Positions 1-46,132 of a DNA stretch of 46,132 bases are shown here, piece by piece. The stretch lies in IMG/VR virus record IMGVR_UViG_3300046780_000058, positions 1 to 46,132 of that record, one strand, 5' to 3'. The position numbers and the translations under genes were made by a program. Within the stretch, counting starts at the first letter, position 1, and each line of letters starts with the position of its first letter. Under the pieces are notes generated by a model. It searched no databases. It was given only the letters and a program-made list of their open reading frames with translations, and was not told where the DNA came from. Origin of the DNA: a virus.

Positions 1-12
1 ACCAGTATTTCG

Positions 13-30
13 TGTCCGCTGGCGTGGACA
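13..30. repeat. Hairpin A of the dyad
   Basis: TGTCC (13-17) and GGACA (26-30) form an 18-nt inverted repeat with an 8-nt loop. Its mirror partner is the equally long hairpin at 104-121, with the same stem sequence but a different loop. Both lie the same distance from the axis at 67. Confidence 0.75.
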
Positions 31-103
31 GTATTGAGAGTAGTGTTCTTTTATTTTTTTTTTTTTTTTTTTTTACTATATAATATTATCCCCCTACACC
101 ATA

Positions 104-121
104 TGTCCTAATAAGGGGACA
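104..121. repeat. Hairpin B of the dyad
   Basis: TGTCC (104-108) and GGACA (117-121) form an 18-nt inverted repeat with loop TAATAAGG. It has the same stem as hairpin A (13-30) and is placed symmetrically around the poly-T axis, which suggests two copies of one binding or cleavage site. Confidence 0.75.
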
Positions 122-207
122 GGATATACTGGTATATAGCGAGCCGGGAGAGAGGGTAGGGTATGCCTAAGTCCTTTATCCACCGCGCTTTAGCGGAAAT
201 CGGCGGG

Positions 208-258
208 TAGGAAAGATATAGGAAAGGACTACGAAAAGGGTAGGAAACAGGTAGGAAA
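208..258 (+). repeat. Five iterons at 11-bp spacing (TAGGAAA), right set
   Basis: TAGGAAA occurs at 208, 219, 241 and 252, with a variant TACGAAA at 230, so five units sit at exactly 11-bp steps. That is about one helical turn, which puts all sites on one face of the DNA. The left set at 45864-45914 has the opposite orientation and the same spacing. This is the pattern of an initiator- or regulator-binding array. Confidence 0.85.
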
Positions 259-368
259 CTCCCGACACCAGACAATATTATAAGTCTCTACACAATGATT
301 AGATTATGGTAGAGCTGGTTAATTATCAGGGATTACAGCCCGGCCATATTCTAAACAGCATAATAAAA

Positions 369-410
369 GTGTCACCTAAAGAGGACACAAAGTGTGCCAG
401 TAACGCACAC
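369..410. repeat. Two small tandem inverted repeats upstream of promoter
   Basis: GTGTC (369-373) can pair with GACAC (384-388), and GTGTGC (392-397) with GCACAC (405-410). They lie 57-98 bp upstream of the strong promoter at 467-496. They may be operators or parts of a leader RNA from the upstream promoter. Apart from these, I see nothing I can name in the stretch 259-466. Confidence 0.4.
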
Positions 411-466
411 ACTACAGGTTGGGGTCCGGAGCCAAATATCGTCAAAAAACTACCATATGTTGTGTA

Positions 467-496
467 TTGACACATTTCTCGGGATGTGCCTATAAT
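467..496 (+). promoter_or_regulatory. Strong sigma-70 promoter driving the main plus-strand operon
   Basis: TTGACA (467-472), an 18-bp spacer and TATAAT (491-496) match the bacterial sigma-70 consensus in both hexamers. The first gene starts at 570 with AAAGGACAG as ribosome site. A small dyad TGTG/CACA (461-464, 471-474) overlaps the -35 box and could be an operator. The promoter implies that early transcription uses the host RNA polymerase. Confidence 0.85.
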
Positions 497-569
497 GAGG
501 GGTCGCGCAAGCACCAGCTATTATTAGGACGCGACAATAAAATAACTCAGTTCCGAAAGGACAGTTACG

Positions 570-800
570 ATGAAAAGGTTTTTCTGCACAGAATGTAAGC
601 GAGTAGTGAGAGTCAGGCGACTTCCGGAAGGTATTTCGATTAATACTTCCGAAGCATTTTCCCCAGTTGACAGATTTGGAACGTGTGATTTTCACAATGG
701 TTCACTGTCACGCCCCACATTTCAGTCCCGCCAGCGTATCGTCAAAGCCATTAAGAAAGTTTCAGCAATTGTGAATACTCCAAAGAAAGGTAAACGATAA
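570..800 (+). CDS. Small Cys-containing basic protein, first gene after the promoter
   Basis: 76 residues, not recognised. The N-terminus has a CxxC pair (FFCTECKR) and a third Cys near residue 39, hinting at a small metal-binding fold. The C-terminus is basic and rich in lysine. AAAGGACAG precedes the ATG, and the stop TAA overlaps the next ATG (TAATG at 798-802). As the first gene of the operon it is a candidate early host-takeover factor; that is inference. Confidence 0.75.
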   Translation: MKRFFCTECKRVVRVRRLPEGISINTSEAFSPVDRFGTCDFHNGSLSRPTFQSRQRIVKAIKKVSAIVNTPKKGKR

Positions 801-955
801 TGCGTTCCGTTATCATTAACTTTCTTGACGGATACTGGAAAATTGGTCTGATGCAGGATATGGTCGTTATGCATCGGGTCGATACTTCTAACTATCACAA
901 TATTGGAAGCATCGTTTCCAATTGGATTATTAACAATACTGTGGATACACTCTAA
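800..955 (+). CDS. Small hypothetical protein (51 aa)
   Basis: ATG at 800 overlaps the stop of the previous gene as TAATG, and its own TAA at 953-955 overlaps the ATG of the next gene in the same way. The 51-residue product (starts MRSVIINFLDGYWKIG) has no recognisable motif. The tight stop-start coupling on both sides is the main evidence that it is translated. Confidence 0.6.
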   Translation: MRSVIINFLDGYWKIGLMQDMVVMHRVDTSNYHNIGSIVSNWIINNTVDTL

Positions 956-1746
956 TGTTGCATACTTTCAAAGCCGGGACCATCGACCCAACGAAATGTG
1001 TCACCTGCAAACGTGCGGCTGATATGCATGATTGCGATATTTGTGGCGCTCAGGATGTTAGCGTCCAAGTAAAGTTTGGCAATATGCTAATGTGCGGCCC
1101 ATGCACTGAGAACGAAGAACGTCTGTATGCTGAGTCCCAGCGCCCTGAAAATGTGGCTGCTCGTGTCGAGACTCAACAAAAGGCCGCTGAGATTAATGCG
1201 GTCCTGAATCAGGCGAAAACAATCGATGAATCAGTCACAGTCAAGTCAGAGATTTTCAATGCTGAGACTGTTTCACTCGATGAGATTAAGGCCGCTATTG
1301 AAGCGGACGCCGCTATCGAAAACAAGCCTTTCGCATTAGCCGAACAAGTTAAAGCACGTTTTGAGCATCTCACTAACGTGGTGTTCGAGCTAAACAATCA
1401 GATAGTTGAAGCTACCAATCGTCAGAAAGCTATTCAGGTTTACTTGAATCAGCTTGCTAATAAGCTACGCGCTGAAGAACGCGAAAAGCTTAAAATCAGC
1501 GACCTGTCATATCAGCCAAAACCAGTCAAGTCTGCTACACCTAAGCCGATTAAGACTAGCGGCGCCAAGAAAAATAAGGCGCTCGACAAGGCTGAATTGC
1601 GGAAATACGCTGCTGAATTGGGCGTCGCGGAATTCACGCTACAGTCTATTATCGTTTCAAAGGGTGTCACGGTTCAAGTAGCCGCCAACATTCTGCGTGA
1701 GAAACTTGCTATCATGAAGTCTAGTCTCAAAAAGGAAGGTGTGTAA
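955..1746 (+). CDS. Zinc-ribbon plus coiled-coil protein, unknown function
   Basis: 263 residues. The first 50 contain three CxxC-type pairs (CVTC, CDIC, CGPC), a double zinc-ribbon pattern. Residues about 60-170 are rich in A/E/K/Q with heptad-like spacing, likely helical or coiled-coil. A K/P-rich linker leads to a C-terminal helical segment (AELRKYAAELGVAEF...) that looks like a small SAP/HTH-like domain. Start and stop overlap the neighbours as TAATG. It could bind nucleic acid; I do not recognise a named family. Confidence 0.85.
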   Translation: MLHTFKAGTIDPTKCVTCKRAADMHDCDICGAQDVSVQVKFGNMLMCGPCTENEERLYAESQRPENVAARVETQQKAAEINAVLNQAKTIDESVTVKSEIFNAETVSLDEIKAAIEADAAIENKPFALAEQVKARFEHLTNVVFELNNQIVEATNRQKAIQVYLNQLANKLRAEEREKLKISDLSYQPKPVKSATPKPIKTSGAKKNKALDKAELRKYAAELGVAEFTLQSIIVSKGVTVQVAANILREKLAIMKSSLKKEGV

Positions 1747-1820
1747 TGATAGCCATACTTTTCTTCATATGCTTTTCCGTTGTAGTAACCGGACTAGTTT
1801 TCATCTATCTGGTGAAATAA
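1746..1820 (+). CDS. 24-residue single transmembrane peptide
   Basis: ATG at 1746 overlaps the previous stop (TAATG), and the TAA at 1818-1820 overlaps the next ATG. The product starts MIAILFFICFSVVVTGL and ends with a lysine, so nearly the whole chain is one hydrophobic helix. The two couplings and the clean hydrophobic composition argue for a real membrane micropeptide. The role is unknown; superinfection exclusion or membrane modulation are possibilities. Confidence 0.6.
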   Translation: MIAILFFICFSVVVTGLVFIYLVK

Positions 1821-2077
1821 TGGAACAAACTACTTTTCCAATAGCGCCGGATACTGATATTCAATTCGGCAATGTGCTGTATCACGCATACAGTCTCAAG
1901 ACTCTCACAGAAAATGGATTCCGTCAGTCTAATGGGCCGCATTGCTGGCTTTTCATTTACTGTGTATGTTGCAAGTCGTATCGTTGGGCACGTCGCTACT
2001 ATCGTTTTCAGGTAGGCTGCATGGTCTGCGAACATTGCAACAATGCTAACGAGTCAACTATTTTGAATCTGGTGTAA
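1820..2077 (+). CDS. Small zinc-ribbon-like protein (85 aa)
   Basis: The reading frame is open from 1739, but ATG 1820 (MEQTTFPIAP...) is chosen because it forms a TAATG overlap with the 24-aa peptide gene, and the upstream codons overlap other genes. Cys pairs CVCC and CEHC, about 20 residues apart, suggest a zinc ribbon. An aromatic/basic strip lies between them (YRWARRYYRF). Not recognised as a named family. It directly precedes the SprT-SNF2 gene by one base. Confidence 0.7.
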   Translation: MEQTTFPIAPDTDIQFGNVLYHAYSLKTLTENGFRQSNGPHCWLFIYCVCCKSYRWARRYYRFQVGCMVCEHCNNANESTILNLV

Positions 2078-2078
2078 T

Positions 2079-4232
2079 ATGAATAGACAAGACGCATACA
2101 ATCTAACTAAAGATGAGCTTAAAGCTCACGGTTTGACTGAGTGGGGCGTTCGTATGTCTCAGGACATTAACGCGCCGTTTCTTGGAATGTGCATGTATAA
2201 GGATAAGGTTATCATCCTTAACGCGCATCATGTTGACGTTCACCCGTATCTGGAAATTGTGGATACGATTAAACATGAAGTAGCCCACGCACTTTGCCCC
2301 GGACATGGACATGACGATGTATGGTCTCAAAAAGCCCGTGACATTGGCTGCACTAATACGTTACCCTGCTCACATCTTTCGCTGCCGATGCATGTTATTG
2401 ATGCTATTCGTAGCGGACAGATGGTGGAAATGGAAGTCGAAGAAAAGGTAATCACACAAGTTATTCGCACACCGAAGTATACTGTTACTCGGTTGCAGGA
2501 TAAATGTCCTGATTGTGGTAAAGTAGCCGTCGAAAAGTTCTCATTCGAGACTATCGATAAGGCTGGCAACACAGTTAAGATGATTACTCTTGAGTGCTTC
2601 CACATTATCAAGAAAATCATTCCACGCGGCACACCATTCGAGACGATGGTTTCTAACGGTTGGAAACCAGAAGTAGCCGAATGTAAGCATGATTGGGATA
2701 AGCATCAGTGCAGACTCTGTAATGAGTTTCGCCTTATGCCATTCCAAATCAAAGGTGCAATGTCATGTGAGTCTGGCCTTTCAATGCAGAAAGGTTTTGG
2801 ACTATTCGATGACATGGGACTTGGTAAAACAGTTCAGGCATTAGCTGTAATCAAGTTTCACTGGGAAATCTACACACCTACGCTATACGTTGTGAAGTCT
2901 GCTATCACATTCCAGTGGTTAAAGCAGATTCACCGTTGGCTCGGCCCTACATTTTTGGGACAGATTATCAAGTCTGGTAAAGACCCAATTCTGCCGGGCC
3001 TCAAGACATACATCATCAGCTACGATTTGTTGCGTCGTATTAAGCGTGAGAAATTACACGCTGTTGGATTCAAGCTGGTAATTCTCGATGAGTGCCAGCA
3101 GATTAAGAATCCTGATTCCACGCGCACACAGGAAGTTCGCAAGTTAGTTGGATTGCCTAACGTTAAGGTTATCCCACTTTCAGGAACACCGTGGAAGAAT
3201 CGTGGTGGTGAGTTTTTCCCTGTGTTGAATATGATGGACCCCATTAAGTTCCATTCATATCAGCACTACCTTGAAACGTGGGTTAGTTACTACTATCAAG
3301 GTAATCAGAAGAAAATGGGCGGAATTAAGAACGTCAAGAGATTCCGCGAATTCACTGAGTCAATGCTGATTCGCCGTGAGTTCAATGAAGTGATTGAGGA
3401 TTTTCCAGAAATCAACCGCATGAAATTGAATGTGCAGTTGGACGATTTGCAACAGGATACCTACGATGATGAAGTTTCTGATTTCGTCAAGTGGTATAAT
3501 GAGGCAGTAATCGGTGGAGAGGAAGATTCTCTCAATGGCCTTGAATTGTTGGCGAAAATGTCCCGTATGCGTCACATTACGGGCCTTGCTAAGATACCGG
3601 CTACACTTGGTTTCATCGAAGAATTTGTCGAGGATACCGATAAGAAGCTGGTAGTATTCGTTCATCACAAAGATGTGGGTGAGCTAATGTATGGGGCGCT
3701 GAAAGATACACAGCATCCTATATATGGTGAGCTTGCAAAGACACTGATTTCTGAGAATGTCAGCGTATTCAAGTATACGTCTGAACTGTCAGATAGTGAA
3801 CGGTTTGAAATGCAGGAACTGTTCAATAAGACACCACGCGCTATTATGATTGCATCTACACTGGCTTGTGGTGAAGGTGTTGACTTGCAATCATGCGCTG
3901 ATAGCGTAATGCATGAACGTCAGTGGAATCCACAGAATGAGGACCAAGCAGCACCCGGTCGCTTCCGTCGTATCGGGCAACTGTCAAAGGTTATCAATGT
4001 GACATTCACTGAGGCTGAGGGAACTATCGATGAACATCTCGATTACATCATCAGCACAAAGCGTAGACACTTCCATGAAGTTATGAATAAAGGCGAAGTG
4101 CCAGTATTCAATCAGGGAGAGTTTGCGAAGCAGCTTGCAGAGTTAATCGTGAACAAGCACAAGGAACGTAACAAGGGTAAGGCAAAGCCTGTTATCGTTA
4201 AGTCTGTGACTGCGCAAGCGTCATTCAGGTAA
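2079..4232 (+). CDS. SprT-like metalloprotease fused to SNF2-family DNA helicase/translocase
   Basis: 717 residues. The N-terminus (about 1-100) carries the SprT signature: zinc-protease motif HEVAH at 66-70, then GHGHDDVW, where H76 or H78 could be the third ligand. Next come Cys clusters near 143-146 and 202-214. From about residue 219 there is a SNF2 core: Walker A DDMGLGKT (244-251), DEAD-type box DECQ (337-340), SGTPW, and a C-terminal half with FRRIGQ corresponding to motif VI. SprT proteins cleave DNA-protein crosslinks; SNF2 ATPases move on duplex DNA. The fusion suggests clearing of protein roadblocks from phage DNA. Activity is inferred; the domains are clear. Confidence 0.9.
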   Translation: MNRQDAYNLTKDELKAHGLTEWGVRMSQDINAPFLGMCMYKDKVIILNAHHVDVHPYLEIVDTIKHEVAHALCPGHGHDDVWSQKARDIGCTNTLPCSHLSLPMHVIDAIRSGQMVEMEVEEKVITQVIRTPKYTVTRLQDKCPDCGKVAVEKFSFETIDKAGNTVKMITLECFHIIKKIIPRGTPFETMVSNGWKPEVAECKHDWDKHQCRLCNEFRLMPFQIKGAMSCESGLSMQKGFGLFDDMGLGKTVQALAVIKFHWEIYTPTLYVVKSAITFQWLKQIHRWLGPTFLGQIIKSGKDPILPGLKTYIISYDLLRRIKREKLHAVGFKLVILDECQQIKNPDSTRTQEVRKLVGLPNVKVIPLSGTPWKNRGGEFFPVLNMMDPIKFHSYQHYLETWVSYYYQGNQKKMGGIKNVKRFREFTESMLIRREFNEVIEDFPEINRMKLNVQLDDLQQDTYDDEVSDFVKWYNEAVIGGEEDSLNGLELLAKMSRMRHITGLAKIPATLGFIEEFVEDTDKKLVVFVHHKDVGELMYGALKDTQHPIYGELAKTLISENVSVFKYTSELSDSERFEMQELFNKTPRAIMIASTLACGEGVDLQSCADSVMHERQWNPQNEDQAAPGRFRRIGQLSKVINVTFTEAEGTIDEHLDYIISTKRRHFHEVMNKGEVPVFNQGEFAKQLAELIVNKHKERNKGKAKPVIVKSVTAQASFR

Positions 4233-4243
4233 TTTAGTCTAAG

Positions 4244-4278
4244 TAGGACTCACGAGCCATAATGGTTCGTGGGTCTTA
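4244..4278 (+). ncRNA. Long intergenic RNA hairpin, possible RNase III site
   Basis: Bases 4244-4258 pair with 4264-4278 over 15 consecutive pairs (three G-U), with the 5-nt loop ATAAT. No T run follows, so it is unlikely to be a standard terminator. It begins 12 bases after the SNF2 stop and ends 17 bases before the next ATG. CTAAGTAGGACTC (4239-4251) recurs in the intergenic region at 10213-10225. Similar hairpins between T7 early genes are RNase III processing sites. Confidence 0.6.
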
Positions 4279-4295
4279 TCGTATACTAAACTATT

Positions 4296-4613
4296 ATGAC
4301 TACATCACTACAGCGTAAGCATTATCTCAAAGACGGTATCTGTCCGAACTGTAAGATTAGACCAATAGTTCCAACACATACTGCTTGTGAGACATGCAGA
4401 GAAGCTAACCATAAATGGATGGAGGCTAATAAAGAACATACTAGAATTAGGAATAAGATTAGATACGATAGACTAGTCAGTCTAGGATTGTGTGTCAGTT
4501 GTAAGAAACCAACGGACGGTAGAAAGTATTGTCAAGTATGTCAGGACAAAATTAACGCCCGTCGTGCTTATTACAAGCCACTACATTCTAGGAATAAGTG
4601 GAGTAAACGATAA
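4296..4613 (+). CDS. Duplicated zinc-ribbon protein (105 aa)
   Basis: Two Cys4 modules: CPNC...CETC in the first third and CVSC...CQVC in the last third, separated by a basic helical stretch. The composition is strongly basic (Lys, Arg, Tyr), suggesting nucleic-acid binding. The stop TAA overlaps the ATG of the next gene. The Cys layout resembles the zinc frame of HNH-associated proteins, but there is no HNH triad, so I do not call it a nuclease. Confidence 0.8.
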   Translation: MTTSLQRKHYLKDGICPNCKIRPIVPTHTACETCREANHKWMEANKEHTRIRNKIRYDRLVSLGLCVSCKKPTDGRKYCQVCQDKINARRAYYKPLHSRNKWSKR

Positions 4614-4876
4614 TGACAAAGGAGACTGAGACAATGGTAGTCAAGAATCGTAACAAGAGGCAGCCTTTCATCAACAAGTTCTATGTTGGCTCAACTGACA
4701 TGGCGCGTCACTATTTTAAGGGACTTAACCCTAATAATACTTTTCCTACTGTGGATGAGGCTCTCGAAGTCGCAAAAGCTAGGGTCGAGTCTGGACAGTC
4801 TGAGTGCGAGATGATTGTGCAGGTAGTTCGCATAGTTAAGCGCGCTAATCGTCCTGTCACTGTGGTGAAACTGTAA
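4613..4876 (+). CDS. Hypothetical protein, 80-87 aa
   Basis: There are two possible starts: ATG 4613, which overlaps the previous stop (TAATG), and ATG 4634 (MVVKNRNKRQ), which has AAGGAG nine bases upstream. Both are in frame and I cannot decide. The protein has a basic N-terminus, a central acidic helix (VDEALEVAKARVESGQ) and a C-terminal beta-like stretch. No family recognised. The stop overlaps the ATG of a 34-codon gene. Confidence 0.75.
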   Translation: MTKETETMVVKNRNKRQPFINKFYVGSTDMARHYFKGLNPNNTFPTVDEALEVAKARVESGQSECEMIVQVVRIVKRANRPVTVVKL

Positions 4877-4980
4877 TGACTTTCCATCTATTCTGTAATA
4901 TCTGCCACAAATGGTGGGTAGGATATGGTCGTATCGCCCGTTGCTGTGGTCAACAACCAGAAGTAATTAGGAGAGACTAA
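4876..4980 (+). CDS. 34-residue zinc-finger-like microprotein
   Basis: ATG 4876 overlaps the upstream stop (TAATG) and its TAA at 4978-4980 overlaps the ATG of the next gene. The product begins MTFHLFCNICHKWWVGYG and contains CxxC plus a CC pair 14 residues later, the minimum for one zinc site. It lacks a clear ribosome site of its own, so translation would rely on coupling. Confidence 0.6.
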   Translation: MTFHLFCNICHKWWVGYGRIARCCGQQPEVIRRD

Positions 4981-5402
4981 TGAATAGAGAACAATGGCTC
5001 GCATTTGCCAAAGAACACCGACAGGAGATTATCAGTCTCATGGCTGATTATCATCCACGTAATCGTCGTGTAAAAGGTATTCCTGCTGGCGCACAAGATG
5101 ATATAGTTGGTGCCGCAGAAGAAGCCTGTCAGAATGTGCGTAAACGAATTCTGGAAGATGCTTCCAAAATTGAAAACTTGGAACCAGCTACCGTATTATT
5201 CTCACGCGCTCTCGATAGTGACAATGTAGATGTAATCATGGGATTACTGTGGGATACGTGGTTTGGTGTCCCTGAGTCTCAATCGTTTGCATGGTCACTA
5301 GTCGGTTTCAAAGAAATCGTCGCGTTAATGGATGGTATTGAAGGAGAGCATAACGATGGAGATGGAAATTCTGGAACAATTACTTCTAAAGGAAACTCTT
5401 AA
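4980..5402 (+). CDS. Hypothetical protein, 140 aa
   Basis: AGGAGAGACTA precedes the ATG. Mostly helical by composition, with a Trp-rich central part (LLWDTWFGVPESQSFAWSL). The last 15 codons overlap the next gene in another frame, and the tail (GDGNSGTITSKGNS) looks disordered. No family recognised. Context: early operon upstream of the recombination nuclease. Confidence 0.75.
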   Translation: MNREQWLAFAKEHRQEIISLMADYHPRNRRVKGIPAGAQDDIVGAAEEACQNVRKRILEDASKIENLEPATVLFSRALDSDNVDVIMGLLWDTWFGVPESQSFAWSLVGFKEIVALMDGIEGEHNDGDGNSGTITSKGNS

Positions 5403-5619
5403 GATAGTTCAATTACGTGGTGCTGTTACGGCCACAGAATTAGCTGTCACTGTTGCTGGTAATTTGTATCCAACTACATATTCTGGCAAAGACTACATCA
5501 ATTATCTTGACACTCTAGTTAAGAAGGGTGTTATCAAGGAAGTTCAGTATGTTCTTCCTGACCAATTGGATAGAATTAAGTCGGTGTATTTCCCGGCTGG
5601 AACTAGATTGGAATTATGA
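5356..5619 (+). CDS. Winged-helix-like small protein, 87 aa
   Basis: ATG 5356 is chosen over the upstream in-frame ATG 5332 because AAGGAGAG lies at a good distance before it. The protein begins MEMEILEQLLLKETLKIV, followed by a pattern (helix, ATELAVTVAGNLY, helix YINYLDTLVKKGVI, then a beta pair) that fits a winged-helix DNA-binding fold of about 85 residues. That fold is an inference by eye. The stop overlaps the next start as ATGA. Confidence 0.65.
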   Translation: MEMEILEQLLLKETLKIVQLRGAVTATELAVTVAGNLYPTTYSGKDYINYLDTLVKKGVIKEVQYVLPDQLDRIKSVYFPAGTRLEL

Positions 5620-5774
5620 CTATCATAGTCTACAATCCTAACTATATTCACCCCAACGAGATAGCGCGGCTATTACGTGAATGTGAGGATAAAGGTATTC
5701 TGGCTACTACTGTGACGCATCACAATACTAATCAGAAACCACTATACATTCAGACTGTTGAAAGGGACAAATGA
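5616..5774 (+). CDS. Small hypothetical protein, 52 aa
   Basis: ATG 5616 overlaps the previous stop (ATGA), and its own stop TGA 5772-5774 overlaps the ATG of the nuclease gene in the same manner. The product starts MTIIVYNPNYIHPNEIARLL and has an alternating helix/strand composition. Not recognised. Coupling to both sides supports translation. Confidence 0.6.
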   Translation: MTIIVYNPNYIHPNEIARLLRECEDKGILATTVTHHNTNQKPLYIQTVERDK

Positions 5775-6907
5775 CATTCCCACCTGATGAAAGAACTGTG
5801 GGTGAAACGAATCTGCAAGAGATAGTCGAAATCCCTATGTATGGGAAGAAGCATATAGTGCTGGACGCCACTGTGCTGACCACACTTATGAACTGCCCAC
5901 GCTTGGCAGATTTTCGTTTCAATCATAACTTCATATCAATTGGTGGGAAGTCAAACTCACTCGAATGTGGTTCGATTGTCCACACATTCCTTGAGTTTTA
6001 TTATCAGTCCATCATTCGTGGTGCGACTCGTGATAAAGCTGAGGGATTTGCATTTGCAGCCGCTGAGATGTATATTCAGGGTTGTAAGTATTGCACAGAT
6101 TTTAAGCCACACGATTGTAAGATGTGTGAGGGCACTGGATACTTTGAAAGTGAAAGTATTGGTGATAACGCAATCATCGACAAACGTGTGTGTCAGGAAC
6201 AAGGCTGTGTAGGTGGTAAGATAACTAAGCCTATATGCGGCCATCAGATAGACCAATTTCCCGGCACTCCTAATACGCCACGCACTCCGGATAAAGACAA
6301 TCCGCGTGAGAAGTATAAGATTGGTTGGGCGTGGGTTCTTGAGACTTGCCAACAGTATCTTGACCACTATCGCAATGACCATTGGGTTCCTTTGGAAACT
6401 GAGATAGTTAAAGGACAGATACTATATGAGGATGATGAAGTTCGCATCCTTTGGAAAGCCAAGCTCGATATTGTGATGGATAACAATCAGGGTGTTTACC
6501 CGGTTGATACCAAAACAATGAAGCAGCGTCGTGATACTGTCTCTCTGAACAATCAGTTCATTGGGCAGTGTCTTGTAATGGGAACTCGCAATGTGTTCAT
6601 TAACAAAGTGGGTTTCCAAACTACTCTTAAACCAGAGGAGAAATTCGAGAGAGTTCCTGTCTCCTACTCTGCCCCGCGCTTAATGGAGTGGCAATCAGAG
6701 ATTCTGCCATACTACGGTAAACTGTTACTCATGTATGCAGAAACTGGTTATTGGCCTCCAAACTTCACCAATTGTGAATCGAAGTTCGGTAAGTGTTCAT
6801 TCTTTGGTATCTGCGAATCACAACCAGATATGAGAGAAGAAGAACTTAAGCTTCATTTCATGATAGGAAAGGAATGGAATCCGACTAATGACACAGAAGA
6901 AGATTAA
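5771..6907 (+). CDS. Cas4/RecB-like PD-(D/E)XK exonuclease with iron-sulfur staple and DnaJ-type zinc insertion
   Basis: 378 residues. C42 plus C335, C342 and C348 match the split four-Cys arrangement that holds a 4Fe-4S cluster in Cas4/AddB-type nucleases. GSIVH (68-71, with H71), KLD (231-233) and DTK (246-248) give the PD-(D/E)XK catalytic set. Between the N-terminal helix and the core, residues 105-156 carry CKYC, CKMCEGTG and CQEQGC, a DnaJ-like zinc-finger pattern not normal for this family. The gene lies upstream of a Sak4-like ATPase and an SSB-like gene, so a role in resecting DNA ends for recombination-dependent replication is likely. Confidence 0.85.
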   Translation: MTFPPDERTVGETNLQEIVEIPMYGKKHIVLDATVLTTLMNCPRLADFRFNHNFISIGGKSNSLECGSIVHTFLEFYYQSIIRGATRDKAEGFAFAAAEMYIQGCKYCTDFKPHDCKMCEGTGYFESESIGDNAIIDKRVCQEQGCVGGKITKPICGHQIDQFPGTPNTPRTPDKDNPREKYKIGWAWVLETCQQYLDHYRNDHWVPLETEIVKGQILYEDDEVRILWKAKLDIVMDNNQGVYPVDTKTMKQRRDTVSLNNQFIGQCLVMGTRNVFINKVGFQTTLKPEEKFERVPVSYSAPRLMEWQSEILPYYGKLLLMYAETGYWPPNFTNCESKFGKCSFFGICESQPDMREEELKLHFMIGKEWNPTNDTEED

Positions 6908-7184
6908 TCACGTTCATCGTTATAAGAGGGTAAACCTTGCTAGAAATCCCGGCAAGGAATATCTTGTATTACGATGCACAAAACCTACATGCTCACACTA
7001 TGTTCCAGTGGAACTAGCGTTAGGTAAGATGTGTGAGTGTAATCGATGTGAACAAGTGATGATTCTTGACAAGGTGTCTGTGAATCTTGCACTTCCACAC
7101 TGTTTAGCTTGCACTAAGAGAAAGGAAACCAATGCCGAAGCAGTTGACGCTATTGCGGCCTTTCTTAAGGAAACTGGCAATTAG
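6888..7184 (+). CDS. Zinc-ribbon protein, 98 aa
   Basis: Overlaps the end of the nuclease gene by 20 bases. It contains several Cys pairs (RCTKPTC, CECNRC, CLAC) and an N-terminal His/Arg patch, consistent with one or two zinc sites; an acidic/alanine helix closes the protein. No family name recognised. It may act with the upstream nuclease or the downstream ATPase; only position supports that. Confidence 0.75.
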   Translation: MTQKKINHVHRYKRVNLARNPGKEYLVLRCTKPTCSHYVPVELALGKMCECNRCEQVMILDKVSVNLALPHCLACTKRKETNAEAVDAIAAFLKETGN

Positions 7185-7284
7185 ATTCAAATACTTCTGG
7201 TCATTACGTGCGGCTATCAGACACGTTCAGCCGAAAACGTATATGTCCTCTAAATGGATGCGTGAGTCCCATAGGATAAAGTAG
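7132..7284 (+). CDS. Small very basic protein, 50 aa, overlapping the upstream gene
   Basis: ATG 7132 has AAAGGAAA just upstream. The frame overlaps the end of the 6888-7184 gene by 53 bases and stops (TAG 7282-7284) immediately before the ATG of the Sak4-like gene. The product (MPKQLTLLRPFLRKLAIRFK...) is rich in Arg and Lys with few acidic residues, suggesting nucleic-acid binding or membrane contact. The good ribosome site and gap-filling position support it. Confidence 0.6.
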   Translation: MPKQLTLLRPFLRKLAIRFKYFWSLRAAIRHVQPKTYMSSKWMRESHRIK

Positions 7285-8139
7285 ATGCCAACACTAGACG
7301 AAGCTAGTTTAGAAAACGGATTGTTCACGATGCTCAAAGGTGAGCCGGGAACCCGTAAATCTACCTGCGCGCTTTCATATCCAACGCCACAGTATTGGAT
7401 ATCGACTGACCAGAAAATGGAAGCCCTGAATCTTCCCGCTAAGAAATGGGGAATTAAGATGAAGGACGTTCATTATGATGATTACACTGATTGGATGAAA
7501 CCTGCTGCAAAGCTCGAACAGTTGCAGGTCAATTGTCCATTTAAGACTATTATCGTAGATTCCATTACTTCAATGGGTGACGCGATGACTAGTCAAGTTC
7601 GCAAGATGAAGGGTAAAGATTCTGGTGGCGGCAAGAAGATAGGCGGTATTGCTGTCTCAGGGTTGGAAGAATTTAACGCTGAATCTGGTGCTTTCAAAGA
7701 CCTGATTGCAATGTTGAAGGATATTCACAAGTTTCACAAAGTGAACATCATTCTCATCGCTCATGTAGTTGGACAGCGTAAAGATAATGAGGGTGACAGT
7801 TCTACTCACCACTCTCGAATCATTGTAAGTGGAGCAGCACAAATCTCTGCTAAGATAGCCTCATACGTCACTGAGGCATACCATTTCAATATTCAAAAGG
7901 GATTTGACGAGAATACTTCCGATAGCAAGTTCGGATTGTTTACTCGTCATATGGGTAATGATTACGCAAGAACGTCATTGCCACTACCACAGCGAATTGA
8001 CTTCGATAATGAACCGCTCTATGAGAAGTGGATTCTTCCCGCTATCATAAAGCAAACTAAGGAGCAGCCTATTGAGCGTATAAAACCACAATCAACAACA
8101 CCAACAACACCACCAACAGTAAGTCCGTTCGTTAAGTAG
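7285..8139 (+). CDS. Sak4-like RecA-fold ATPase (phage recombinase, AAA_24 type)
   Basis: 284 residues. Walker A variant GEPGTRKS is at 19-26 and Walker B TIIVDS at 88-93; the short RecA-like core with ILIAHVV as a later strand fits the phage nucleotide-binding/Sak4 family. Such ATPases stimulate strand annealing or exchange together with a phage SSB. The order nuclease, ATPase, SSB-like gene is the usual recombination cassette. The C-terminal tail is rich in Thr/Pro and low in complexity. Start ATG follows directly after the previous TAG. Confidence 0.8.
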   Translation: MPTLDEASLENGLFTMLKGEPGTRKSTCALSYPTPQYWISTDQKMEALNLPAKKWGIKMKDVHYDDYTDWMKPAAKLEQLQVNCPFKTIIVDSITSMGDAMTSQVRKMKGKDSGGGKKIGGIAVSGLEEFNAESGAFKDLIAMLKDIHKFHKVNIILIAHVVGQRKDNEGDSSTHHSRIIVSGAAQISAKIASYVTEAYHFNIQKGFDENTSDSKFGLFTRHMGNDYARTSLPLPQRIDFDNEPLYEKWILPAIIKQTKEQPIERIKPQSTTPTTPPTVSPFVK

Positions 8140-8148
8140 GAGTGTGAC

Positions 8149-8583
8149 ATGCCTGTAGTTCAATTCGGTAAGCGCGACCTTCTCCGTGGCAAAGTTGTAA
8201 CACCAGCGTGGTATCGTTGCAAGATTGAGTCTGTGGGAGAGGCTCCCGCAAAGCAGTCCGAGAAGGGTCCGTCTACCAACTATCCCGTTGAAGCTACTAT
8301 TCTGTTCAACGGCGACAATGGCGACACTACGTTTTCGGATGTTCCGATTGACTACAATTTCAATAGCAAGGCTATTGGTTTTGCAGTCGGTTTCTTGCAG
8401 GCTTTCGGTGTGGACGTTAAGCCGAATACCCGCTTCGATTTGAAGTCTGCCGAAGGTCGTCAGGTGGACATCTATATCGAAAACGATACGTGGCAGGGAC
8501 GCATGGTGAATCGCGTCAACCACAAGTATCGTCCCATTCGTGAGGACGTGACGCCGGTTCCGACAGCAACTGCTGCTGAGTAA
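8149..8583 (+). CDS. Probable phage single-stranded DNA-binding protein
   Basis: 144 residues, preceded by AGGAGTGTGAC. Beta-rich sequence with short strands and glycines in the first 130 residues, then a disordered tail ending in AAE. It sits immediately after the Sak4-like ATPase, where phages often place an SSB of the DUF669/DUF2815 kind. Fold and role are inferred from context and composition; no diagnostic motif is visible. Confidence 0.6.
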   Translation: MPVVQFGKRDLLRGKVVTPAWYRCKIESVGEAPAKQSEKGPSTNYPVEATILFNGDNGDTTFSDVPIDYNFNSKAIGFAVGFLQAFGVDVKPNTRFDLKSAEGRQVDIYIENDTWQGRMVNRVNHKYRPIREDVTPVPTATAAE

Positions 8584-8588
8584 TTGAT

Positions 8589-8748
8589 ATTGGGTGTCCA
8601 GACATGGTGCGTTGCAAAAGAAGATAATCCTCATTTGCCATGCGGATGAAAGGTTCATTGCAGCAAGACCGCCTGACATACATAGGCCGGATTAAATTCT
8701 GTGAGCTTATGTTCACTGTGGAAACGGCTTCCATGTTGGGCACCCAAT
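8589..8748 (+). ncRNA. Structured intergenic RNA element with long-range closing stem
   Basis: The 202-base gap 8584-8785 has no good frame. ATTGGGTGTCC (8589-8599) pairs with GGGCACCCAAT (8738-8748), closing a 160-nt domain. Inside are possible stems CATGG/CCATG (8603-8607, 8638-8642), GTGA/TCAC (8701-8704, 8713-8716) and TGGAA/TTCCA (8719-8723, 8729-8733). TCTTTTCTTT follows the closing strand, whose own TTGG/CCAA can make a short hairpin, so an attenuator is possible. I cannot match it to a known RNA family. Confidence 0.55.
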
Positions 8749-8785
8749 CTTTTCTTTAACTGTCAGATTAACTGGAGAGATAACA

Positions 8786-8995
8786 ATGAGAGATTTGCAA
8801 CTTGAAGAAATCGGCATCGACTCGAACGACCACGGTATTATCGACAGGGACGAGCTTTTCGCTTCTGATGAAACGTCAGACGAAATGCCGGAATCTGACG
8901 ATGATAGTGTGAACGATGACGACGATGACGATGATGATGATGAACTCGCAGACGAGGGCGATGAGCCTGAAGCTGAGATTGAATCAAACGAATAA
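8786..8995 (+). CDS. Highly acidic 69-aa protein, possible DNA mimic
   Basis: Starts with GGAGAG at a good distance. About half the residues are Asp or Glu, including an uninterrupted run of nine Asp near residue 45; there is no Cys and almost no basic residue. Such composition is seen in DNA-mimic inhibitors and in acidic tails that bind replication proteins. It follows the SSB-like gene and the structured RNA. The function is not shown by any motif. Confidence 0.75.
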   Translation: MRDLQLEEIGIDSNDHGIIDRDELFASDETSDEMPESDDDSVNDDDDDDDDDELADEGDEPEAEIESNE

Positions 8996-9081
8996 CACAA
9001 CTTCACTATAATAGGAACAACTGTTCAACTTTGTTGCTTTGTATAAGCTCAAGGTGTAACCACACAGCCTAATATAGTGAC

Positions 9082-9130
9082 GGGAGTCTCACAACCTAGC
9101 TCAATCGAGCCGTATAATTGTGGGACTCCC
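9082..9130 (+). ncRNA. Long intergenic hairpin with nested stem
   Basis: Bases 9082-9094 pair with 9118-9130 over 13 consecutive pairs (one G-U). The 23-nt loop carries a nested stem GCTC/GAGC (9099-9102, 9107-9110). There is no following T run, so simple termination is unlikely. It lies 35 bases upstream of the next ATG and resembles the hairpin at 4244-4278 in stem length and in the GACTCACGA / GTCTCACAA core. Candidate RNase III processing or translation-control site. Confidence 0.65.
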
Positions 9131-9165
9131 ACTCTCTAACTCGGACTACTCAAGCGGAGACTAGA

Positions 9166-9561
9166 ATGATTGAACGAAAAATAGTTGAAAAGGTTATCAG
9201 TAAAGGTTTCGCTGACAAGCTCGACGAAACAATTATTGATGTGAGCAGGGATATTTCTTTTACCCGTCGCGAAATGGTAGAAGATTTAGGCTGTGCCAAT
9301 TTCCTTGCAGCATATCGATTGCAGAGAGTTCTGAAGCGGCTCAAGATAACAACATTCAGACAACTTTTTGATACTGACCCATTCTCATTAGCTCGCGCTA
9401 AGGGGATTGGTGAAGCTGCAATCTTCGTTGCTATGTGTATGTTGGATAATGCACAATACAGCGTTGAGGAATGGTGGCAATGGGACGGGAACAACGTTAA
9501 GTTCTCCGCTTTCAAAGCTCAGGCTATTCGTAAGGCCAATAAAAGAGGCCATGAGGTCTAA
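9166..9561 (+). CDS. Protein with RNA-polymerase alpha-CTD/HhH-like domain
   Basis: 131 residues from ATG 9166, which has CGGAGACTAGA upstream. An in-frame TTG at 9118 lies inside the hairpin and is rejected. Residues about 50-93 (RVLKRLKITTFRQLF... then LARAKGIGEAAIFVAM) follow the layout of the bacterial RNA polymerase alpha C-terminal domain: a helix, the I-x-T-x-x-x-L turn and a GIG helix-hairpin-helix. The C-terminus is basic. It might compete with host alpha-CTD for promoter DNA or activators; a general HhH DNA-binding role is the alternative. Confidence 0.65.
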   Translation: MIERKIVEKVISKGFADKLDETIIDVSRDISFTRREMVEDLGCANFLAAYRLQRVLKRLKITTFRQLFDTDPFSLARAKGIGEAAIFVAMCMLDNAQYSVEEWWQWDGNNVKFSAFKAQAIRKANKRGHEV

Positions 9562-9563
9562 CT

Positions 9564-9758
9564 ATGAAACTCACTAGACAGCAGGAAGAATTGCTCATAC
9601 AGATTGGACTGACCACAGTTCTGGAAAAACTTACACACAAATTGGCACCACCAATTGTGAAAAGAAAAGCCAAGAACAAGTGGAGTCCAGAACAACGTGC
9701 GAAGTTTCTTGCTACCATGAAAGCAAAATGGGCAGCAAAGAAGAAATCGCCCAAGTAA
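9564..9758 (+). CDS. Small lysine-rich protein, 64 aa
   Basis: Begins two bases after the previous stop. An N-terminal helix (QQEELLIQIGLTTVLEKL) is followed by a very basic tail with the WSPEQRAKFLATMKAKWAAK motif, seen in many small nucleic-acid-binding proteins. Probable DNA- or RNA-binding protein. No enzymatic motif. Confidence 0.7.
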   Translation: MKLTRQQEELLIQIGLTTVLEKLTHKLAPPIVKRKAKNKWSPEQRAKFLATMKAKWAAKKKSPK

Positions 9759-9761
9759 GAA

Positions 9762-10160
9762 TTGAGTATTTGGCGAGATACTCCACCTGACTATTCACCA
9801 CAATACCAACAATTCGTGCGGAAGGCGCGTGTAATGACTAAAATTTCGGAAATGGTTGGAGAAGAAGTGGCCGACCAACTGAAGTCCGATGCTAACGAGA
9901 GTCGTCCTGACGAGAAGCGTATCGTCGGGAAGATTATCAAGGTTTCCAATGAGGGATGGGGTTTCATTTCCTCAAAGGAAGTCAAGTTTACCCGAATATT
10001 CTTCCACTGGACTTCGCTGAAACAGAATACTGTCAACTTCACTGAGTTGAAGAACGGTATGAAAGTGGAGTTCACGCCAATCGAAGTGGAGAACAAGGGA
10101 TACCGCGCTATTAAGATTGTGGTCCTTCCGGAAGAAAAGAAGGAAGAATCAGGGTCTTAA
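9762..10160 (+). CDS. Cold-shock-domain-like protein
   Basis: The frame can start at TTG 9762 or ATG 9834 (MTKISEMVGE), the latter with GGAAGG upstream; I cannot decide, so the longer form is listed. The C-terminal two thirds form a CspA-like domain: GKIIKVSNEGWGFISS corresponds to strands 1-2 with RNP1, and IFFHWTSL to RNP2. Cold-shock domains bind single-stranded RNA or DNA and melt RNA structure. A second such protein is encoded at 16070-16300. Confidence 0.75.
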   Translation: MSIWRDTPPDYSPQYQQFVRKARVMTKISEMVGEEVADQLKSDANESRPDEKRIVGKIIKVSNEGWGFISSKEVKFTRIFFHWTSLKQNTVNFTELKNGMKVEFTPIEVENKGYRAIKIVVLPEEKKEESGS

Positions 10161-10286
10161 TTAAAAGTCAGAGTGCGCTCTATCACTGAGACTATCACAC
10201 TGAGTGGACCACCTAAGTAGGACTCTTAAAAGTGTAGATGGGACAGGTAATGGTAGGGCGCACTTCTGAGAAAATCGACTTTTAAT
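10160..10286 (+). ncRNA. Structured intergenic RNA closed by two stems
   Basis: ATTAAAAGTC (10160-10169) pairs perfectly with GACTTTTAAT (10277-10286), and AGTGCGC (10172-10178) with GCGCACT (10258-10264), giving a two-storey closing stem around about 80 nt. The interior has the repeat ATCACTGAG/ATCACACTGAG-like and the 13-mer CTAAGTAGGACTC (10213-10225), also present at 4239-4251. No known RNA family recognised. It fills the gap before an HTH gene and may control it. Confidence 0.55.
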
Positions 10287-10310
10287 CTTACCGGACTGGG
10301 GGTCGAATGG

Positions 10311-10580
10311 ATGACGTTCGTTGAGCGGTATAGGATAGCTGATAAGTGGCAGGATAAAGTTTTAGTAATGAATCTTTATCACATTACAGCTACCAAGATA
10401 AGTAAGGATTGGACTATCCGCAAAACTGCCACTGTGTTTGAAGTAAGCATCGGGTTAGTTAGCGAGAATATTAGACTAGCAGACGAAATAGACCACAATA
10501 ACTTCGAAGTTACCAACTGTGCCACTCGGCAAGATGCTCTATCTAAGTTGGAAAGGCGTAAAGCATGGCGAAGTTATTAG
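10311..10580 (+). CDS. ParB/KorB-like HTH DNA-binding protein
   Basis: 89 residues. WTIRKTATVFEVSIGLVSENIRLAD (about residues 34-58) is a helix-turn-helix typical of ParB-type and small phage regulators. There is no ParB nuclease/CTPase part, so it is a stand-alone HTH. GGGGGTCGAATGG precedes the ATG. It could regulate the operon or bind the symmetric origin elements; that link is speculative. Confidence 0.7.
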   Translation: MTFVERYRIADKWQDKVLVMNLYHITATKISKDWTIRKTATVFEVSIGLVSENIRLADEIDHNNFEVTNCATRQDALSKLERRKAWRSY

Positions 10581-11233
10581 TGATATACCCCACACCAATA
10601 GACGCTCTCTGTCAATTACAGCACGATGCTGGATGGTCCGTTGACGGAAAGCCTTACACTGACACTAATGGTCGCCCCGGCCAATCATTCGACATTAAAG
10701 ATGACACACCCAACTATTGGGGCTGCCGTCTTGTTCTGTCCCATGCTGGTAAAGTCAGTATAATGATGCGTGGCCTTCTGGTATCAACTACAGGTAACTG
10801 GCTGTTCTATGCAGATGATTTCACTATGCAGGATGTTCCGCCTCCTGTAATTATAGAACTTCCACCTGTTCCACCAACAAATCCACCCTCTACTGCATTG
10901 ACTCCCTATCAAATAATTCAGGCTGTCTATGCGACTGGTAAGTTTAACCTTGCTACCAAAGAAGGTTGTGGCATGTTCGTGGAAGAATGTACTAAGCAGC
11001 TCCATGAACGTCATTCGCCGAATTGGGGCCACATTAAGAAGATTCCACCACAAAACAACTACAACGGCCACGCGGTCGATGCAATGCAATTACTCCAATC
11101 TGTATTAACTTCTAATGGAAATACGGAACAGGGTATTTATGACATTATCACTAGTTCAGAATCAGTGGATGCAAAGCCTGCGTTCAATAGGACTGGCGAT
11201 TGCCGTCCGGACCTTTGGTATTACAACGGATAA
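10565..11233 (+). CDS. Two-domain protein of unknown function with Cys/His-rich C-terminus
   Basis: 222 residues, overlapping the HTH gene by 16 bases. An N-terminal domain of about 95 residues is followed by a Pro-rich linker (ELPPVPPTNPP), then a C-terminal domain with EGCGMFVEEC, NWGHIKK and NGHAVDAM. The ordered Cys and His residues could be a papain/NlpC-like peptidase site, which would make it an endolysin candidate, but the placement among replication genes argues against that. Unresolved. Confidence 0.75.
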   Translation: MAKLLVIYPTPIDALCQLQHDAGWSVDGKPYTDTNGRPGQSFDIKDDTPNYWGCRLVLSHAGKVSIMMRGLLVSTTGNWLFYADDFTMQDVPPPVIIELPPVPPTNPPSTALTPYQIIQAVYATGKFNLATKEGCGMFVEECTKQLHERHSPNWGHIKKIPPQNNYNGHAVDAMQLLQSVLTSNGNTEQGIYDIITSSESVDAKPAFNRTGDCRPDLWYYNG

Positions 11234-11236
11234 CTA

Positions 11237-11425
11237 ATGATAGCTAAAAGTGTAACTAAATCCGTCGAAATTGGCGGGAATGATGAAATTGCAATCGAGA
11301 TGGAAGAACGGTGCAGTATGTGTGAGTGCTCAATTCCAGATGGATTTGTTGTGCTTCGCCATACAGAAACTAACAACATAATCTGTGTTCCATGTTTGGG
11401 ATTGATTGCGTTGATAGATGACTGA
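11237..11425 (+). CDS. Small zinc-ribbon protein, 62 aa
   Basis: Contains CSMCEC and a later CVPC, so one zinc-ribbon-like site in a 62-residue chain. Overlaps the start of the DNA polymerase gene by 8 bases, indicating coupled translation. No named family. It may be a polymerase accessory factor by position only. Confidence 0.7.
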   Translation: MIAKSVTKSVEIGGNDEIAIEMEERCSMCECSIPDGFVVLRHTETNNIICVPCLGLIALIDD

Positions 11426-14096
11426 ACATAAATACATTCCCGGCTATGGTCCCTTTGGGGCTAAGATGATGATACTACTGGAATGTCCCACTTACGAGGA
11501 CACTCTAGCTGGTAAACTATTCTCAAAAGGTGGTGAGACTACACGACTCATGCATGAAGTAGGAATTAATCCTGCTGAATGTTGGATAACGTCAGTCTCC
11601 AAATTCACAATTCCACCTAATGCCAACCGTGCAAAGAAAATTCCATTTGCTGTCAGAGCGAAGAATCATGGGGTAGATATTGCACAGCAGTTGGAAGAAC
11701 TCCAAAACGAAATCAATAGTATTCAACCTAATGTCATACTTGGGTTGGGTAAATCTTCTCTCTGGGGTCTTACTGGAAAAACCGATATTGAATCGTATCG
11801 GGGTAGTATCCTATCTGGTATGGGGCGGAAGTTCGTTCCTACTTATAATCCTGCTCATCTCAGTTGGCAAGCAAGTGATATTGAGTTTACAGGATACTGG
11901 AATCGACAAGTCATGGCGTTCGATATGCGCCGGGCTAAAACACAGTCTTACTTTCCTGAGATAAATCGTCCATCGCGAACCTTACAGATAGCTAAGAATA
12001 GCTTTGACCTGTATGAGTTTCGGGACCGTTATCGTAAGCTAGGTAAGAAAAGGCTGTCCGTCGATATTGAAGCCAATGGAACATGCATGCCAGTTTGTAT
12101 AGGCTTCTCTTTCACTAAGTCACATGGTATCTGTGTTCCACTGTGGAATGTAGACGGAATATCAAACATACCAACAGCCGATATGGTCCAAATTTGGATT
12201 ATGGTTGCTGATATGTTAATTGAGAATGACATAGTAGGACAAAACTTCAACTATGACAGAGATAAAATTAAGCGTCTCGGATTTGTTATCAGGAAACTGG
12301 CATCAGACGTTATGCTTAAAGCACATGCTATTAATCCTGAATTGGGCAAAAGCCTCGCGTTCACTACATCACTATATACTGAGGAGCCCTTCTACAAGAA
12401 CGAGGGAATGTATCAGGGGTCAGTGCAAGATTTGTTCCTCGGATGCGCTAGAGATGCATGTGTTACTATTGAAATAGATGAAGCTATGGATGCTGATTTA
12501 GACGAGATTAATCAGCGTCCGTTCTTCGAGAATTTCCTCATGAAATTGCCCGAACTATATTGGGGAATAGAAAATCAGGGGTTTCGAGTTGACACAAATG
12601 AACGAGATAGACTACTCCGAAAGTATATCGAGTGGGATGAGAAACTCCGCTACGAACTATTTAGTCTTGTGGGGACTGAAATTAACGTTAATTCTCCCAA
12701 GCAGGTGGCAATCCTGTTATTCGATAACTTCAAGCTACCCCGTAAAGCGGGAACAGGCGAAGAAGAAATCACAGCATTGCTCAACTCACAGTCTGCCGTT
12801 AAGAATGAAACTCACCGTAGAGTATTGGAGCTTATCCTTGAGGACAGACGGGTAAGAAAATCTATCTCTACCTATCTAATGGCTATGCCAGACTTTGATG
12901 ATAGGATGAGAACTACTTACTATATGTGTCTTGAAACTGGTAGAACTTCTACTGGACAACAAGACCCACCTATACGTCCAACCATCGATGTAATTGATGA
13001 GAATGGAAAGAAGAAGGATAAGGTATTAGGCATCGCGTTCCAAACCATGACTAAACATGGTGACATTGGAGCAGACATTCGCGGAATGTATGTGCCTGAT
13101 TTACCTGAATACGATGAGCGTGAAGCAGCATACCGAAAATACTGCAACGACAATGGTATAGAAATAGAGGATGACGAGGAGGTTTTTGTTCAGGCTGACT
13201 CATCGCAAGCTGAGGCTAGAGTAGTCTGGTTATTAGCGGCTGATGAAGATGCATTGAGGTTAGTAGATGAAATTGACTATCACGCTCTCACTGCTACTTG
13301 GTTCTTCGGTGGTGTTGAATCTGATTACTCTAAAAAGGTATTGGGCTACGAACATCCTATTAGGTTTACTGGTAAGACTTTGCGCCATGCAGGACACCTC
13401 GGTGCAGGAAAGCGCAGGGCAGCTACTTCGGTCAATACAGACGCAAGGAAGTATAAGATACCTATTTCGATTACAGAGGCTATTGCGGAAAGAGCACTTA
13501 AAATCTTCCATGCAAAACAGCCCAAAATCCAGCAAGTTTTCCATGCTGGTATTGAAGAATGTATTAAGAAGGACAGAACTCTAATAGCTCCATTACCGTG
13601 GGGGATTGATGCTGAATTCGGCGGACGTAGGATGTTCTTTGAGCGTTATGGAGATGAGCTATTACGTCAAGCATTTAGCTACATCCCACAACGTGCCGTC
13701 AGTGATAATACTAAGGCTGCGGGATTGCGCATCAAACATCGTATCCCGGTCATTAAAATCGTTATGGAAGCGCACGATGCGCTACTATTCTGTATACGAC
13801 GCTCGAAATTACCGGAATACATCCCGGTTATTAAGCAGGAGATGGAGCGTCCAATCATTTTCAAGAATTGTAGCCTCAAGCGTAGGTCGCTCTCAATACC
13901 ATGCGATATCGAAATAGGCACAAACTATAAAGACCTTAAGAAGTTTAAGGACTTTACTATTCAGGACATAATTAAACCTCCTGTCGAGTTGAGTATGCCG
14001 CCAAAGACGGTAACTGAATCCTTTATGGCAGATACTGTCCCAATGGACACTCCTTTGGACAAAGTTATCTATGATAACTGGGAGCGTAAACAGTGA
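11418..14096 (+). CDS. Family-A DNA polymerase with N-terminal UDG-like domain and 3'-5' exonuclease
   Basis: 892 residues. Residues about 9-150 follow the family-4/5 uracil-DNA glycosylase layout (GPFGAKMMIL..., NVILGLG, RGSI, PTYNPAHL); N144 stands where a catalytic-loop His is usual, so the domain may be non-catalytic. The exonuclease has D216/E218 (SVDIE), N276/D280 and D346. Polymerase motifs: A at 594-601 (DSSQAEAR), B at 649-662 (R649, K653, then HAGHLG in place of the usual FG..YG), C at H786-D787. SPO1-type phages also carry a UDG-like N-terminus on PolA. This is the replicative polymerase. Confidence 0.93.
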   Translation: MTEHKYIPGYGPFGAKMMILLECPTYEDTLAGKLFSKGGETTRLMHEVGINPAECWITSVSKFTIPPNANRAKKIPFAVRAKNHGVDIAQQLEELQNEINSIQPNVILGLGKSSLWGLTGKTDIESYRGSILSGMGRKFVPTYNPAHLSWQASDIEFTGYWNRQVMAFDMRRAKTQSYFPEINRPSRTLQIAKNSFDLYEFRDRYRKLGKKRLSVDIEANGTCMPVCIGFSFTKSHGICVPLWNVDGISNIPTADMVQIWIMVADMLIENDIVGQNFNYDRDKIKRLGFVIRKLASDVMLKAHAINPELGKSLAFTTSLYTEEPFYKNEGMYQGSVQDLFLGCARDACVTIEIDEAMDADLDEINQRPFFENFLMKLPELYWGIENQGFRVDTNERDRLLRKYIEWDEKLRYELFSLVGTEINVNSPKQVAILLFDNFKLPRKAGTGEEEITALLNSQSAVKNETHRRVLELILEDRRVRKSISTYLMAMPDFDDRMRTTYYMCLETGRTSTGQQDPPIRPTIDVIDENGKKKDKVLGIAFQTMTKHGDIGADIRGMYVPDLPEYDEREAAYRKYCNDNGIEIEDDEEVFVQADSSQAEARVVWLLAADEDALRLVDEIDYHALTATWFFGGVESDYSKKVLGYEHPIRFTGKTLRHAGHLGAGKRRAATSVNTDARKYKIPISITEAIAERALKIFHAKQPKIQQVFHAGIEECIKKDRTLIAPLPWGIDAEFGGRRMFFERYGDELLRQAFSYIPQRAVSDNTKAAGLRIKHRIPVIKIVMEAHDALLFCIRRSKLPEYIPVIKQEMERPIIFKNCSLKRRSLSIPCDIEIGTNYKDLKKFKDFTIQDIIKPPVELSMPPKTVTESFMADTVPMDTPLDKVIYDNWERKQ

Positions 14097-14290
14097 TGAG
14101 AAGGGTTGCTAGACGTTATACTTCTCCAGTAGATACGACAGTTGTGTTAGAGTGCGGCCATATCGTAGTAGAAATGCCTAAGATGCGAATGGTCAGAATA
14201 TATTGTCAGAAGTGTGCAGACGCAGACAAATTGCCAAACACAGTAAAAGAAATATGGAGTAAATATTGGCATGGAATCCCACGCTTTTGA
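14093..14290 (+). CDS. Small zinc-binding protein, 65 aa
   Basis: Start overlaps the polymerase stop (ATGATG/TGA). ECGHIV and CQKC form a CxH...CxxC site, embedded in a basic chain. Not recognised. Overlaps the next gene by 20 bases. Confidence 0.7.
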   Translation: MMRRVARRYTSPVDTTVVLECGHIVVEMPKMRMVRIYCQKCADADKLPNTVKEIWSKYWHGIPRF

Positions 14291-14468
14291 ATTACAACTA
14301 ACTCATCGTGATGAAAATCAGAACCTTATTAGTCATAATTTGATTGTGGCTAGTGACATTATTCAATTGTTATCGCAGTTCAACATGCTGATTGCGATGA
14401 TACAGAGGCAACAGAATGAAAAGATAATACAGGAGCTAACACTGAAAGATGACGATATCCCATTTTAA
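14271..14468 (+). CDS. Small hypothetical protein, 65 aa
   Basis: Overlaps the genes before and after by 20 bases each. Two amphipathic helices (SDIIQLLSQFNMLIAMIQRQQ and the segment after it) suggest a coiled-coil dimer. The C-terminal DDDIPF resembles the acidic-aromatic tip of SSB tails that binds replication partners; this is a suggestion from composition only. Confidence 0.65.
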   Translation: MESHAFELQLTHRDENQNLISHNLIVASDIIQLLSQFNMLIAMIQRQQNEKIIQELTLKDDDIPF

Positions 14469-14640
14469 GCCACCATACACTAACAACACTAATCCACTAT
14501 TGGTGCCTAAGCCTCGCGTTGTGGAATGTCCCTATTGTCTATATGAGGTAGAAACTGATTTACCCGCACCGATGTGTGGAATCTGCAACCATCAGTTGAT
14601 AACTGTAGTAAATGGCAAGCTGGCTAAACGAAATAGTTAA
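14449..14640 (+). CDS. Zinc-ribbon protein, 63 aa
   Basis: CPYC and CGIC separated by about 17 residues form a rubredoxin-knuckle-like zinc ribbon in the second half; the first 20 residues look disordered. Overlaps the following helicase-like gene by 29 bases. Probably a small DNA-replication accessory or regulatory protein; function unknown. Confidence 0.7.
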   Translation: MTISHFKPPYTNNTNPLLVPKPRVVECPYCLYEVETDLPAPMCGICNHQLITVVNGKLAKRNS

Positions 14641-15892
14641 ACAACATGACGAATTAGAATCACCTCTGAGTTTTTGGCGCTGGAGTGGTATAGCGGCTAT
14701 TTCTGCTGTAGTGAAAGACCAAGTGTGGATGGACAGGCAAATCTTTAACCTGTATCCAAACATATACGTCATGTTACACGCTGACTCAGGACTTAAAAAG
14801 GGTCCACCAGTTAGTATGGCAAGACAGTTGGTTAAGGCAGTAAATAATACGAGAATCATCGCAGGACGTTCATCGATTCAGGGAATTCTAAAAGAACTAG
14901 GGACTGCCTATACTCAGCCCGGTGGGAAAGTTATGAACAAATCCGTGGCGTTTATATGCAGTTCTGAGTTGTCGTCGTCAATTGTAGGCGACCCTGTTGC
15001 GACTAAGATTCTCACCGACCTTTACGATAGACAGTATAACGTCGGCGAATGGAAATCATTGTTAAAGATGGAATCTTTTGAGTTAAAAGACCCTACTGTA
15101 ACAATGCTCACTGCCACCAATGAAGCTATGGGTGAGGACTTTTTCACCAAAGCTGCCATACAAGGTGGTTATTTTGCAAGAACGTTCATTGTCTACGAAA
15201 AGACCGGCGACAATGTTAATTCACTGAATTACCCACTAGAGCATAAACCGAACTATGCAGTTAGTGCTAACTATCTCAAAGAACTAGCTAAATTGAATGG
15301 ACAGTTTAAGACCTTCGCGACTTTAGAGAAAGACGATGAATACAGATTTAAGAAAGTAATCAAAGGTCGAGACATCTATTTCAATGAGGTTGGTATCATC
15401 TACGAGGACTGGTATCATGGCTTCAAAGAGTTAATGAAGCTACAGGAAATCAAGGATGAGACTGGAACTATGAATAGATTTGGTGACTCAGTTCTCAAGG
15501 TAGCAATGCTATTGAGTTTAGCTGAGTGTCCATGTCTAGTAATATCCGAATCCGCGATGCGCGAAGCTATTGGTGAATGTGAAAGACTATTAGGTAATGC
15601 GCGTAAGACTACTCTCGGTAAGCACGGTATGAGTAGTGCTGCGCTCCTGAAATCTATGGTCATTATGGAACTGTTGAATCGAGAGGAACACAACGTATCA
15701 CGAACAGTGTTGATGAAGAAGATGTGGATGCATTACCAACACAGTCAAGAGTTCGATGATATGATGCAGACTTTCGATGCATCAGGAATGATTAAAACTG
15801 AATCCATAGGGAATCAAATCATTTACCGTATGCCTGACGAACAGGTTAAAGAACTTAAGAAGTTCATGGCTGGAAAGGGCCATAAACAATGA
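14612..15892 (+). CDS. DUF3987-type P-loop ATPase, probable replicative helicase
   Basis: 426 residues. The opening SPLSFWRWSGIAAISAVV...LYPNIYVMLHADSGLKKG is the standard start of DUF3987/primase-helicase proteins; the P-loop is ADSGLKKG (57-64), where the usual Ser/Thr after Lys is replaced. ICSSELSSS and VTMLTATNEA fit Walker B and sensor positions. The C-terminus (about 340-426) looks like a winged helix. It follows the polymerase gene, which supports a helicase role. No primase motif is present, so primase must be elsewhere or host-derived. Confidence 0.75.
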   Translation: MASWLNEIVKQHDELESPLSFWRWSGIAAISAVVKDQVWMDRQIFNLYPNIYVMLHADSGLKKGPPVSMARQLVKAVNNTRIIAGRSSIQGILKELGTAYTQPGGKVMNKSVAFICSSELSSSIVGDPVATKILTDLYDRQYNVGEWKSLLKMESFELKDPTVTMLTATNEAMGEDFFTKAAIQGGYFARTFIVYEKTGDNVNSLNYPLEHKPNYAVSANYLKELAKLNGQFKTFATLEKDDEYRFKKVIKGRDIYFNEVGIIYEDWYHGFKELMKLQEIKDETGTMNRFGDSVLKVAMLLSLAECPCLVISESAMREAIGECERLLGNARKTTLGKHGMSSAALLKSMVIMELLNREEHNVSRTVLMKKMWMHYQHSQEFDDMMQTFDASGMIKTESIGNQIIYRMPDEQVKELKKFMAGKGHKQ

Positions 15893-16086
15893 AAGGCAAA
15901 CAAGGTTTCGCATCTATGAATCCTGATACATTGCGTGAGATAGCTTCCAAAGGTGGTAAAGCTGCACACGCACAGGGAACTGCACATAGATGGACTAGTG
16001 AGGAAGCAGCAGCGGCAGGACGTAAAGGCGGCGTAGTTTCGCGTGGTGGACGCGGGAAGAAGGATACTGATGACCGGGACAATTAA
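15889..16086 (+). CDS. KGG-motif small protein
   Basis: 65 residues with SKGGKAA and RKGGVVS, the repeat of KGG/con-10 stress-protein family members, and a basic C-terminus. The ATGA overlap with the previous stop shows coupling. KGG proteins are small and often disordered; the phage role is unknown. Confidence 0.7.
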   Translation: MKGKQGFASMNPDTLREIASKGGKAAHAQGTAHRWTSEEAAAAGRKGGVVSRGGRGKKDTDDRDN

Positions 16087-16300
16087 GAATGTAATAGTTT
16101 CCAAGAACTTTGGTTTTATTCGGGATTCCAAAGGTGTGGAATACTTCTTTCACAAGGAAGATTTTCTTGGTTTTTGGGATGACCTTGTGGCTGATTACGA
16201 GACTCAGCCTATCACTGTAGAATTTGAAGGAAAGGACACTCCCAAAGGCGCACGCGCTTCCAACGTTCAGAGACTCGACCATCCTAACACTGCGAGGTAA
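16070..16300 (+). CDS. Cold-shock-domain protein (second copy in the genome)
   Basis: ATG 16070 is chosen over an upstream in-frame ATG at 16043 because AAGAAGGA precedes it and the CSD begins at once: MTGTIKNVIVSKNFGFIRDS, then EYFFHKEDF. NFGFIR is RNP1 and YFFHKED is RNP2. 76 residues, the usual CspA length. Overlaps the KGG gene by 17 bases. Single-strand nucleic-acid binding is expected; possibly an RNA chaperone for the structured phage transcripts. Confidence 0.8.
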   Translation: MTGTIKNVIVSKNFGFIRDSKGVEYFFHKEDFLGFWDDLVADYETQPITVEFEGKDTPKGARASNVQRLDHPNTAR

Positions 16301-16302
16301 TT

Positions 16303-16614
16303 ATGGGTTGGGCGTCCAGAACTAATCACGGCTCACTAGAATCGTTGAAAAGACGAAGTAGGAAAAAGACTAGTGCCATACAGCCAACAGCTAAAGTCCA
16401 TATTCCTAACAGCGACCTTAGTGTTGGGGATGCACTATTTATGGGGATGTTAAAAGGACTTCGCCCAATGTCAACTTCTGAAAGACAGGAAGCAATAGAA
16501 CAAGGAATGGATATGCGTCCTCCTGATATTGTAGAAAAGGAGAAACGTATGAAAGAGTTATCACTTGAACCGGAGACTCAAATTGAAGCGAAAATCATTC
16601 TCACTGACTCGTAA
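16303..16614 (+). CDS. Hypothetical protein, 103 aa
   Basis: GCGAGGTAATT precedes the ATG. Basic N-terminus (SLKRRSRKKTSA), then a helical region with Met-rich turns (ALFMGMLKGLRPMS). No motif recognised. Overlaps the following gene by 32 bases. Confidence 0.65.
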   Translation: MGWASRTNHGSLESLKRRSRKKTSAIQPTAKVHIPNSDLSVGDALFMGMLKGLRPMSTSERQEAIEQGMDMRPPDIVEKEKRMKELSLEPETQIEAKIILTDS

Positions 16615-16795
16615 ATTTCGTAGGGCGTGGTTTAACTTCACGTTCAAATATCTCATTGGAATCAGAGTTGGTCCATTGATGTATAGTACGTTTGGGAAAT
16701 ACTATTTCATCGATGGTTATGGAACTGTTTGGAAATTAACTCCTACCTATTATGGAGATGACACTCCACTTACTATAACACTAGTAGAAAGATAG
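16583..16795 (+). CDS. Basic aromatic-rich protein, 70 aa, TTG start
   Basis: No ATG is available at the front; TTG 16583 has GGAG seven bases upstream and is preferred to TTG 16565. The N-terminus is Lys/Arg rich, followed by many Phe/Tyr/Gly residues in a beta-like pattern (YSTFGKYYFIDGYGTVWKLT). It ends just before the tRNA gene. Not recognised. Confidence 0.55.
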   Translation: MKRKSFSLTRKFRRAWFNFTFKYLIGIRVGPLMYSTFGKYYFIDGYGTVWKLTPTYYGDDTPLTITLVER

Positions 16796-16802
16796 GAAGG
16801 AT

Positions 16803-16884
16803 GCCGGGTTGGTGAAATTGGCAGACACAACGGACTTAAAATCCGTCGCAGTAATGCATATCGGTTCGACCCCGATACCCGGCA
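16803..16884 (+). tRNA. tRNA-Leu (anticodon TAA)
   Basis: Class II tRNA of 82 nt. Acceptor GCCGGGT (16803-16809) pairs with ACCCGGC (16877-16883), discriminator A at 16884, no encoded CCA. Anticodon stem ACGGA/TCCGT encloses loop CTTAAAA with TAA at 16837-16839. A long variable arm follows, and the T stem ATCGG/CCGAT encloses TTCGACC. It would decode UUA (and UUG by wobble). It is part of the plus-strand operon. Confidence 0.97.
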
Positions 16885-16890
16885 CTTACT

Positions 16891-17133
16891 ATGATTATAC
16901 AAACCGAGTTCATTTTAGAAGTAGGTAAGATTTATGGGAATGATGATTGGTATCATCCATTGTCTGACCAATATGGAAAAGACCATAGAGTTTCATTTGT
17001 GGTAATTAGGATTGCAACTAAAGAGGAATTTCTAGAACAGGTTTCTGGATTCCATGACATACCTAAATCAACTATAGAGACTATGCACCAAGAGATTCAC
17101 AAAATGAATTTCTATCAAATAGCGATGGACTAA
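16891..17133 (+). CDS. Hypothetical protein, 80 aa
   Basis: Starts six bases after the tRNA with no strong ribosome site. Mixed strand/helix composition, His- and Tyr-rich near WYHPLSDQYGKDHR. The stop TAA overlaps the ATG of the next gene (TAATG). Not recognised. Confidence 0.65.
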   Translation: MIIQTEFILEVGKIYGNDDWYHPLSDQYGKDHRVSFVVIRIATKEEFLEQVSGFHDIPKSTIETMHQEIHKMNFYQIAMD

Positions 17134-17324
17134 TGTTACTTCCACCACCTGAATATGAAGATGAACCAGAACCTATTGAAAAAGAGGTAATATCTGATGA
17201 GCGAAAGAGACACTTCGAGAGATTCCTCACGGCCATATCGTGGACTTGTGGAAGGTGCGGACTCACCAACCACGGCTGGAATGAGAGATGTGCCGATTGG
17301 CGGTGCAAAGCCCCAAGAGCATAA
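17133..17324 (+). CDS. Protein with RanBP2-type zinc finger
   Basis: 63 residues. The acidic, Pro-rich first half is followed by WTCGRCGLTNHGWNERCAD and CKAPR, which matches the W-x-C-x2-C-x3-N-x6-C...C layout of RanBP2-type fingers (four Cys plus Trp and Asn), known to bind ssRNA or ubiquitin in eukaryotes and found sporadically in bacteria. From 17197 on, it shares DNA with the next gene in another frame. Confidence 0.7.
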   Translation: MLLPPPEYEDEPEPIEKEVISDERKRHFERFLTAISWTCGRCGLTNHGWNERCADWRCKAPRA

Positions 17325-17847
17325 CTACAACTGTCCACATTGCAATTATCCAAATAGTTTTCCCCATCATATTTCAGCAGGGGAAAGAATTGTTTGTTTT
17401 AATTGTAGTAAGGGATTTGCAGTAACTCTTGAAATGACTCACTCTGAATTAATGCCACGCACTACTCCAGTTCGGAATGGTTCACCAGTGTTCTATGCTA
17501 TTCTTGAGGAGATGGGAAAACTGCATAGTCGCAAGAGTTACGATTATGCCAGTAGCGAGAATCCCTACGGAAACTACGAATTTGCTGGACAAATGAGTCA
17601 GCTATTCGATAACTCTAAAGATGCAGGATTTGTAGGTAGGATTGGCGAAAAGCTATTCCGGCTGGCGAATCTTGAGAATAATGGTAAGTATCCTAACAAT
17701 GAAAGTATTCAGGATACTGAAACTGACCTCTGTGTAATTATGACTCTATGGATTGCATCGCGTCGTGAACGTCGCATGAGAGAAGGACAAGCGACGGCGA
17801 AACAAGCCATAGAGTCATTTCCTAATGGGGAAGTGAAATACAAGTAG
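17197..17847 (+). CDS. Zinc ribbon plus MazG/DUF1599-like domain protein
   Basis: 216 residues. Residues 1-42 look disordered and overlap the previous gene by 128 bases; an internal ATG at 17281 is the alternative start. C46, C49, C67 and C70 form a zinc ribbon. Residues about 98-185 have KLHSRKSYDYASSENPYGNY, RLANL and NESIQDTETDLCV, the pattern of phage DUF1599/DUF6378-type proteins, helical domains related to nucleotide pyrophosphohydrolases of the MazG kind. A role in nucleotide metabolism is likely but not proven. Its stop abuts the stop of the convergent gene. Confidence 0.7.
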   Translation: MSERDTSRDSSRPYRGLVEGADSPTTAGMRDVPIGGAKPQEHNYNCPHCNYPNSFPHHISAGERIVCFNCSKGFAVTLEMTHSELMPRTTPVRNGSPVFYAILEEMGKLHSRKSYDYASSENPYGNYEFAGQMSQLFDNSKDAGFVGRIGEKLFRLANLENNGKYPNNESIQDTETDLCVIMTLWIASRRERRMREGQATAKQAIESFPNGEVKYK

Positions 17848-20097
17848 TTAGTGTGGCCTCTGTTTCTTGTATTCCTGAACACCCATACCAAGTGTAGCGA
17901 GAGGGGCTATAACCGCGTCTTTGGGTTGTAGTCCTTCTTCGTTTATTAGGTCATACATATCTTGCATTAGCAATGGAATGAATCTCTGAGCGAGAGAATT
18001 CTCCATTGGATTCATTGTCTTAAAGTTCATCTTCTCACCAGATAGTTCCCGCTGATTCCGCATCATTAACTGCCACGCGAAACCCAATACAGGATTAGCC
18101 TTACCTACAGCAAATCTTTCCGCAACATCGGCAGGTTCAGATTGCCCATAACCCGGATTAGATAAGCTGTATTTACGCTGTGTATTAGTTGATTTGAATC
18201 TGCCACCAAACTTAATACCCAGCTTGTCGAGGGCAGGCATTAGACGTTCAGCAGCTACAATATACTGTTGGAAACCAGCATAAGGGTCAAGTCTAGTCTG
18301 TCCTAATTGTATCTTACCAAAGTCAGAACTAGATGGGTCAGTCTCTACTTTACCACCTGCCATCTTACCAAGTGTAGTAACAGTAGCTCCTAATCCTGCA
18401 ATAGCAAAGAGAGACTTTAATGCCTCTTTTCTAGCAGGAGCAGGTAATGCCCAATAGTATTGGGGATTCAACATCTGAATACGTGAAGCTATCAGACGTG
18501 GTGAGAACAGAGCAGTAGCTAGAATGTTAGACGCAGGTTCAAGTTTACCTAATGAACCACGGCCAGTAGATGTGTTGACGAATTCCGCGAAAGCATTGGC
18601 TAGTGGTTTGTTTACCTTACCATCCTGACCAATTACTTTCGAATCCTCGATTAATGACTTAAATGTGTCAGCTCTCAACTTGTTCAGGAAAGCAGTATAT
18701 GCACGGTTAGACCTACGCACACCGGGAACCTTCTCAGCCCACGATGATTTGAAAGCTTCTTCTCGTGCAGACATACTATTCAAGTCAGTAAATTTCAATC
18801 CAGCTTCTTCCGCCATCGATGGCTTGATATTACCCTTAGCATCAATATTCTTCTTGAACATTGGTTCTTTGGTAATATCTTCCATAATAGCATTGTAGGC
18901 TCCCTCAGAACCCCATGCTTTGAACATATCATCTAGTGATGACCAGAATTCCTTTTTGTGAATTAGTCCCACACCCTGACGTAATGGAGCACTAAAGTCC
19001 ATAGATGCCATCAGAGTGCGTGGAGCATTGAGAGCTTCCATTAACTTGTTAGTTTTATATTCAGGTGCAGTATATTCCTTAACAGCAGGTGATTCTTTCA
19101 CCTTTTCAATAATGATATTTCCACGCGCATCCATATCCTTATAGTTGTAACCAAGCGCGATAAAATCATCCATCTTCTTACGATTGATTTCACCGGGCTT
19201 TAGTGTGAATTCAGTCCCCATAGGAGCAGCACGATACTTAGCATGGGGGTCCACGAAGTTAGCATCTTTAGCAGCTTGTGCAGCCGTTTTAGCTGCATTT
19301 TCTGCATTAATAGTATTAGCTGCTGTAGTGGAACTTTTACCCACTCTAGTAGCACCTGCAACTTCAGGAGATACAGGTGGTATAGCAGCACCCATACCAG
19401 TAGGTTTAGCATTAGGTGGTTTTACACCAAATTCAATATTAGGGTCTATTCTTTCAGGAACTTTAGGTGCATCGCTCAAACCACTTGCACCCATAGCTAT
19501 TTCGACTAAGCCCTGTCCTCTTTCACCCCATGTTGAATTGGGGTTAATTACTTTCATTGCACCAGATGGTATCTGTGCAGCATTAGCTAAATTGCCAGCA
19601 GCAGTTAAGCCTTTAGCAATAGTAGGTAGTCCAGCCTTCGCAGCCATACTAGACCCACCACTCGCCAACATACCAGCGAGATTAATGGGCGAAGTAAAAC
19701 CACTCATTAAGTCACCAATACCTTGAGTAACACCACCAGCAAATCCCTCTACTTGTGCAGCAAAAGGACTTCTATCAAGAGATGGGGAATCAATAGAATC
19801 TGCTACTTTACCAGCCACTTCTGACGGTAATGTAGTCAATGGTTTATTAGCAGCATCCCATACTTTACGTAAAGTTCCCCTAGTATCAACAGGGGGTTTA
19901 GGCGGTGGTGCTACAGGAGCCGCCGGTGGAGGTGGCGCAGCTTTAGTATCAGTAGGAGGTGCTGCATCAGCAGGCATAAGTTCTACCTTATTCTCTTTTG
20001 CAGCAGCTTCTACCTGTTCATCCGTAGGGGGATTATCTCCCTCGAAATCGAGAGTTCCCCCGCCCTTTAAGTTAAATTGAAACTTCTTCTGAGGCAT
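17848..20097 (-). CDS. Large virion-associated protein, probable ejection protein
   Basis: 749 residues, last gene of the minus arm. N-terminus FQFNLKGGGTLDFEG, Pro/Ala linker (about 50-70), then a Gly/Ala-rich segment whose residues 96-144 resemble the 130-aa product of the next gene upstream. The C-terminal half (APRTLMASMDFSAPLRQGVGL onward, then a hydrophobic SLFAIAGLGATVTTLG stretch) resembles large polyvalent-protein-associated domains of phages, which travel in the virion. No catalytic motif visible. It may act in genome ejection or host control on entry. Confidence 0.75.
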   Translation of the reverse strand: MPQKKFQFNLKGGGTLDFEGDNPPTDEQVEAAAKENKVELMPADAAPPTDTKAAPPPPAAPVAPPPKPPVDTRGTLRKVWDAANKPLTTLPSEVAGKVADSIDSPSLDRSPFAAQVEGFAGGVTQGIGDLMSGFTSPINLAGMLASGGSSMAAKAGLPTIAKGLTAAGNLANAAQIPSGAMKVINPNSTWGERGQGLVEIAMGASGLSDAPKVPERIDPNIEFGVKPPNAKPTGMGAAIPPVSPEVAGATRVGKSSTTAANTINAENAAKTAAQAAKDANFVDPHAKYRAAPMGTEFTLKPGEINRKKMDDFIALGYNYKDMDARGNIIIEKVKESPAVKEYTAPEYKTNKLMEALNAPRTLMASMDFSAPLRQGVGLIHKKEFWSSLDDMFKAWGSEGAYNAIMEDITKEPMFKKNIDAKGNIKPSMAEEAGLKFTDLNSMSAREEAFKSSWAEKVPGVRRSNRAYTAFLNKLRADTFKSLIEDSKVIGQDGKVNKPLANAFAEFVNTSTGRGSLGKLEPASNILATALFSPRLIASRIQMLNPQYYWALPAPARKEALKSLFAIAGLGATVTTLGKMAGGKVETDPSSSDFGKIQLGQTRLDPYAGFQQYIVAAERLMPALDKLGIKFGGRFKSTNTQRKYSLSNPGYGQSEPADVAERFAVGKANPVLGFAWQLMMRNQRELSGEKMNFKTMNPMENSLAQRFIPLLMQDMYDLINEEGLQPKDAVIAPLATLGMGVQEYKKQRPH

Positions 20098-20489
20098 TAT
20101 CTCAATCCACTAGCCATTCCAGCTGCAATTTGTGCAAGACCTAATGGCTTATTAGATTTACGCATTTTATCCACACCCCCTGCCATAGCTACTAAACCGG
20201 GAATCCGTGACCCTGTTGAAAGCATAGCAAGATTAGCAGGAGAAGTCATTTCAGATGCTACATTACCTGCACCCTCTGTCATACCTGCAAGTAAGCCCAT
20301 TAACTTAGCTTGAAATGGACTTCTATTTACTGATGGTTGGTCAATCTTATCAGCTAACACCTTTCCATAGTGAGCAGGAGCATTAATCATAGGTTGTAAT
20401 AGTTGGTCCATAATATCAGGATTTTTAACCATACCCTGAGGTTCTGGGTCCATCTTGTCCAGTATTTTAGGACGTAAGAATGGTGGCAT
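20097..20489 (-). CDS. Small Ala/Gly-rich protein, paralogue of the neighbouring large protein's N-terminal part
   Basis: 130 residues. Residues 42-90 (KVLADKIDQPSVNRSPF..., GMTEGAGN, TSPANLAML) align by eye with residues 96-144 of the 749-aa protein (KVADSIDSPSLDRSPF..., GVTQGIGD, TSPINLAGML). The rest is Ala/Gly-rich and mildly hydrophobic. The stop overlaps the next start (TAATG). Likely an ejection-module protein that arose by tandem duplication. Confidence 0.7.
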   Translation of the reverse strand: MPPFLRPKILDKMDPEPQGMVKNPDIMDQLLQPMINAPAHYGKVLADKIDQPSVNRSPFQAKLMGLLAGMTEGAGNVASEMTSPANLAMLSTGSRIPGLVAMAGGVDKMRKSNKPLGLAQIAAGMASGLR

Positions 20490-20490
20490 G

Positions 20491-21516
20491 TTACTTCGTA
20501 ACTGTTACCTTACCAGAATACTTACTTCCCGGAACTCCCGCTAATGGTGGCGGCTGATATCCCGGTGGAGGTGTAGTCGTAGTAGATGGCAGACCAGTAG
20601 GACTACCATAAATACGTTCATTAATCTGTCTCTGTTGGTCAGGATTTGGTCCAGACGCACCAAAGAAACCATCAGCAGGTGGTTGAATAGTAAACTGACC
20701 ATTAGGTCCAACCGTAATGAATTGGCCTAACGCAGGGTCATTCGCTACACCCTGAGCCTTATTCCAATAGTCAGTCCTTTGTTGTGTAGCATTAGGAGCT
20801 TGTGGTGCATGGTTAATTCCAGCCACTTCCTTATTACCAGCTACCTGAGCAGCAATCTGAGCAAGTCTCTGATTACCTTGTGTAGACTGTAAATCAGAAG
20901 CAGAGGTATTTCGCATATCCTGAATAGTTTCACGTCCAGACTGACGTTGTTTTTCAAGGTCTAATGCAAGTAAACCACGCGCTTGAATGTCACCGGCTCG
21001 CGCACGATTAGTTAAATCCAATCTTTCAGCATCAGTTAAATCATGCACATTAGAATACACATCAGCACGTTGCTGGCGAATACTCCTATCTGCATCCTGA
21101 TTCTGGTCTCTCATAGCATAGTTCTGTGCAGTAATAGCATTTTTATCTTTACTCTGACCAATCAAGGCAGCCTGATAATCAGTCATACGACGAGCATCTT
21201 TACCTTCTTCATCCGGCCAACGAACAGCCGTATTCATATAACCAGTAGTAGAACCAGAAGTTTGAACACGCCTATCCTGTTCTTTCTGGTCAAGCATCTG
21301 ATTACGACGAGACATATCATTCTGGAACATTGCCATATCTTTGGCTCTATTCATATCTTGATTCTTGGACTGATTACGCAAATGCATAATCGTGCCCATA
21401 ATATCATTCAAATTACCACCCCCACTACCACCACTGAAGTCAGGCGGACCCATAACTCCAGCACCACCAGAGGGAGCCATTATGTTATTCATTCGGAGAG
21501 AGTCAACGAATCCCAT
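20491..21516 (-). CDS. Gln/Asn/Arg-rich probable internal virion protein
   Basis: 341 residues. Gly/Pro-rich start, then a long region rich in Q, D, R and N with helical periodicity, and a Pro/Thr-rich tail. Such composition is typical of ejected internal proteins of podoviruses (P22 gp7/gp20-like position). No enzymatic motif. Its start codon overlaps the stop of the upstream gene. Confidence 0.65.
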   Translation of the reverse strand: MGFVDSLRMNNIMAPSGGAGVMGPPDFSGGSGGGNLNDIMGTIMHLRNQSKNQDMNRAKDMAMFQNDMSRRNQMLDQKEQDRRVQTSGSTTGYMNTAVRWPDEEGKDARRMTDYQAALIGQSKDKNAITAQNYAMRDQNQDADRSIRQQRADVYSNVHDLTDAERLDLTNRARAGDIQARGLLALDLEKQRQSGRETIQDMRNTSASDLQSTQGNQRLAQIAAQVAGNKEVAGINHAPQAPNATQQRTDYWNKAQGVANDPALGQFITVGPNGQFTIQPPADGFFGASGPNPDQQRQINERIYGSPTGLPSTTTTPPPGYQPPPLAGVPGSKYSGKVTVTK

Positions 21517-22274
21517 TATTGTAATGCACTCAATGAAGAACTGATTAACCCAAGTTGATTTCGCTGATTACCTTGATTAATATCATTCTGTAATCCAGCA
21601 GATTGCATTGCCTGATTACCAAATGTATTAACTAAAGCAGGAGTAGTTCCATAGAGTGAAGTCATGCCACGCAGAGCATCACCCTGTAACTGTTGTCCTT
21701 GGAAAGTATATCTATTGCGAAGCTCATTTTCAGCTTGTGCATTAGAGCCATACATACTAGCTCCCTGCATCTTATTACTAGCGACATTCTGAGCAATTCC
21801 AGCATTAACATTGCTCATCTGGTCACTAATTTGGCTGCTCATATCACGCGCCATTTTAGCTTTTACAGCTGAATAGTTAGGGCTAAATCCACCCTGTAAT
21901 GAACGCTGTCTATCTACATCTCGATTTGCAGACGCATAGATAGAGCGAATTGGACTAATACCACGAGCGCGTAAGTCCTGAATATTCTGGTCTGAATATC
22001 CACCAGTAGTTCCCAAATCCTTCTGCATAGCGAGTGAAGCAGCAGAATCAGGTGACTGTGAATATCCCGGTTGTGGCTGATTAGCCAGTTTATTATAGTA
22101 TTCATTATACTTACCCATGATGCTATCGTAGTCCTGAGCTTGTGTGCCCACGGCAGCATCATAAGTCTTATACTGGTTAGCTAATGCGCTACTTCCAGTA
22201 GTTACCGTATTGGGCAATGTAGAACTAGTTGCCCACGGTCTAGAACTACCAGTTACTGATTGAACTCCCGGCAT
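21516..22274 (-). CDS. Gln/Ala/Ser-rich probable internal virion (ejection) protein
   Basis: 252 residues rich in Gln, Asn, Ser and Ala, with many Tyr near the N-terminus and long polar helices (SSQISDQMSNVNAGIAQNVA). Composition and position, upstream of the other Q-rich gene, suggest an ejection-complex subunit. Not recognised by motif. Confidence 0.65.
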   Translation of the reverse strand: MPGVQSVTGSSRPWATSSTLPNTVTTGSSALANQYKTYDAAVGTQAQDYDSIMGKYNEYYNKLANQPQPGYSQSPDSAASLAMQKDLGTTGGYSDQNIQDLRARGISPIRSIYASANRDVDRQRSLQGGFSPNYSAVKAKMARDMSSQISDQMSNVNAGIAQNVASNKMQGASMYGSNAQAENELRNRYTFQGQQLQGDALRGMTSLYGTTPALVNTFGNQAMQSAGLQNDINQGNQRNQLGLISSSLSALQ

Positions 22275-22275
22275 A

Positions 22276-22647
22276 TTAACCTGCTACGCCGATTTCGCCT
22301 TCACCCTGAATAGACAGTGAAGTATTAGCAGAAGCACCGCCAACCAAGAAGTCAGCAACATCAAGTCGCATAAGTCCATACCAGTCAACGTAAGAGTTAG
22401 CAGGAACGCTAAGACCAATTCCAATGACTTCGGTGCCTGCCGTATTAGCACCAGTAGCACCAAGCCAGAAGGAACAAGTAACAGCACCCGCAGTCTTATT
22501 AACGATTCTAATGTGCTTAAGAACAATGTATGCACCAGATGAACCTGAGTTCACACCACCTGCACCAGTAGTAGGATTCAGGATATTAGTAGTGAGAGTA
22601 TTCGTGAGCGCGACCGGACCAAATCGAAATACCTTATTAGCTGCCAT
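22276..22647 (-). CDS. Beta-sandwich-like small structural protein
   Basis: 123 residues with alternating hydrophobic strands (AYIVLKHIRIVNKTAGAVT) and many Thr, Ala and Gly. It looks like a small decoration or fibre-tip jelly-roll protein. GGAGAGGAA-like ribosome site upstream. Lies beside the beta-helix spike gene, so a tail-tip or receptor-binding accessory is likely. Confidence 0.6.
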   Translation of the reverse strand: MAANKVFRFGPVALTNTLTTNILNPTTGAGGVNSGSSGAYIVLKHIRIVNKTAGAVTCSFWLGATGANTAGTEVIGIGLSVPANSYVDWYGLMRLDVADFLVGGASANTSLSIQGEGEIGVAG

Positions 22648-22655
22648 TTCCTCTC

Positions 22656-24014
22656 CTATCCAAAATAAGCTGCTGATGTTGCCCCACCACCGCCACCTGT
22701 ATCTTGATGTTGAACAGCACCAACATCCAAAAATCCAACTGTTAGTCCAGTGAGGAATGTGCCGGGAAATCCTAATCCTCTTAAGGCTGCACCAGCACTA
22801 GCAGTGTTATTTAGAGCGAAATTTCCGGAAGCAGCATTAACGAAAAAGCTAGCTGTTCCAGTAATAAATCCAATATTTTGAACCTGTTTACCAGTTCCAA
22901 TAGTAACGTTAGTTCCAGCACTAAATCCAGCGCAGTTATACATGAGAATAAGGTTATTATTACCAGATGCATTAAATCCAACACCTGTATTAGATTCAGC
23001 AATACAATTAATATAGGTCATTCCGACTTGTCCCATTCGGAATCCATCCCTAGTATTACCATATGAAGTGCAATTACTTAAAGTAGTCGTGCCAGAACAA
23101 TTAAATCCATCCTGACCATTACTATAAGCAATACATTCAGTTGCAACAGTATTTGCGGCACAAGTAAATCCATCAGTGCCATTATTATTTGATACACAAG
23201 CAACTACGCCACATTGACCAATAGCTGTAAATCCTGCATTAGTATTATTGTGTGACCAACAAGCGATGAAAGCACCACCATTAGTTCCACCTGAAAATGC
23301 AGTTGTTACGCAATTTTTAACTTCACACGCATAACAACGATTAATACCAGTTCCAGAAATACTAATTCCTCTAGCAGTAGTTTGACTATTTCCATCTACA
23401 ATTATATTTTGAACGAATCCGGCAGCAGTAAGAGTTATAGCAAAAATTGTAACACTGCCTACTGACCATTGTAAAGTAGGAGGAGATGTGAAGTCAGTGC
23501 GCGAGGTATTGTATCCGAGAACTTGGAAACCACCACTCATGGCTCCATTAGATACATTGGCAGTAGAAACAGTCATAACATAGGTTCCAGTCTTGATATA
23601 AATAGTAACACCAGATACGCCACCTGCCGCACCACCAGCCATACCGGGAGATGCTAATGCACCACCAATATTCATTGTGATGGTATTTCCAGCAGCAACA
23701 GACCTATCTAATACTACCTGAGTAGCACTAGTTCGTGTAACTACCTGATACCAACCAGCAGCTAGACTTCCAGTTCCACCTTGCAAATAAATGATATTAC
23801 CAATAATTAATGTGCTAAATGCAGCACCAGCTGATGTAATAGTAGTTGAACCAGTAGCTACAACGTCAGTAGTAGAATTATCATTAGCTAATCCTGTATT
23901 TTTTGCATTTTGCTGTGAATAATCAGTTCCAGCAATACCGGTGACAAAACCACCGCCATTAGTGTCAGCACCAGCACTTCTTACTTCGAATACGGATGCA
24001 GCAGAAATTGCCAT
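22656..24014 (-). CDS. Parallel beta-helix tail spike
   Basis: 452 residues. Residues about 215-380 form repeated rungs of 20-25 residues with the motif S-N-N/G-x-D-G-F and a ladder of Cys (CVSNNNGTDGF, CIAYSNGQDGF, CTSYGNTRDGF, CIAESNTGVGF), the hallmark of right-handed beta-helix proteins of the pectate-lyase/spike type. The N-terminal FEVRSAGADTNGGGFVTGI is the usual cap motif of such phage proteins. Probably receptor binding or polysaccharide degradation; no catalytic residues can be named with confidence. Confidence 0.8.
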   Translation of the reverse strand: MAISAASVFEVRSAGADTNGGGFVTGIAGTDYSQQNAKNTGLANDNSTTDVVATGSTTITSAGAAFSTLIIGNIIYLQGGTGSLAAGWYQVVTRTSATQVVLDRSVAAGNTITMNIGGALASPGMAGGAAGGVSGVTIYIKTGTYVMTVSTANVSNGAMSGGFQVLGYNTSRTDFTSPPTLQWSVGSVTIFAITLTAAGFVQNIIVDGNSQTTARGISISGTGINRCYACEVKNCVTTAFSGGTNGGAFIACWSHNNTNAGFTAIGQCGVVACVSNNNGTDGFTCAANTVATECIAYSNGQDGFNCSGTTTLSNCTSYGNTRDGFRMGQVGMTYINCIAESNTGVGFNASGNNNLILMYNCAGFSAGTNVTIGTGKQVQNIGFITGTASFFVNAASGNFALNNTASAGAALRGLGFPGTFLTGLTVGFLDVGAVQHQDTGGGGGATSAAYFG

Positions 24015-24742
24015 TACTGGTTCACCTGCACAACAATTTCTAAAGCAACCTTTGTAAGCGTTGTTACAGAGTTAATGTTAAATCCAAGCACATTTCCAGC
24101 AGGAATGGTAGTTGTTAACCATGCTGTAATTGCTGATGTTCCGCTTGAATTTGTAGCAGTAATCTTAGGAGGTGCAGCAGAAACAATTGTATCGGCAACA
24201 GTTGGAGGAAAATTCGCGTATGTATCTGACCATACGTCAATTTCTACAGCACCAGTATTACCATCCAAAGCTAGAACAGTCCAACTAAGAGCGGTAACTG
24301 GAACGGGAATCTGTAAGTATGTTTTAGCACCTACAGTGAGAACAGAACCCCCACCATCGAATACAACAGTGATAGTCCTAGTTCTAATTAAATCTCTAGA
24401 CTGTATTACAGGAACAACATCATCAGTCCAGAAATCATCTGGAACTGCCATTGGTCCCACCGGGCCAGCAACACCAGTCGCTCCAGTATTACCGGGTGGG
24501 CCAGTAGGACCGACTACTAAGAAGGGGTCGCCATCTTCACCATCTTGTGCTAACCCTGCTGGACCCTGAGCACCTGCCGCGCCTGTGCTACCAGCCGGAC
24601 CAACTAATGTATGAACTACACCAACATCATCTTTATATGCTGGCGCACTTATATCAATTGAGAAATAGATAGTTACCTTCCCGGCAGCGGGAGTAGGTAT
24701 ATCAGCATTTAACGATTCTAAAAGTGTTAAACCACCGGGCAT
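24014..24742 (-). CDS. Collagen-like tail fibre protein
   Basis: 242 residues. Two Gly-X-Y tracts near residues 50-100 (GPAGSTGAAGAQGPAG and GPTGPPGNTGATGVAGPVGP) flanked by a short N-terminal domain and a beta-rich C-terminal domain of about 140 residues. The order fits a trimeric fibre with a head domain. Start and stop overlap neighbours (TAATG type). Confidence 0.8.
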   Translation of the reverse strand: MPGGLTLLESLNADIPTPAAGKVTIYFSIDISAPAYKDDVGVVHTLVGPAGSTGAAGAQGPAGLAQDGEDGDPFLVVGPTGPPGNTGATGVAGPVGPMAVPDDFWTDDVVPVIQSRDLIRTRTITVVFDGGGSVLTVGAKTYLQIPVPVTALSWTVLALDGNTGAVEIDVWSDTYANFPPTVADTIVSAAPPKITATNSSGTSAITAWLTTTIPAGNVLGFNINSVTTLTKVALEIVVQVNQ

Positions 24743-25161
24743 CAGTCTACCTCAATGAGAAAACCTTCAATGTCCAGAATACCTTCATTATCTATATTCA
24801 TAGAAAATAAGGCTTGCTTAAAAAGGGGAATAGTGAATGTTTCAGTAGTAGCAATAAAGTATGGCACCATACCATTGGCACCATCAGTTCCATTTGCACC
24901 AGCAGCACCAGCAGGACCGGGTGGACCTGATTCACTACTTCCACCACCACCATCATCTCCTAGTGTAGCAAATCCTAGAAGATTGATTACTGTGTTTCCA
25001 CCACCGCTAGTATTATCAATTACAAGACCACCGACTTCTTTGTTCAATGCTTCCAGAACACCCAACATCTGGTATAGCAACTGCCAAAGAGGGTTGTCCT
25101 TGTTCTGAAGTCCAGTATTCTGTAACTGGTATTTCAGGCGCGAAGCATCGATTAAACTCAC
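24742..25161 (-). CDS. Short collagen-like fibre protein
   Basis: 139 residues. N-terminal helical part with possible coiled coil (LLYQMLGVLEALNKEVGG), a Gly-X-Y tract GPPGPAGAAGANGTDGANG, then a beta-like C-terminus. Overlaps its neighbours by one and four bases. Probably a second fibre component that joins the longer collagen-like protein. Confidence 0.75.
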   Translation of the reverse strand: MSLIDASRLKYQLQNTGLQNKDNPLWQLLYQMLGVLEALNKEVGGLVIDNTSGGGNTVINLLGFATLGDDGGGGSSESGPPGPAGAAGANGTDGANGMVPYFIATTETFTIPLFKQALFSMNIDNEGILDIEGFLIEVD

Positions 25162-25445
25162 TGTGGATATCCAGTTTGATAGGGTCTAATGAAAATCACA
25201 ATCTTTGAGAGTGAAAAATACTCATCAATTGCATTTACACTAAAGCGCAATCTACCACGCTGGTCTTTGAAATTTGCGAGAATTGTTGGTTCTCTGTTTG
25301 TAGTCGCCGCCATAACTACAGGAGTCAGTGTTTGAGTATTTATATCATCTAGACTGAGCATCTCTAAGTCAAGGTTTCCAGAACCTGTAACTCTGAAGCG
25401 CGCAGCCGCGAAATGTATAATCTCACCATTAAAATTGTTAGCCAC
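25158..25445 (-). CDS. Small tail-associated beta-rich protein, 95 aa
   Basis: Beta-strand pattern throughout (AAARFRVTGSGNLDLEML..., LRFSVNAIDEYFSLSKIVIFIRPY). Overlaps the upstream gene by 8 bases. Between two fibre genes, so likely a fibre connector or baseplate-like subunit. No family recognised. Confidence 0.65.
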   Translation of the reverse strand: MANNFNGEIIHFAAARFRVTGSGNLDLEMLSLDDINTQTLTPVVMAATTNREPTILANFKDQRGRLRFSVNAIDEYFSLSKIVIFIRPYQTGYPQ

Positions 25446-26532
25446 CTATGAACCCCGTTTCTCCAAATGGTTCAGGAATTGCTACATCTATTGTTGCACT
25501 TGGAGTAGACCTATCATATTGAGTGTCATTTCGCTTATTCTTGACAATCCTATAGATGCCAGAACCAGAGGCTAAATAGATAGTAAGTGTGCCTAATTCA
25601 ACACTACCTGAGAAGATAGTAGCTGTGCCTACATGAACTCCAGTTTCTACAACAAATACGATTTGGGTAGTATTTTGAATAATGGGAGTAATTGGGAATG
25701 TAGTTCCATCAACTACTAAAGTTAAGTCATCTAATCCATCTAAATCAGTTCCTTCAATAGTTATAGTAGTAGGAGTAGAAGGAGCAGGGTCGGGAAGAAT
25801 ATCTGTAACCGTGAATCCGGGATTCCAGAATACACGCATTACCCATGAACTAATTACAAGAGTTCCGTTAGAGTCTACTTGGTAAGTTCCAGCACCTACG
25901 CCTGTTGTAACATTACCAGAAGCACTAATACCCATAGTAATTGACATATTAGTAAATTGAGCTACTAATTGACTTCTAGTAATATAGCCTGATGGAGCCT
26001 GAATATTCGTTCCCGGAGGTTCAAATACAAAGTCTCGCTCTAAATTTACTGAACTATCACTATCAGAACCACCCAGACTAAAGGAATGATTAACACTTCC
26101 ACCACTGGAATCAGTAAATCCATCATTAACAATAGTGGGTGTAGTTGTAGGATTAAATATACCACTTCCACTTAAAGCAGCAGTAACACCACCTGAAGCA
26201 GTTCCAGATGCAACACCACCAGTTCTACCCCATACAGCAATAGCATCTTGAGAATAGTCACATGAAGCAACAATATTTACTCGATAGATTTGAGCATTAG
26301 CGGGAATAGCAATTAATGCACCATCAAAATCGACAGTCATAGATGCTATAACTAAGGCATCATATGAACCAGTTTTTGATTGACTGGAAATCATACTTCC
26401 GGACTGACCATTACTACCAGCTATATTACAACCCATAGTATTAGGTGCAGAATCAGAAGCATTTGTCATGCTAAGATTGGCAGAAGTTGGCCCTGTTAGG
26501 GCATCTAATGAAGTGAGAACTGTAGTAGGCAT
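25438..26532 (-). CDS. Tail fibre protein with IPT/TIG Ig-like domain
   Basis: 364 residues. The N-terminal ~240 residues are Ser/Thr/Gly-rich and beta-structured. Residues about 250-325 (ILPDPAPSTPTTITIEGTDL..., TLVVDGTTF, QIVFVV, GTATIFSG) match an IPT/TIG Ig-like domain. Such domains in phage tails assist binding to cell-surface sugars. The start overlaps the upstream stop. Confidence 0.75.
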   Translation of the reverse strand: MPTTVLTSLDALTGPTSANLSMTNASDSAPNTMGCNIAGSNGQSGSMISSQSKTGSYDALVIASMTVDFDGALIAIPANAQIYRVNIVASCDYSQDAIAVWGRTGGVASGTASGGVTAALSGSGIFNPTTTPTIVNDGFTDSSGGSVNHSFSLGGSDSDSSVNLERDFVFEPPGTNIQAPSGYITRSQLVAQFTNMSITMGISASGNVTTGVGAGTYQVDSNGTLVISSWVMRVFWNPGFTVTDILPDPAPSTPTTITIEGTDLDGLDDLTLVVDGTTFPITPIIQNTTQIVFVVETGVHVGTATIFSGSVELGTLTIYLASGSGIYRIVKNKRNDTQYDRSTPSATIDVAIPEPFGETGFIGG

Positions 26533-28046
26533 TATACTATGTCCGCTCCAAGAATGATTTCGTCGATGTTATAGATGGCAATTGTGTTCACACCCATTGG
26601 ATATGACCACGGACTCCATCTAATCTTTTTAGGGTCCATACCATTGCTATAGTTACCACAAAGCAACTTTCGCGTAGGTAGAACAACGTAAATCTCTTTC
26701 TGAATTGGAGCGTTAACTATCTGAATCTTACGCCATTCATCTCGGTCCAAATCGCGCCAATACTGCTCAATTTTCCAACTTAATTCGGGAGTTAGATAAC
26801 GACCATTGAACATCATTATCCCGGCAAAAGTGCAAACGAGCAGATAGTCAACAGATGCAGACCCACTGTCAATAACAGTCGCTATACCATGCACACCAGT
26901 GCCGAGTGCGCTATCAACAACAATGAAAGGCCAAGTAGACGGCTCATCTCCAGTGTCAGTAAATGAACCAGTCTTACTACGTTTCATGACGTATAGAACG
27001 TCACGTAAATTCTCAGCGTTCGTAATTGGATTACCATCAGGGGGAACTACTATCAATCCTGTTATCTGACTGATAGCTTCTGGCTCACCTGCTTGACTTA
27101 TATATCCGACAGATATTTCATCAAAAGTAGTAAAAAGACAGAGGCGATTACGGTATAGAGTAAGAACAGCGCCAGCAGCGATTTCGCTGAAGTTATCGAG
27201 TAAGTGAGACGCATCATCAAGTAAATCCTGGTCAAAGAAAGAAATATTATTAAGAAAGGTATCAGTGTTATTATTAATCGTGCCGTCAGGAACGAAAAAG
27301 AAGTCATACCCAAGTGGGTCGCCATTGTAACTAGTAATAACTTTTGTAGCAACTAAATGTCTTTTCGTAACGTTGGGGTCGCCACTTGTAGGAATACTAC
27401 CAAAACTAACACTACTGGTAGGACTAGTAGTAAAAGTAACAGTTGCAGTAGGCGGAGACAGGTATCCAGAAACTGTTTCGCTAACGAAACCAAAGATATG
27501 GAACCCCGCGTCTGTATGGCCTGCTGCGCCATTTGCAACAGTAGGAGTCCCAGACATGCCAACGCCAGCAGCCTTGCGAGCGGCTGTCCCATCACCTGCG
27601 TAAACATAAAGGAATTCATTATCTAACCCCTTTTCCACATTCAAGTTGCCCACGGTAAATGTAGAAAATGGGCTAATGTATGCTCGACCGGCGTATGGAA
27701 TGAACGCAAAATCTGTCATTCCGGTAATCGAAAGTAAAGGACCAAACAAAGTAGTAGAATTAACCACATGATAAATTTCGCCGACTCCAAGCGAATTAGT
27801 GACCAATACAATAAGAGTATTACCAGTATTAGTAGGATAGTTGTATATGCGTTTAATATCAGAGAGAGGGACTGCAACATCTTGGCTAATTCCTATGCCA
27901 TCACGCGATGCCACACTGGATGTTCCCACGAACTTTAAGTTCTCACAATCGATAAAATGGTCTAAAGGCGTGTTGTCGTAATCGCCTCGCGCCCATAGTC
28001 CATTGAATTTATCTATCGTAATAGCGTCGTGGTCACGTAAAGCCAT
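26532..28046 (-). CDS. Tail hub/tube-like protein (podovirus gp10-like position)
   Basis: 504 residues. Starts near FNGLWARGDYDNTPLDHFIDCENL, the typical opening of a family of phage tail hub or tail-tube proteins with repeated beta blades; the body alternates strands and loops consistent with a beta-propeller. It is placed between the connector-type genes and fibres, as in P22-like phages. Family membership is by pattern, not search. Confidence 0.65.
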   Translation of the reverse strand: MALRDHDAITIDKFNGLWARGDYDNTPLDHFIDCENLKFVGTSSVASRDGIGISQDVAVPLSDIKRIYNYPTNTGNTLIVLVTNSLGVGEIYHVVNSTTLFGPLLSITGMTDFAFIPYAGRAYISPFSTFTVGNLNVEKGLDNEFLYVYAGDGTAARKAAGVGMSGTPTVANGAAGHTDAGFHIFGFVSETVSGYLSPPTATVTFTTSPTSSVSFGSIPTSGDPNVTKRHLVATKVITSYNGDPLGYDFFFVPDGTINNNTDTFLNNISFFDQDLLDDASHLLDNFSEIAAGAVLTLYRNRLCLFTTFDEISVGYISQAGEPEAISQITGLIVVPPDGNPITNAENLRDVLYVMKRSKTGSFTDTGDEPSTWPFIVVDSALGTGVHGIATVIDSGSASVDYLLVCTFAGIMMFNGRYLTPELSWKIEQYWRDLDRDEWRKIQIVNAPIQKEIYVVLPTRKLLCGNYSNGMDPKKIRWSPWSYPMGVNTIAIYNIDEIILGADIV

Positions 28047-28068
28047 AATATCGCAGTCCCTTATCTAT

Positions 28069-28854
28069 TTAGAAACCAACTGCCATAGTGCGATACCAGA
28101 GTTCCCAGTTAATCACACCAGCAGCAGTGCCGGGATTAGTAAATGCAGCAGAACTTACGAGATTCAGACTAGCATTGCTGACAATAGGAACGCCAGCAGT
28201 AGAGAGTGGGAAGAACATTACAGCCTTATCCACTGCTGCGCCAACACTGTTAGCCGCTGACACAAGTCCAGTAACGGCTGCTCCACCAGCGCCCCAATTA
28301 AGAGTAATATTGCCGCCAGCAGTATAAGCCGCGGTAGCAAAGTCATAATATAACCCCAATGCAATTGGTTGCAGTGCAATGTTAGCGCCGGGAGCAGCCT
28401 GCAACACGACTCCATTAGCGTGTCCAAACTGACCAGCAGAAGTTCCGATAATATTTGCAGCAGTAATCTGACCTGATACTTTCACACCAGCCGTTGCTGG
28501 CTGACTAACAGTGAAAACACCAGCATTAGTCATAGTAACATCACCAGATGGCGTTACACCAGTGGCGACATTACCAGCATTACCTACGAGAATAGTTCCA
28601 TCAGCTAATGTAGTTCCAACAGCACCACCCAGACCAGTCCATGTGGGACTTGCCTTAGTTCCAGTGTTGACATAGTAAAGTCCTGTGAGGGTGTTGACAA
28701 TCATAGCACCCTTACCCAGAACATTCACACCTGTTCCGGAAGTGCCACTAGTCGGAACTCCCGCGAATGGGAAGATTCCGATATTATCGTCACTGAGCTT
28801 GCGGAGCCAATACCACGGATTGACTTTCTGGAACGCTTCGATTACAGCAGCCAT
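28069..28854 (-). CDS. Ala/Gly/Thr-rich structural protein (head or tail fibre-like)
   Basis: 261 residues. TGLYYVNTGTKASPTWTGL is a motif common in phage fibre and head-decoration proteins, and the remainder is low-complexity beta (VGNAGNVATGVTPSGDVTMTNAG). The C-terminal part is a probable beta-sandwich. GAGGTG-type ribosome site in the region upstream of the neighbour. Probably a fibre or decoration protein. Confidence 0.65.
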   Translation of the reverse strand: MAAVIEAFQKVNPWYWLRKLSDDNIGIFPFAGVPTSGTSGTGVNVLGKGAMIVNTLTGLYYVNTGTKASPTWTGLGGAVGTTLADGTILVGNAGNVATGVTPSGDVTMTNAGVFTVSQPATAGVKVSGQITAANIIGTSAGQFGHANGVVLQAAPGANIALQPIALGLYYDFATAAYTAGGNITLNWGAGGAAVTGLVSAANSVGAAVDKAVMFFPLSTAGVPIVSNASLNLVSSAAFTNPGTAAGVINWELWYRTMAVGF

Positions 28855-28886
28855 TCATCCACCTCAATTGAGGGACTTCCAACACG

Positions 28887-29594
28887 TTATGTGTAGGAGC
28901 GATTTTTATATGCGGAACGAAATGGGCGACGGCGTAACAGAATAGCCTGTCTACCCTTAGTTCCAATTCCTAATGCACGGTCCATTGATAAACCGGCGTC
29001 ATTATCTAATTCACCTGCACGAGTTGGATTCTCACCAACAAAACGTGCCGCTAGTCCAGCAGTTCTATATTGAAGGAATGATTGGGCATTAATGACAGCC
29101 ACATCAAAAGTTGTATAATTAGCAGGAGTAACAGTAGCAAATAAGTCACGTATATAGTCCATCTTGAGTTGATTATTCTGGTTAGCAGGTAGAAATCTAA
29201 TTTCTTGAGATTGCCAAGTGAACCAGATGAATTGGTTAAGTTCGACGCCTTCCTGCCATCTCGGTAGCGCATCTACTCTCGTCATTGGGATGTAAGGGTC
29301 TACACCTTCTTGACGTTCCCATACAATTTTGGGTTCAATGAAATCAGCAGGTAAGTCAGTTCCCAATACAGCAGAACCAAATCCTACACTTCTAGTTCCA
29401 GACGGAACATCAATAGCATCAGCAGTGAAGGTATCTGTCACTGGCACATTATTAAGCTCAAAATATTCCTTAAGCTCACTAAGTGCCATGTTAAGATACG
29501 GAATTTGGATAAGATACGTGTATTGCTGTTGAGATTGGTCATTTAACAATGCCGCAGCATTGTCCATGACGGTCGTTGCAAGTAATGCAGGCAT
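28887..29594 (-). CDS. Head-tail connector/adaptor-like protein
   Basis: 235 residues. N-terminal helices (AALLNDQSQQQYTYLIQIPYLNMALSELKEYF, written here only as a region near residues 14-45) followed by a beta segment and a Trp/Phe-rich IWFTWQSQEIRFLP, then C-terminal basic RRRPFRSAYKNRS. This layout is common for phage connector (gp4/gp6-like) proteins that contact the portal. Position in the order supports it. Sure only at the class level. Confidence 0.65.
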   Translation of the reverse strand: MPALLATTVMDNAAALLNDQSQQQYTYLIQIPYLNMALSELKEYFELNNVPVTDTFTADAIDVPSGTRSVGFGSAVLGTDLPADFIEPKIVWERQEGVDPYIPMTRVDALPRWQEGVELNQFIWFTWQSQEIRFLPANQNNQLKMDYIRDLFATVTPANYTTFDVAVINAQSFLQYRTAGLAARFVGENPTRAGELDNDAGLSMDRALGIGTKGRQAILLRRRPFRSAYKNRSYT

Positions 29595-29607
29595 CTTATC
29601 CTAATCC

Positions 29608-30321
29608 CTACTGCTGCTTTTTAGGTGTTTCAGCGAAAACGATACCGAGTTCTTCTGCCTTCTTTCTATCCACAATTGCATGACAATGCGGACAGACAGG
29701 ATAAGCAGGATTACGAGGCTGACCACAGGCCATACACTTGATGTTCTCCATCATAGTGAAGTCCTTCATCCAATCCTTTTCCTTAAATCCGAGCGCGCCA
29801 GCAGCCATGCGCATTTCATCGGAAATAGTAATAGGATTGCCGTTAGACCTAGCCCAGAAAGTATCAGCCAGTTTAACGAGAGCAGCAAACCAATTCTTCT
29901 GCTTCTGAATAGCGTTAGCAAATGCTGCCTTATGGTCTTTCACCAAAGAATCAGCATTAATTACACCGGGAATAAAGAACAGTCCCGGATTACGACTCGT
30001 AGTGTCATAAGCCAGCATACCATTACAATAATCCTTGACCAGTGCATCAGCAATTTGAACAGACGAATTTGGAATTTCAAGTAATGGCTGGTCCTCATCT
30101 ACTTCTCTCCACCATGAGGAAGGGCCAACTACAAGAAATGAAGGATGTTCAACAGTGCCGGGTTCAATGACAAAGATTCCCGGCTGAATCGTAACTTTAT
30201 GTTCCACAATCCTTTTGGGATAAATGGAAATAACAGTGGACTTATCAAGTGGATTAACTGGAGCGCGAAGTGTGCGCTTCTTTCCTAATCCACCAAGTCC
30301 CGGAAAATTACCGACTGCCAT
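29608..30321 (-). CDS. Structural-module protein with C-terminal zinc ribbon
   Basis: 237 residues. The C-terminus has CMACGQPRNPAYPVCPHC, a four-Cys zinc ribbon; the N-terminal part contains a beta region with WWREVDEDQP, then a helical region. Zinc ribbons are unusual in virion-module genes. Start overlaps the upstream stop by one base. Function unknown; perhaps assembly. Confidence 0.75.
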   Translation of the reverse strand: MAVGNFPGLGGLGKKRTLRAPVNPLDKSTVISIYPKRIVEHKVTIQPGIFVIEPGTVEHPSFLVVGPSSWWREVDEDQPLLEIPNSSVQIADALVKDYCNGMLAYDTTSRNPGLFFIPGVINADSLVKDHKAAFANAIQKQKNWFAALVKLADTFWARSNGNPITISDEMRMAAGALGFKEKDWMKDFTMMENIKCMACGQPRNPAYPVCPHCHAIVDRKKAEELGIVFAETPKKQQ

Positions 30322-30914
30322 TAGTTAACTCCTTTGTTGTAACTAGAGGGAACAATGATAGCACTGCCGCCTTCTCCCACTGTTTCCCCACCCAGTGTGG
30401 ATTGGTCTCCGAAAAGTTCTTCCACTAATCTGTCCGTTTCTTTCTTCTTATTGTCCAAATATTTTTCAGTAGTATCTTCAGGGTCGATGAATTTCTTGAG
30501 ATTTTTTGTTCCATATTGAGCAGCATAGATAGTATTAATAATAAACTGACAAGCATCGATACGAGGAGGCAGAAAATTGTCATACTTATCTGCAAAGACC
30601 CAGATAGGCTCGTATGAAGTTTTAGATGCTGGGAGTTCCTCGCGATTCATTTCAGGAACTGCGACCAAACGTTCTAAAACATATTTCTGATGAATCCACT
30701 GGCGATACTTAGGAACATGCCTAACTTCTTCGACTGTCCTTAAGTATATTCCGGCAGGTGTAATATCATCATATACACCCTTCCGCCATTCAAATTGTTC
30801 GTCTGACCACACAATACGCCAAATAGCATTAGTGCTATCTGTGTCAATTCCAAAAAAGTCAATGAGTTGCTTGTTGATACGTTCAGCTAGTAAATCGTCT
30901 TTTATCGGGTCCAT
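30321..30914 (-). CDS. Hypothetical structural-module protein, 197 aa
   Basis: AAGGAGAAATA precedes the ATG, one of the clearest ribosome sites of the minus arm. Mixed alpha/beta, with aromatic WRIVWSDEQFEWRKGVY near residue 32 and an acidic/polar tail. No motif recognised. Lies between the head genes and the connector-type gene. Confidence 0.7.
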   Translation of the reverse strand: MDPIKDDLLAERINKQLIDFFGIDTDSTNAIWRIVWSDEQFEWRKGVYDDITPAGIYLRTVEEVRHVPKYRQWIHQKYVLERLVAVPEMNREELPASKTSYEPIWVFADKYDNFLPPRIDACQFIINTIYAAQYGTKNLKKFIDPEDTTEKYLDNKKKETDRLVEELFGDQSTLGGETVGEGGSAIIVPSSYNKGVN

Positions 30915-31014
30915 TATTTCTCCTTATATTTCCGCGTTTTTAGGATGCGCGGCCCCCTTCTCACATTTCTAGTGCCTCTATCTTGGATGTAGAGGACGCG
31001 TGAGATAGTGTGTA
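30915..31014 (-). other. Intergenic region with two hairpins
   Basis: The largest gap in the minus arm (100 bp). On the minus strand it has CCTCTA/TAGAGG and then CCGCG/CGCGG inverted repeats, and the ribosome site of the 30914 gene. No T run, so it is probably an RNA processing or stability element between head and connector genes rather than a terminator. No convincing promoter seen. Confidence 0.4.
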
Positions 31015-31230
31015 TTAGCTTACAGAGAGAGTATAAACCCCACCTGAAGCAGTCAGTGTAATAGTATTGCTACCAGTTAATTCAAACTGCTGAGGACTAG
31101 GTGTCCCATCAATGCTGATAAACAGCACACCAGCGTTCAAATCAAAGTTAATTCCAGTCACATTCGGAATCACGGCAGCAGTTGCCTGAATACCGGGGCC
31201 AGTTTTGGCGGTGATAGTTGCTTGGCTCAT
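31015..31230 (-). CDS. Small beta-rich protein, 71 aa (Ig/decoration-like)
   Basis: Alternating strand pattern (TITAKTGPGIQATAAVIPNV..., TITLTASGGVYTLSVS) with no Cys or charged clusters. Directly downstream of a small head protein and the major capsid gene. Likely a capsid decoration protein. Start overlaps the previous stop by one base. Confidence 0.65.
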   Translation of the reverse strand: MSQATITAKTGPGIQATAAVIPNVTGINFDLNAGVLFISIDGTPSPQQFELTGSNTITLTASGGVYTLSVS

Positions 31231-31562
31231 TACGTCACGTTATTCGCGCAACCGTAGTATTTCTGCTGATTCGGGTCGTAGAACATGATGCAGGGAACAT
31301 TCTGAGTAGGCACGACTGCCGTCAGAATATTTCCACTGGTCAGCAATGTTCCCGGCGAACCATTTGTGAACAACAGATACAAAACATGGAACCCCGGCAT
31401 CGGTGGGGTAATGTTTGCAATCTGCGTAGTTCCAGTGATAAGAGTGAACTTATGCACAGGTGCAATAGTAGCAGCAGACGCAATCGTATTCGGAGCATTG
31501 TTCTGCTCAGACTGCGGTTCTGCAATGTTATAACGGTTAAGTTCTGAAGTCCCGTTAGACAT
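31230..31562 (-). CDS. Small capsid-associated protein, 110 aa
   Basis: Beta-rich (HKFTLITGTTQIANITPP, YLLFTNGSPGTLLTS) with a polar N-terminus. It directly follows the major capsid protein gene, a usual location for decoration or head-fibre proteins. No family motif. Confidence 0.65.
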   Translation of the reverse strand: MSNGTSELNRYNIAEPQSEQNNAPNTIASAATIAPVHKFTLITGTTQIANITPPMPGFHVLYLLFTNGSPGTLLTSGNILTAVVPTQNVPCIMFYDPNQQKYYGCANNVT

Positions 31563-31564
31563 TT

Positions 31565-32821
31565 TTAGTTGTAACCTGCCGGAATAGCGAGGTTGTCAAT
31601 GTAGGCCGTTGCGGCAGGATTGTTCACGAAGAACTGCATACCGCACACCATGTAGAAGATGTCCGAAGTAGCGACACCACCACTTGACGAGCGGATTTCA
31701 AAGATGCGACGGCCATCAGTTTGGTAGAATCCAATTGGCAGAATTTCACCACGACCCCACACTTCATCCGAAACGAAGTCCATACGAGACTTCTTCCAGT
31801 TGAAGGATGGCATGTCAGGCGCACCTGCAAACTGCATCCTATCAAAATACATATTGAGGTCGCCCTCAGAACTATTCTTGTTAGGCTGCTGAATCATTAC
31901 AACAGCCTGACCGATATCTTCATAAGCCTGCTTCTGGCAGGGATGCAACCAGACTTTCGGCTTAAAAGTATTGTCAATACCAACACGGTTCCCAATCTTG
32001 TTAACGGCAAGACGTGGGAGCGGCAGACTCAGACCTGAGCCACCAGCATTGACACGATTGCTGCGGATTTCAGGAGTCGAGGCACGACTAAAGCCGAGCC
32101 ACGTTCCCACCGCAGAATTGGAGTGCTGATAAGGCACACCGTAAAGTGCAGGAACGCTTGCAGGAGAAGTAATACCATCGACAACCAACACATCGGTGGT
32201 GACAACACCAGCGATTGCAGGTTCAACTTCGATAGTGCTATTCTCAACGTCCCAGAATGTAATCTGACCCTTACCCTTGTTTGTTGCAAGAGTAGCGTCA
32301 AACACCTGAATAGTCTGACCATAGCGCACAAGACGAGCGCCAAAATCGCTATCCAGAACATATGTATCGACACCACCGGAAGTCGTCGGCGTGTCAATAA
32401 CACCTACAACGCCAGTCCCATCCTGCATTAACTGGGAATCAATCTGGCGGCGGATTTCGTCCAATGCCGTTGCAGTAAGTTTCTTTACCGCATTGGTAAT
32501 GGCCTTACGGTCAGTGTTCGTAGACCACTGAGTAAGCTTCGTATACTCAATGTTCTCCGACATGAACACAGAATTGAGAACAGCCTTATCCCAAGTAGGA
32601 CCACCACCTCGACCCAAGTCTCCGCCGTTGGGGTCAAAGTATTGGAAACTTCCGCCGGGGCGGATTTCCAGTGGAACTCGCATAAGACGCTGAGAAATCT
32701 GCTCAACGTCGCGCTTCTTGATATGCGCGAAGAACTTATCGTCGCGCTCAAACAGCGTGCGAATTTTGGGAATGACCTTCTCAAGTTCCAGTGCTGAAAC
32801 GTTAGATTCAACAACTGCCAT
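31565..32821 (-). CDS. Major capsid protein
   Basis: 418 residues, of the normal length for an HK97-fold coat protein. N-terminal helix (ALELEKVIPKIRTLFERDDKFFAHIKK region), E-loop-like Gly-rich segment (GGDLGRGGG near residue 67), a long spine-helix-like stretch with NAVKKLTATALDEIRRQ, and a beta-rich C-terminus. It follows the scaffold-like gene and precedes decoration genes, which fixes the assignment even without a search. Confidence 0.8.
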   Translation of the reverse strand: MAVVESNVSALELEKVIPKIRTLFERDDKFFAHIKKRDVEQISQRLMRVPLEIRPGGSFQYFDPNGGDLGRGGGPTWDKAVLNSVFMSENIEYTKLTQWSTNTDRKAITNAVKKLTATALDEIRRQIDSQLMQDGTGVVGVIDTPTTSGGVDTYVLDSDFGARLVRYGQTIQVFDATLATNKGKGQITFWDVENSTIEVEPAIAGVVTTDVLVVDGITSPASVPALYGVPYQHSNSAVGTWLGFSRASTPEIRSNRVNAGGSGLSLPLPRLAVNKIGNRVGIDNTFKPKVWLHPCQKQAYEDIGQAVVMIQQPNKNSSEGDLNMYFDRMQFAGAPDMPSFNWKKSRMDFVSDEVWGRGEILPIGFYQTDGRRIFEIRSSSGGVATSDIFYMVCGMQFFVNNPAATAYIDNLAIPAGYN

Positions 32822-32823
32822 GA

Positions 32824-34215
32824 TTAGTCGTCACCCTGCATCAGGAATTCAAGTGAGGACATTCCTTTCGGAATTTCCTTAGAATTGCCACTAGACTTGC
32901 TGGAGCGTGGCCTCTCATCGTCGTCAGATTTAGAACGTCGTTGGCCCTTGTTATCACGGGCTTTAGTGTCATCGTCCTTATCTTCTCTTACTCGCTTACC
33001 GATACCGCGCAAGGCTTCATTACGGGACTTTTTAATGACTGAGTCCAACAGTGTTTTCGACTTGCTCATGTATGCGGAGCGAATTGAATCAACACTAGAC
33101 CTTGAGAAATTTGCCTTGTAAGCATTTTCCCAAAGCTTATTCACAATAGTTTTGAATCTTACATCTTTATCAATGAGTGATTCTACTTCTTCCATAGCGT
33201 TACGAATGGCGCTACGTTTAACATAGTCACTCATTGCATCCTTAGGGTCAATATTCTGTTCGATAACAGACTTAATGGAATTATTAACCCTAGTATTGAG
33301 TTCACCACGCGCTTCTTCAAATCGTTCCTTGATGAGCGCCTGATTTCTAGCACGAAGTTGTGTCTTTTCCTCATCTTCTACTTCCGGCTTTTCATTTCTA
33401 GCCAGAGTAGAAGGAGGTTCAAACTCATTGGATGCAAACACAAATTGATTGAGAATTTGTGCTGCCGTCGTCAAAGCTTCATTACCAGTGCCCTTACCAT
33501 TGCGAACCATCGCCATGATAGTCTGCTTGATAACGTTGCCAACAACATGAGTATGAGCGTCATTATCAACCTTCGCAAGCGTAGGAAGATAATTGTCTAC
33601 AAGTTTTGCGAACGCTTTGGGCGTTGTTTCTTTAACAGTTCTAAGAACGACCTCGGTGTTACCAGAGAGAATGTCATTCTCAAACTGGTCAAGCGTCTGG
33701 GCCTTCTCATAAGCCTGTTTTGCATCAGTAGGATGTGAGAATATTTCTGTGAACTGTTGCTCACGAAAGTATGCCTTTTCGAGATAAGGGAAGTCCTTAA
33801 ATATGTTTGGATATTTCTTGAGTATTCGCGCACGCGAAACTGGAGTTACTAATTCCAGCTTTTCTTCAGTAGGTTCTTCTAATGATTCTTCTAATTCGTC
33901 GAGGTCAATTTCCTCGTCGTCATCATCATCTTCCGACTTTTCATCATCGTCGTCGTCAGATTTAGATTCCTTCTCCTTCTTATCTTTATCTTTTGCCTTA
34001 TCTTTTGGTTTGGGCTTATCGTCATCTTCATCTTTGCCCAAATCATCAGACTTGTCGTCATCAGCACCCTTTTTATCTCCCTTATCGTCATCATCAGTGT
34101 TAAGGTAATCCAGAATGTCATCTTTCGACATTTCACTAGACATACCACTACCACTAGCGGCATCTGATATGGGAGCGTAGAAAGGTTGCCAGTTATTACT
34201 GAACCGTTTGAACAT
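32824..34215 (-). CDS. Scaffold-like head protein with long acidic/lysine tract
   Basis: 463 residues between portal and capsid genes. Residues about 30-120 form a low-complexity tract alternating Asp/Glu runs and Lys clusters (for example DDDKSDDLGKDEDDDKPK). The remainder is helical, and the C-terminus is polar (RSKSDDDERPRSSKSSGNS). This is the usual composition of internal scaffold proteins that fill the procapsid. Overlaps the portal gene by 20 bases. Confidence 0.7.
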   Translation of the reverse strand: MFKRFSNNWQPFYAPISDAASGSGMSSEMSKDDILDYLNTDDDDKGDKKGADDDKSDDLGKDEDDDKPKPKDKAKDKDKKEKESKSDDDDDEKSEDDDDDEEIDLDELEESLEEPTEEKLELVTPVSRARILKKYPNIFKDFPYLEKAYFREQQFTEIFSHPTDAKQAYEKAQTLDQFENDILSGNTEVVLRTVKETTPKAFAKLVDNYLPTLAKVDNDAHTHVVGNVIKQTIMAMVRNGKGTGNEALTTAAQILNQFVFASNEFEPPSTLARNEKPEVEDEEKTQLRARNQALIKERFEEARGELNTRVNNSIKSVIEQNIDPKDAMSDYVKRSAIRNAMEEVESLIDKDVRFKTIVNKLWENAYKANFSRSSVDSIRSAYMSKSKTLLDSVIKKSRNEALRGIGKRVREDKDDDTKARDNKGQRRSKSDDDERPRSSKSSGNSKEIPKGMSSLEFLMQGDD

Positions 34216-36655
34216 CTTTATTCTCCGTTATGGGTGCTTCTTTTGCTGTTCTAGGATTGGGCTTCTTAGGCGGAGCGCCACCATTTCCACCCTGAGCCGC
34301 TAATTGTTGTTGCTGTTGCTGCATCATTTGCATTTCCATTGCATCTTTTGCAGCCTTACCATATAACAAGACATTCTGATAACCGGGTTCATTCAGAACT
34401 TTTGTCTGTCTGCCAGCATCAGAAATAACCCATTTACGAACAGTTTCAAATAGAATCTGAAGATTGTCGAAATCAGGGTCAATATCTACTGACGCAATCA
34501 TTGGAAGCATTGGGTCGCCAGTAGGAATAGGTGTGCTCTTGAGAAGAATCTTGATATTCTCATAGCACTTAATTACATCATCTTCACCGGGAACATAGAA
34601 ATCAACTAATCCTAATGCCTCATGAACAATCGAAAGATTTTCAGGAGCCATCAGAATTTGCTGAATCATTGGATTCTGATTAGTCATAAGCTGCATGAGA
34701 AGGTCTTTCTTCTGACCCCATGTTAATGGAAGATTCTCATTAGCTTCTAATTCAACCTTGCCAATCTTACCTTCTAAATCGGCTTTGTGAATGAAAGTAT
34801 TGATAAAGTTTCCATCGTCAGTTCGTTGAACATCACGTTCATCATATTGAACTTCTTTAATATACATTGGAATAACTTTCATGAAAACGTTCTTCCAAGT
34901 CATAGTAAAGAGTTTCCAAGTATTCTGAAGCCGCTGTAATGCTTGTGCGCGACTCATTGAATATTCAGATGCTGTTTCAGAGCCTTCTAATTGACCACCA
35001 AAGATTGATGGTAACGCACCAGAAGCCATCTGACCAGCAGATTGAATTTGACCATAGAACGGCATTACTTCGCTGCTTAACGTAGCAGTGCGAAGCTCCA
35101 TGAATCCGTCGTTAAGTGATTTACCAGATTTTGGAATAGCCGGAAAGATTCCACCGGGTGTAACTTCAGTCTGCTCGTAAGCACTGAAATTTAATACGCC
35201 GGGGTCAGCAAATGTCTGACCGATACCATGTTCGATTGTCTGAAGAATCAGACTAATCATATCATTGGTAATTTCCTGAACACTTACAAGTGACTGCCCT
35301 AATGGAGCGAAATGTAAGTAATCAGACATTGGATTCTCAGTGAGCGTCCAATGGTCATCTAATGACTGATTGTAAGCTTCGCAAAATTCATCATTTGCAT
35401 AAGCTACACACGCGCCATTAGGATATAACTTTTTCAGCTTCTTTGCATCATCTTCATTTAAGAAGTTGAATGAACAAGGGCGAAGCCATGCCTTATTAAC
35501 TGTGATAACATTTACAGGATATTCACCCTGATACTGTGGTGAGAGTCTAGCCCACTGTTCATACTGATTGTATGCTCCAGCTTGCTCACTTCCACCAGAT
35601 TTCAAATTCTTGAGAAGATTTTTATTTCCATGCAGATGTTCATATTGCTCAACTACTTGAGTGTAATTCTTTTCCTCACTTAAAATTAAGTAGGGAATAT
35701 CACACTGCTTCTTAGCATAGTTAGGAATCTTAATATTCAGACCACCATATGCTTCAATGCAAATGTGAGTCTTAGGTTCATCAGTAATCTTATCTAAACG
35801 AGTGACAACGAATTTATCCCGTCGAATTTCAGGGTCCATCATTGCCATACAGGACGGGCAGAGTTCCTGTCCTTCAAGTAAAGAATATTGTAATGGTGCA
35901 TCTTCATTATCAGGATTAAATTCATCTTTCTCCTGATTCTGCATCATTTCAGCATCGCTCTTACTAAATTGAGGCTGCTGTTGTTGCATACCCATATTCT
36001 GCATACCTGATTGGTCAGGCGGCATCATTTGAGGATTAGGCTGACCCCCCATATTAGCAGGCTCAGGCTGACCAGTAGCAGGAATACGAGAAAGCTCATA
36101 ACCACAGCTTGAGCATGTTGTTACTTCTTCTTCTTCCTCGTTTTCTGAATATTCCTTATTCTTGTATGTTCCATATTTTTCATCAGTATCTGAATAATTA
36201 TAGAATCCCACACAACCTTCCGTAGCGAATACGAAAAGCGCGTGAAGCCATTTTAATGGAGCATCATTATGACGATACACTAATTGAGCAATCTTATCTC
36301 CTGTTCTAGCAGTTGATAAGTCCAGTGTATCATCAGCGTCATCCGGAAAGCACTTAATCGGCGGAACAGTGACAGAGAGTGCCGCAATGATTGATTCCAG
36401 ATAAGCTTTGAATACGTTAATAGGCTTATCGTATGCAGCTTGGTCTGTTCCCTCATCAGCGTTGAGTTCATCCCAAACACGCCAATCATGCGCAACTTCA
36501 CTATACCAAATCTGGGAATAACCTTCCCACATTAGCTTTAATCTGCGCCACTGTCGTAACTGTCGCTGACGCACAGAGTCATCCTCGTGCATACAGCGTT
36601 CAAACACTGTTTTGAGGAGTCTCTGTATTTCGTCAGACGTTTGTCGTTTTGCCAT
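34196..36655 (-). CDS. Portal protein with zinc-ribbon insertion
   Basis: 819 residues. Portal-like features: helical N-terminus, AAYDKPINVFKAYLESIIAAL (given as residues 73-93), a central beta/helix core and a Gln-rich C-terminal tail (MMQQQQQQLAAQGG). Length and gene order (before scaffold and capsid) fit a P22-like portal. Residues 181-184 (CSSC) and 266-269 (CPSC) form a zinc-ribbon pair separated by a Met/Gln/Pro-rich insert of about 80 residues, not normal for portals. Start overlaps the upstream stop (TAATG). Confidence 0.8.
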   Translation of the reverse strand: MAKRQTSDEIQRLLKTVFERCMHEDDSVRQRQLRQWRRLKLMWEGYSQIWYSEVAHDWRVWDELNADEGTDQAAYDKPINVFKAYLESIIAALSVTVPPIKCFPDDADDTLDLSTARTGDKIAQLVYRHNDAPLKWLHALFVFATEGCVGFYNYSDTDEKYGTYKNKEYSENEEEEEVTTCSSCGYELSRIPATGQPEPANMGGQPNPQMMPPDQSGMQNMGMQQQQPQFSKSDAEMMQNQEKDEFNPDNEDAPLQYSLLEGQELCPSCMAMMDPEIRRDKFVVTRLDKITDEPKTHICIEAYGGLNIKIPNYAKKQCDIPYLILSEEKNYTQVVEQYEHLHGNKNLLKNLKSGGSEQAGAYNQYEQWARLSPQYQGEYPVNVITVNKAWLRPCSFNFLNEDDAKKLKKLYPNGACVAYANDEFCEAYNQSLDDHWTLTENPMSDYLHFAPLGQSLVSVQEITNDMISLILQTIEHGIGQTFADPGVLNFSAYEQTEVTPGGIFPAIPKSGKSLNDGFMELRTATLSSEVMPFYGQIQSAGQMASGALPSIFGGQLEGSETASEYSMSRAQALQRLQNTWKLFTMTWKNVFMKVIPMYIKEVQYDERDVQRTDDGNFINTFIHKADLEGKIGKVELEANENLPLTWGQKKDLLMQLMTNQNPMIQQILMAPENLSIVHEALGLVDFYVPGEDDVIKCYENIKILLKSTPIPTGDPMLPMIASVDIDPDFDNLQILFETVRKWVISDAGRQTKVLNEPGYQNVLLYGKAAKDAMEMQMMQQQQQQLAAQGGNGGAPPKKPNPRTAKEAPITENKDVQTVQ

Positions 36656-39600
36656 TATTTATCCCAATACTCCGCAATGTCGTCTGGTAGATTAACAAGC
36701 TTCTTGTGTTGAGCATCGGTGAATAAGTTTTGCATATCATAATCGCCCGGATAACGTTCCTGAGCATACCCCTTGTAATAGTCCATAAGTTTAGAACCTT
36801 CGTCCTTAATCTCATGTGCCTGAGCAACTGCATGAGATTTACCTGAAGTCATCATATCCCGTAATTGAGGATAGACTAAATCATGAACTCCAAATTTAGC
36901 ATTTGGATTATAATCTGGTGAAAGAACCTCATTCTGCCAATGCTTGAATGATTGACCTTTATCAACAGGAACCATAATACCACCGGGGTTCTTAACAAAG
37001 TTCCCAATGTGTGTATCGTGATTTCCAATCATCCAATCAACAGGATGCTGTGTTGCTAAATCAGCACGCTGTAAACCAGAAAGGTCAGAAAGACTATTGA
37101 CAGTGCTTGCACCCTCAATATATTTCTGTAAGGTGCCCTTTCCCATGCCGGGGATATTAACCCGCTCAGCAACAGGAGTTCCACCAAACATATTAGCAAT
37201 CTTACTACCGTATTCTTCGCCCAACGAATTGAGCGGCCCACTGTATCCTTCTTTCTTGAATACGTGAGGCACACCACCGTAGTTCCACAATTGTGCATCG
37301 TGGATACCACCTAAATTTTTGACGAACTCTACATCTTTCGGAATGTAGATGTGTGGAGACTTTCCACTCTTAACTAATTCAGACCCTACTAATTTCTTAG
37401 ATGGGTCTTGTCCTGCTGCTTGTTCTTGAGCATCTTTGTATGCAGCATCCCATTCCTCAGGAGACATACTTGAATCTTCTTTGGGAATCTCATATGCTGC
37501 ATTAGAAGGATGCTGAGTATCAACTTCCCACGGCATAGGAGGTTCCGGCTCTGTCGGACCTTCATACCACGGTGGGTCAGTTAAACTAGGTTTAGGTTCA
37601 GTAAATTCAGTAGGATGGTCCCATGCTAATGGTTTGGATTCAACACTATTTGCAAACTTCTCTAATTCAGGAGTCCATCCTGTAGGATTTGTAGGTTTGT
37701 TAACAGTATAACCACCCCAATGTTCGGGATAGTCTTTAATCATATCTGATAATGCTTTAGGTTCGATTCCTGCGTTCTTAGCAAATTCTGTAAAATCATT
37801 TCCCTTTGTATAGGGAGTATCAATTGTATGACCAGTAAAATCATAATCTTCAGGTGTTGCTGCTTTATAGGGTTTTTGTTCTGATTGAATATCAAATGGT
37901 TTAGTGTGACCAAACTTATTTTCAAAATCATTAACAGTTATTTTACCAGACTTAACAGCATTAGTAGCTTCTGATTCAGTTAAGTATTCGCCATTGAAAT
38001 TATAGATAGGTTCATTTGCAGGAGTTTTACCCGCATCATATGCCGGGTCATATGCACTCTCAGCTTTCCTAGTAGTCTCAGTAGGATGCTGTTGCCATCC
38101 TAATGCGGAAGTTTTTTCTCCTTCAGGCACATAGTCAGCAAAGTTATGACCTGATGTAATTAGTTTCTCTAAATCTGCTTTTTGGTCATGAGAATTATAT
38201 TTATAATTATAATATTCTCCATTAGGAGTCGTCATTCCAAAAGAATCACCCGGCTCAAAAGCTGAATCAATATAATCCTTATTAGTAAACTTAGAATCGC
38301 CATATGGCTTATTCTGTAATGGGTCCAGTTTAGCAGCCGCTTCCTTTAATTTAGTTGCAGTATTCTTATAGCCTTTATCAATCTTAAAAGTAGTTGATTG
38401 AGTTTCAGCATGTTCTAAATCGTCTACGAATTGGTCAATACCATTTTCTCCATAGACATTTCCATAGTTACCTTTCTTAAAAGTATCTTCAACAGACAGA
38501 CCTTTACCAAATGGAGAATCAATCTTCCAATTGGCGTATCCTTTTGGTTTAACTTCTTTAGTGACAGGCGTTCCATTTACATGGGTAACTTCACCCCCTG
38601 CTCCATGCATTAAATCATCATTAATATTCTTTGCATGTAATGCATCAGATATTGGTTGATAGGTATAAGTGCCGGGATTTCCATCTGCTCCCTCGTTCCA
38701 TTTAACAGAGAGCTTATCACCAACTTTATATTTCTGACCTTTAATAGTAAAAGCATTTTTATCAATAGGCTTTTGTAATCCCCCATAGTATTTAGTAGCT
38801 GACATTTCACCAGCTGAATAGAATTGATTAGCTTCCTTCTCAGTTAAATGTCCAAAGTCAGGACCATAATCAAAATGCTGTTCGTCAGGAAAATCTAATC
38901 CTGTATATTCTTTAGGAATAGGATTATCATTTATATGAGTTAATTTATGAGTCCCCTTATCAAATTTACTTTCAAAAAATTCTTTAGTTTTCGGACCAGC
39001 AATTGACGCAGTATAAGTTTCACCATCTGCATTTGTATATTTAATTGTATCACCAATATCAAATGATGATTTTGGTTTAACATCAGTAATTTTAGTTCCA
39101 GCACCAAACATTCCCTTAGCAGGAGGTTCAGCAGAACCAACGATACTAGGAATCTTGCCGGAATCCAAGTAATTCTGGAGTTCCATCATATCCGTAGTAT
39201 TATTAATAGATACTGTATATTTTCCATTAGTTCCATCTAACATTAATTTCTTTCCATTATAATAATTAGCATCATTAACACCAGAAGATTTTTTCATTAG
39301 TGGTGTTTTACCACTCATCTTATCAATATTTTCTTGAATCTTAGCATCAAGTTTAGCTTGCATAGCTTTACCTGATGTAGTATTTTGGAATCCAGATTTA
39401 GTAGTCGGTGGTGTCATACCACGCTTAAAATAATCAGGTTCAGCACGTAAATCCTGTGAAGGTAATCTTCGCAGATTCGTAAGTTCTGGAAGCGCGTCAG
39501 GATTACCTTTATAATCGTCCGGTAGTCTCGTAACCTTGAGCGGAGTTCCCTCCGTCATGGGAGCCTGACCGTATAAACTCTTTATTTCTGCATCACGATG

Positions 39601-40500
39601 TATTGGGAATGTTTCATGTCCCATATCCTGAACGCGAGCAGCATCAAATGTGCCACCCATTTTCTTCATAGAACTTTCAGATGCATTTAATCCAGTGTAA
39701 ATATCTCTCAATTGACTCGCCAATTGTTCTTGGCGGTCCGTTGGAGACATATGCTTATTATAGCGCCAGTTCTTAATAGCCTGTTCCCTATGACCGGGGT
39801 CCAGCATTTGAACAGCTTGAGCTAAATCATTAGTATCATAATCTGGACCTTGTAAATCCAGAACATTTTTAATAGTTTTTGGGTCGAGTGCAACAATATT
39901 TGGAGATTCTTCCATATTCTTTGCTCCAAATGCATATGAGTTAGCATAACTTAATGCACCGGGGTCATGCTTATTTGTAGTATGGAACATACGTCCCAAT
40001 AAATCATTGGATGATAATTTATCAAAATCAATTAAACCAGTTAATTCACCTTTAGAATTCTTGAAAGCTCTCGGTGCTCCATGAACTACAGCTTTCTGTT
40101 CACCTTTAGCACCTTTTAACCAAGCAGCTAATGGTAATCCAGCTTCTAATGCTTTCATACCACCCATCTTAACTAAAGGCGCGCCCGTATCTATCATTTG
40201 GGCAGCAGCATTAGTATAGAATTCTGCTTTATCTTCAGTTGTAGCAGTTCCCTCTCTAATTCTTTCTGCTATACCTTCAAAATCTGAAGGGTCAAGTCCA
40301 AGAGTTCCTCTAGCAGCGCCCATCAAACCACCAAATCCTGCACGAGCAGTTTTTTTCCAATCAGGGTCATGGCTCTGTGCTTGACGCACAATGCTATCAA
40401 TGACTTTCTGTTGGTCTGCCGTCGGAGCTTTACCAGAAGGTGGGGGAGTAACTAATCCCAACTTCTTTAATAGCTCAAATGATGGTGAAAGGTCAGGCAT
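36655..40500 (-). CDS. Polyvalent-type protein: ART-like N-terminus, repeated middle, PI3K/HipA-like kinase C-terminus
   Basis: 1281 residues beside the portal gene. Residues about 137-320 resemble the ADP-ribosyltransferase fold of polyvalent proteins: VVHGAP (H140-G141), GRMFHTT (169-175), SYANSYAFGA. Residues about 415-800 hold beta repeats (THINDNPIPKE 521-531 and THVNGTPVTKE 639-649 among them). Residues about 1050-1250 carry a kinase-like core: HVFKKE (Lys near 1082), GNHDTHIGN (1159-1167, D1162 and N1167) and VPVDKGQSF (D1180), the catalytic and metal sites of PI3K/HipA-like kinases. Likely packaged and injected to modify host proteins; activity is inferred. Confidence 0.75.
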   Translation of the reverse strand: MPDLSPSFELLKKLGLVTPPPSGKAPTADQQKVIDSIVRQAQSHDPDWKKTARAGFGGLMGAARGTLGLDPSDFEGIAERIREGTATTEDKAEFYTNAAAQMIDTGAPLVKMGGMKALEAGLPLAAWLKGAKGEQKAVVHGAPRAFKNSKGELTGLIDFDKLSSNDLLGRMFHTTNKHDPGALSYANSYAFGAKNMEESPNIVALDPKTIKNVLDLQGPDYDTNDLAQAVQMLDPGHREQAIKNWRYNKHMSPTDRQEQLASQLRDIYTGLNASESSMKKMGGTFDAARVQDMGHETFPIHRDAEIKSLYGQAPMTEGTPLKVTRLPDDYKGNPDALPELTNLRRLPSQDLRAEPDYFKRGMTPPTTKSGFQNTTSGKAMQAKLDAKIQENIDKMSGKTPLMKKSSGVNDANYYNGKKLMLDGTNGKYTVSINNTTDMMELQNYLDSGKIPSIVGSAEPPAKGMFGAGTKITDVKPKSSFDIGDTIKYTNADGETYTASIAGPKTKEFFESKFDKGTHKLTHINDNPIPKEYTGLDFPDEQHFDYGPDFGHLTEKEANQFYSAGEMSATKYYGGLQKPIDKNAFTIKGQKYKVGDKLSVKWNEGADGNPGTYTYQPISDALHAKNINDDLMHGAGGEVTHVNGTPVTKEVKPKGYANWKIDSPFGKGLSVEDTFKKGNYGNVYGENGIDQFVDDLEHAETQSTTFKIDKGYKNTATKLKEAAAKLDPLQNKPYGDSKFTNKDYIDSAFEPGDSFGMTTPNGEYYNYKYNSHDQKADLEKLITSGHNFADYVPEGEKTSALGWQQHPTETTRKAESAYDPAYDAGKTPANEPIYNFNGEYLTESEATNAVKSGKITVNDFENKFGHTKPFDIQSEQKPYKAATPEDYDFTGHTIDTPYTKGNDFTEFAKNAGIEPKALSDMIKDYPEHWGGYTVNKPTNPTGWTPELEKFANSVESKPLAWDHPTEFTEPKPSLTDPPWYEGPTEPEPPMPWEVDTQHPSNAAYEIPKEDSSMSPEEWDAAYKDAQEQAAGQDPSKKLVGSELVKSGKSPHIYIPKDVEFVKNLGGIHDAQLWNYGGVPHVFKKEGYSGPLNSLGEEYGSKIANMFGGTPVAERVNIPGMGKGTLQKYIEGASTVNSLSDLSGLQRADLATQHPVDWMIGNHDTHIGNFVKNPGGIMVPVDKGQSFKHWQNEVLSPDYNPNAKFGVHDLVYPQLRDMMTSGKSHAVAQAHEIKDEGSKLMDYYKGYAQERYPGDYDMQNLFTDAQHKKLVNLPDDIAEYWDK

Positions 40501-40644
40501 TTACTTCTTCTTATTCTTCTTCATCATTTCCATAAGGGCAGACTTCTTGTTACCACCCTTATTACCACCCTTGAAATCTTTCTTGGGTAGTGCTTTACTA
40601 AACTTCTTCATGAAATCAGATGACGGACTAATGTCCAGTGGCAT
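40501..40644 (-). CDS. Small lysine-rich protein, 47 aa
   Basis: ATG at 40644; stop TAA at 40501-40503 directly precedes the ATG of the 1281-aa gene. MPLDISPSSDFMKKFSKALP then KGGNKGGNKKSA and a Lys/Met tail. Overlaps the upstream gene by 17 bases. Very basic, so possibly DNA- or capsid-interior-binding. Not recognised. Confidence 0.65.
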   Translation of the reverse strand: MPLDISPSSDFMKKFSKALPKKDFKGGNKGGNKKSALMEMMKKNKKK

Positions 40645-41089
40645 TTCTAACTCCTGATTGTGCTGTTCGTTCATCTGCTGCTACATCTAATTCTAACTCT
40701 AATTCAGCAGTTAGATTACTATCAACTTCAGTTGAAGCAGTATTCGGGAGCTTAGTTTCATCTGGAACAGGCTTCTTATTCTCTAATTCCTGTTCTCTCA
40801 GAATAGCAGCTCTACGTCTATCTTCAGTTTCCATCATTTGCCTACGCACATTGAATGGAAGATGACGAGATGGAGTAATTGGTTTCAGTGCAGACATATC
40901 AATCTTCTGTTCTACAATAGGTTTAGTAGTAATATTCTTGAGAAGTTCATGATTAAGTTCATGAGCCTTCGCCAATTCAATTTGTAAGTTTTCACAAGAC
41001 CTACAAACTGCTTTCTCGCGCTCCATTTCAAACTTAGCTCGTTTGTAAGTGTAGCGAATTTCAAGTAGTTCATTCAGCCAGTTAAACAT
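40628..41089 (-). CDS. Coiled-coil protein, 153 aa
   Basis: Residues 8-55 have heptad-like Leu/Ile/Lys/Glu spacing (coiled coil) and a CRSC pair; the second half is polar with Glu-rich LTAELELELDVAADE. It begins one base after the terminase stop. Perhaps a terminase or portal accessory factor; no family recognised. Confidence 0.65.
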   Translation of the reverse strand: MFNWLNELLEIRYTYKRAKFEMEREKAVCRSCENLQIELAKAHELNHELLKNITTKPIVEQKIDMSALKPITPSRHLPFNVRRQMMETEDRRRAAILREQELENKKPVPDETKLPNTASTEVDSNLTAELELELDVAADERTAQSGVRNATGH

Positions 41090-41090
41090 T

Positions 41091-42764
41091 CTATCTCCTA
41101 TGAAAACGTGATACCATTTTGTGTTCAGTTCCTGCTTCGATAGTTCTCATATTCCTATAGTATGCAGTCCAGTCCTGAGTGTTATTCAATTGCTGTATAA
41201 TCAGAGCCTCGCGCTGAACACGCTTAAATTCTTCTGAGGCTTCCTCGTAGTATCGTTCTGCTGTATCACAAGCATAGCGAATATCATCATATGGGTCATC
41301 CCCTTCAAATTCTGCCACATCTTCTGATGGCTTATTATTTCTAGGCTTATCGTAATTGCAAGCCTTAATAGATTGAATCATCTCAGGACAACAATCTGGA
41401 TGACCTTCAACTGGAGTTTCGAGACATTCCTTACAGCAGAATATCTGTAATCTCGGTATATCAGTTTCTTCTTCAGGTGGGTCAAACATCCTGAGATAAG
41501 ATTTATATTCTTCCATTCCTTTATTGCGCATCAACCAGAGAGCGCGTTCTTCGGAATAGGATGGCATTTCAGAATCAGGAATTACAGGCTTAGCCTTCCA
41601 TCGTAAGTATTCATGTAATAACATCTTCCCTGCTACACGCGAACCGGGAGTATTATTACTTAACTCTACTGACCGGCCTAAAGCAGTCTCAATCTGTTGT
41701 TGAATTGTATGTTCCTGTCCGCGGTCTTGACCAGCAGACTTACATACTTTAATAATCTTAGGATTCTCGTGAGTTACACTGTCTTTAATTATCGGTGCCC
41801 ATTCCTCAATCTTTGTTTTAAGGAAAGACATTTCACGATATAGATAAAGACGTTTAGTTGGTGATACTGCATAGAACCCTACGTAGGTCATTGCAGCGAA
41901 ACCCCAGTCTATAATATAAAATCTAGGCCACCAGTTTGGAATTGCAAAAGGCTCAATACAATGTAGGGCGTTATCTGGTTCATCAGGATAATGTTTATCC
42001 CGGAACTCATCGAAAACCTGCCCTAAGTATGCAGACCAATCTCCAAACTTCTTCGCCTTACGCTCTGCTTCGACTGTAATACCATCGAGCGACTGTGCGT
42101 AAGTAGGGTCAATATGTTCTTTGTTATCGTCTAGTGTTGCGTGAATGTAAATTCGTTGATTACCACCACGCCCAACGATAATCTTTCCACCCGCCGGATA
42201 TGGGTCCACAAATCTATTTTTAACGAACTTGTGACCAATACCACCCGGCATCCCTGCACTTCTAGTGATTGATGGTAATCCACTGTCTCTCGGCGCACGA
42301 TTACGCTGAAAGGTGATGTATATGTAGATGTATTCTGTAGCATTGGTTAATTCATCAGGAGTGAATAGAGATATTTCCATTGAGTCGAAATTATGAACAT
42401 CTTTCTCCTCCTCGCAATGGGATAGAAAAATCTGCGCACCTGCATTTCTTGCACCACTTCCGAATTGGTCCTCACGCGGAAACGTCCAGACCATGTCAGT
42501 TGCATTAAACGTGGCTCCGAATCTCGGATAAATCTCACGGCTACGCCCAACAATTTCCTTCTTCAAGTCAGGATATGTCCGTCGTAAGAATACCTGCTTG
42601 AATCGCGGATTTTCATGTAGTCTATGAACTATTCCATATAACAGTAATACGTCTGACTTGCCGGAACCTGCACCTCCCCCATAGAATCCCTCCTTGACAC
42701 TGAAGGGAATTGCAAGAAACTCTGCTTGCTTTCTATTGGGTTTCCAGGAGTTCCGTAGACTCAT
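41091..42764 (-). CDS. terL: Terminase large subunit
   Basis: 557 residues. ATPase: Walker A GGAGSGKS (30-37) and Walker B with ISLFTPDE (131-138). Nuclease domain: D286 (FYIIDWG) and D494 region (YDDIRYACDTAERYY) give the RNase-H-type metal sites. It packages phage DNA through the portal. Between core and C-terminus, C443, C444, C447, C458 and C459 form a Cys cluster resembling a zinc finger, an unusual insertion. Confidence 0.92.
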   Translation of the reverse strand: MSLRNSWKPNRKQAEFLAIPFSVKEGFYGGGAGSGKSDVLLLYGIVHRLHENPRFKQVFLRRTYPDLKKEIVGRSREIYPRFGATFNATDMVWTFPREDQFGSGARNAGAQIFLSHCEEEKDVHNFDSMEISLFTPDELTNATEYIYIYITFQRNRAPRDSGLPSITRSAGMPGGIGHKFVKNRFVDPYPAGGKIIVGRGGNQRIYIHATLDDNKEHIDPTYAQSLDGITVEAERKAKKFGDWSAYLGQVFDEFRDKHYPDEPDNALHCIEPFAIPNWWPRFYIIDWGFAAMTYVGFYAVSPTKRLYLYREMSFLKTKIEEWAPIIKDSVTHENPKIIKVCKSAGQDRGQEHTIQQQIETALGRSVELSNNTPGSRVAGKMLLHEYLRWKAKPVIPDSEMPSYSEERALWLMRNKGMEEYKSYLRMFDPPEEETDIPRLQIFCCKECLETPVEGHPDCCPEMIQSIKACNYDKPRNNKPSEDVAEFEGDDPYDDIRYACDTAERYYEEASEEFKRVQREALIIQQLNNTQDWTAYYRNMRTIEAGTEHKMVSRFHRR

Positions 42765-43018
42765 TACAACGCTTTAAGAATAATATTACCCGGTGAATTA
42801 GATGTGCATTTCAGGAATCCACCTGCTAAAGTGGCCTGACCAGCAGTTAAAGTAACAGCAACACTAGCAGTGAAAGCTAATGTAGTAGATTGAAAGAAAG
42901 TGGGTGAAGTTCCATCACAGAATATAATGCAAGCCCTAGCAGGCAATGCATAAATATCATCCTTTGTGATAGCTACTAACTGACCGATTGGTAATAGCGA
43001 GAGAGCAGGTATAGCCAT
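42764..43018 (-). CDS. Small hypothetical protein, 84 aa
   Basis: Beta-rich with hydrophobic stretches (ALPARACIIFCDGTSPTFFQ, AFTASVAVTLTAGQATLAGGFL). Overlaps both neighbours by one base. It could be a virion surface or decoration protein. The two hydrophobic stretches could be misread as membrane segments but contain many small polar residues. Confidence 0.65.
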   Translation of the reverse strand: MAIPALSLLPIGQLVAITKDDIYALPARACIIFCDGTSPTFFQSTTLAFTASVAVTLTAGQATLAGGFLKCTSNSPGNIILKAL

Positions 43019-43260
43019 TATGTTCTCTTTTCCGTTCTCCTATCAGTTCGTTCCTCTATCACTGCTGTCAAACGCTTAAATTCACCTGATAATTCAGTGA
43101 GTTTATCAGATATTTCATGCATGTCATCTCGAAGATTCTCACGCCATTTTTCTAATTCTTCCACACGCGCACTGAGATGACCTGAACGATATGTAACATT
43201 AGCAATGAGTGTAGCAATAGTTAGGAGGATGCCCATTATAGCGAATGACGCCGGACTCAT
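43018..43260 (-). CDS. Single-TM plus coiled-coil protein, holin/spanin-like candidate
   Basis: 80 residues. An N-terminal hydrophobic helix (SFAIMGILLTIATLIANV) is followed by a charged coiled coil (VEELEKWRENLRDDMHEISDKLTEL, seen as a region near 32-57) and a very basic tail. This is the layout of i-spanins and XhlA-type proteins. It is the only lysis candidate in the minus arm; unproven. Confidence 0.65.
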   Translation of the reverse strand: MSPASFAIMGILLTIATLIANVTYRSGHLSARVEELEKWRENLRDDMHEISDKLTELSGEFKRLTAVIEERTDRRTEKRT

Positions 43261-43838
43261 TCTTTTGCGTGTATGACCTCATATGAACGTTCATCTCTAA
43301 ATTGTGGTGCATACACAACGAATTGAGGAACTGGTGCTTTGTCTCTACCATTGTCCAGAACTTCCGGTTCAAGAGTTTTAATAACAGCAGACATATCTTT
43401 AGCGATGCCAGCTAAATCACGCGCTTTGGCTTCGCCTAATTTCTCAGGAGTAAGATGTTCAAGAGCGCCCATTAATCTATTCATCGCACGCTTCTGCACG
43501 CGAATACGTGACTTAGCAATGATAGATGTATTTGGTGTCTTATCGTAGGAAGCAGTGGAAGTGGAACCGTGAGTGTATGCAGATACTGCGGAGGGAGATA
43601 TGCCAAACTGTCTACCTAATTCAAGAGCATCACTTCGCCCATTTTCAAAGGCTGTAGCTCCTATCATTTGGCGTAATGAATCCGGAACATTGATATCACC
43701 TTCCTTACGACCAGGAACAGGCATATCAACTATCTCAGCTTCAATAGTAGGTTGAGATGGTGTGTTGGCGACAGGTTTAGGTTTAGAGTTATTCAACTCT
43801 TTATCAAACTCGTCAGGAGAAACTATACCCATCGCCAT
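43257..43838 (-). CDS. Probable terminase small subunit
   Basis: 193 residues, just upstream of the large terminase gene block. ALELGRQFGISPSAVSAYTHG (about residues 71-91) is a helix-turn-helix typical of small terminases, with further helices behind it (RVQKRAMNRLMGALEHLTPEKL). AAAGAGAT ribosome site. Role: recognises the packaging site and hands it to the large subunit. Inferred from HTH and position. Confidence 0.65.
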   Translation of the reverse strand: MAMGIVSPDEFDKELNNSKPKPVANTPSQPTIEAEIVDMPVPGRKEGDINVPDSLRQMIGATAFENGRSDALELGRQFGISPSAVSAYTHGSTSTASYDKTPNTSIIAKSRIRVQKRAMNRLMGALEHLTPEKLGEAKARDLAGIAKDMSAVIKTLEPEVLDNGRDKAPVPQFVVYAPQFRDERSYEVIHAKE

Positions 43839-43862
43839 ATGATATCTCTTTGTTTATGAGAG

Positions 43863-44222
43863 TTAGAATTTGACTTCTTTGATGGAACCATATGTGCCAA
43901 GAAGAATCTTGGTAATGGCATCCATCGACTTTGCATGTTGCTGATTGTCCATGCTAGTGTGCTTGAGCACATAATCAATCATATCGAACTGTAACTTAGT
44001 GGGCACCACCACGCGCAATGGAACCACTTCATCAAATTTCGATACAACTTTAGCTGCTTCAACGATAGCAGCCTTCAGAAATTCAGCAGGAGTCTTAGCA
44101 GATTCGGTAGATACAGTAGAGTCAGGAAGTTTAGCAGTATCGTCGCTAGTATTAGCATCAAATACGTTAGGAGATTCACTAGAAACATTAGATAATTCAG
44201 GTGAATTAGAAGTTTCAGGCAT
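43863..44222 (-). CDS. First gene of the minus arm, 119-aa hypothetical
   Basis: Disordered Ser/Asn/Asp-rich N-terminus (about 1-40) and a helical C-terminal half (EFLKAAIVEAAKVVSKF, DMIDYVLKHTSMDNQQHAKS). AGGGAG lies nine bases before ATG. Transcribed from the promoter at 44280-44308. Not recognised; as the first gene of the late arm it may be a regulator. Confidence 0.7.
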   Translation of the reverse strand: MPETSNSPELSNVSSESPNVFDANTSDDTAKLPDSTVSTESAKTPAEFLKAAIVEAAKVVSKFDEVVPLRVVVPTKLQFDMIDYVLKHTSMDNQQHAKSMDAITKILLGTYGSIKEVKF

Positions 44223-44279
44223 ACATACAGACTCCCTATAATATTAATGGAAGTTCAGTCGATGGTTTCGGACATCAGG

Positions 44280-44308
44280 ACTATACCATGAGAGTGACTG
44301 AAATGCAA
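44280..44308 (-). promoter_or_regulatory. Sigma-70 promoter of the minus (virion) arm
   Basis: On the minus strand, TTGCAT (44308-44303), a 17-bp spacer and TATAGT (44285-44280) give a near-consensus sigma-70 promoter reading toward the first virion gene at 44222. The leader would be about 50 bases long. AT-rich upstream DNA (44310-44400) could be an UP element. Confidence 0.7.
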
Positions 44309-44410
44309 ATCTTCTTTTTATATATACTATCGTATGTAACTAGAATATGGGACCCTTTTATTAAAAAATTGAAACAGTTATTTTTTGTAAACAGTTATTC
44401 ATAGCCAATC

Positions 44411-44535
44411 TCGCGCATTTGTGTGCAATTATGTAACTAACTGTGCAGGGGTGTGCAGCAGTGTGATGTGCATTGCCGAGCACTGGCGTGCAATCCTGTG
44501 AATGTCCTGCACTAATCTGCACACAATGTCAATCG
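44411..44535. promoter_or_regulatory. 10-bp-phased array of GTGCA-like pentamers between the divergent promoters
   Basis: GTGCA or its inverse TGCAC occurs at 44423, 44443, 44453, 44468, 44488, 44508 and 44518, with one-mismatch forms at 44413 (GCGCA), 44478 (GAGCA) and 44498 (GTGAA). Their centres fall on a 10-bp grid with one half-turn shift between 44455 and 44470. One site per helical turn places them on one DNA face, as for a filament-forming or cooperative regulator. It lies between the two arm promoters, so it may switch between the arms. Confidence 0.7.
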
Positions 44536-44567
44536 TCGGTCCAGTATTTCATATGACGCAAATTGTT

Positions 44568-44591
44568 GTCACTAGTGACGATAGTTGTCAC
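44568..44591. promoter_or_regulatory. Palindrome and direct repeat, probable operator
   Basis: GTCACTAGTGAC (44568-44579) is a perfect 12-bp palindrome. GTTGTCAC occurs at 44565-44572 and again at 44584-44591, 19 bp apart. They sit about 140 bp upstream of the plus-arm promoter, inside the control region. Operator-like; the binding protein is unknown. Confidence 0.55.
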
Positions 44592-44728
44592 CCTGAGCGG
44601 GCAGGACTGCACATCGATGCACGCCATTTCATTCCGAAAGTGCCCTGAGACAGTGGCACGGGGTATGTATTAGTATATGGTATCGGATGCGGCGCGACGG
44701 ACAAAACGCCGGGCAGACAAGAAAGGGG

Positions 44729-44757
44729 TTGACACCAGAAACGAAATCGAGTAGAAT
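44729..44757 (+). promoter_or_regulatory. Sigma-70 promoter of the leader genes of the plus arm
   Basis: TTGACA (44729-44734), a 17-bp spacer and TAGAAT (44752-44757) form a strong sigma-70 promoter. It drives 44810-45166 and 45228-45416, and possibly reads through toward the origin region. Near-consensus sequence points to immediate-early transcription by host RNA polymerase. Confidence 0.85.
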
Positions 44758-44809
44758 CATCTTGTAAGTCGGATTTGGGCAATGAAGCCCGGAGAGAAAC
44801 GAAACCAGT

Positions 44810-45166
44810 ATGAAAACCCTAGTCGGAAAGTTCACGTTCGCAATTCCGGAAAACCATCCGGAGGCTGGCAAGAAAATTGAAAAGGCTTTCGAGTATCAGG
44901 AAACTGAGAATGATGCCGAAGCCAATCAGGTTCTGGTTGACAAGAAATTGTCACTTCAGGATTTGGTAAACGATAAGCTCAAGGCTAACGCCCGGAGTAA
45001 TTCGTATCAGGCGGCACTTCTGCCGTATCGTCCTTCGGAATTGTCGGCTGATGAAATCAAGGAACGCATGGTGCGCGATTTCATTCGACTCGGGATTCCG
45101 GAAGAAATGGCACGCAAGCAAGTGGATGCCATGTTGGCCGCTAACGCGGAACCCGTCACTGAGTAG
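44810..45166 (+). CDS. First leader gene of the plus arm, 118 aa
   Basis: Follows the promoter with a GGAG-containing leader. Beta-like N-terminus (LVGKFTFAIPENHPEAG), charged middle and a helical C-terminus (ADEIKERMVRDFIRLGIPEEMARKQVDAML, seen near 79-110). No family recognised. It is followed by a perfect terminator hairpin, so its mRNA is probably abundant and separate, typical for an immediate-early protein. Confidence 0.75.
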   Translation: MKTLVGKFTFAIPENHPEAGKKIEKAFEYQETENDAEANQVLVDKKLSLQDLVNDKLKANARSNSYQAALLPYRPSELSADEIKERMVRDFIRLGIPEEMARKQVDAMLAANAEPVTE

Positions 45167-45179
45167 TTCCGACTAACAC

Positions 45180-45213
45180 GGCGCCGGATGCTAACATAGG
45201 TCCGGCGCCTTTT
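45180..45213 (+). terminator. Strong intrinsic terminator
   Basis: GGCGCCGGA (45180-45188) pairs perfectly with TCCGGCGCC (45201-45209) around a 12-nt loop and is followed by TTTT. It lies 14 bases after the stop of the leader gene and 14 bases before the next gene, so the latter may depend on read-through or antitermination. Confidence 0.85.
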
Positions 45214-45227
45214 CTAAGGCTACAATT

Positions 45228-45416
45228 ATGAAATTGCATAATGCTGTGAATACTGACGAATTACGTCTGGCAATGGAATGGTATCGGAAACTTTCGCCCG
45301 ATTATCGTGTCGCACTTGCGAAAGCGATGCGCAGTGTTGATGCCTGCAATGTTGACGGAACGCGGGTTCTTATCGCCACTTTCAGAATGGTAATGAGACA
45401 GGTAGTCAGCAGGTAA
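45228..45416 (+). CDS. Small leader protein, 62 aa
   Basis: Begins 14 bases downstream of the terminator. MKLHNAVNTDELRLAMEWYR, then a helical YRVALAKAMRSVDACNV and a basic end. Poor ribosome site; no family motif. It would be made only if transcription passes the terminator. Moderately sure that it is a gene. Confidence 0.6.
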   Translation: MKLHNAVNTDELRLAMEWYRKLSPDYRVALAKAMRSVDACNVDGTRVLIATFRMVMRQVVSR

Positions 45417-45421
45417 GGCCG

Positions 45422-45437
45422 CCGGGAGAAATCCCGG
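45422..45437 (+). terminator. Hairpin terminator candidate with GAAA loop
   Basis: CCGGGA (45422-45427) and TCCCGG (45432-45437) enclose a GAAA tetraloop, followed by TTTGTGT. A stable GNRA-capped hairpin with only a weak T run. It lies just after the second leader gene and may end the leader transcript or stabilise its 3' end. Confidence 0.55.
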
Positions 45438-45527
45438 TTTGTGTAATTCCCGCCAGTTGCTCACCAGACTTTCGCTATATCTTCGCTTCCTCATATCCTC
45501 ACCGCGGTTTTGGCAGTGCCAAAAGTA

Positions 45528-45544
45528 TTTTTGCTCACCATACT
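45528..45544. promoter_or_regulatory. Perfect palindromic operator candidate TTTTGGCA-G-TGCCAAAA
   Basis: Eight-base arms (45528-45535 and 45537-45544) around a single central G make a 17-bp perfect palindrome. The loop is too small for an RNA hairpin, so a dimeric repressor site is more likely. It lies in the 1.1-kb non-coding region between the leader genes and the symmetric element. Nothing else I can name is in 45438-45761. Confidence 0.5.
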
Positions 45545-45761
45545 TTCTACGATATTATCTTCCAATAATATAATAACCAGCTCTAGCATTGCGAGCCGCT
45601 AGGATGCCCTAGAACGCGATATCTCCGAGCCTAAGCGACTCCACTACTCCCCTCGTTTTAACTCCCTCTGTAGGTCAATTGTGTGGATTCTAGGCATATT
45701 CTGGGAGTGTTTCGCGCGACCGCGAACTGATATGGCTCACCAGACCATAATATTATAGTAT

Positions 45762-45775
45762 ATACGATATCGTAT
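45762..45775. repeat. 14-bp perfect palindrome ATACGATATCGTAT
   Basis: Perfect palindrome next to AT-rich DNA (45746-45760, TAATATTATAG-like). The half-site TATCGTAT is also found at 44329-44336 in the control region. CACCAGAC followed closely by AATATTATA occurs at 45738-45757 and at 266-282, once on each side of the iterons. Probably a further regulatory or origin site. Confidence 0.5.
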
Positions 45776-45863
45776 CTATTCATTCATTACATTGTGATTT
45801 TAATAAGAGCTATTCTAGTTCTAAAAATGACTCAGATTCACTTTTGGAATGTAGATTTCGGTG

Positions 45864-45914
45864 TTTCCTAGTCGTTTCCATGTTCTTTCCGATACGTTTC
45901 CTATGCCTTTCCTA
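45864..45914 (-). repeat. Five iterons at 11-bp spacing, left set (inverted)
   Basis: TTTCCTA occurs at 45864, 45897 and 45908 with variants TTTCCAT at 45875 and TTTCCGA at 45886: five units in exact 11-bp steps. They are the inverse of the TAGGAAA set at 208-258 and lie at mirror positions about the poly-T axis. The variants are not always at mirrored positions, so the units are related but not maintained as one exact palindrome. Confidence 0.85.
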
Positions 45915-45988
45915 CCTCCGATATTCCCCTAACCCGTTGATTTAGAAGCACTTAGCTTAGACCCCCCCTCTCTCCCCTACCTCGACCC
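45864..45988. other. Left arm of the ~380-bp dyad
   Basis: Contains the left iterons, CTTAG (45951-45955) and CCTCTCTC (45967-45974), each mirrored by an element at 167-171 and 148-155. The arm is joined to the axis only when the contig ends are closed, which is why the symmetry is not obvious in the linear window. Confidence 0.7.
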
Positions 45989-46132
45989 ACCAGTATTTCG
46001 TGTCCGCTGGCGTGGACAGTATTGAGAGTAGTGTTCTTTTATTTTTTTTTTTTTTTTTTTTACTATATAATATTATCCCCCTACACCATATGTCCTAATA
46101 AGGGGACAGGATATACTGGTATATAGCGAGCC
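45989..46132. repeat. Terminal direct repeat, right copy
   Basis: Repeats bases 1-145 with one T fewer in the poly-T run (T20). Everything in it is described for the left copy. A homopolymer difference of one base is within sequencing or polymerase slippage, so the two copies may be one physical locus. Confidence 0.97.

What the first reader, a model, noticed from the sequence alone, without database searches (positions are those of the whole stretch)
36655..40500. 1281-aa protein next to the portal combines ART-like and kinase-like ends with a repeat-rich middle
The N-terminal HG...GRMFHTT...YANSYAFG pattern suggests an ADP-ribosyltransferase and the C-terminal GNHDTHIGN...VPVDKG suggests a PI3K/HipA-type kinase. 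Two host-modifying enzymes in one chain, encoded in the packaging/portal block, imply delivery with the genome. Polyvalent proteins are known in phages and plasmids, but this domain pair with tandem THxN-x-x-P-x-x-KE repeats is new to me.
Basis: partly seen in the sequence, partly recalled or inferred. Interest (0 to 1): 0.8.

Follow-up and report, generated by a model that had tools for sequence, protein, structure and literature searches.

The report
Tagged phage protein with two enzymes
In a group of uncultured soil phages, a gene next to the presumed DNA-entry ring encodes one large protein with a likely ADP-ribosylating enzyme, a PI3K/HipA-like kinase and a short address tag shared with unrelated neighbouring proteins, so it is probably carried in the virus particle and put into the host cell.

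Summary
The 1281-aa ORF is real (40500..36655, minus strand), in the terminase-portal operon. The kinase reading is right: residues ~1059-1281 model confidently (pLDDT 86.8) as a PI3K/HipA-type kinase with K1082, D1162, N1167 and D1180 in place. The ADP-ribosyltransferase (ART) reading is probably right: residues 138-311 belong to a family whose other members match ART-PolyVal weakly; no usable structure model was obtained and activity is open. The 'tandem repeats' are two motif copies, not significant. The kinase+ART pairing is not unique: up to 12 of 27 related phage proteins scanned match an ART family, usually with MuF, and sequenced mycobacteriophages such as Onyinye have both. What is new is the arrangement. 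A ~110-aa leader is shared with syntenic proteins carrying other payloads (ART, HExxH zincin, unknown). It starts with a 14-residue tag that recurs at the ends of non-homologous proteins in this terminase-portal slot and almost nowhere else; the two best matches in the whole window are this protein and the 47-aa ORF directly upstream. The tag is clade-limited. Best reading: a virion-delivered bifunctional effector addressed by a cargo tag. Packaging, injection and catalysis are inferred, not shown.

The parts
36655..40500 (-). P0001, 1281-aa protein: tag + leader + ART-like domain + middle + kinase domain
   Evidence: open frame and translation; coupled to neighbours by TAAATG and TAATG
40456..40497 (-). 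N-terminal tag, residues 2-15, PDLSPSFELLKKLG
   Evidence: 16.0 bits with a matrix trained only on C-terminal tags of other slot proteins; second best of 46,644 14-mers in six frames of the window
40168..40500 (-). leader, residues 1-111, shared with slot proteins that carry different payloads
   Evidence: leader profile built without the window: domain E 1e-16 among 4,445 ORFs
39568..40089 (-). ART-PolyVal-like domain, residues 138-311 (H140; YANSYAFG 185; FDAARV 285)
   Evidence: profile of L006, L011, L189, L199 without the window: E 4.6e-12, filters off; L199 and L011 match PF18760 at 7.6e-4 and 0.011, below cut-off
37396..39483 (-). middle region, residues 340-1035, no recognised domain; no significant repeat
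   Evidence: no Pfam, PHROG or NCBIfam match; repeat test
36658..37326 (-). PI3K/HipA-fold kinase domain, residues 1059-1281 (K1082, D1162, N1167, D1180)
   Evidence: AF2 pLDDT 86.8, pTM 0.83; Foldseek and VIA matches; catalytic columns
40501..40644 (-). 47-aa tagged protein MPLDISPSSDFMKKFSK..., directly upstream of P0001
   Evidence: best tag match in the whole window, 19.3 bits; relatives also have a tagged small ORF there
40628..41089 (-). conserved ~130-150-aa protein between terminase and slot
   Evidence: one cluster of 76 members across the phage group, not tagged as a rule
41091..42764 (-). terminase large subunit
   Evidence: phrog_979 E 4.8e-30
34196..36655 (-). 819-aa protein at the portal position
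   Evidence: synteny; 429 homologues in viral contigs; no family match

Best explanation
P0001 is a bifunctional effector carried by the virion. During assembly its N-terminal tag and leader bring it to the procapsid, as the tag would for other slot products such as the 47-aa protein (inferred). It is ejected with the DNA (inferred). In the host cell the ART-like domain modifies a target with ADP-ribose from NAD+, and the C-terminal PI3K/HipA-fold domain phosphorylates a protein, lipid or small molecule; both would tilt early infection in the phage's favour (inferred; targets unknown). Shown: the open frame, operon position, leader homology, tag enrichment, kinase fold with complete catalytic residues, and membership of the N-terminal domain in a family of which two other members match ART-PolyVal weakly.
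For: Kinase: 138 viral relatives, confident model, PDB and viral fold matches to CtkA, PI4K, LepB, HipA/HipT and Onyinye ART protein, catalytic Lys/Asp/Asp invariant. ART. Same kinase domain with MuF and/or ART in other phages' large proteins beside terminase and portal. Leader with swapped payloads: 26, 66, 80. Tag: 19 of 73 slot clusters against 1 of 360 others, 67 observed against 0.29 by shuffling, matrix test, peptide-level selection, antisense control 0 of 80,557. Precedents: T4 Alt and portal/MuF-linked ARTs read as packaged (PMC5512222, PMC9503650); T4 capsid-targeting sequence (PMC9958956).
Against: No virion proteomics or activity data. The window's ART domain hits no ART model by itself and no ART fold could be modelled (7, 58, 68); the third catalytic ART residue is not identified. 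The tag is confined to one clade of the phage group (26 of 35 near loci, 4 of 34 distant ones) and 9 near loci lack it. ART+kinase on this leader is seen only in the window. The strict tag motif was noticed before it was tested.
Confidence: 0.6

Rival explanations
1. P0001 is a structural or ejection protein of the portal vertex. Its ART- and kinase-like domains are degenerate binding modules and the tag is an assembly contact with portal or scaffold.
For: Position next to the portal, tag in small basic proteins that look structural; ART catalytic residues are uncertain.
Against: Kinase catalytic residues are complete and conserved; the leader carries HExxH zincins in relatives, i.e. exchangeable enzymes; most relatives of the portal lack any ART or kinase in the slot, so these are not needed for assembly.
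Confidence: 0.2
2. P0001 is made late and acts inside the producing cell (for example on host or rival-phage functions, or as a superinfection block), and is not packaged; the tag localises it to the assembly site or is a protease or turnover signal.
For: Operon coupling only shows that it is made with late proteins; tag function is unknown; an HExxH protein often sits in the slot and could process tagged proteins.
Against: Precedents in T4 and MuF phages favour packaging; tags sit at N- or C-termini and internally, not at one cleavage position.
Confidence: 0.15
3. The N-terminal domain is not an ART; only the kinase end is an enzyme.
For: No Pfam hit for the window's own domain and no usable model; slot-ART profile against genuine ART-PolyVal proteins gives only E 0.46.
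Against: Homologues L199 and L011 match PF18760 at 7.6e-4 and 0.011 against all of Pfam with HG and YA motifs kept; window to that family E 4.6e-12; the best of 8,838 ORFs found with the profile is a genuine ART-PolyVal protein.
Confidence: 0.15

Closest known systems
Mycobacteriophage 'minor capsid and ADP-ribosyltransferase fusion' proteins and Onyinye gp16
   Same: Same kinase domain (35-46% identity over its core) in one chain with an ART, encoded beside terminase/portal; best fold match in BFVD is Onyinye gp16
   Different: There the ART is ADPrib_exo_Tox (PF03496) at the C-terminus after the kinase, and the M. abscessus prophage proteins start with VG15; here an ART-PolyVal-like domain comes first, the kinase last, and there is no MuF or VG15 match
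Polyvalent proteins (Iyer et al. 2017, PMC5512222) and MuF polymorphic toxins (PMC5576092)
   Same: Multi-domain effector in a phage late operon; variable enzymes on a conserved N-terminal part; ART-PolyVal
   Different: The kinase described for polyvalent proteins is a truncated Ser/Thr/Tyr type, here it is PI3K/HipA-type; the leader is not MuF
HipA/HipT, CtkA, LepB and PI4K kinases
   Same: Fold and catalytic Lys/Asp/Asn/Asp set
   Different: About 10-14% identity; no HipB-like partner found; embedded in a virion-operon protein
T4 capsid-targeting sequence (CTS) of internal proteins and the packaged ART Alt
   Same: Short terminal peptide shared by different virion-operon proteins; would work like a cargo address
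   Different: No sequence relation claimed; here at N- or C-terminus and shared by several unrelated families; function untested

Membership tests
PI3K/HipA-like kinase superfamily | two-lobed PI3K/HipA kinase fold | tested here: met
   model pLDDT 86.8; VIA Z 14.8 CtkA, 14.1 PI4KIIa, 13.3 LepB, 11.5 HipT
PI3K/HipA-like kinase superfamily | nucleotide-binding Lys, catalytic Asp, metal-binding Asn and Asp | tested here: met
   K1082 34/34, D1162 35/35, N1167 (N 9, Q 25 of 35), D1180 35/35
HipA_C / PI3_PI4_kinase Pfam families | score above the curated cut-off | tested here: not met
   no match in P0001; relatives match weakly below cut-off
HipA toxin of HipBA | HipA_N domain and HipB partner gene | tested here: not met
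   no such match in P0001; neighbours are late phage genes
ART-PolyVal (PF18760) | score above the curated cut-off | tested here: not met
   no match in the window; homologues L199 (20.7 bits) and L011 (16.9) stay below 31.2
ART superfamily | conserved first-motif His and the YA..Y motif of the family | tested here: met
   HG, Y-A and FDA motifs shared by the slot-ART set
ART superfamily | ART fold and third catalytic residue | tested here: inconclusive
   model of residues 1-347 failed, pLDDT 37; third catalytic residue not identified
MuF polymorphic toxin | MuF (PF04233, TIGR01641) or VG15 domain | tested here: not met
   no match in P0001, found in 16 of 27 kinase relatives
Polyvalent protein (Iyer et al. 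2017) | two or more effector domains in one chain, in a virion-gene context | tested here: met
   ART-like and kinase domains; terminase-portal slot
Polyvalent protein (Iyer et al. 2017) | delivered with the invading DNA | not testable with these tools
   needs virion proteomics
Capsid-targeting sequence (T4 CTS-like, functional analogue) | short peptide shared by unrelated virion-operon proteins | tested here: met
   19 of 73 slot clusters against 1 of 360 others; matrix test
Capsid-targeting sequence (T4 CTS-like, functional analogue) | sends attached proteins into the head | not testable with these tools
   needs a tag-GFP packaging test

The most novel reading that the evidence does not exclude
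A clade of uncultured soil phages uses one 14-residue peptide as a general virion address: unrelated proteins encoded between terminase and portal (zincins, small basic proteins, ART and ART+kinase effectors) carry it at either end and are co-packaged and injected, so payloads can be exchanged by attaching the tag.
Probability: 0.4. Interest if true: 0.8.

Novelty: new variant of a known kind. Interest (0 to 1): 0.62.

Why it matters
PI3K/HipA-like kinases recur beside ARTs in phage late-operon proteins, yet the papers read here do not describe them, so a class of probably injected host-modifying enzymes may be under-recorded. The shared peptide, if it is a packaging address, would explain how one slot swaps enzymes, would flag virion cargo from sequence alone in uncultured phages, and can be tested directly with a tag-GFP fusion.

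Tried and rejected
Single-protein scans with P0001 and with the portal found no relatives; the terminase and profiles did. Leader and ART profile scans gave only loci already found through the terminase; A8 was too divergent to scan. Structure prediction of residues 1-347 failed for lack of depth. PF18760 rang in only 2 of 398 genomes of one phylum, so no large independent ART-PolyVal set was available; the slot-ART profile against genuine members gives only E 0.46, though ranked first of 8,838 ORFs. Default HMMER filters missed the window's ART domain; it appears with filters off. Tandem repeats rejected (the first test, was flawed by overlapping segments). Literature searches for an ART plus HipA/PI3K-type kinase in virion proteins found no description, in an open-access library only. 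A scan of a more distant portal clade showed that the tag is not universal. tblastn of the portal and of the L006, L189 and L199 slot proteins against cultured phages: no match. A DNA-level origin of the tag rejected: its codons vary synonymously and the antisense control is empty.

Full report
WHAT IS THERE. The window is a 46,132-base IMG/VR virus record. The ORF is on the minus strand, 40500 to 36655, 1281 aa. In operon order come the terminase large subunit, a conserved 153-aa protein, a 47-aa ORF that the 60-aa list had missed (40644-40501), P0001, and an 819-aa protein at the portal position. P0001 starts directly after the 47-aa stop (TAAATG) and overlaps the next start (TAATG). The portal name rests on synteny, since no library family hit it.

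KINASE END. tblastn against cultured phages found only the C-terminus, in mycobacteriophage proteins, most of them annotated as minor capsid/ADP-ribosyltransferase fusions or ADP-ribosyltransferases. A profile scan found 138 relatives in viral contigs and 43 loci in genome contigs, many of them Desulfosarcina and its kin. In the 80 viral relatives traced, the domain sits within large proteins. Of 27 diverse ones, 16 match Phage_Mu_F, 2 VG15, 10 ADPrib_exo_Tox and 2 ART (these last two families may overlap in the same proteins); HipA_C and PI3_PI4_kinase match several weakly. The AlphaFold2 model on 35 sequences has pLDDT 86.8 and pTM 0.83. Foldseek returns PI4KIIIb, CtkA, LepB, PI3K and HipA with E near 1e-4 to 1e-3; VIA gives Z 14.8 for CtkA, 14.1 PI4KIIa, 13.3 LepB, 11.5 HipT and 11.4 actin-fragmin kinase. 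The best viral matches are the Onyinye ADP-ribosyltransferase (E 9.6e-9), a protein named HK97 portal protein and several PI3K-annotated phage proteins. K1082, D1162 and D1180 are invariant where aligned; N1167 is N or Q. The fold is settled; activity and substrate are not.

ART END. P0001 alone hits no ART model. Terminase- and portal-based scans brought syntenic relatives. Four of them (L006, L011, L189, L199) have a related domain with HG, a conserved His, a YA motif and, where complete, FDAIRY or FDAIKY. L199 matches ART-PolyVal at 7.6e-4 and L011 at 0.011 against all of Pfam, both under the curated cut-off. A profile of these four, without the window, finds P0001 138-311 at E 4.6e-12, with the next unrelated ORF at about 1, filters off; with default filters it was missed. 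Structure prediction failed for lack of depth. I take the domain as ART-PolyVal-like at about 0.85; catalysis is open.

LEADER AND SLOT. Residues 1-111 form a leader shared with L006, L008, L011, L013, L152 and L189 (window left out, domain E 1e-16). What follows the leader differs: ART (L006, L011, L189), HExxH zincin-like (L013, L152), unknown (L008), ART plus kinase (window). Many relatives instead have a separate 135-200-aa HExxH protein there. So the slot between terminase and portal is a place of exchangeable enzymes. None of the sampled relatives other than the window was seen to carry the kinase.

TAG. Slot proteins of unrelated families share a short peptide. The strict form [ND]T[GSA]PS occurs 67 times in slot ORFs against 0.29 expected after shuffling; 19 of 73 slot clusters have it against 1 of 360 other clusters, and none is seen in 299 kaa of ORFs of the kinase phages. 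The flanks are also conserved although they were not searched for: Ile/Val before it, basic residues at about +8 to +10, Gly at +12. Codons vary synonymously, so selection is on the peptide. A matrix trained only on 25 C-terminal tags scores the N-termini of six leader proteins at 9.8 to 17.0 bits; at 14 bits it finds 68 of 305 slot ORFs and 1 of 1,198 others. In all six frames of the window the two best of 46,644 14-mers are in the 47-aa ORF (LDISPSSDFMKKFS, 19.3 bits) and P0001 (PDLSPSFELLKKLG, 16.0); the next is 10.4. Limits: I noticed the strict motif in these loci before defining the matrix, so only the leader N-termini and the 47-aa ORF are held-out tests; and the tag is clade-limited, present in 26 of 35 near loci against 4 of 34 loci fetched with a more distant portal profile; antisense control 0 of 80,557.

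REPEATS. THxN..P..KE occurs twice (521, 639). The pair scores between the 95% point and the maximum of its shuffles, and the whole middle shows no significant repeat. That part of the finding falls.

MECHANISM. The evidence best fits a virion-borne effector: a tag and leader that bring it to the particle, and two enzymes that act on entry. Precedents are T4 Alt and the MuF-linked effectors (PMC5512222), surveys that read portal-adjacent ARTs as packaged (PMC9503650), MuF toxins (PMC5576092) and the T4 capsid-targeting sequence (PMC9958956). Every step after translation is inferred.

NOVELTY. The pair of enzymes in one chain is not new to sequence databases (Onyinye, M. abscessus prophages, MuF proteins), though I found no paper describing the PI3K/HipA-like kinase in these proteins, within an open-access library. 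New here: the domain order, the non-MuF leader with swapped payloads, and the shared tag. I file it as a new variant of a known kind; the tag, if it proves to be an address, is the more interesting part.

Noticed in passing
slot ORFs of L006-L051 and L136-L209 (e.g. L163:5490-6089, L027:3615-4016, L159:6244-6462): Peptide [IV][DN]T[GSA]PS with basic residues and Gly downstream recurs at the ends of unrelated proteins between terminase and portal.
   Followed up: yes
L007:2828-3352, L009:8961-9512, L014:8104-8628, L017:6193-6795, L024:2846-3367 and many of L136-L209: A small HExxH zincin-like protein occupies the same slot in many relatives of this phage; a metallopeptidase beside the portal could be an injected effector or a maturation protease.
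   Followed up: partly
window 17848-20097 and 20097-20489: The 749-aa and 130-aa proteins at the end of the late block share a 69-residue segment, 42% identical; possible ejection proteins.
   Followed up: no
L035:6249-6890, L039:4097-4714, L202:5531-6136: Histidine-phosphatase-like proteins (RHG motif, by eye) sit next to the terminase in some relatives, another kind of cargo in this region.
   Followed up: no
L290:2420-3598: A further slot-ART-like protein (393 aa) in a phage of the more distant portal clade, profile E 5e-8, next to a 347-aa HExxH ORF.
   Followed up: partly
window 96-145 and 46083-46132: The last 50 bases repeat exactly at 96-145, which may mean a terminal repeat or assembly overlap.
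   Followed up: no
window 24014-25161: Two tail-region proteins carry short collagen-like GPP/GxT-G stretches.
   Followed up: no
window 34196-36655 homologues: At least 429 viral contigs carry this portal-position protein, yet tblastn finds no match among 50,697 phage records: a large, apparently uncultured phage group.
   Followed up: partly

Follow-up and report, generated by a model that had tools for sequence, protein, structure and literature searches.

The window analysed, the whole 46,132-nt IMG/VR virus record IMGVR_UViG_3300046780_000058, contains a dyad of about 385 bp (each arm about 195 bp) that, judging from its sequence, is probably the phage's bidirectional DNA replication origin, at which an initiator bound to inverted iteron arrays would melt a central T run. 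Among the readings considered, this one is best supported because the DNA of lowest stability in the genome is surrounded by conserved mirrored iterons and the phage encodes, as a candidate initiator, a conserved protein resembling MCM helicases. The likeliest initiator, going by its structural model and by analogy, is this DUF3987 protein, which would act as a helicase that loads itself, as SaPI Rep or SCCmec Cch2 does.

For numbering, the circle was closed at 45988 nt, so that the two positions of each mirror pair sum to 134 (Table 1). The mirror symmetry around circular centre 67 is real and far above chance. Within ±420 nt of this centre, 22 mirrored 6-mers were found in register, against at most 7 at every other centre in the genome, and alignment of the right arm with the reversed left arm gave a gapped score of 123, the maximum of 300 shuffles being 71. 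A previous sequence-only reading had claimed that the named element pairs mirror each other to the base about position 67, and every pair indeed does so; the central T run is also non-palindromic and 20–21 nt long, as it had stated. Its two iteron sets are mirrored, but they comprise about ten units rather than seven, because each arm holds five consecutive 11-mers (205–259 and 45863–45917). The CTAAG/CTTAG pair that it listed is present as the edge of a 27-bp palindrome on each arm. TAGGAAA units at 208–214, 219–225, and 252–258 are perfect mirrors of 45908–45914, 45897–45903, and 45864–45870, and the unit at 241–247 matches its mirror in only 5 of 7 positions. The order outward from the T run is AATAATATATAATATTATA-like DNA (nearest the run, on the early side), TGTCC..GGACA, the 27-bp palindrome, and the iterons. 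The junction of the contig ends proved genuine, since full-length relatives (G003, G004, G006, G009, G012, G019, and G022) carry the same structure inside their contigs.

Table 1. Features of the dyad region and of the candidate binding proteins, in window coordinates (a point marks features listed with no strand)
Feature	Position	Strand	Remark
Central T run, T21, centre of the dyad	54..74	+	Second copy 46042-46061, T20
T run + TATATAATATTAT, putative DNA unwinding element	49..95	.	Lowest-stability 40- and 60-mer in the genome
Late-side TGTCC-N8-GGACA palindrome, 18 bp	13..30	.	Second copy 46001-46018
Early-side TGTCC-N8-GGACA palindrome, 18 bp	104..121	.	Exact mirror position of 13-30; second copy near 46091-46108
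ACCAGTAT	1..8	.	Mirrors 126-133
ATACTGGT	126..133	.	Mirrors 1-8
GGAGAGAGG	147..155	.	Mirrors 45967-45975
CCTCTCTCC	45967..45975	.	Mirrors 147-155
Early-side TAAGT-N15-ACTTA palindrome, degenerate in the window	167..192	.	
Late-side TAAGT-N15-ACTTA palindrome, degenerate in the window	45929..45955	.	
Early-side array of five 11-bp iterons (nnnTAGGAAAn)	205..259	+	
Late-side array of five 11-bp iterons	45863..45917	-	Inverted mirror of 205-259
Third TGTC..GACA-type site, beyond the dyad	370..389	+	
Sigma70-like promoter (TTGACA..TATAAT) for early genes	467..496	+	
First early protein, conserved, 263 aa, alternative candidate binder	955..1746	+	Zn ribbon, long helix, C-terminal 3-helix domain
DUF3987 'primase', candidate initiator helicase	14612..15892	+	Predicted MCM-like AAA+ fold, C-terminal winged helix
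Small HTH protein upstream of terL, putative terminase small subunit	43257..43838	-	Binder if the site serves packaging

Symmetric layouts with diverged sequence, which the sequence-only reading had suggested seeking in related phage contigs, were found in dozens of relatives, and checking these for the same neighbouring genes without the mirrored elements did not overturn the claim. The sequence preceding the SNF2-type helicase gene was long enough in 43 distinct loci, and 35 of these carried a run of at least 10 T's, located 1–4.4 kb upstream of this gene and on its strand, i.e., that of the early genes; no runs of at least 10 A's or T's were found downstream of the helicase gene in 270 kb. 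The centre of the dyad coincides with the T run in the relatives. Three loci (L007, L029, and L076) lack a T run of 10, yet retain the dyad, with an AT-rich centre or close to a T9 run.

Both arms, in the window and in its relatives, contain the short, regularly spaced direct repeats that define iteron arrays, about five 11-mers per arm, with a pitch of 11 or 22 bp and in mirrored orientation; matches in the opposite orientation are rare. The 11-mer pooled over the family has the core RGAAW, and its other half is genome-specific and common to both arms of one genome: nnnTAGGAAAn in the window, TTCACGGAAnn in L004, ACACGAGAAAn in L007, and GACTTGGnAnT in L025. The iterons of L071 are a mixture of two types.

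The arms thus change in concert. For 31 genomes, the mean score of a right arm against its own left arm was 71, compared with 31 against the left arms of other genomes and 27 in a direct-orientation control, and the own arm pair ranked first in 27 of them (counted from the score table). Own-arm agreement exceeded cross-genome agreement in the iterons (0.63 vs 0.46); the excess was modest in the inner segments and absent just beyond the outer iteron (0.41 vs 0.41). Such agreement, confined largely to the iterons, would fit selection by one binding protein or iteron-limited conversion between the arms. A selected long hairpin would not produce this pattern, and it is very unlikely that a long hairpin or cruciform made of the whole arm is functional in itself as a single-stranded DNA origin, a hairpin primer, or a resolution site. 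Folding of both strands, a check that the sequence-only reading had proposed, did pair arm with arm in a 383-nt single strand (z −6.7 for the top strand and −8.0 for the bottom one), but any dyad would fold so; moreover, the arms of the relatives show indels between each other and modest similarity, and the 11-bp phasing favours binding sites on duplex DNA.

The 27-bp palindrome TAAGT-N15-ACTTA was present on both arms with up to two mismatches in 21 of 23 near genomes (background 0.16 per window) and with up to one mismatch in 15 of 23 (background 0.02). The spacing from palindrome to iterons agrees between the arms modulo 11, within ±1, in all 14 of 14 genomes. This helical register, held on both arms despite changing sequences and distances, points to a protein on duplex DNA. 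The TGTCC..GGACA site is exact in the window and in L076; as a universal part of the dyad it was rejected and is considered optional, since no more than 12 of 23 near genomes have it on both arms, the per-window background being 31%.

In all seven complete genomes (the window and six relatives), no 40-mer is less stable than the one at the T run, so that the repeats adjoin a putative AT-rich unwinding element of low stability, as is typical of iteron origins. Of seven near genomes, four have their cumulative GC-skew minimum no more than 132 nt from the T run; in the window (2.5 kb) and two others it is about 2.5–3.2 kb away. An extremum was also found within 150 nt of the centre in three distant phages, Kuura, vir526, and Mel-JY34, with the opposite sign in Mel-JY34. 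However, the skew is confounded by transcription, since the opposite extremum coincides with the convergence of the gene arms at about 18 kb.

Three other assignments of the centre were rejected. Nothing supports a recombination or resolution site, one of the three readings initially offered beside an origin and a genome terminus: the T run at the centre is not palindromic, and the proteins scanned included no resolvase. A telomere-resolution site of the N15 telRL type needs a perfect central palindrome, whereas here a T run without palindromic symmetry is flanked by imperfectly mirrored arms. An intrinsic terminator was dismissed because the nearest hairpin (13–30) ends 23 nt before the T run (54–74) rather than immediately adjoining it.

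In the far relatives (45–55% helicase identity), the T run is kept, TGTC sites occur often, and iteron-like repeats are found mainly on the late side. Eight of ten far-group loci have a strong sigma70 promoter 24–60 nt to the right of the T run, with TGTCC..GGACA sites nearby; the loci with such a promoter at 24–111 nt and TGTC..GACA sites close to it are L035, L037, L042, L044, L046, L049, L059, L068, and L050. One of these, L042, contains T22 at 3109–3130 and A19 at 4473–4491, about 1.35 kb apart and in inverted relation. The far-group promoters, like that of the window, would suit a regulatory region with operators and promoters between early and late genes, in which the T run is an upstream promoter element. 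There is little likelihood of this, because near-group promoters occur at scattered distances, usually with none close to the T run, and ten phased iterons are excessive for an operator. Nor can the dyad be a simple divergent promoter, since rightward genes on the late side (44810–45416) point into it. The TGTCC sites may well be operators located inside an origin.

A similar plan of the dyad was recognized in distant phages whose polymerase is only about 25% identical. The arm scores were 77 in ctMlz233 (null maximum 37), 99 in ctLwi270 (null maximum 36), 74 in vir526 from a methanogen enrichment (null maximum 39), 48 in Mel-JY34 (null maximum 42), and 65 in a Desulfofustis phage (null maximum 69, p 0.0014). 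The genome of ctMlz233 contains GGAAATGGC four times, two per arm and 22 bp apart. Searches with near-group profiles found only the polymerase and the DUF3987 protein in all dyad-bearing distant phages. Phages 119X and Tiera encode the DUF3987 protein, and a dyad was searched for in them and not found. As for the hosts, a search of bacterial genomes returned only ordinary SNF2 helicases.

The contig of the window ends in an overlap of 144/145 nt, with T20 in one copy and T21 in the other. It is probably an assembly overlap in a contig broken at the homopolymer; a true terminal repeat is not supported, since the copies differ by one T and exact end overlaps of 127 nt occur at unrelated positions in several full-length relatives. 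The latter look like the k-mer length of the assembler. Many fragments of relatives stop at the T run or up to about 100 nt from it, the distance differing among them, and the T run would account for the tendency of assemblies of such phages to break at one spot. A 62-kb IMG/VR contig, 3300036851_000016 (L019, L082, L094, and L233), carries the polymerase region twice and probably represents two related phages joined in assembly.

The clustering of contig ends at the T run could also be expected if the site initiated packaging and formed a genome terminus, with the small terminase subunit bound to the iterons and the large subunit cutting near the T run. The putative terS is about 2 kb away from the dyad, which separates the early from the late gene arm, and circular k-mer-closed assemblies are compatible with terminal repeats. 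For the cultured Caulobacter phage Kuura, a 606-bp direct terminal repeat was determined with PhageTerm (PMC9959647). Its record contains exactly this repeat, which begins on the late side of the T run at a distance of 55 nt, and the terminus reading is alive because this distant relative thus has a physical genome end so close to the run. We nevertheless regard it as unlikely. The many distances between contig ends and the T run are explained by breaks at the homopolymer, and the 127-nt overlaps occur at other places. The arms of Kuura are weakly symmetric (score 35, p 0.025), and its T run is outside the terminal repeat. A melting element flanked by mirrored arrays exceeds the needs of a cut site. 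In addition, conservation across dyad-bearing phages is recognisable for the polymerase and the MCM-like protein but not for the small HTH protein, a weak argument because terS genes evolve fast. Terminus and origin may share the one large non-coding region as neighbours, or packaging may be the role of the dyad.

If the dyad is an origin, the DUF3987 protein, rather than the 263-aa neighbour or another protein, may bind it. In its structural model, the winged helix (residues 342–424) has a pLDDT of mostly 74–89, and the AAA+ part is of low confidence (mean pLDDT 55). Comparison of the whole model with the PDB, including this low-confidence AAA+ part, was headed by MCM chains (Z 12.8, 335 residues), and the best Foldseek E-value was 6e-4. 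The P-loop-like motif is unusual, SGxKKGPP, and nearly invariant in 21 aligned sequences. Identification of the binder by co-divergence failed: none of the eight proteins tried, including the 263-aa neighbour and the putative terS, tracked the divergence of the iterons, the rank correlations being about 0. Since near-identical winged helices (L213 and L222) go with partly different iteron flanks (L020 and L071), the DUF3987 protein could read at most the conserved core. The model of the 263-aa protein had no PDB match at E 0.001, and no consistent PHROG was assigned to this protein.

In the DNA polymerase (11418–14096), a family A polymerase is fused to an N-terminal domain that resembles uracil-DNA glycosylase. 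A SprT-like domain is fused to the SNF2-type helicase (2079–4232), whose gene adjoins the dyad in dozens of phages. The 144-aa ORF at 8149–8583 is about 70% conserved in 70 loci and has no PHROG or NCBIfam match. A single tRNA-Leu (taa) at 16803–16885 marks the end of the early arm.

With its arrays of about five 11-bp repeats on either side of a central region, the dyad also brings R1 parC to mind, and a centromere-like partition site with two iteron arrays, as in parC or tubC, could have this appearance. It is extremely improbable here, because no relatives of ParA, ParM, or TubZ were found among the proteins scanned, which were part of the ORFs, and the gene content is that of a lytic phage.

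Under the origin reading, the phage initiator would bind the two inverted 11-bp iteron arrays on one helix face per turn and build up symmetrically to the left and right of the T run. This run and the AT-rich DNA next to it would then melt, and two helicases could be set down in opposite directions, followed by synthesis by the family A polymerase; we infer both the loading of two helicases and the direction of the forks. The dyad is a widely conserved feature. The sequence-only reading knew of no described phage origin with this combination, and no description of such a mirrored T-run and iteron phage origin was found in the open-access literature, although related principles are known from SaPI/SCCmec and RepA_N systems. 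Tentatively, and with some doubt, it may represent an undescribed class of phage origin, in which phased 11-bp iterons are arranged with two-fold symmetry around an oriented poly-T melting element, an MCM-like helicase would self-load as a head-to-head pair, and the arms switch iteron specificity together. Such a class would be ancient, spanning polymerases of about 25% identity from uncultured soil phages, the Caulobacter phage Kuura, a cyanobacterial phage, and probably an archaeal virus.

If this is true, the origin of a large group of uncultured phages is unusually symmetric and could be recognized from sequence alone in any relative. These phages would use an MCM-like helicase, an enzyme better known from archaea, eukaryotes, and staphylococcal islands. 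The family would be a natural experiment in which both arms repeatedly switch their binding sequence together, and the recognition code of the initiator and the loader-free, face-to-face placement of two helicases would become testable. Kuura provides a culturable handle on the dyad family.

In the pac region of SPP1, terminase sites are located on both sides of the cut. Regions of this type, like the terminus of Kuura with its terminal repeat 55 nt from the T run, share with the dyad a position between gene arms, but the iterons and melting element exceed what a cut site needs. In herpes simplex oriL and in the core origins of SV40 and papillomaviruses, initiator sites are symmetric about an AT-rich centre, and two helicases are loaded facing away from each other. 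The layout is alike, while the viruses and initiators are different, and no homology is claimed; recognition by LTag/E1 is mentioned in PMC7581432. RepA_N-type origins (pTZ2162, pSK41, and PLE of Vibrio cholerae) also have iterons around a poly-A tract. Their inverted repeat of 3–13 bp, however, lies within a single iteron, whereas the phage dyad has arms of about 195 bp with separate iteron arrays, and no match to a RepA_N initiator was found among the window proteins scanned (part of the ORFs).

The closest functional parallel proposed is with the staphylococcal elements, in which SaPI Rep and SCCmec Cch2 use their C-terminal domains to contact iterons, apparently in the form of two hexamers (PMC7581432). 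SaPI Rep and SCCmec Cch and Cch2 are self-loading helicases of the MCM-like or D5 type that work at iteron origins, and the phage protein has a predicted MCM-like fold with a C-terminal winged helix, the AAA+ part of its model being of low confidence. We suggest, by analogy, that it works like SaPI Rep or Cch2. Membership in that group is not claimed, because SaPI and SCCmec origins are directly beside the helicase gene, and the DUF3987 gene (14612–15892) is about 14.5 kb from the dyad centre at 67. The putative Cch2 origin contains three AAGTG iterons in a 23-bp direct-repeat region, while the phage structure unites about 5 + 5 inverted 11-mers, two classes of palindromes, and a T run of 10–28 nt in one dyad of about 385 bp.
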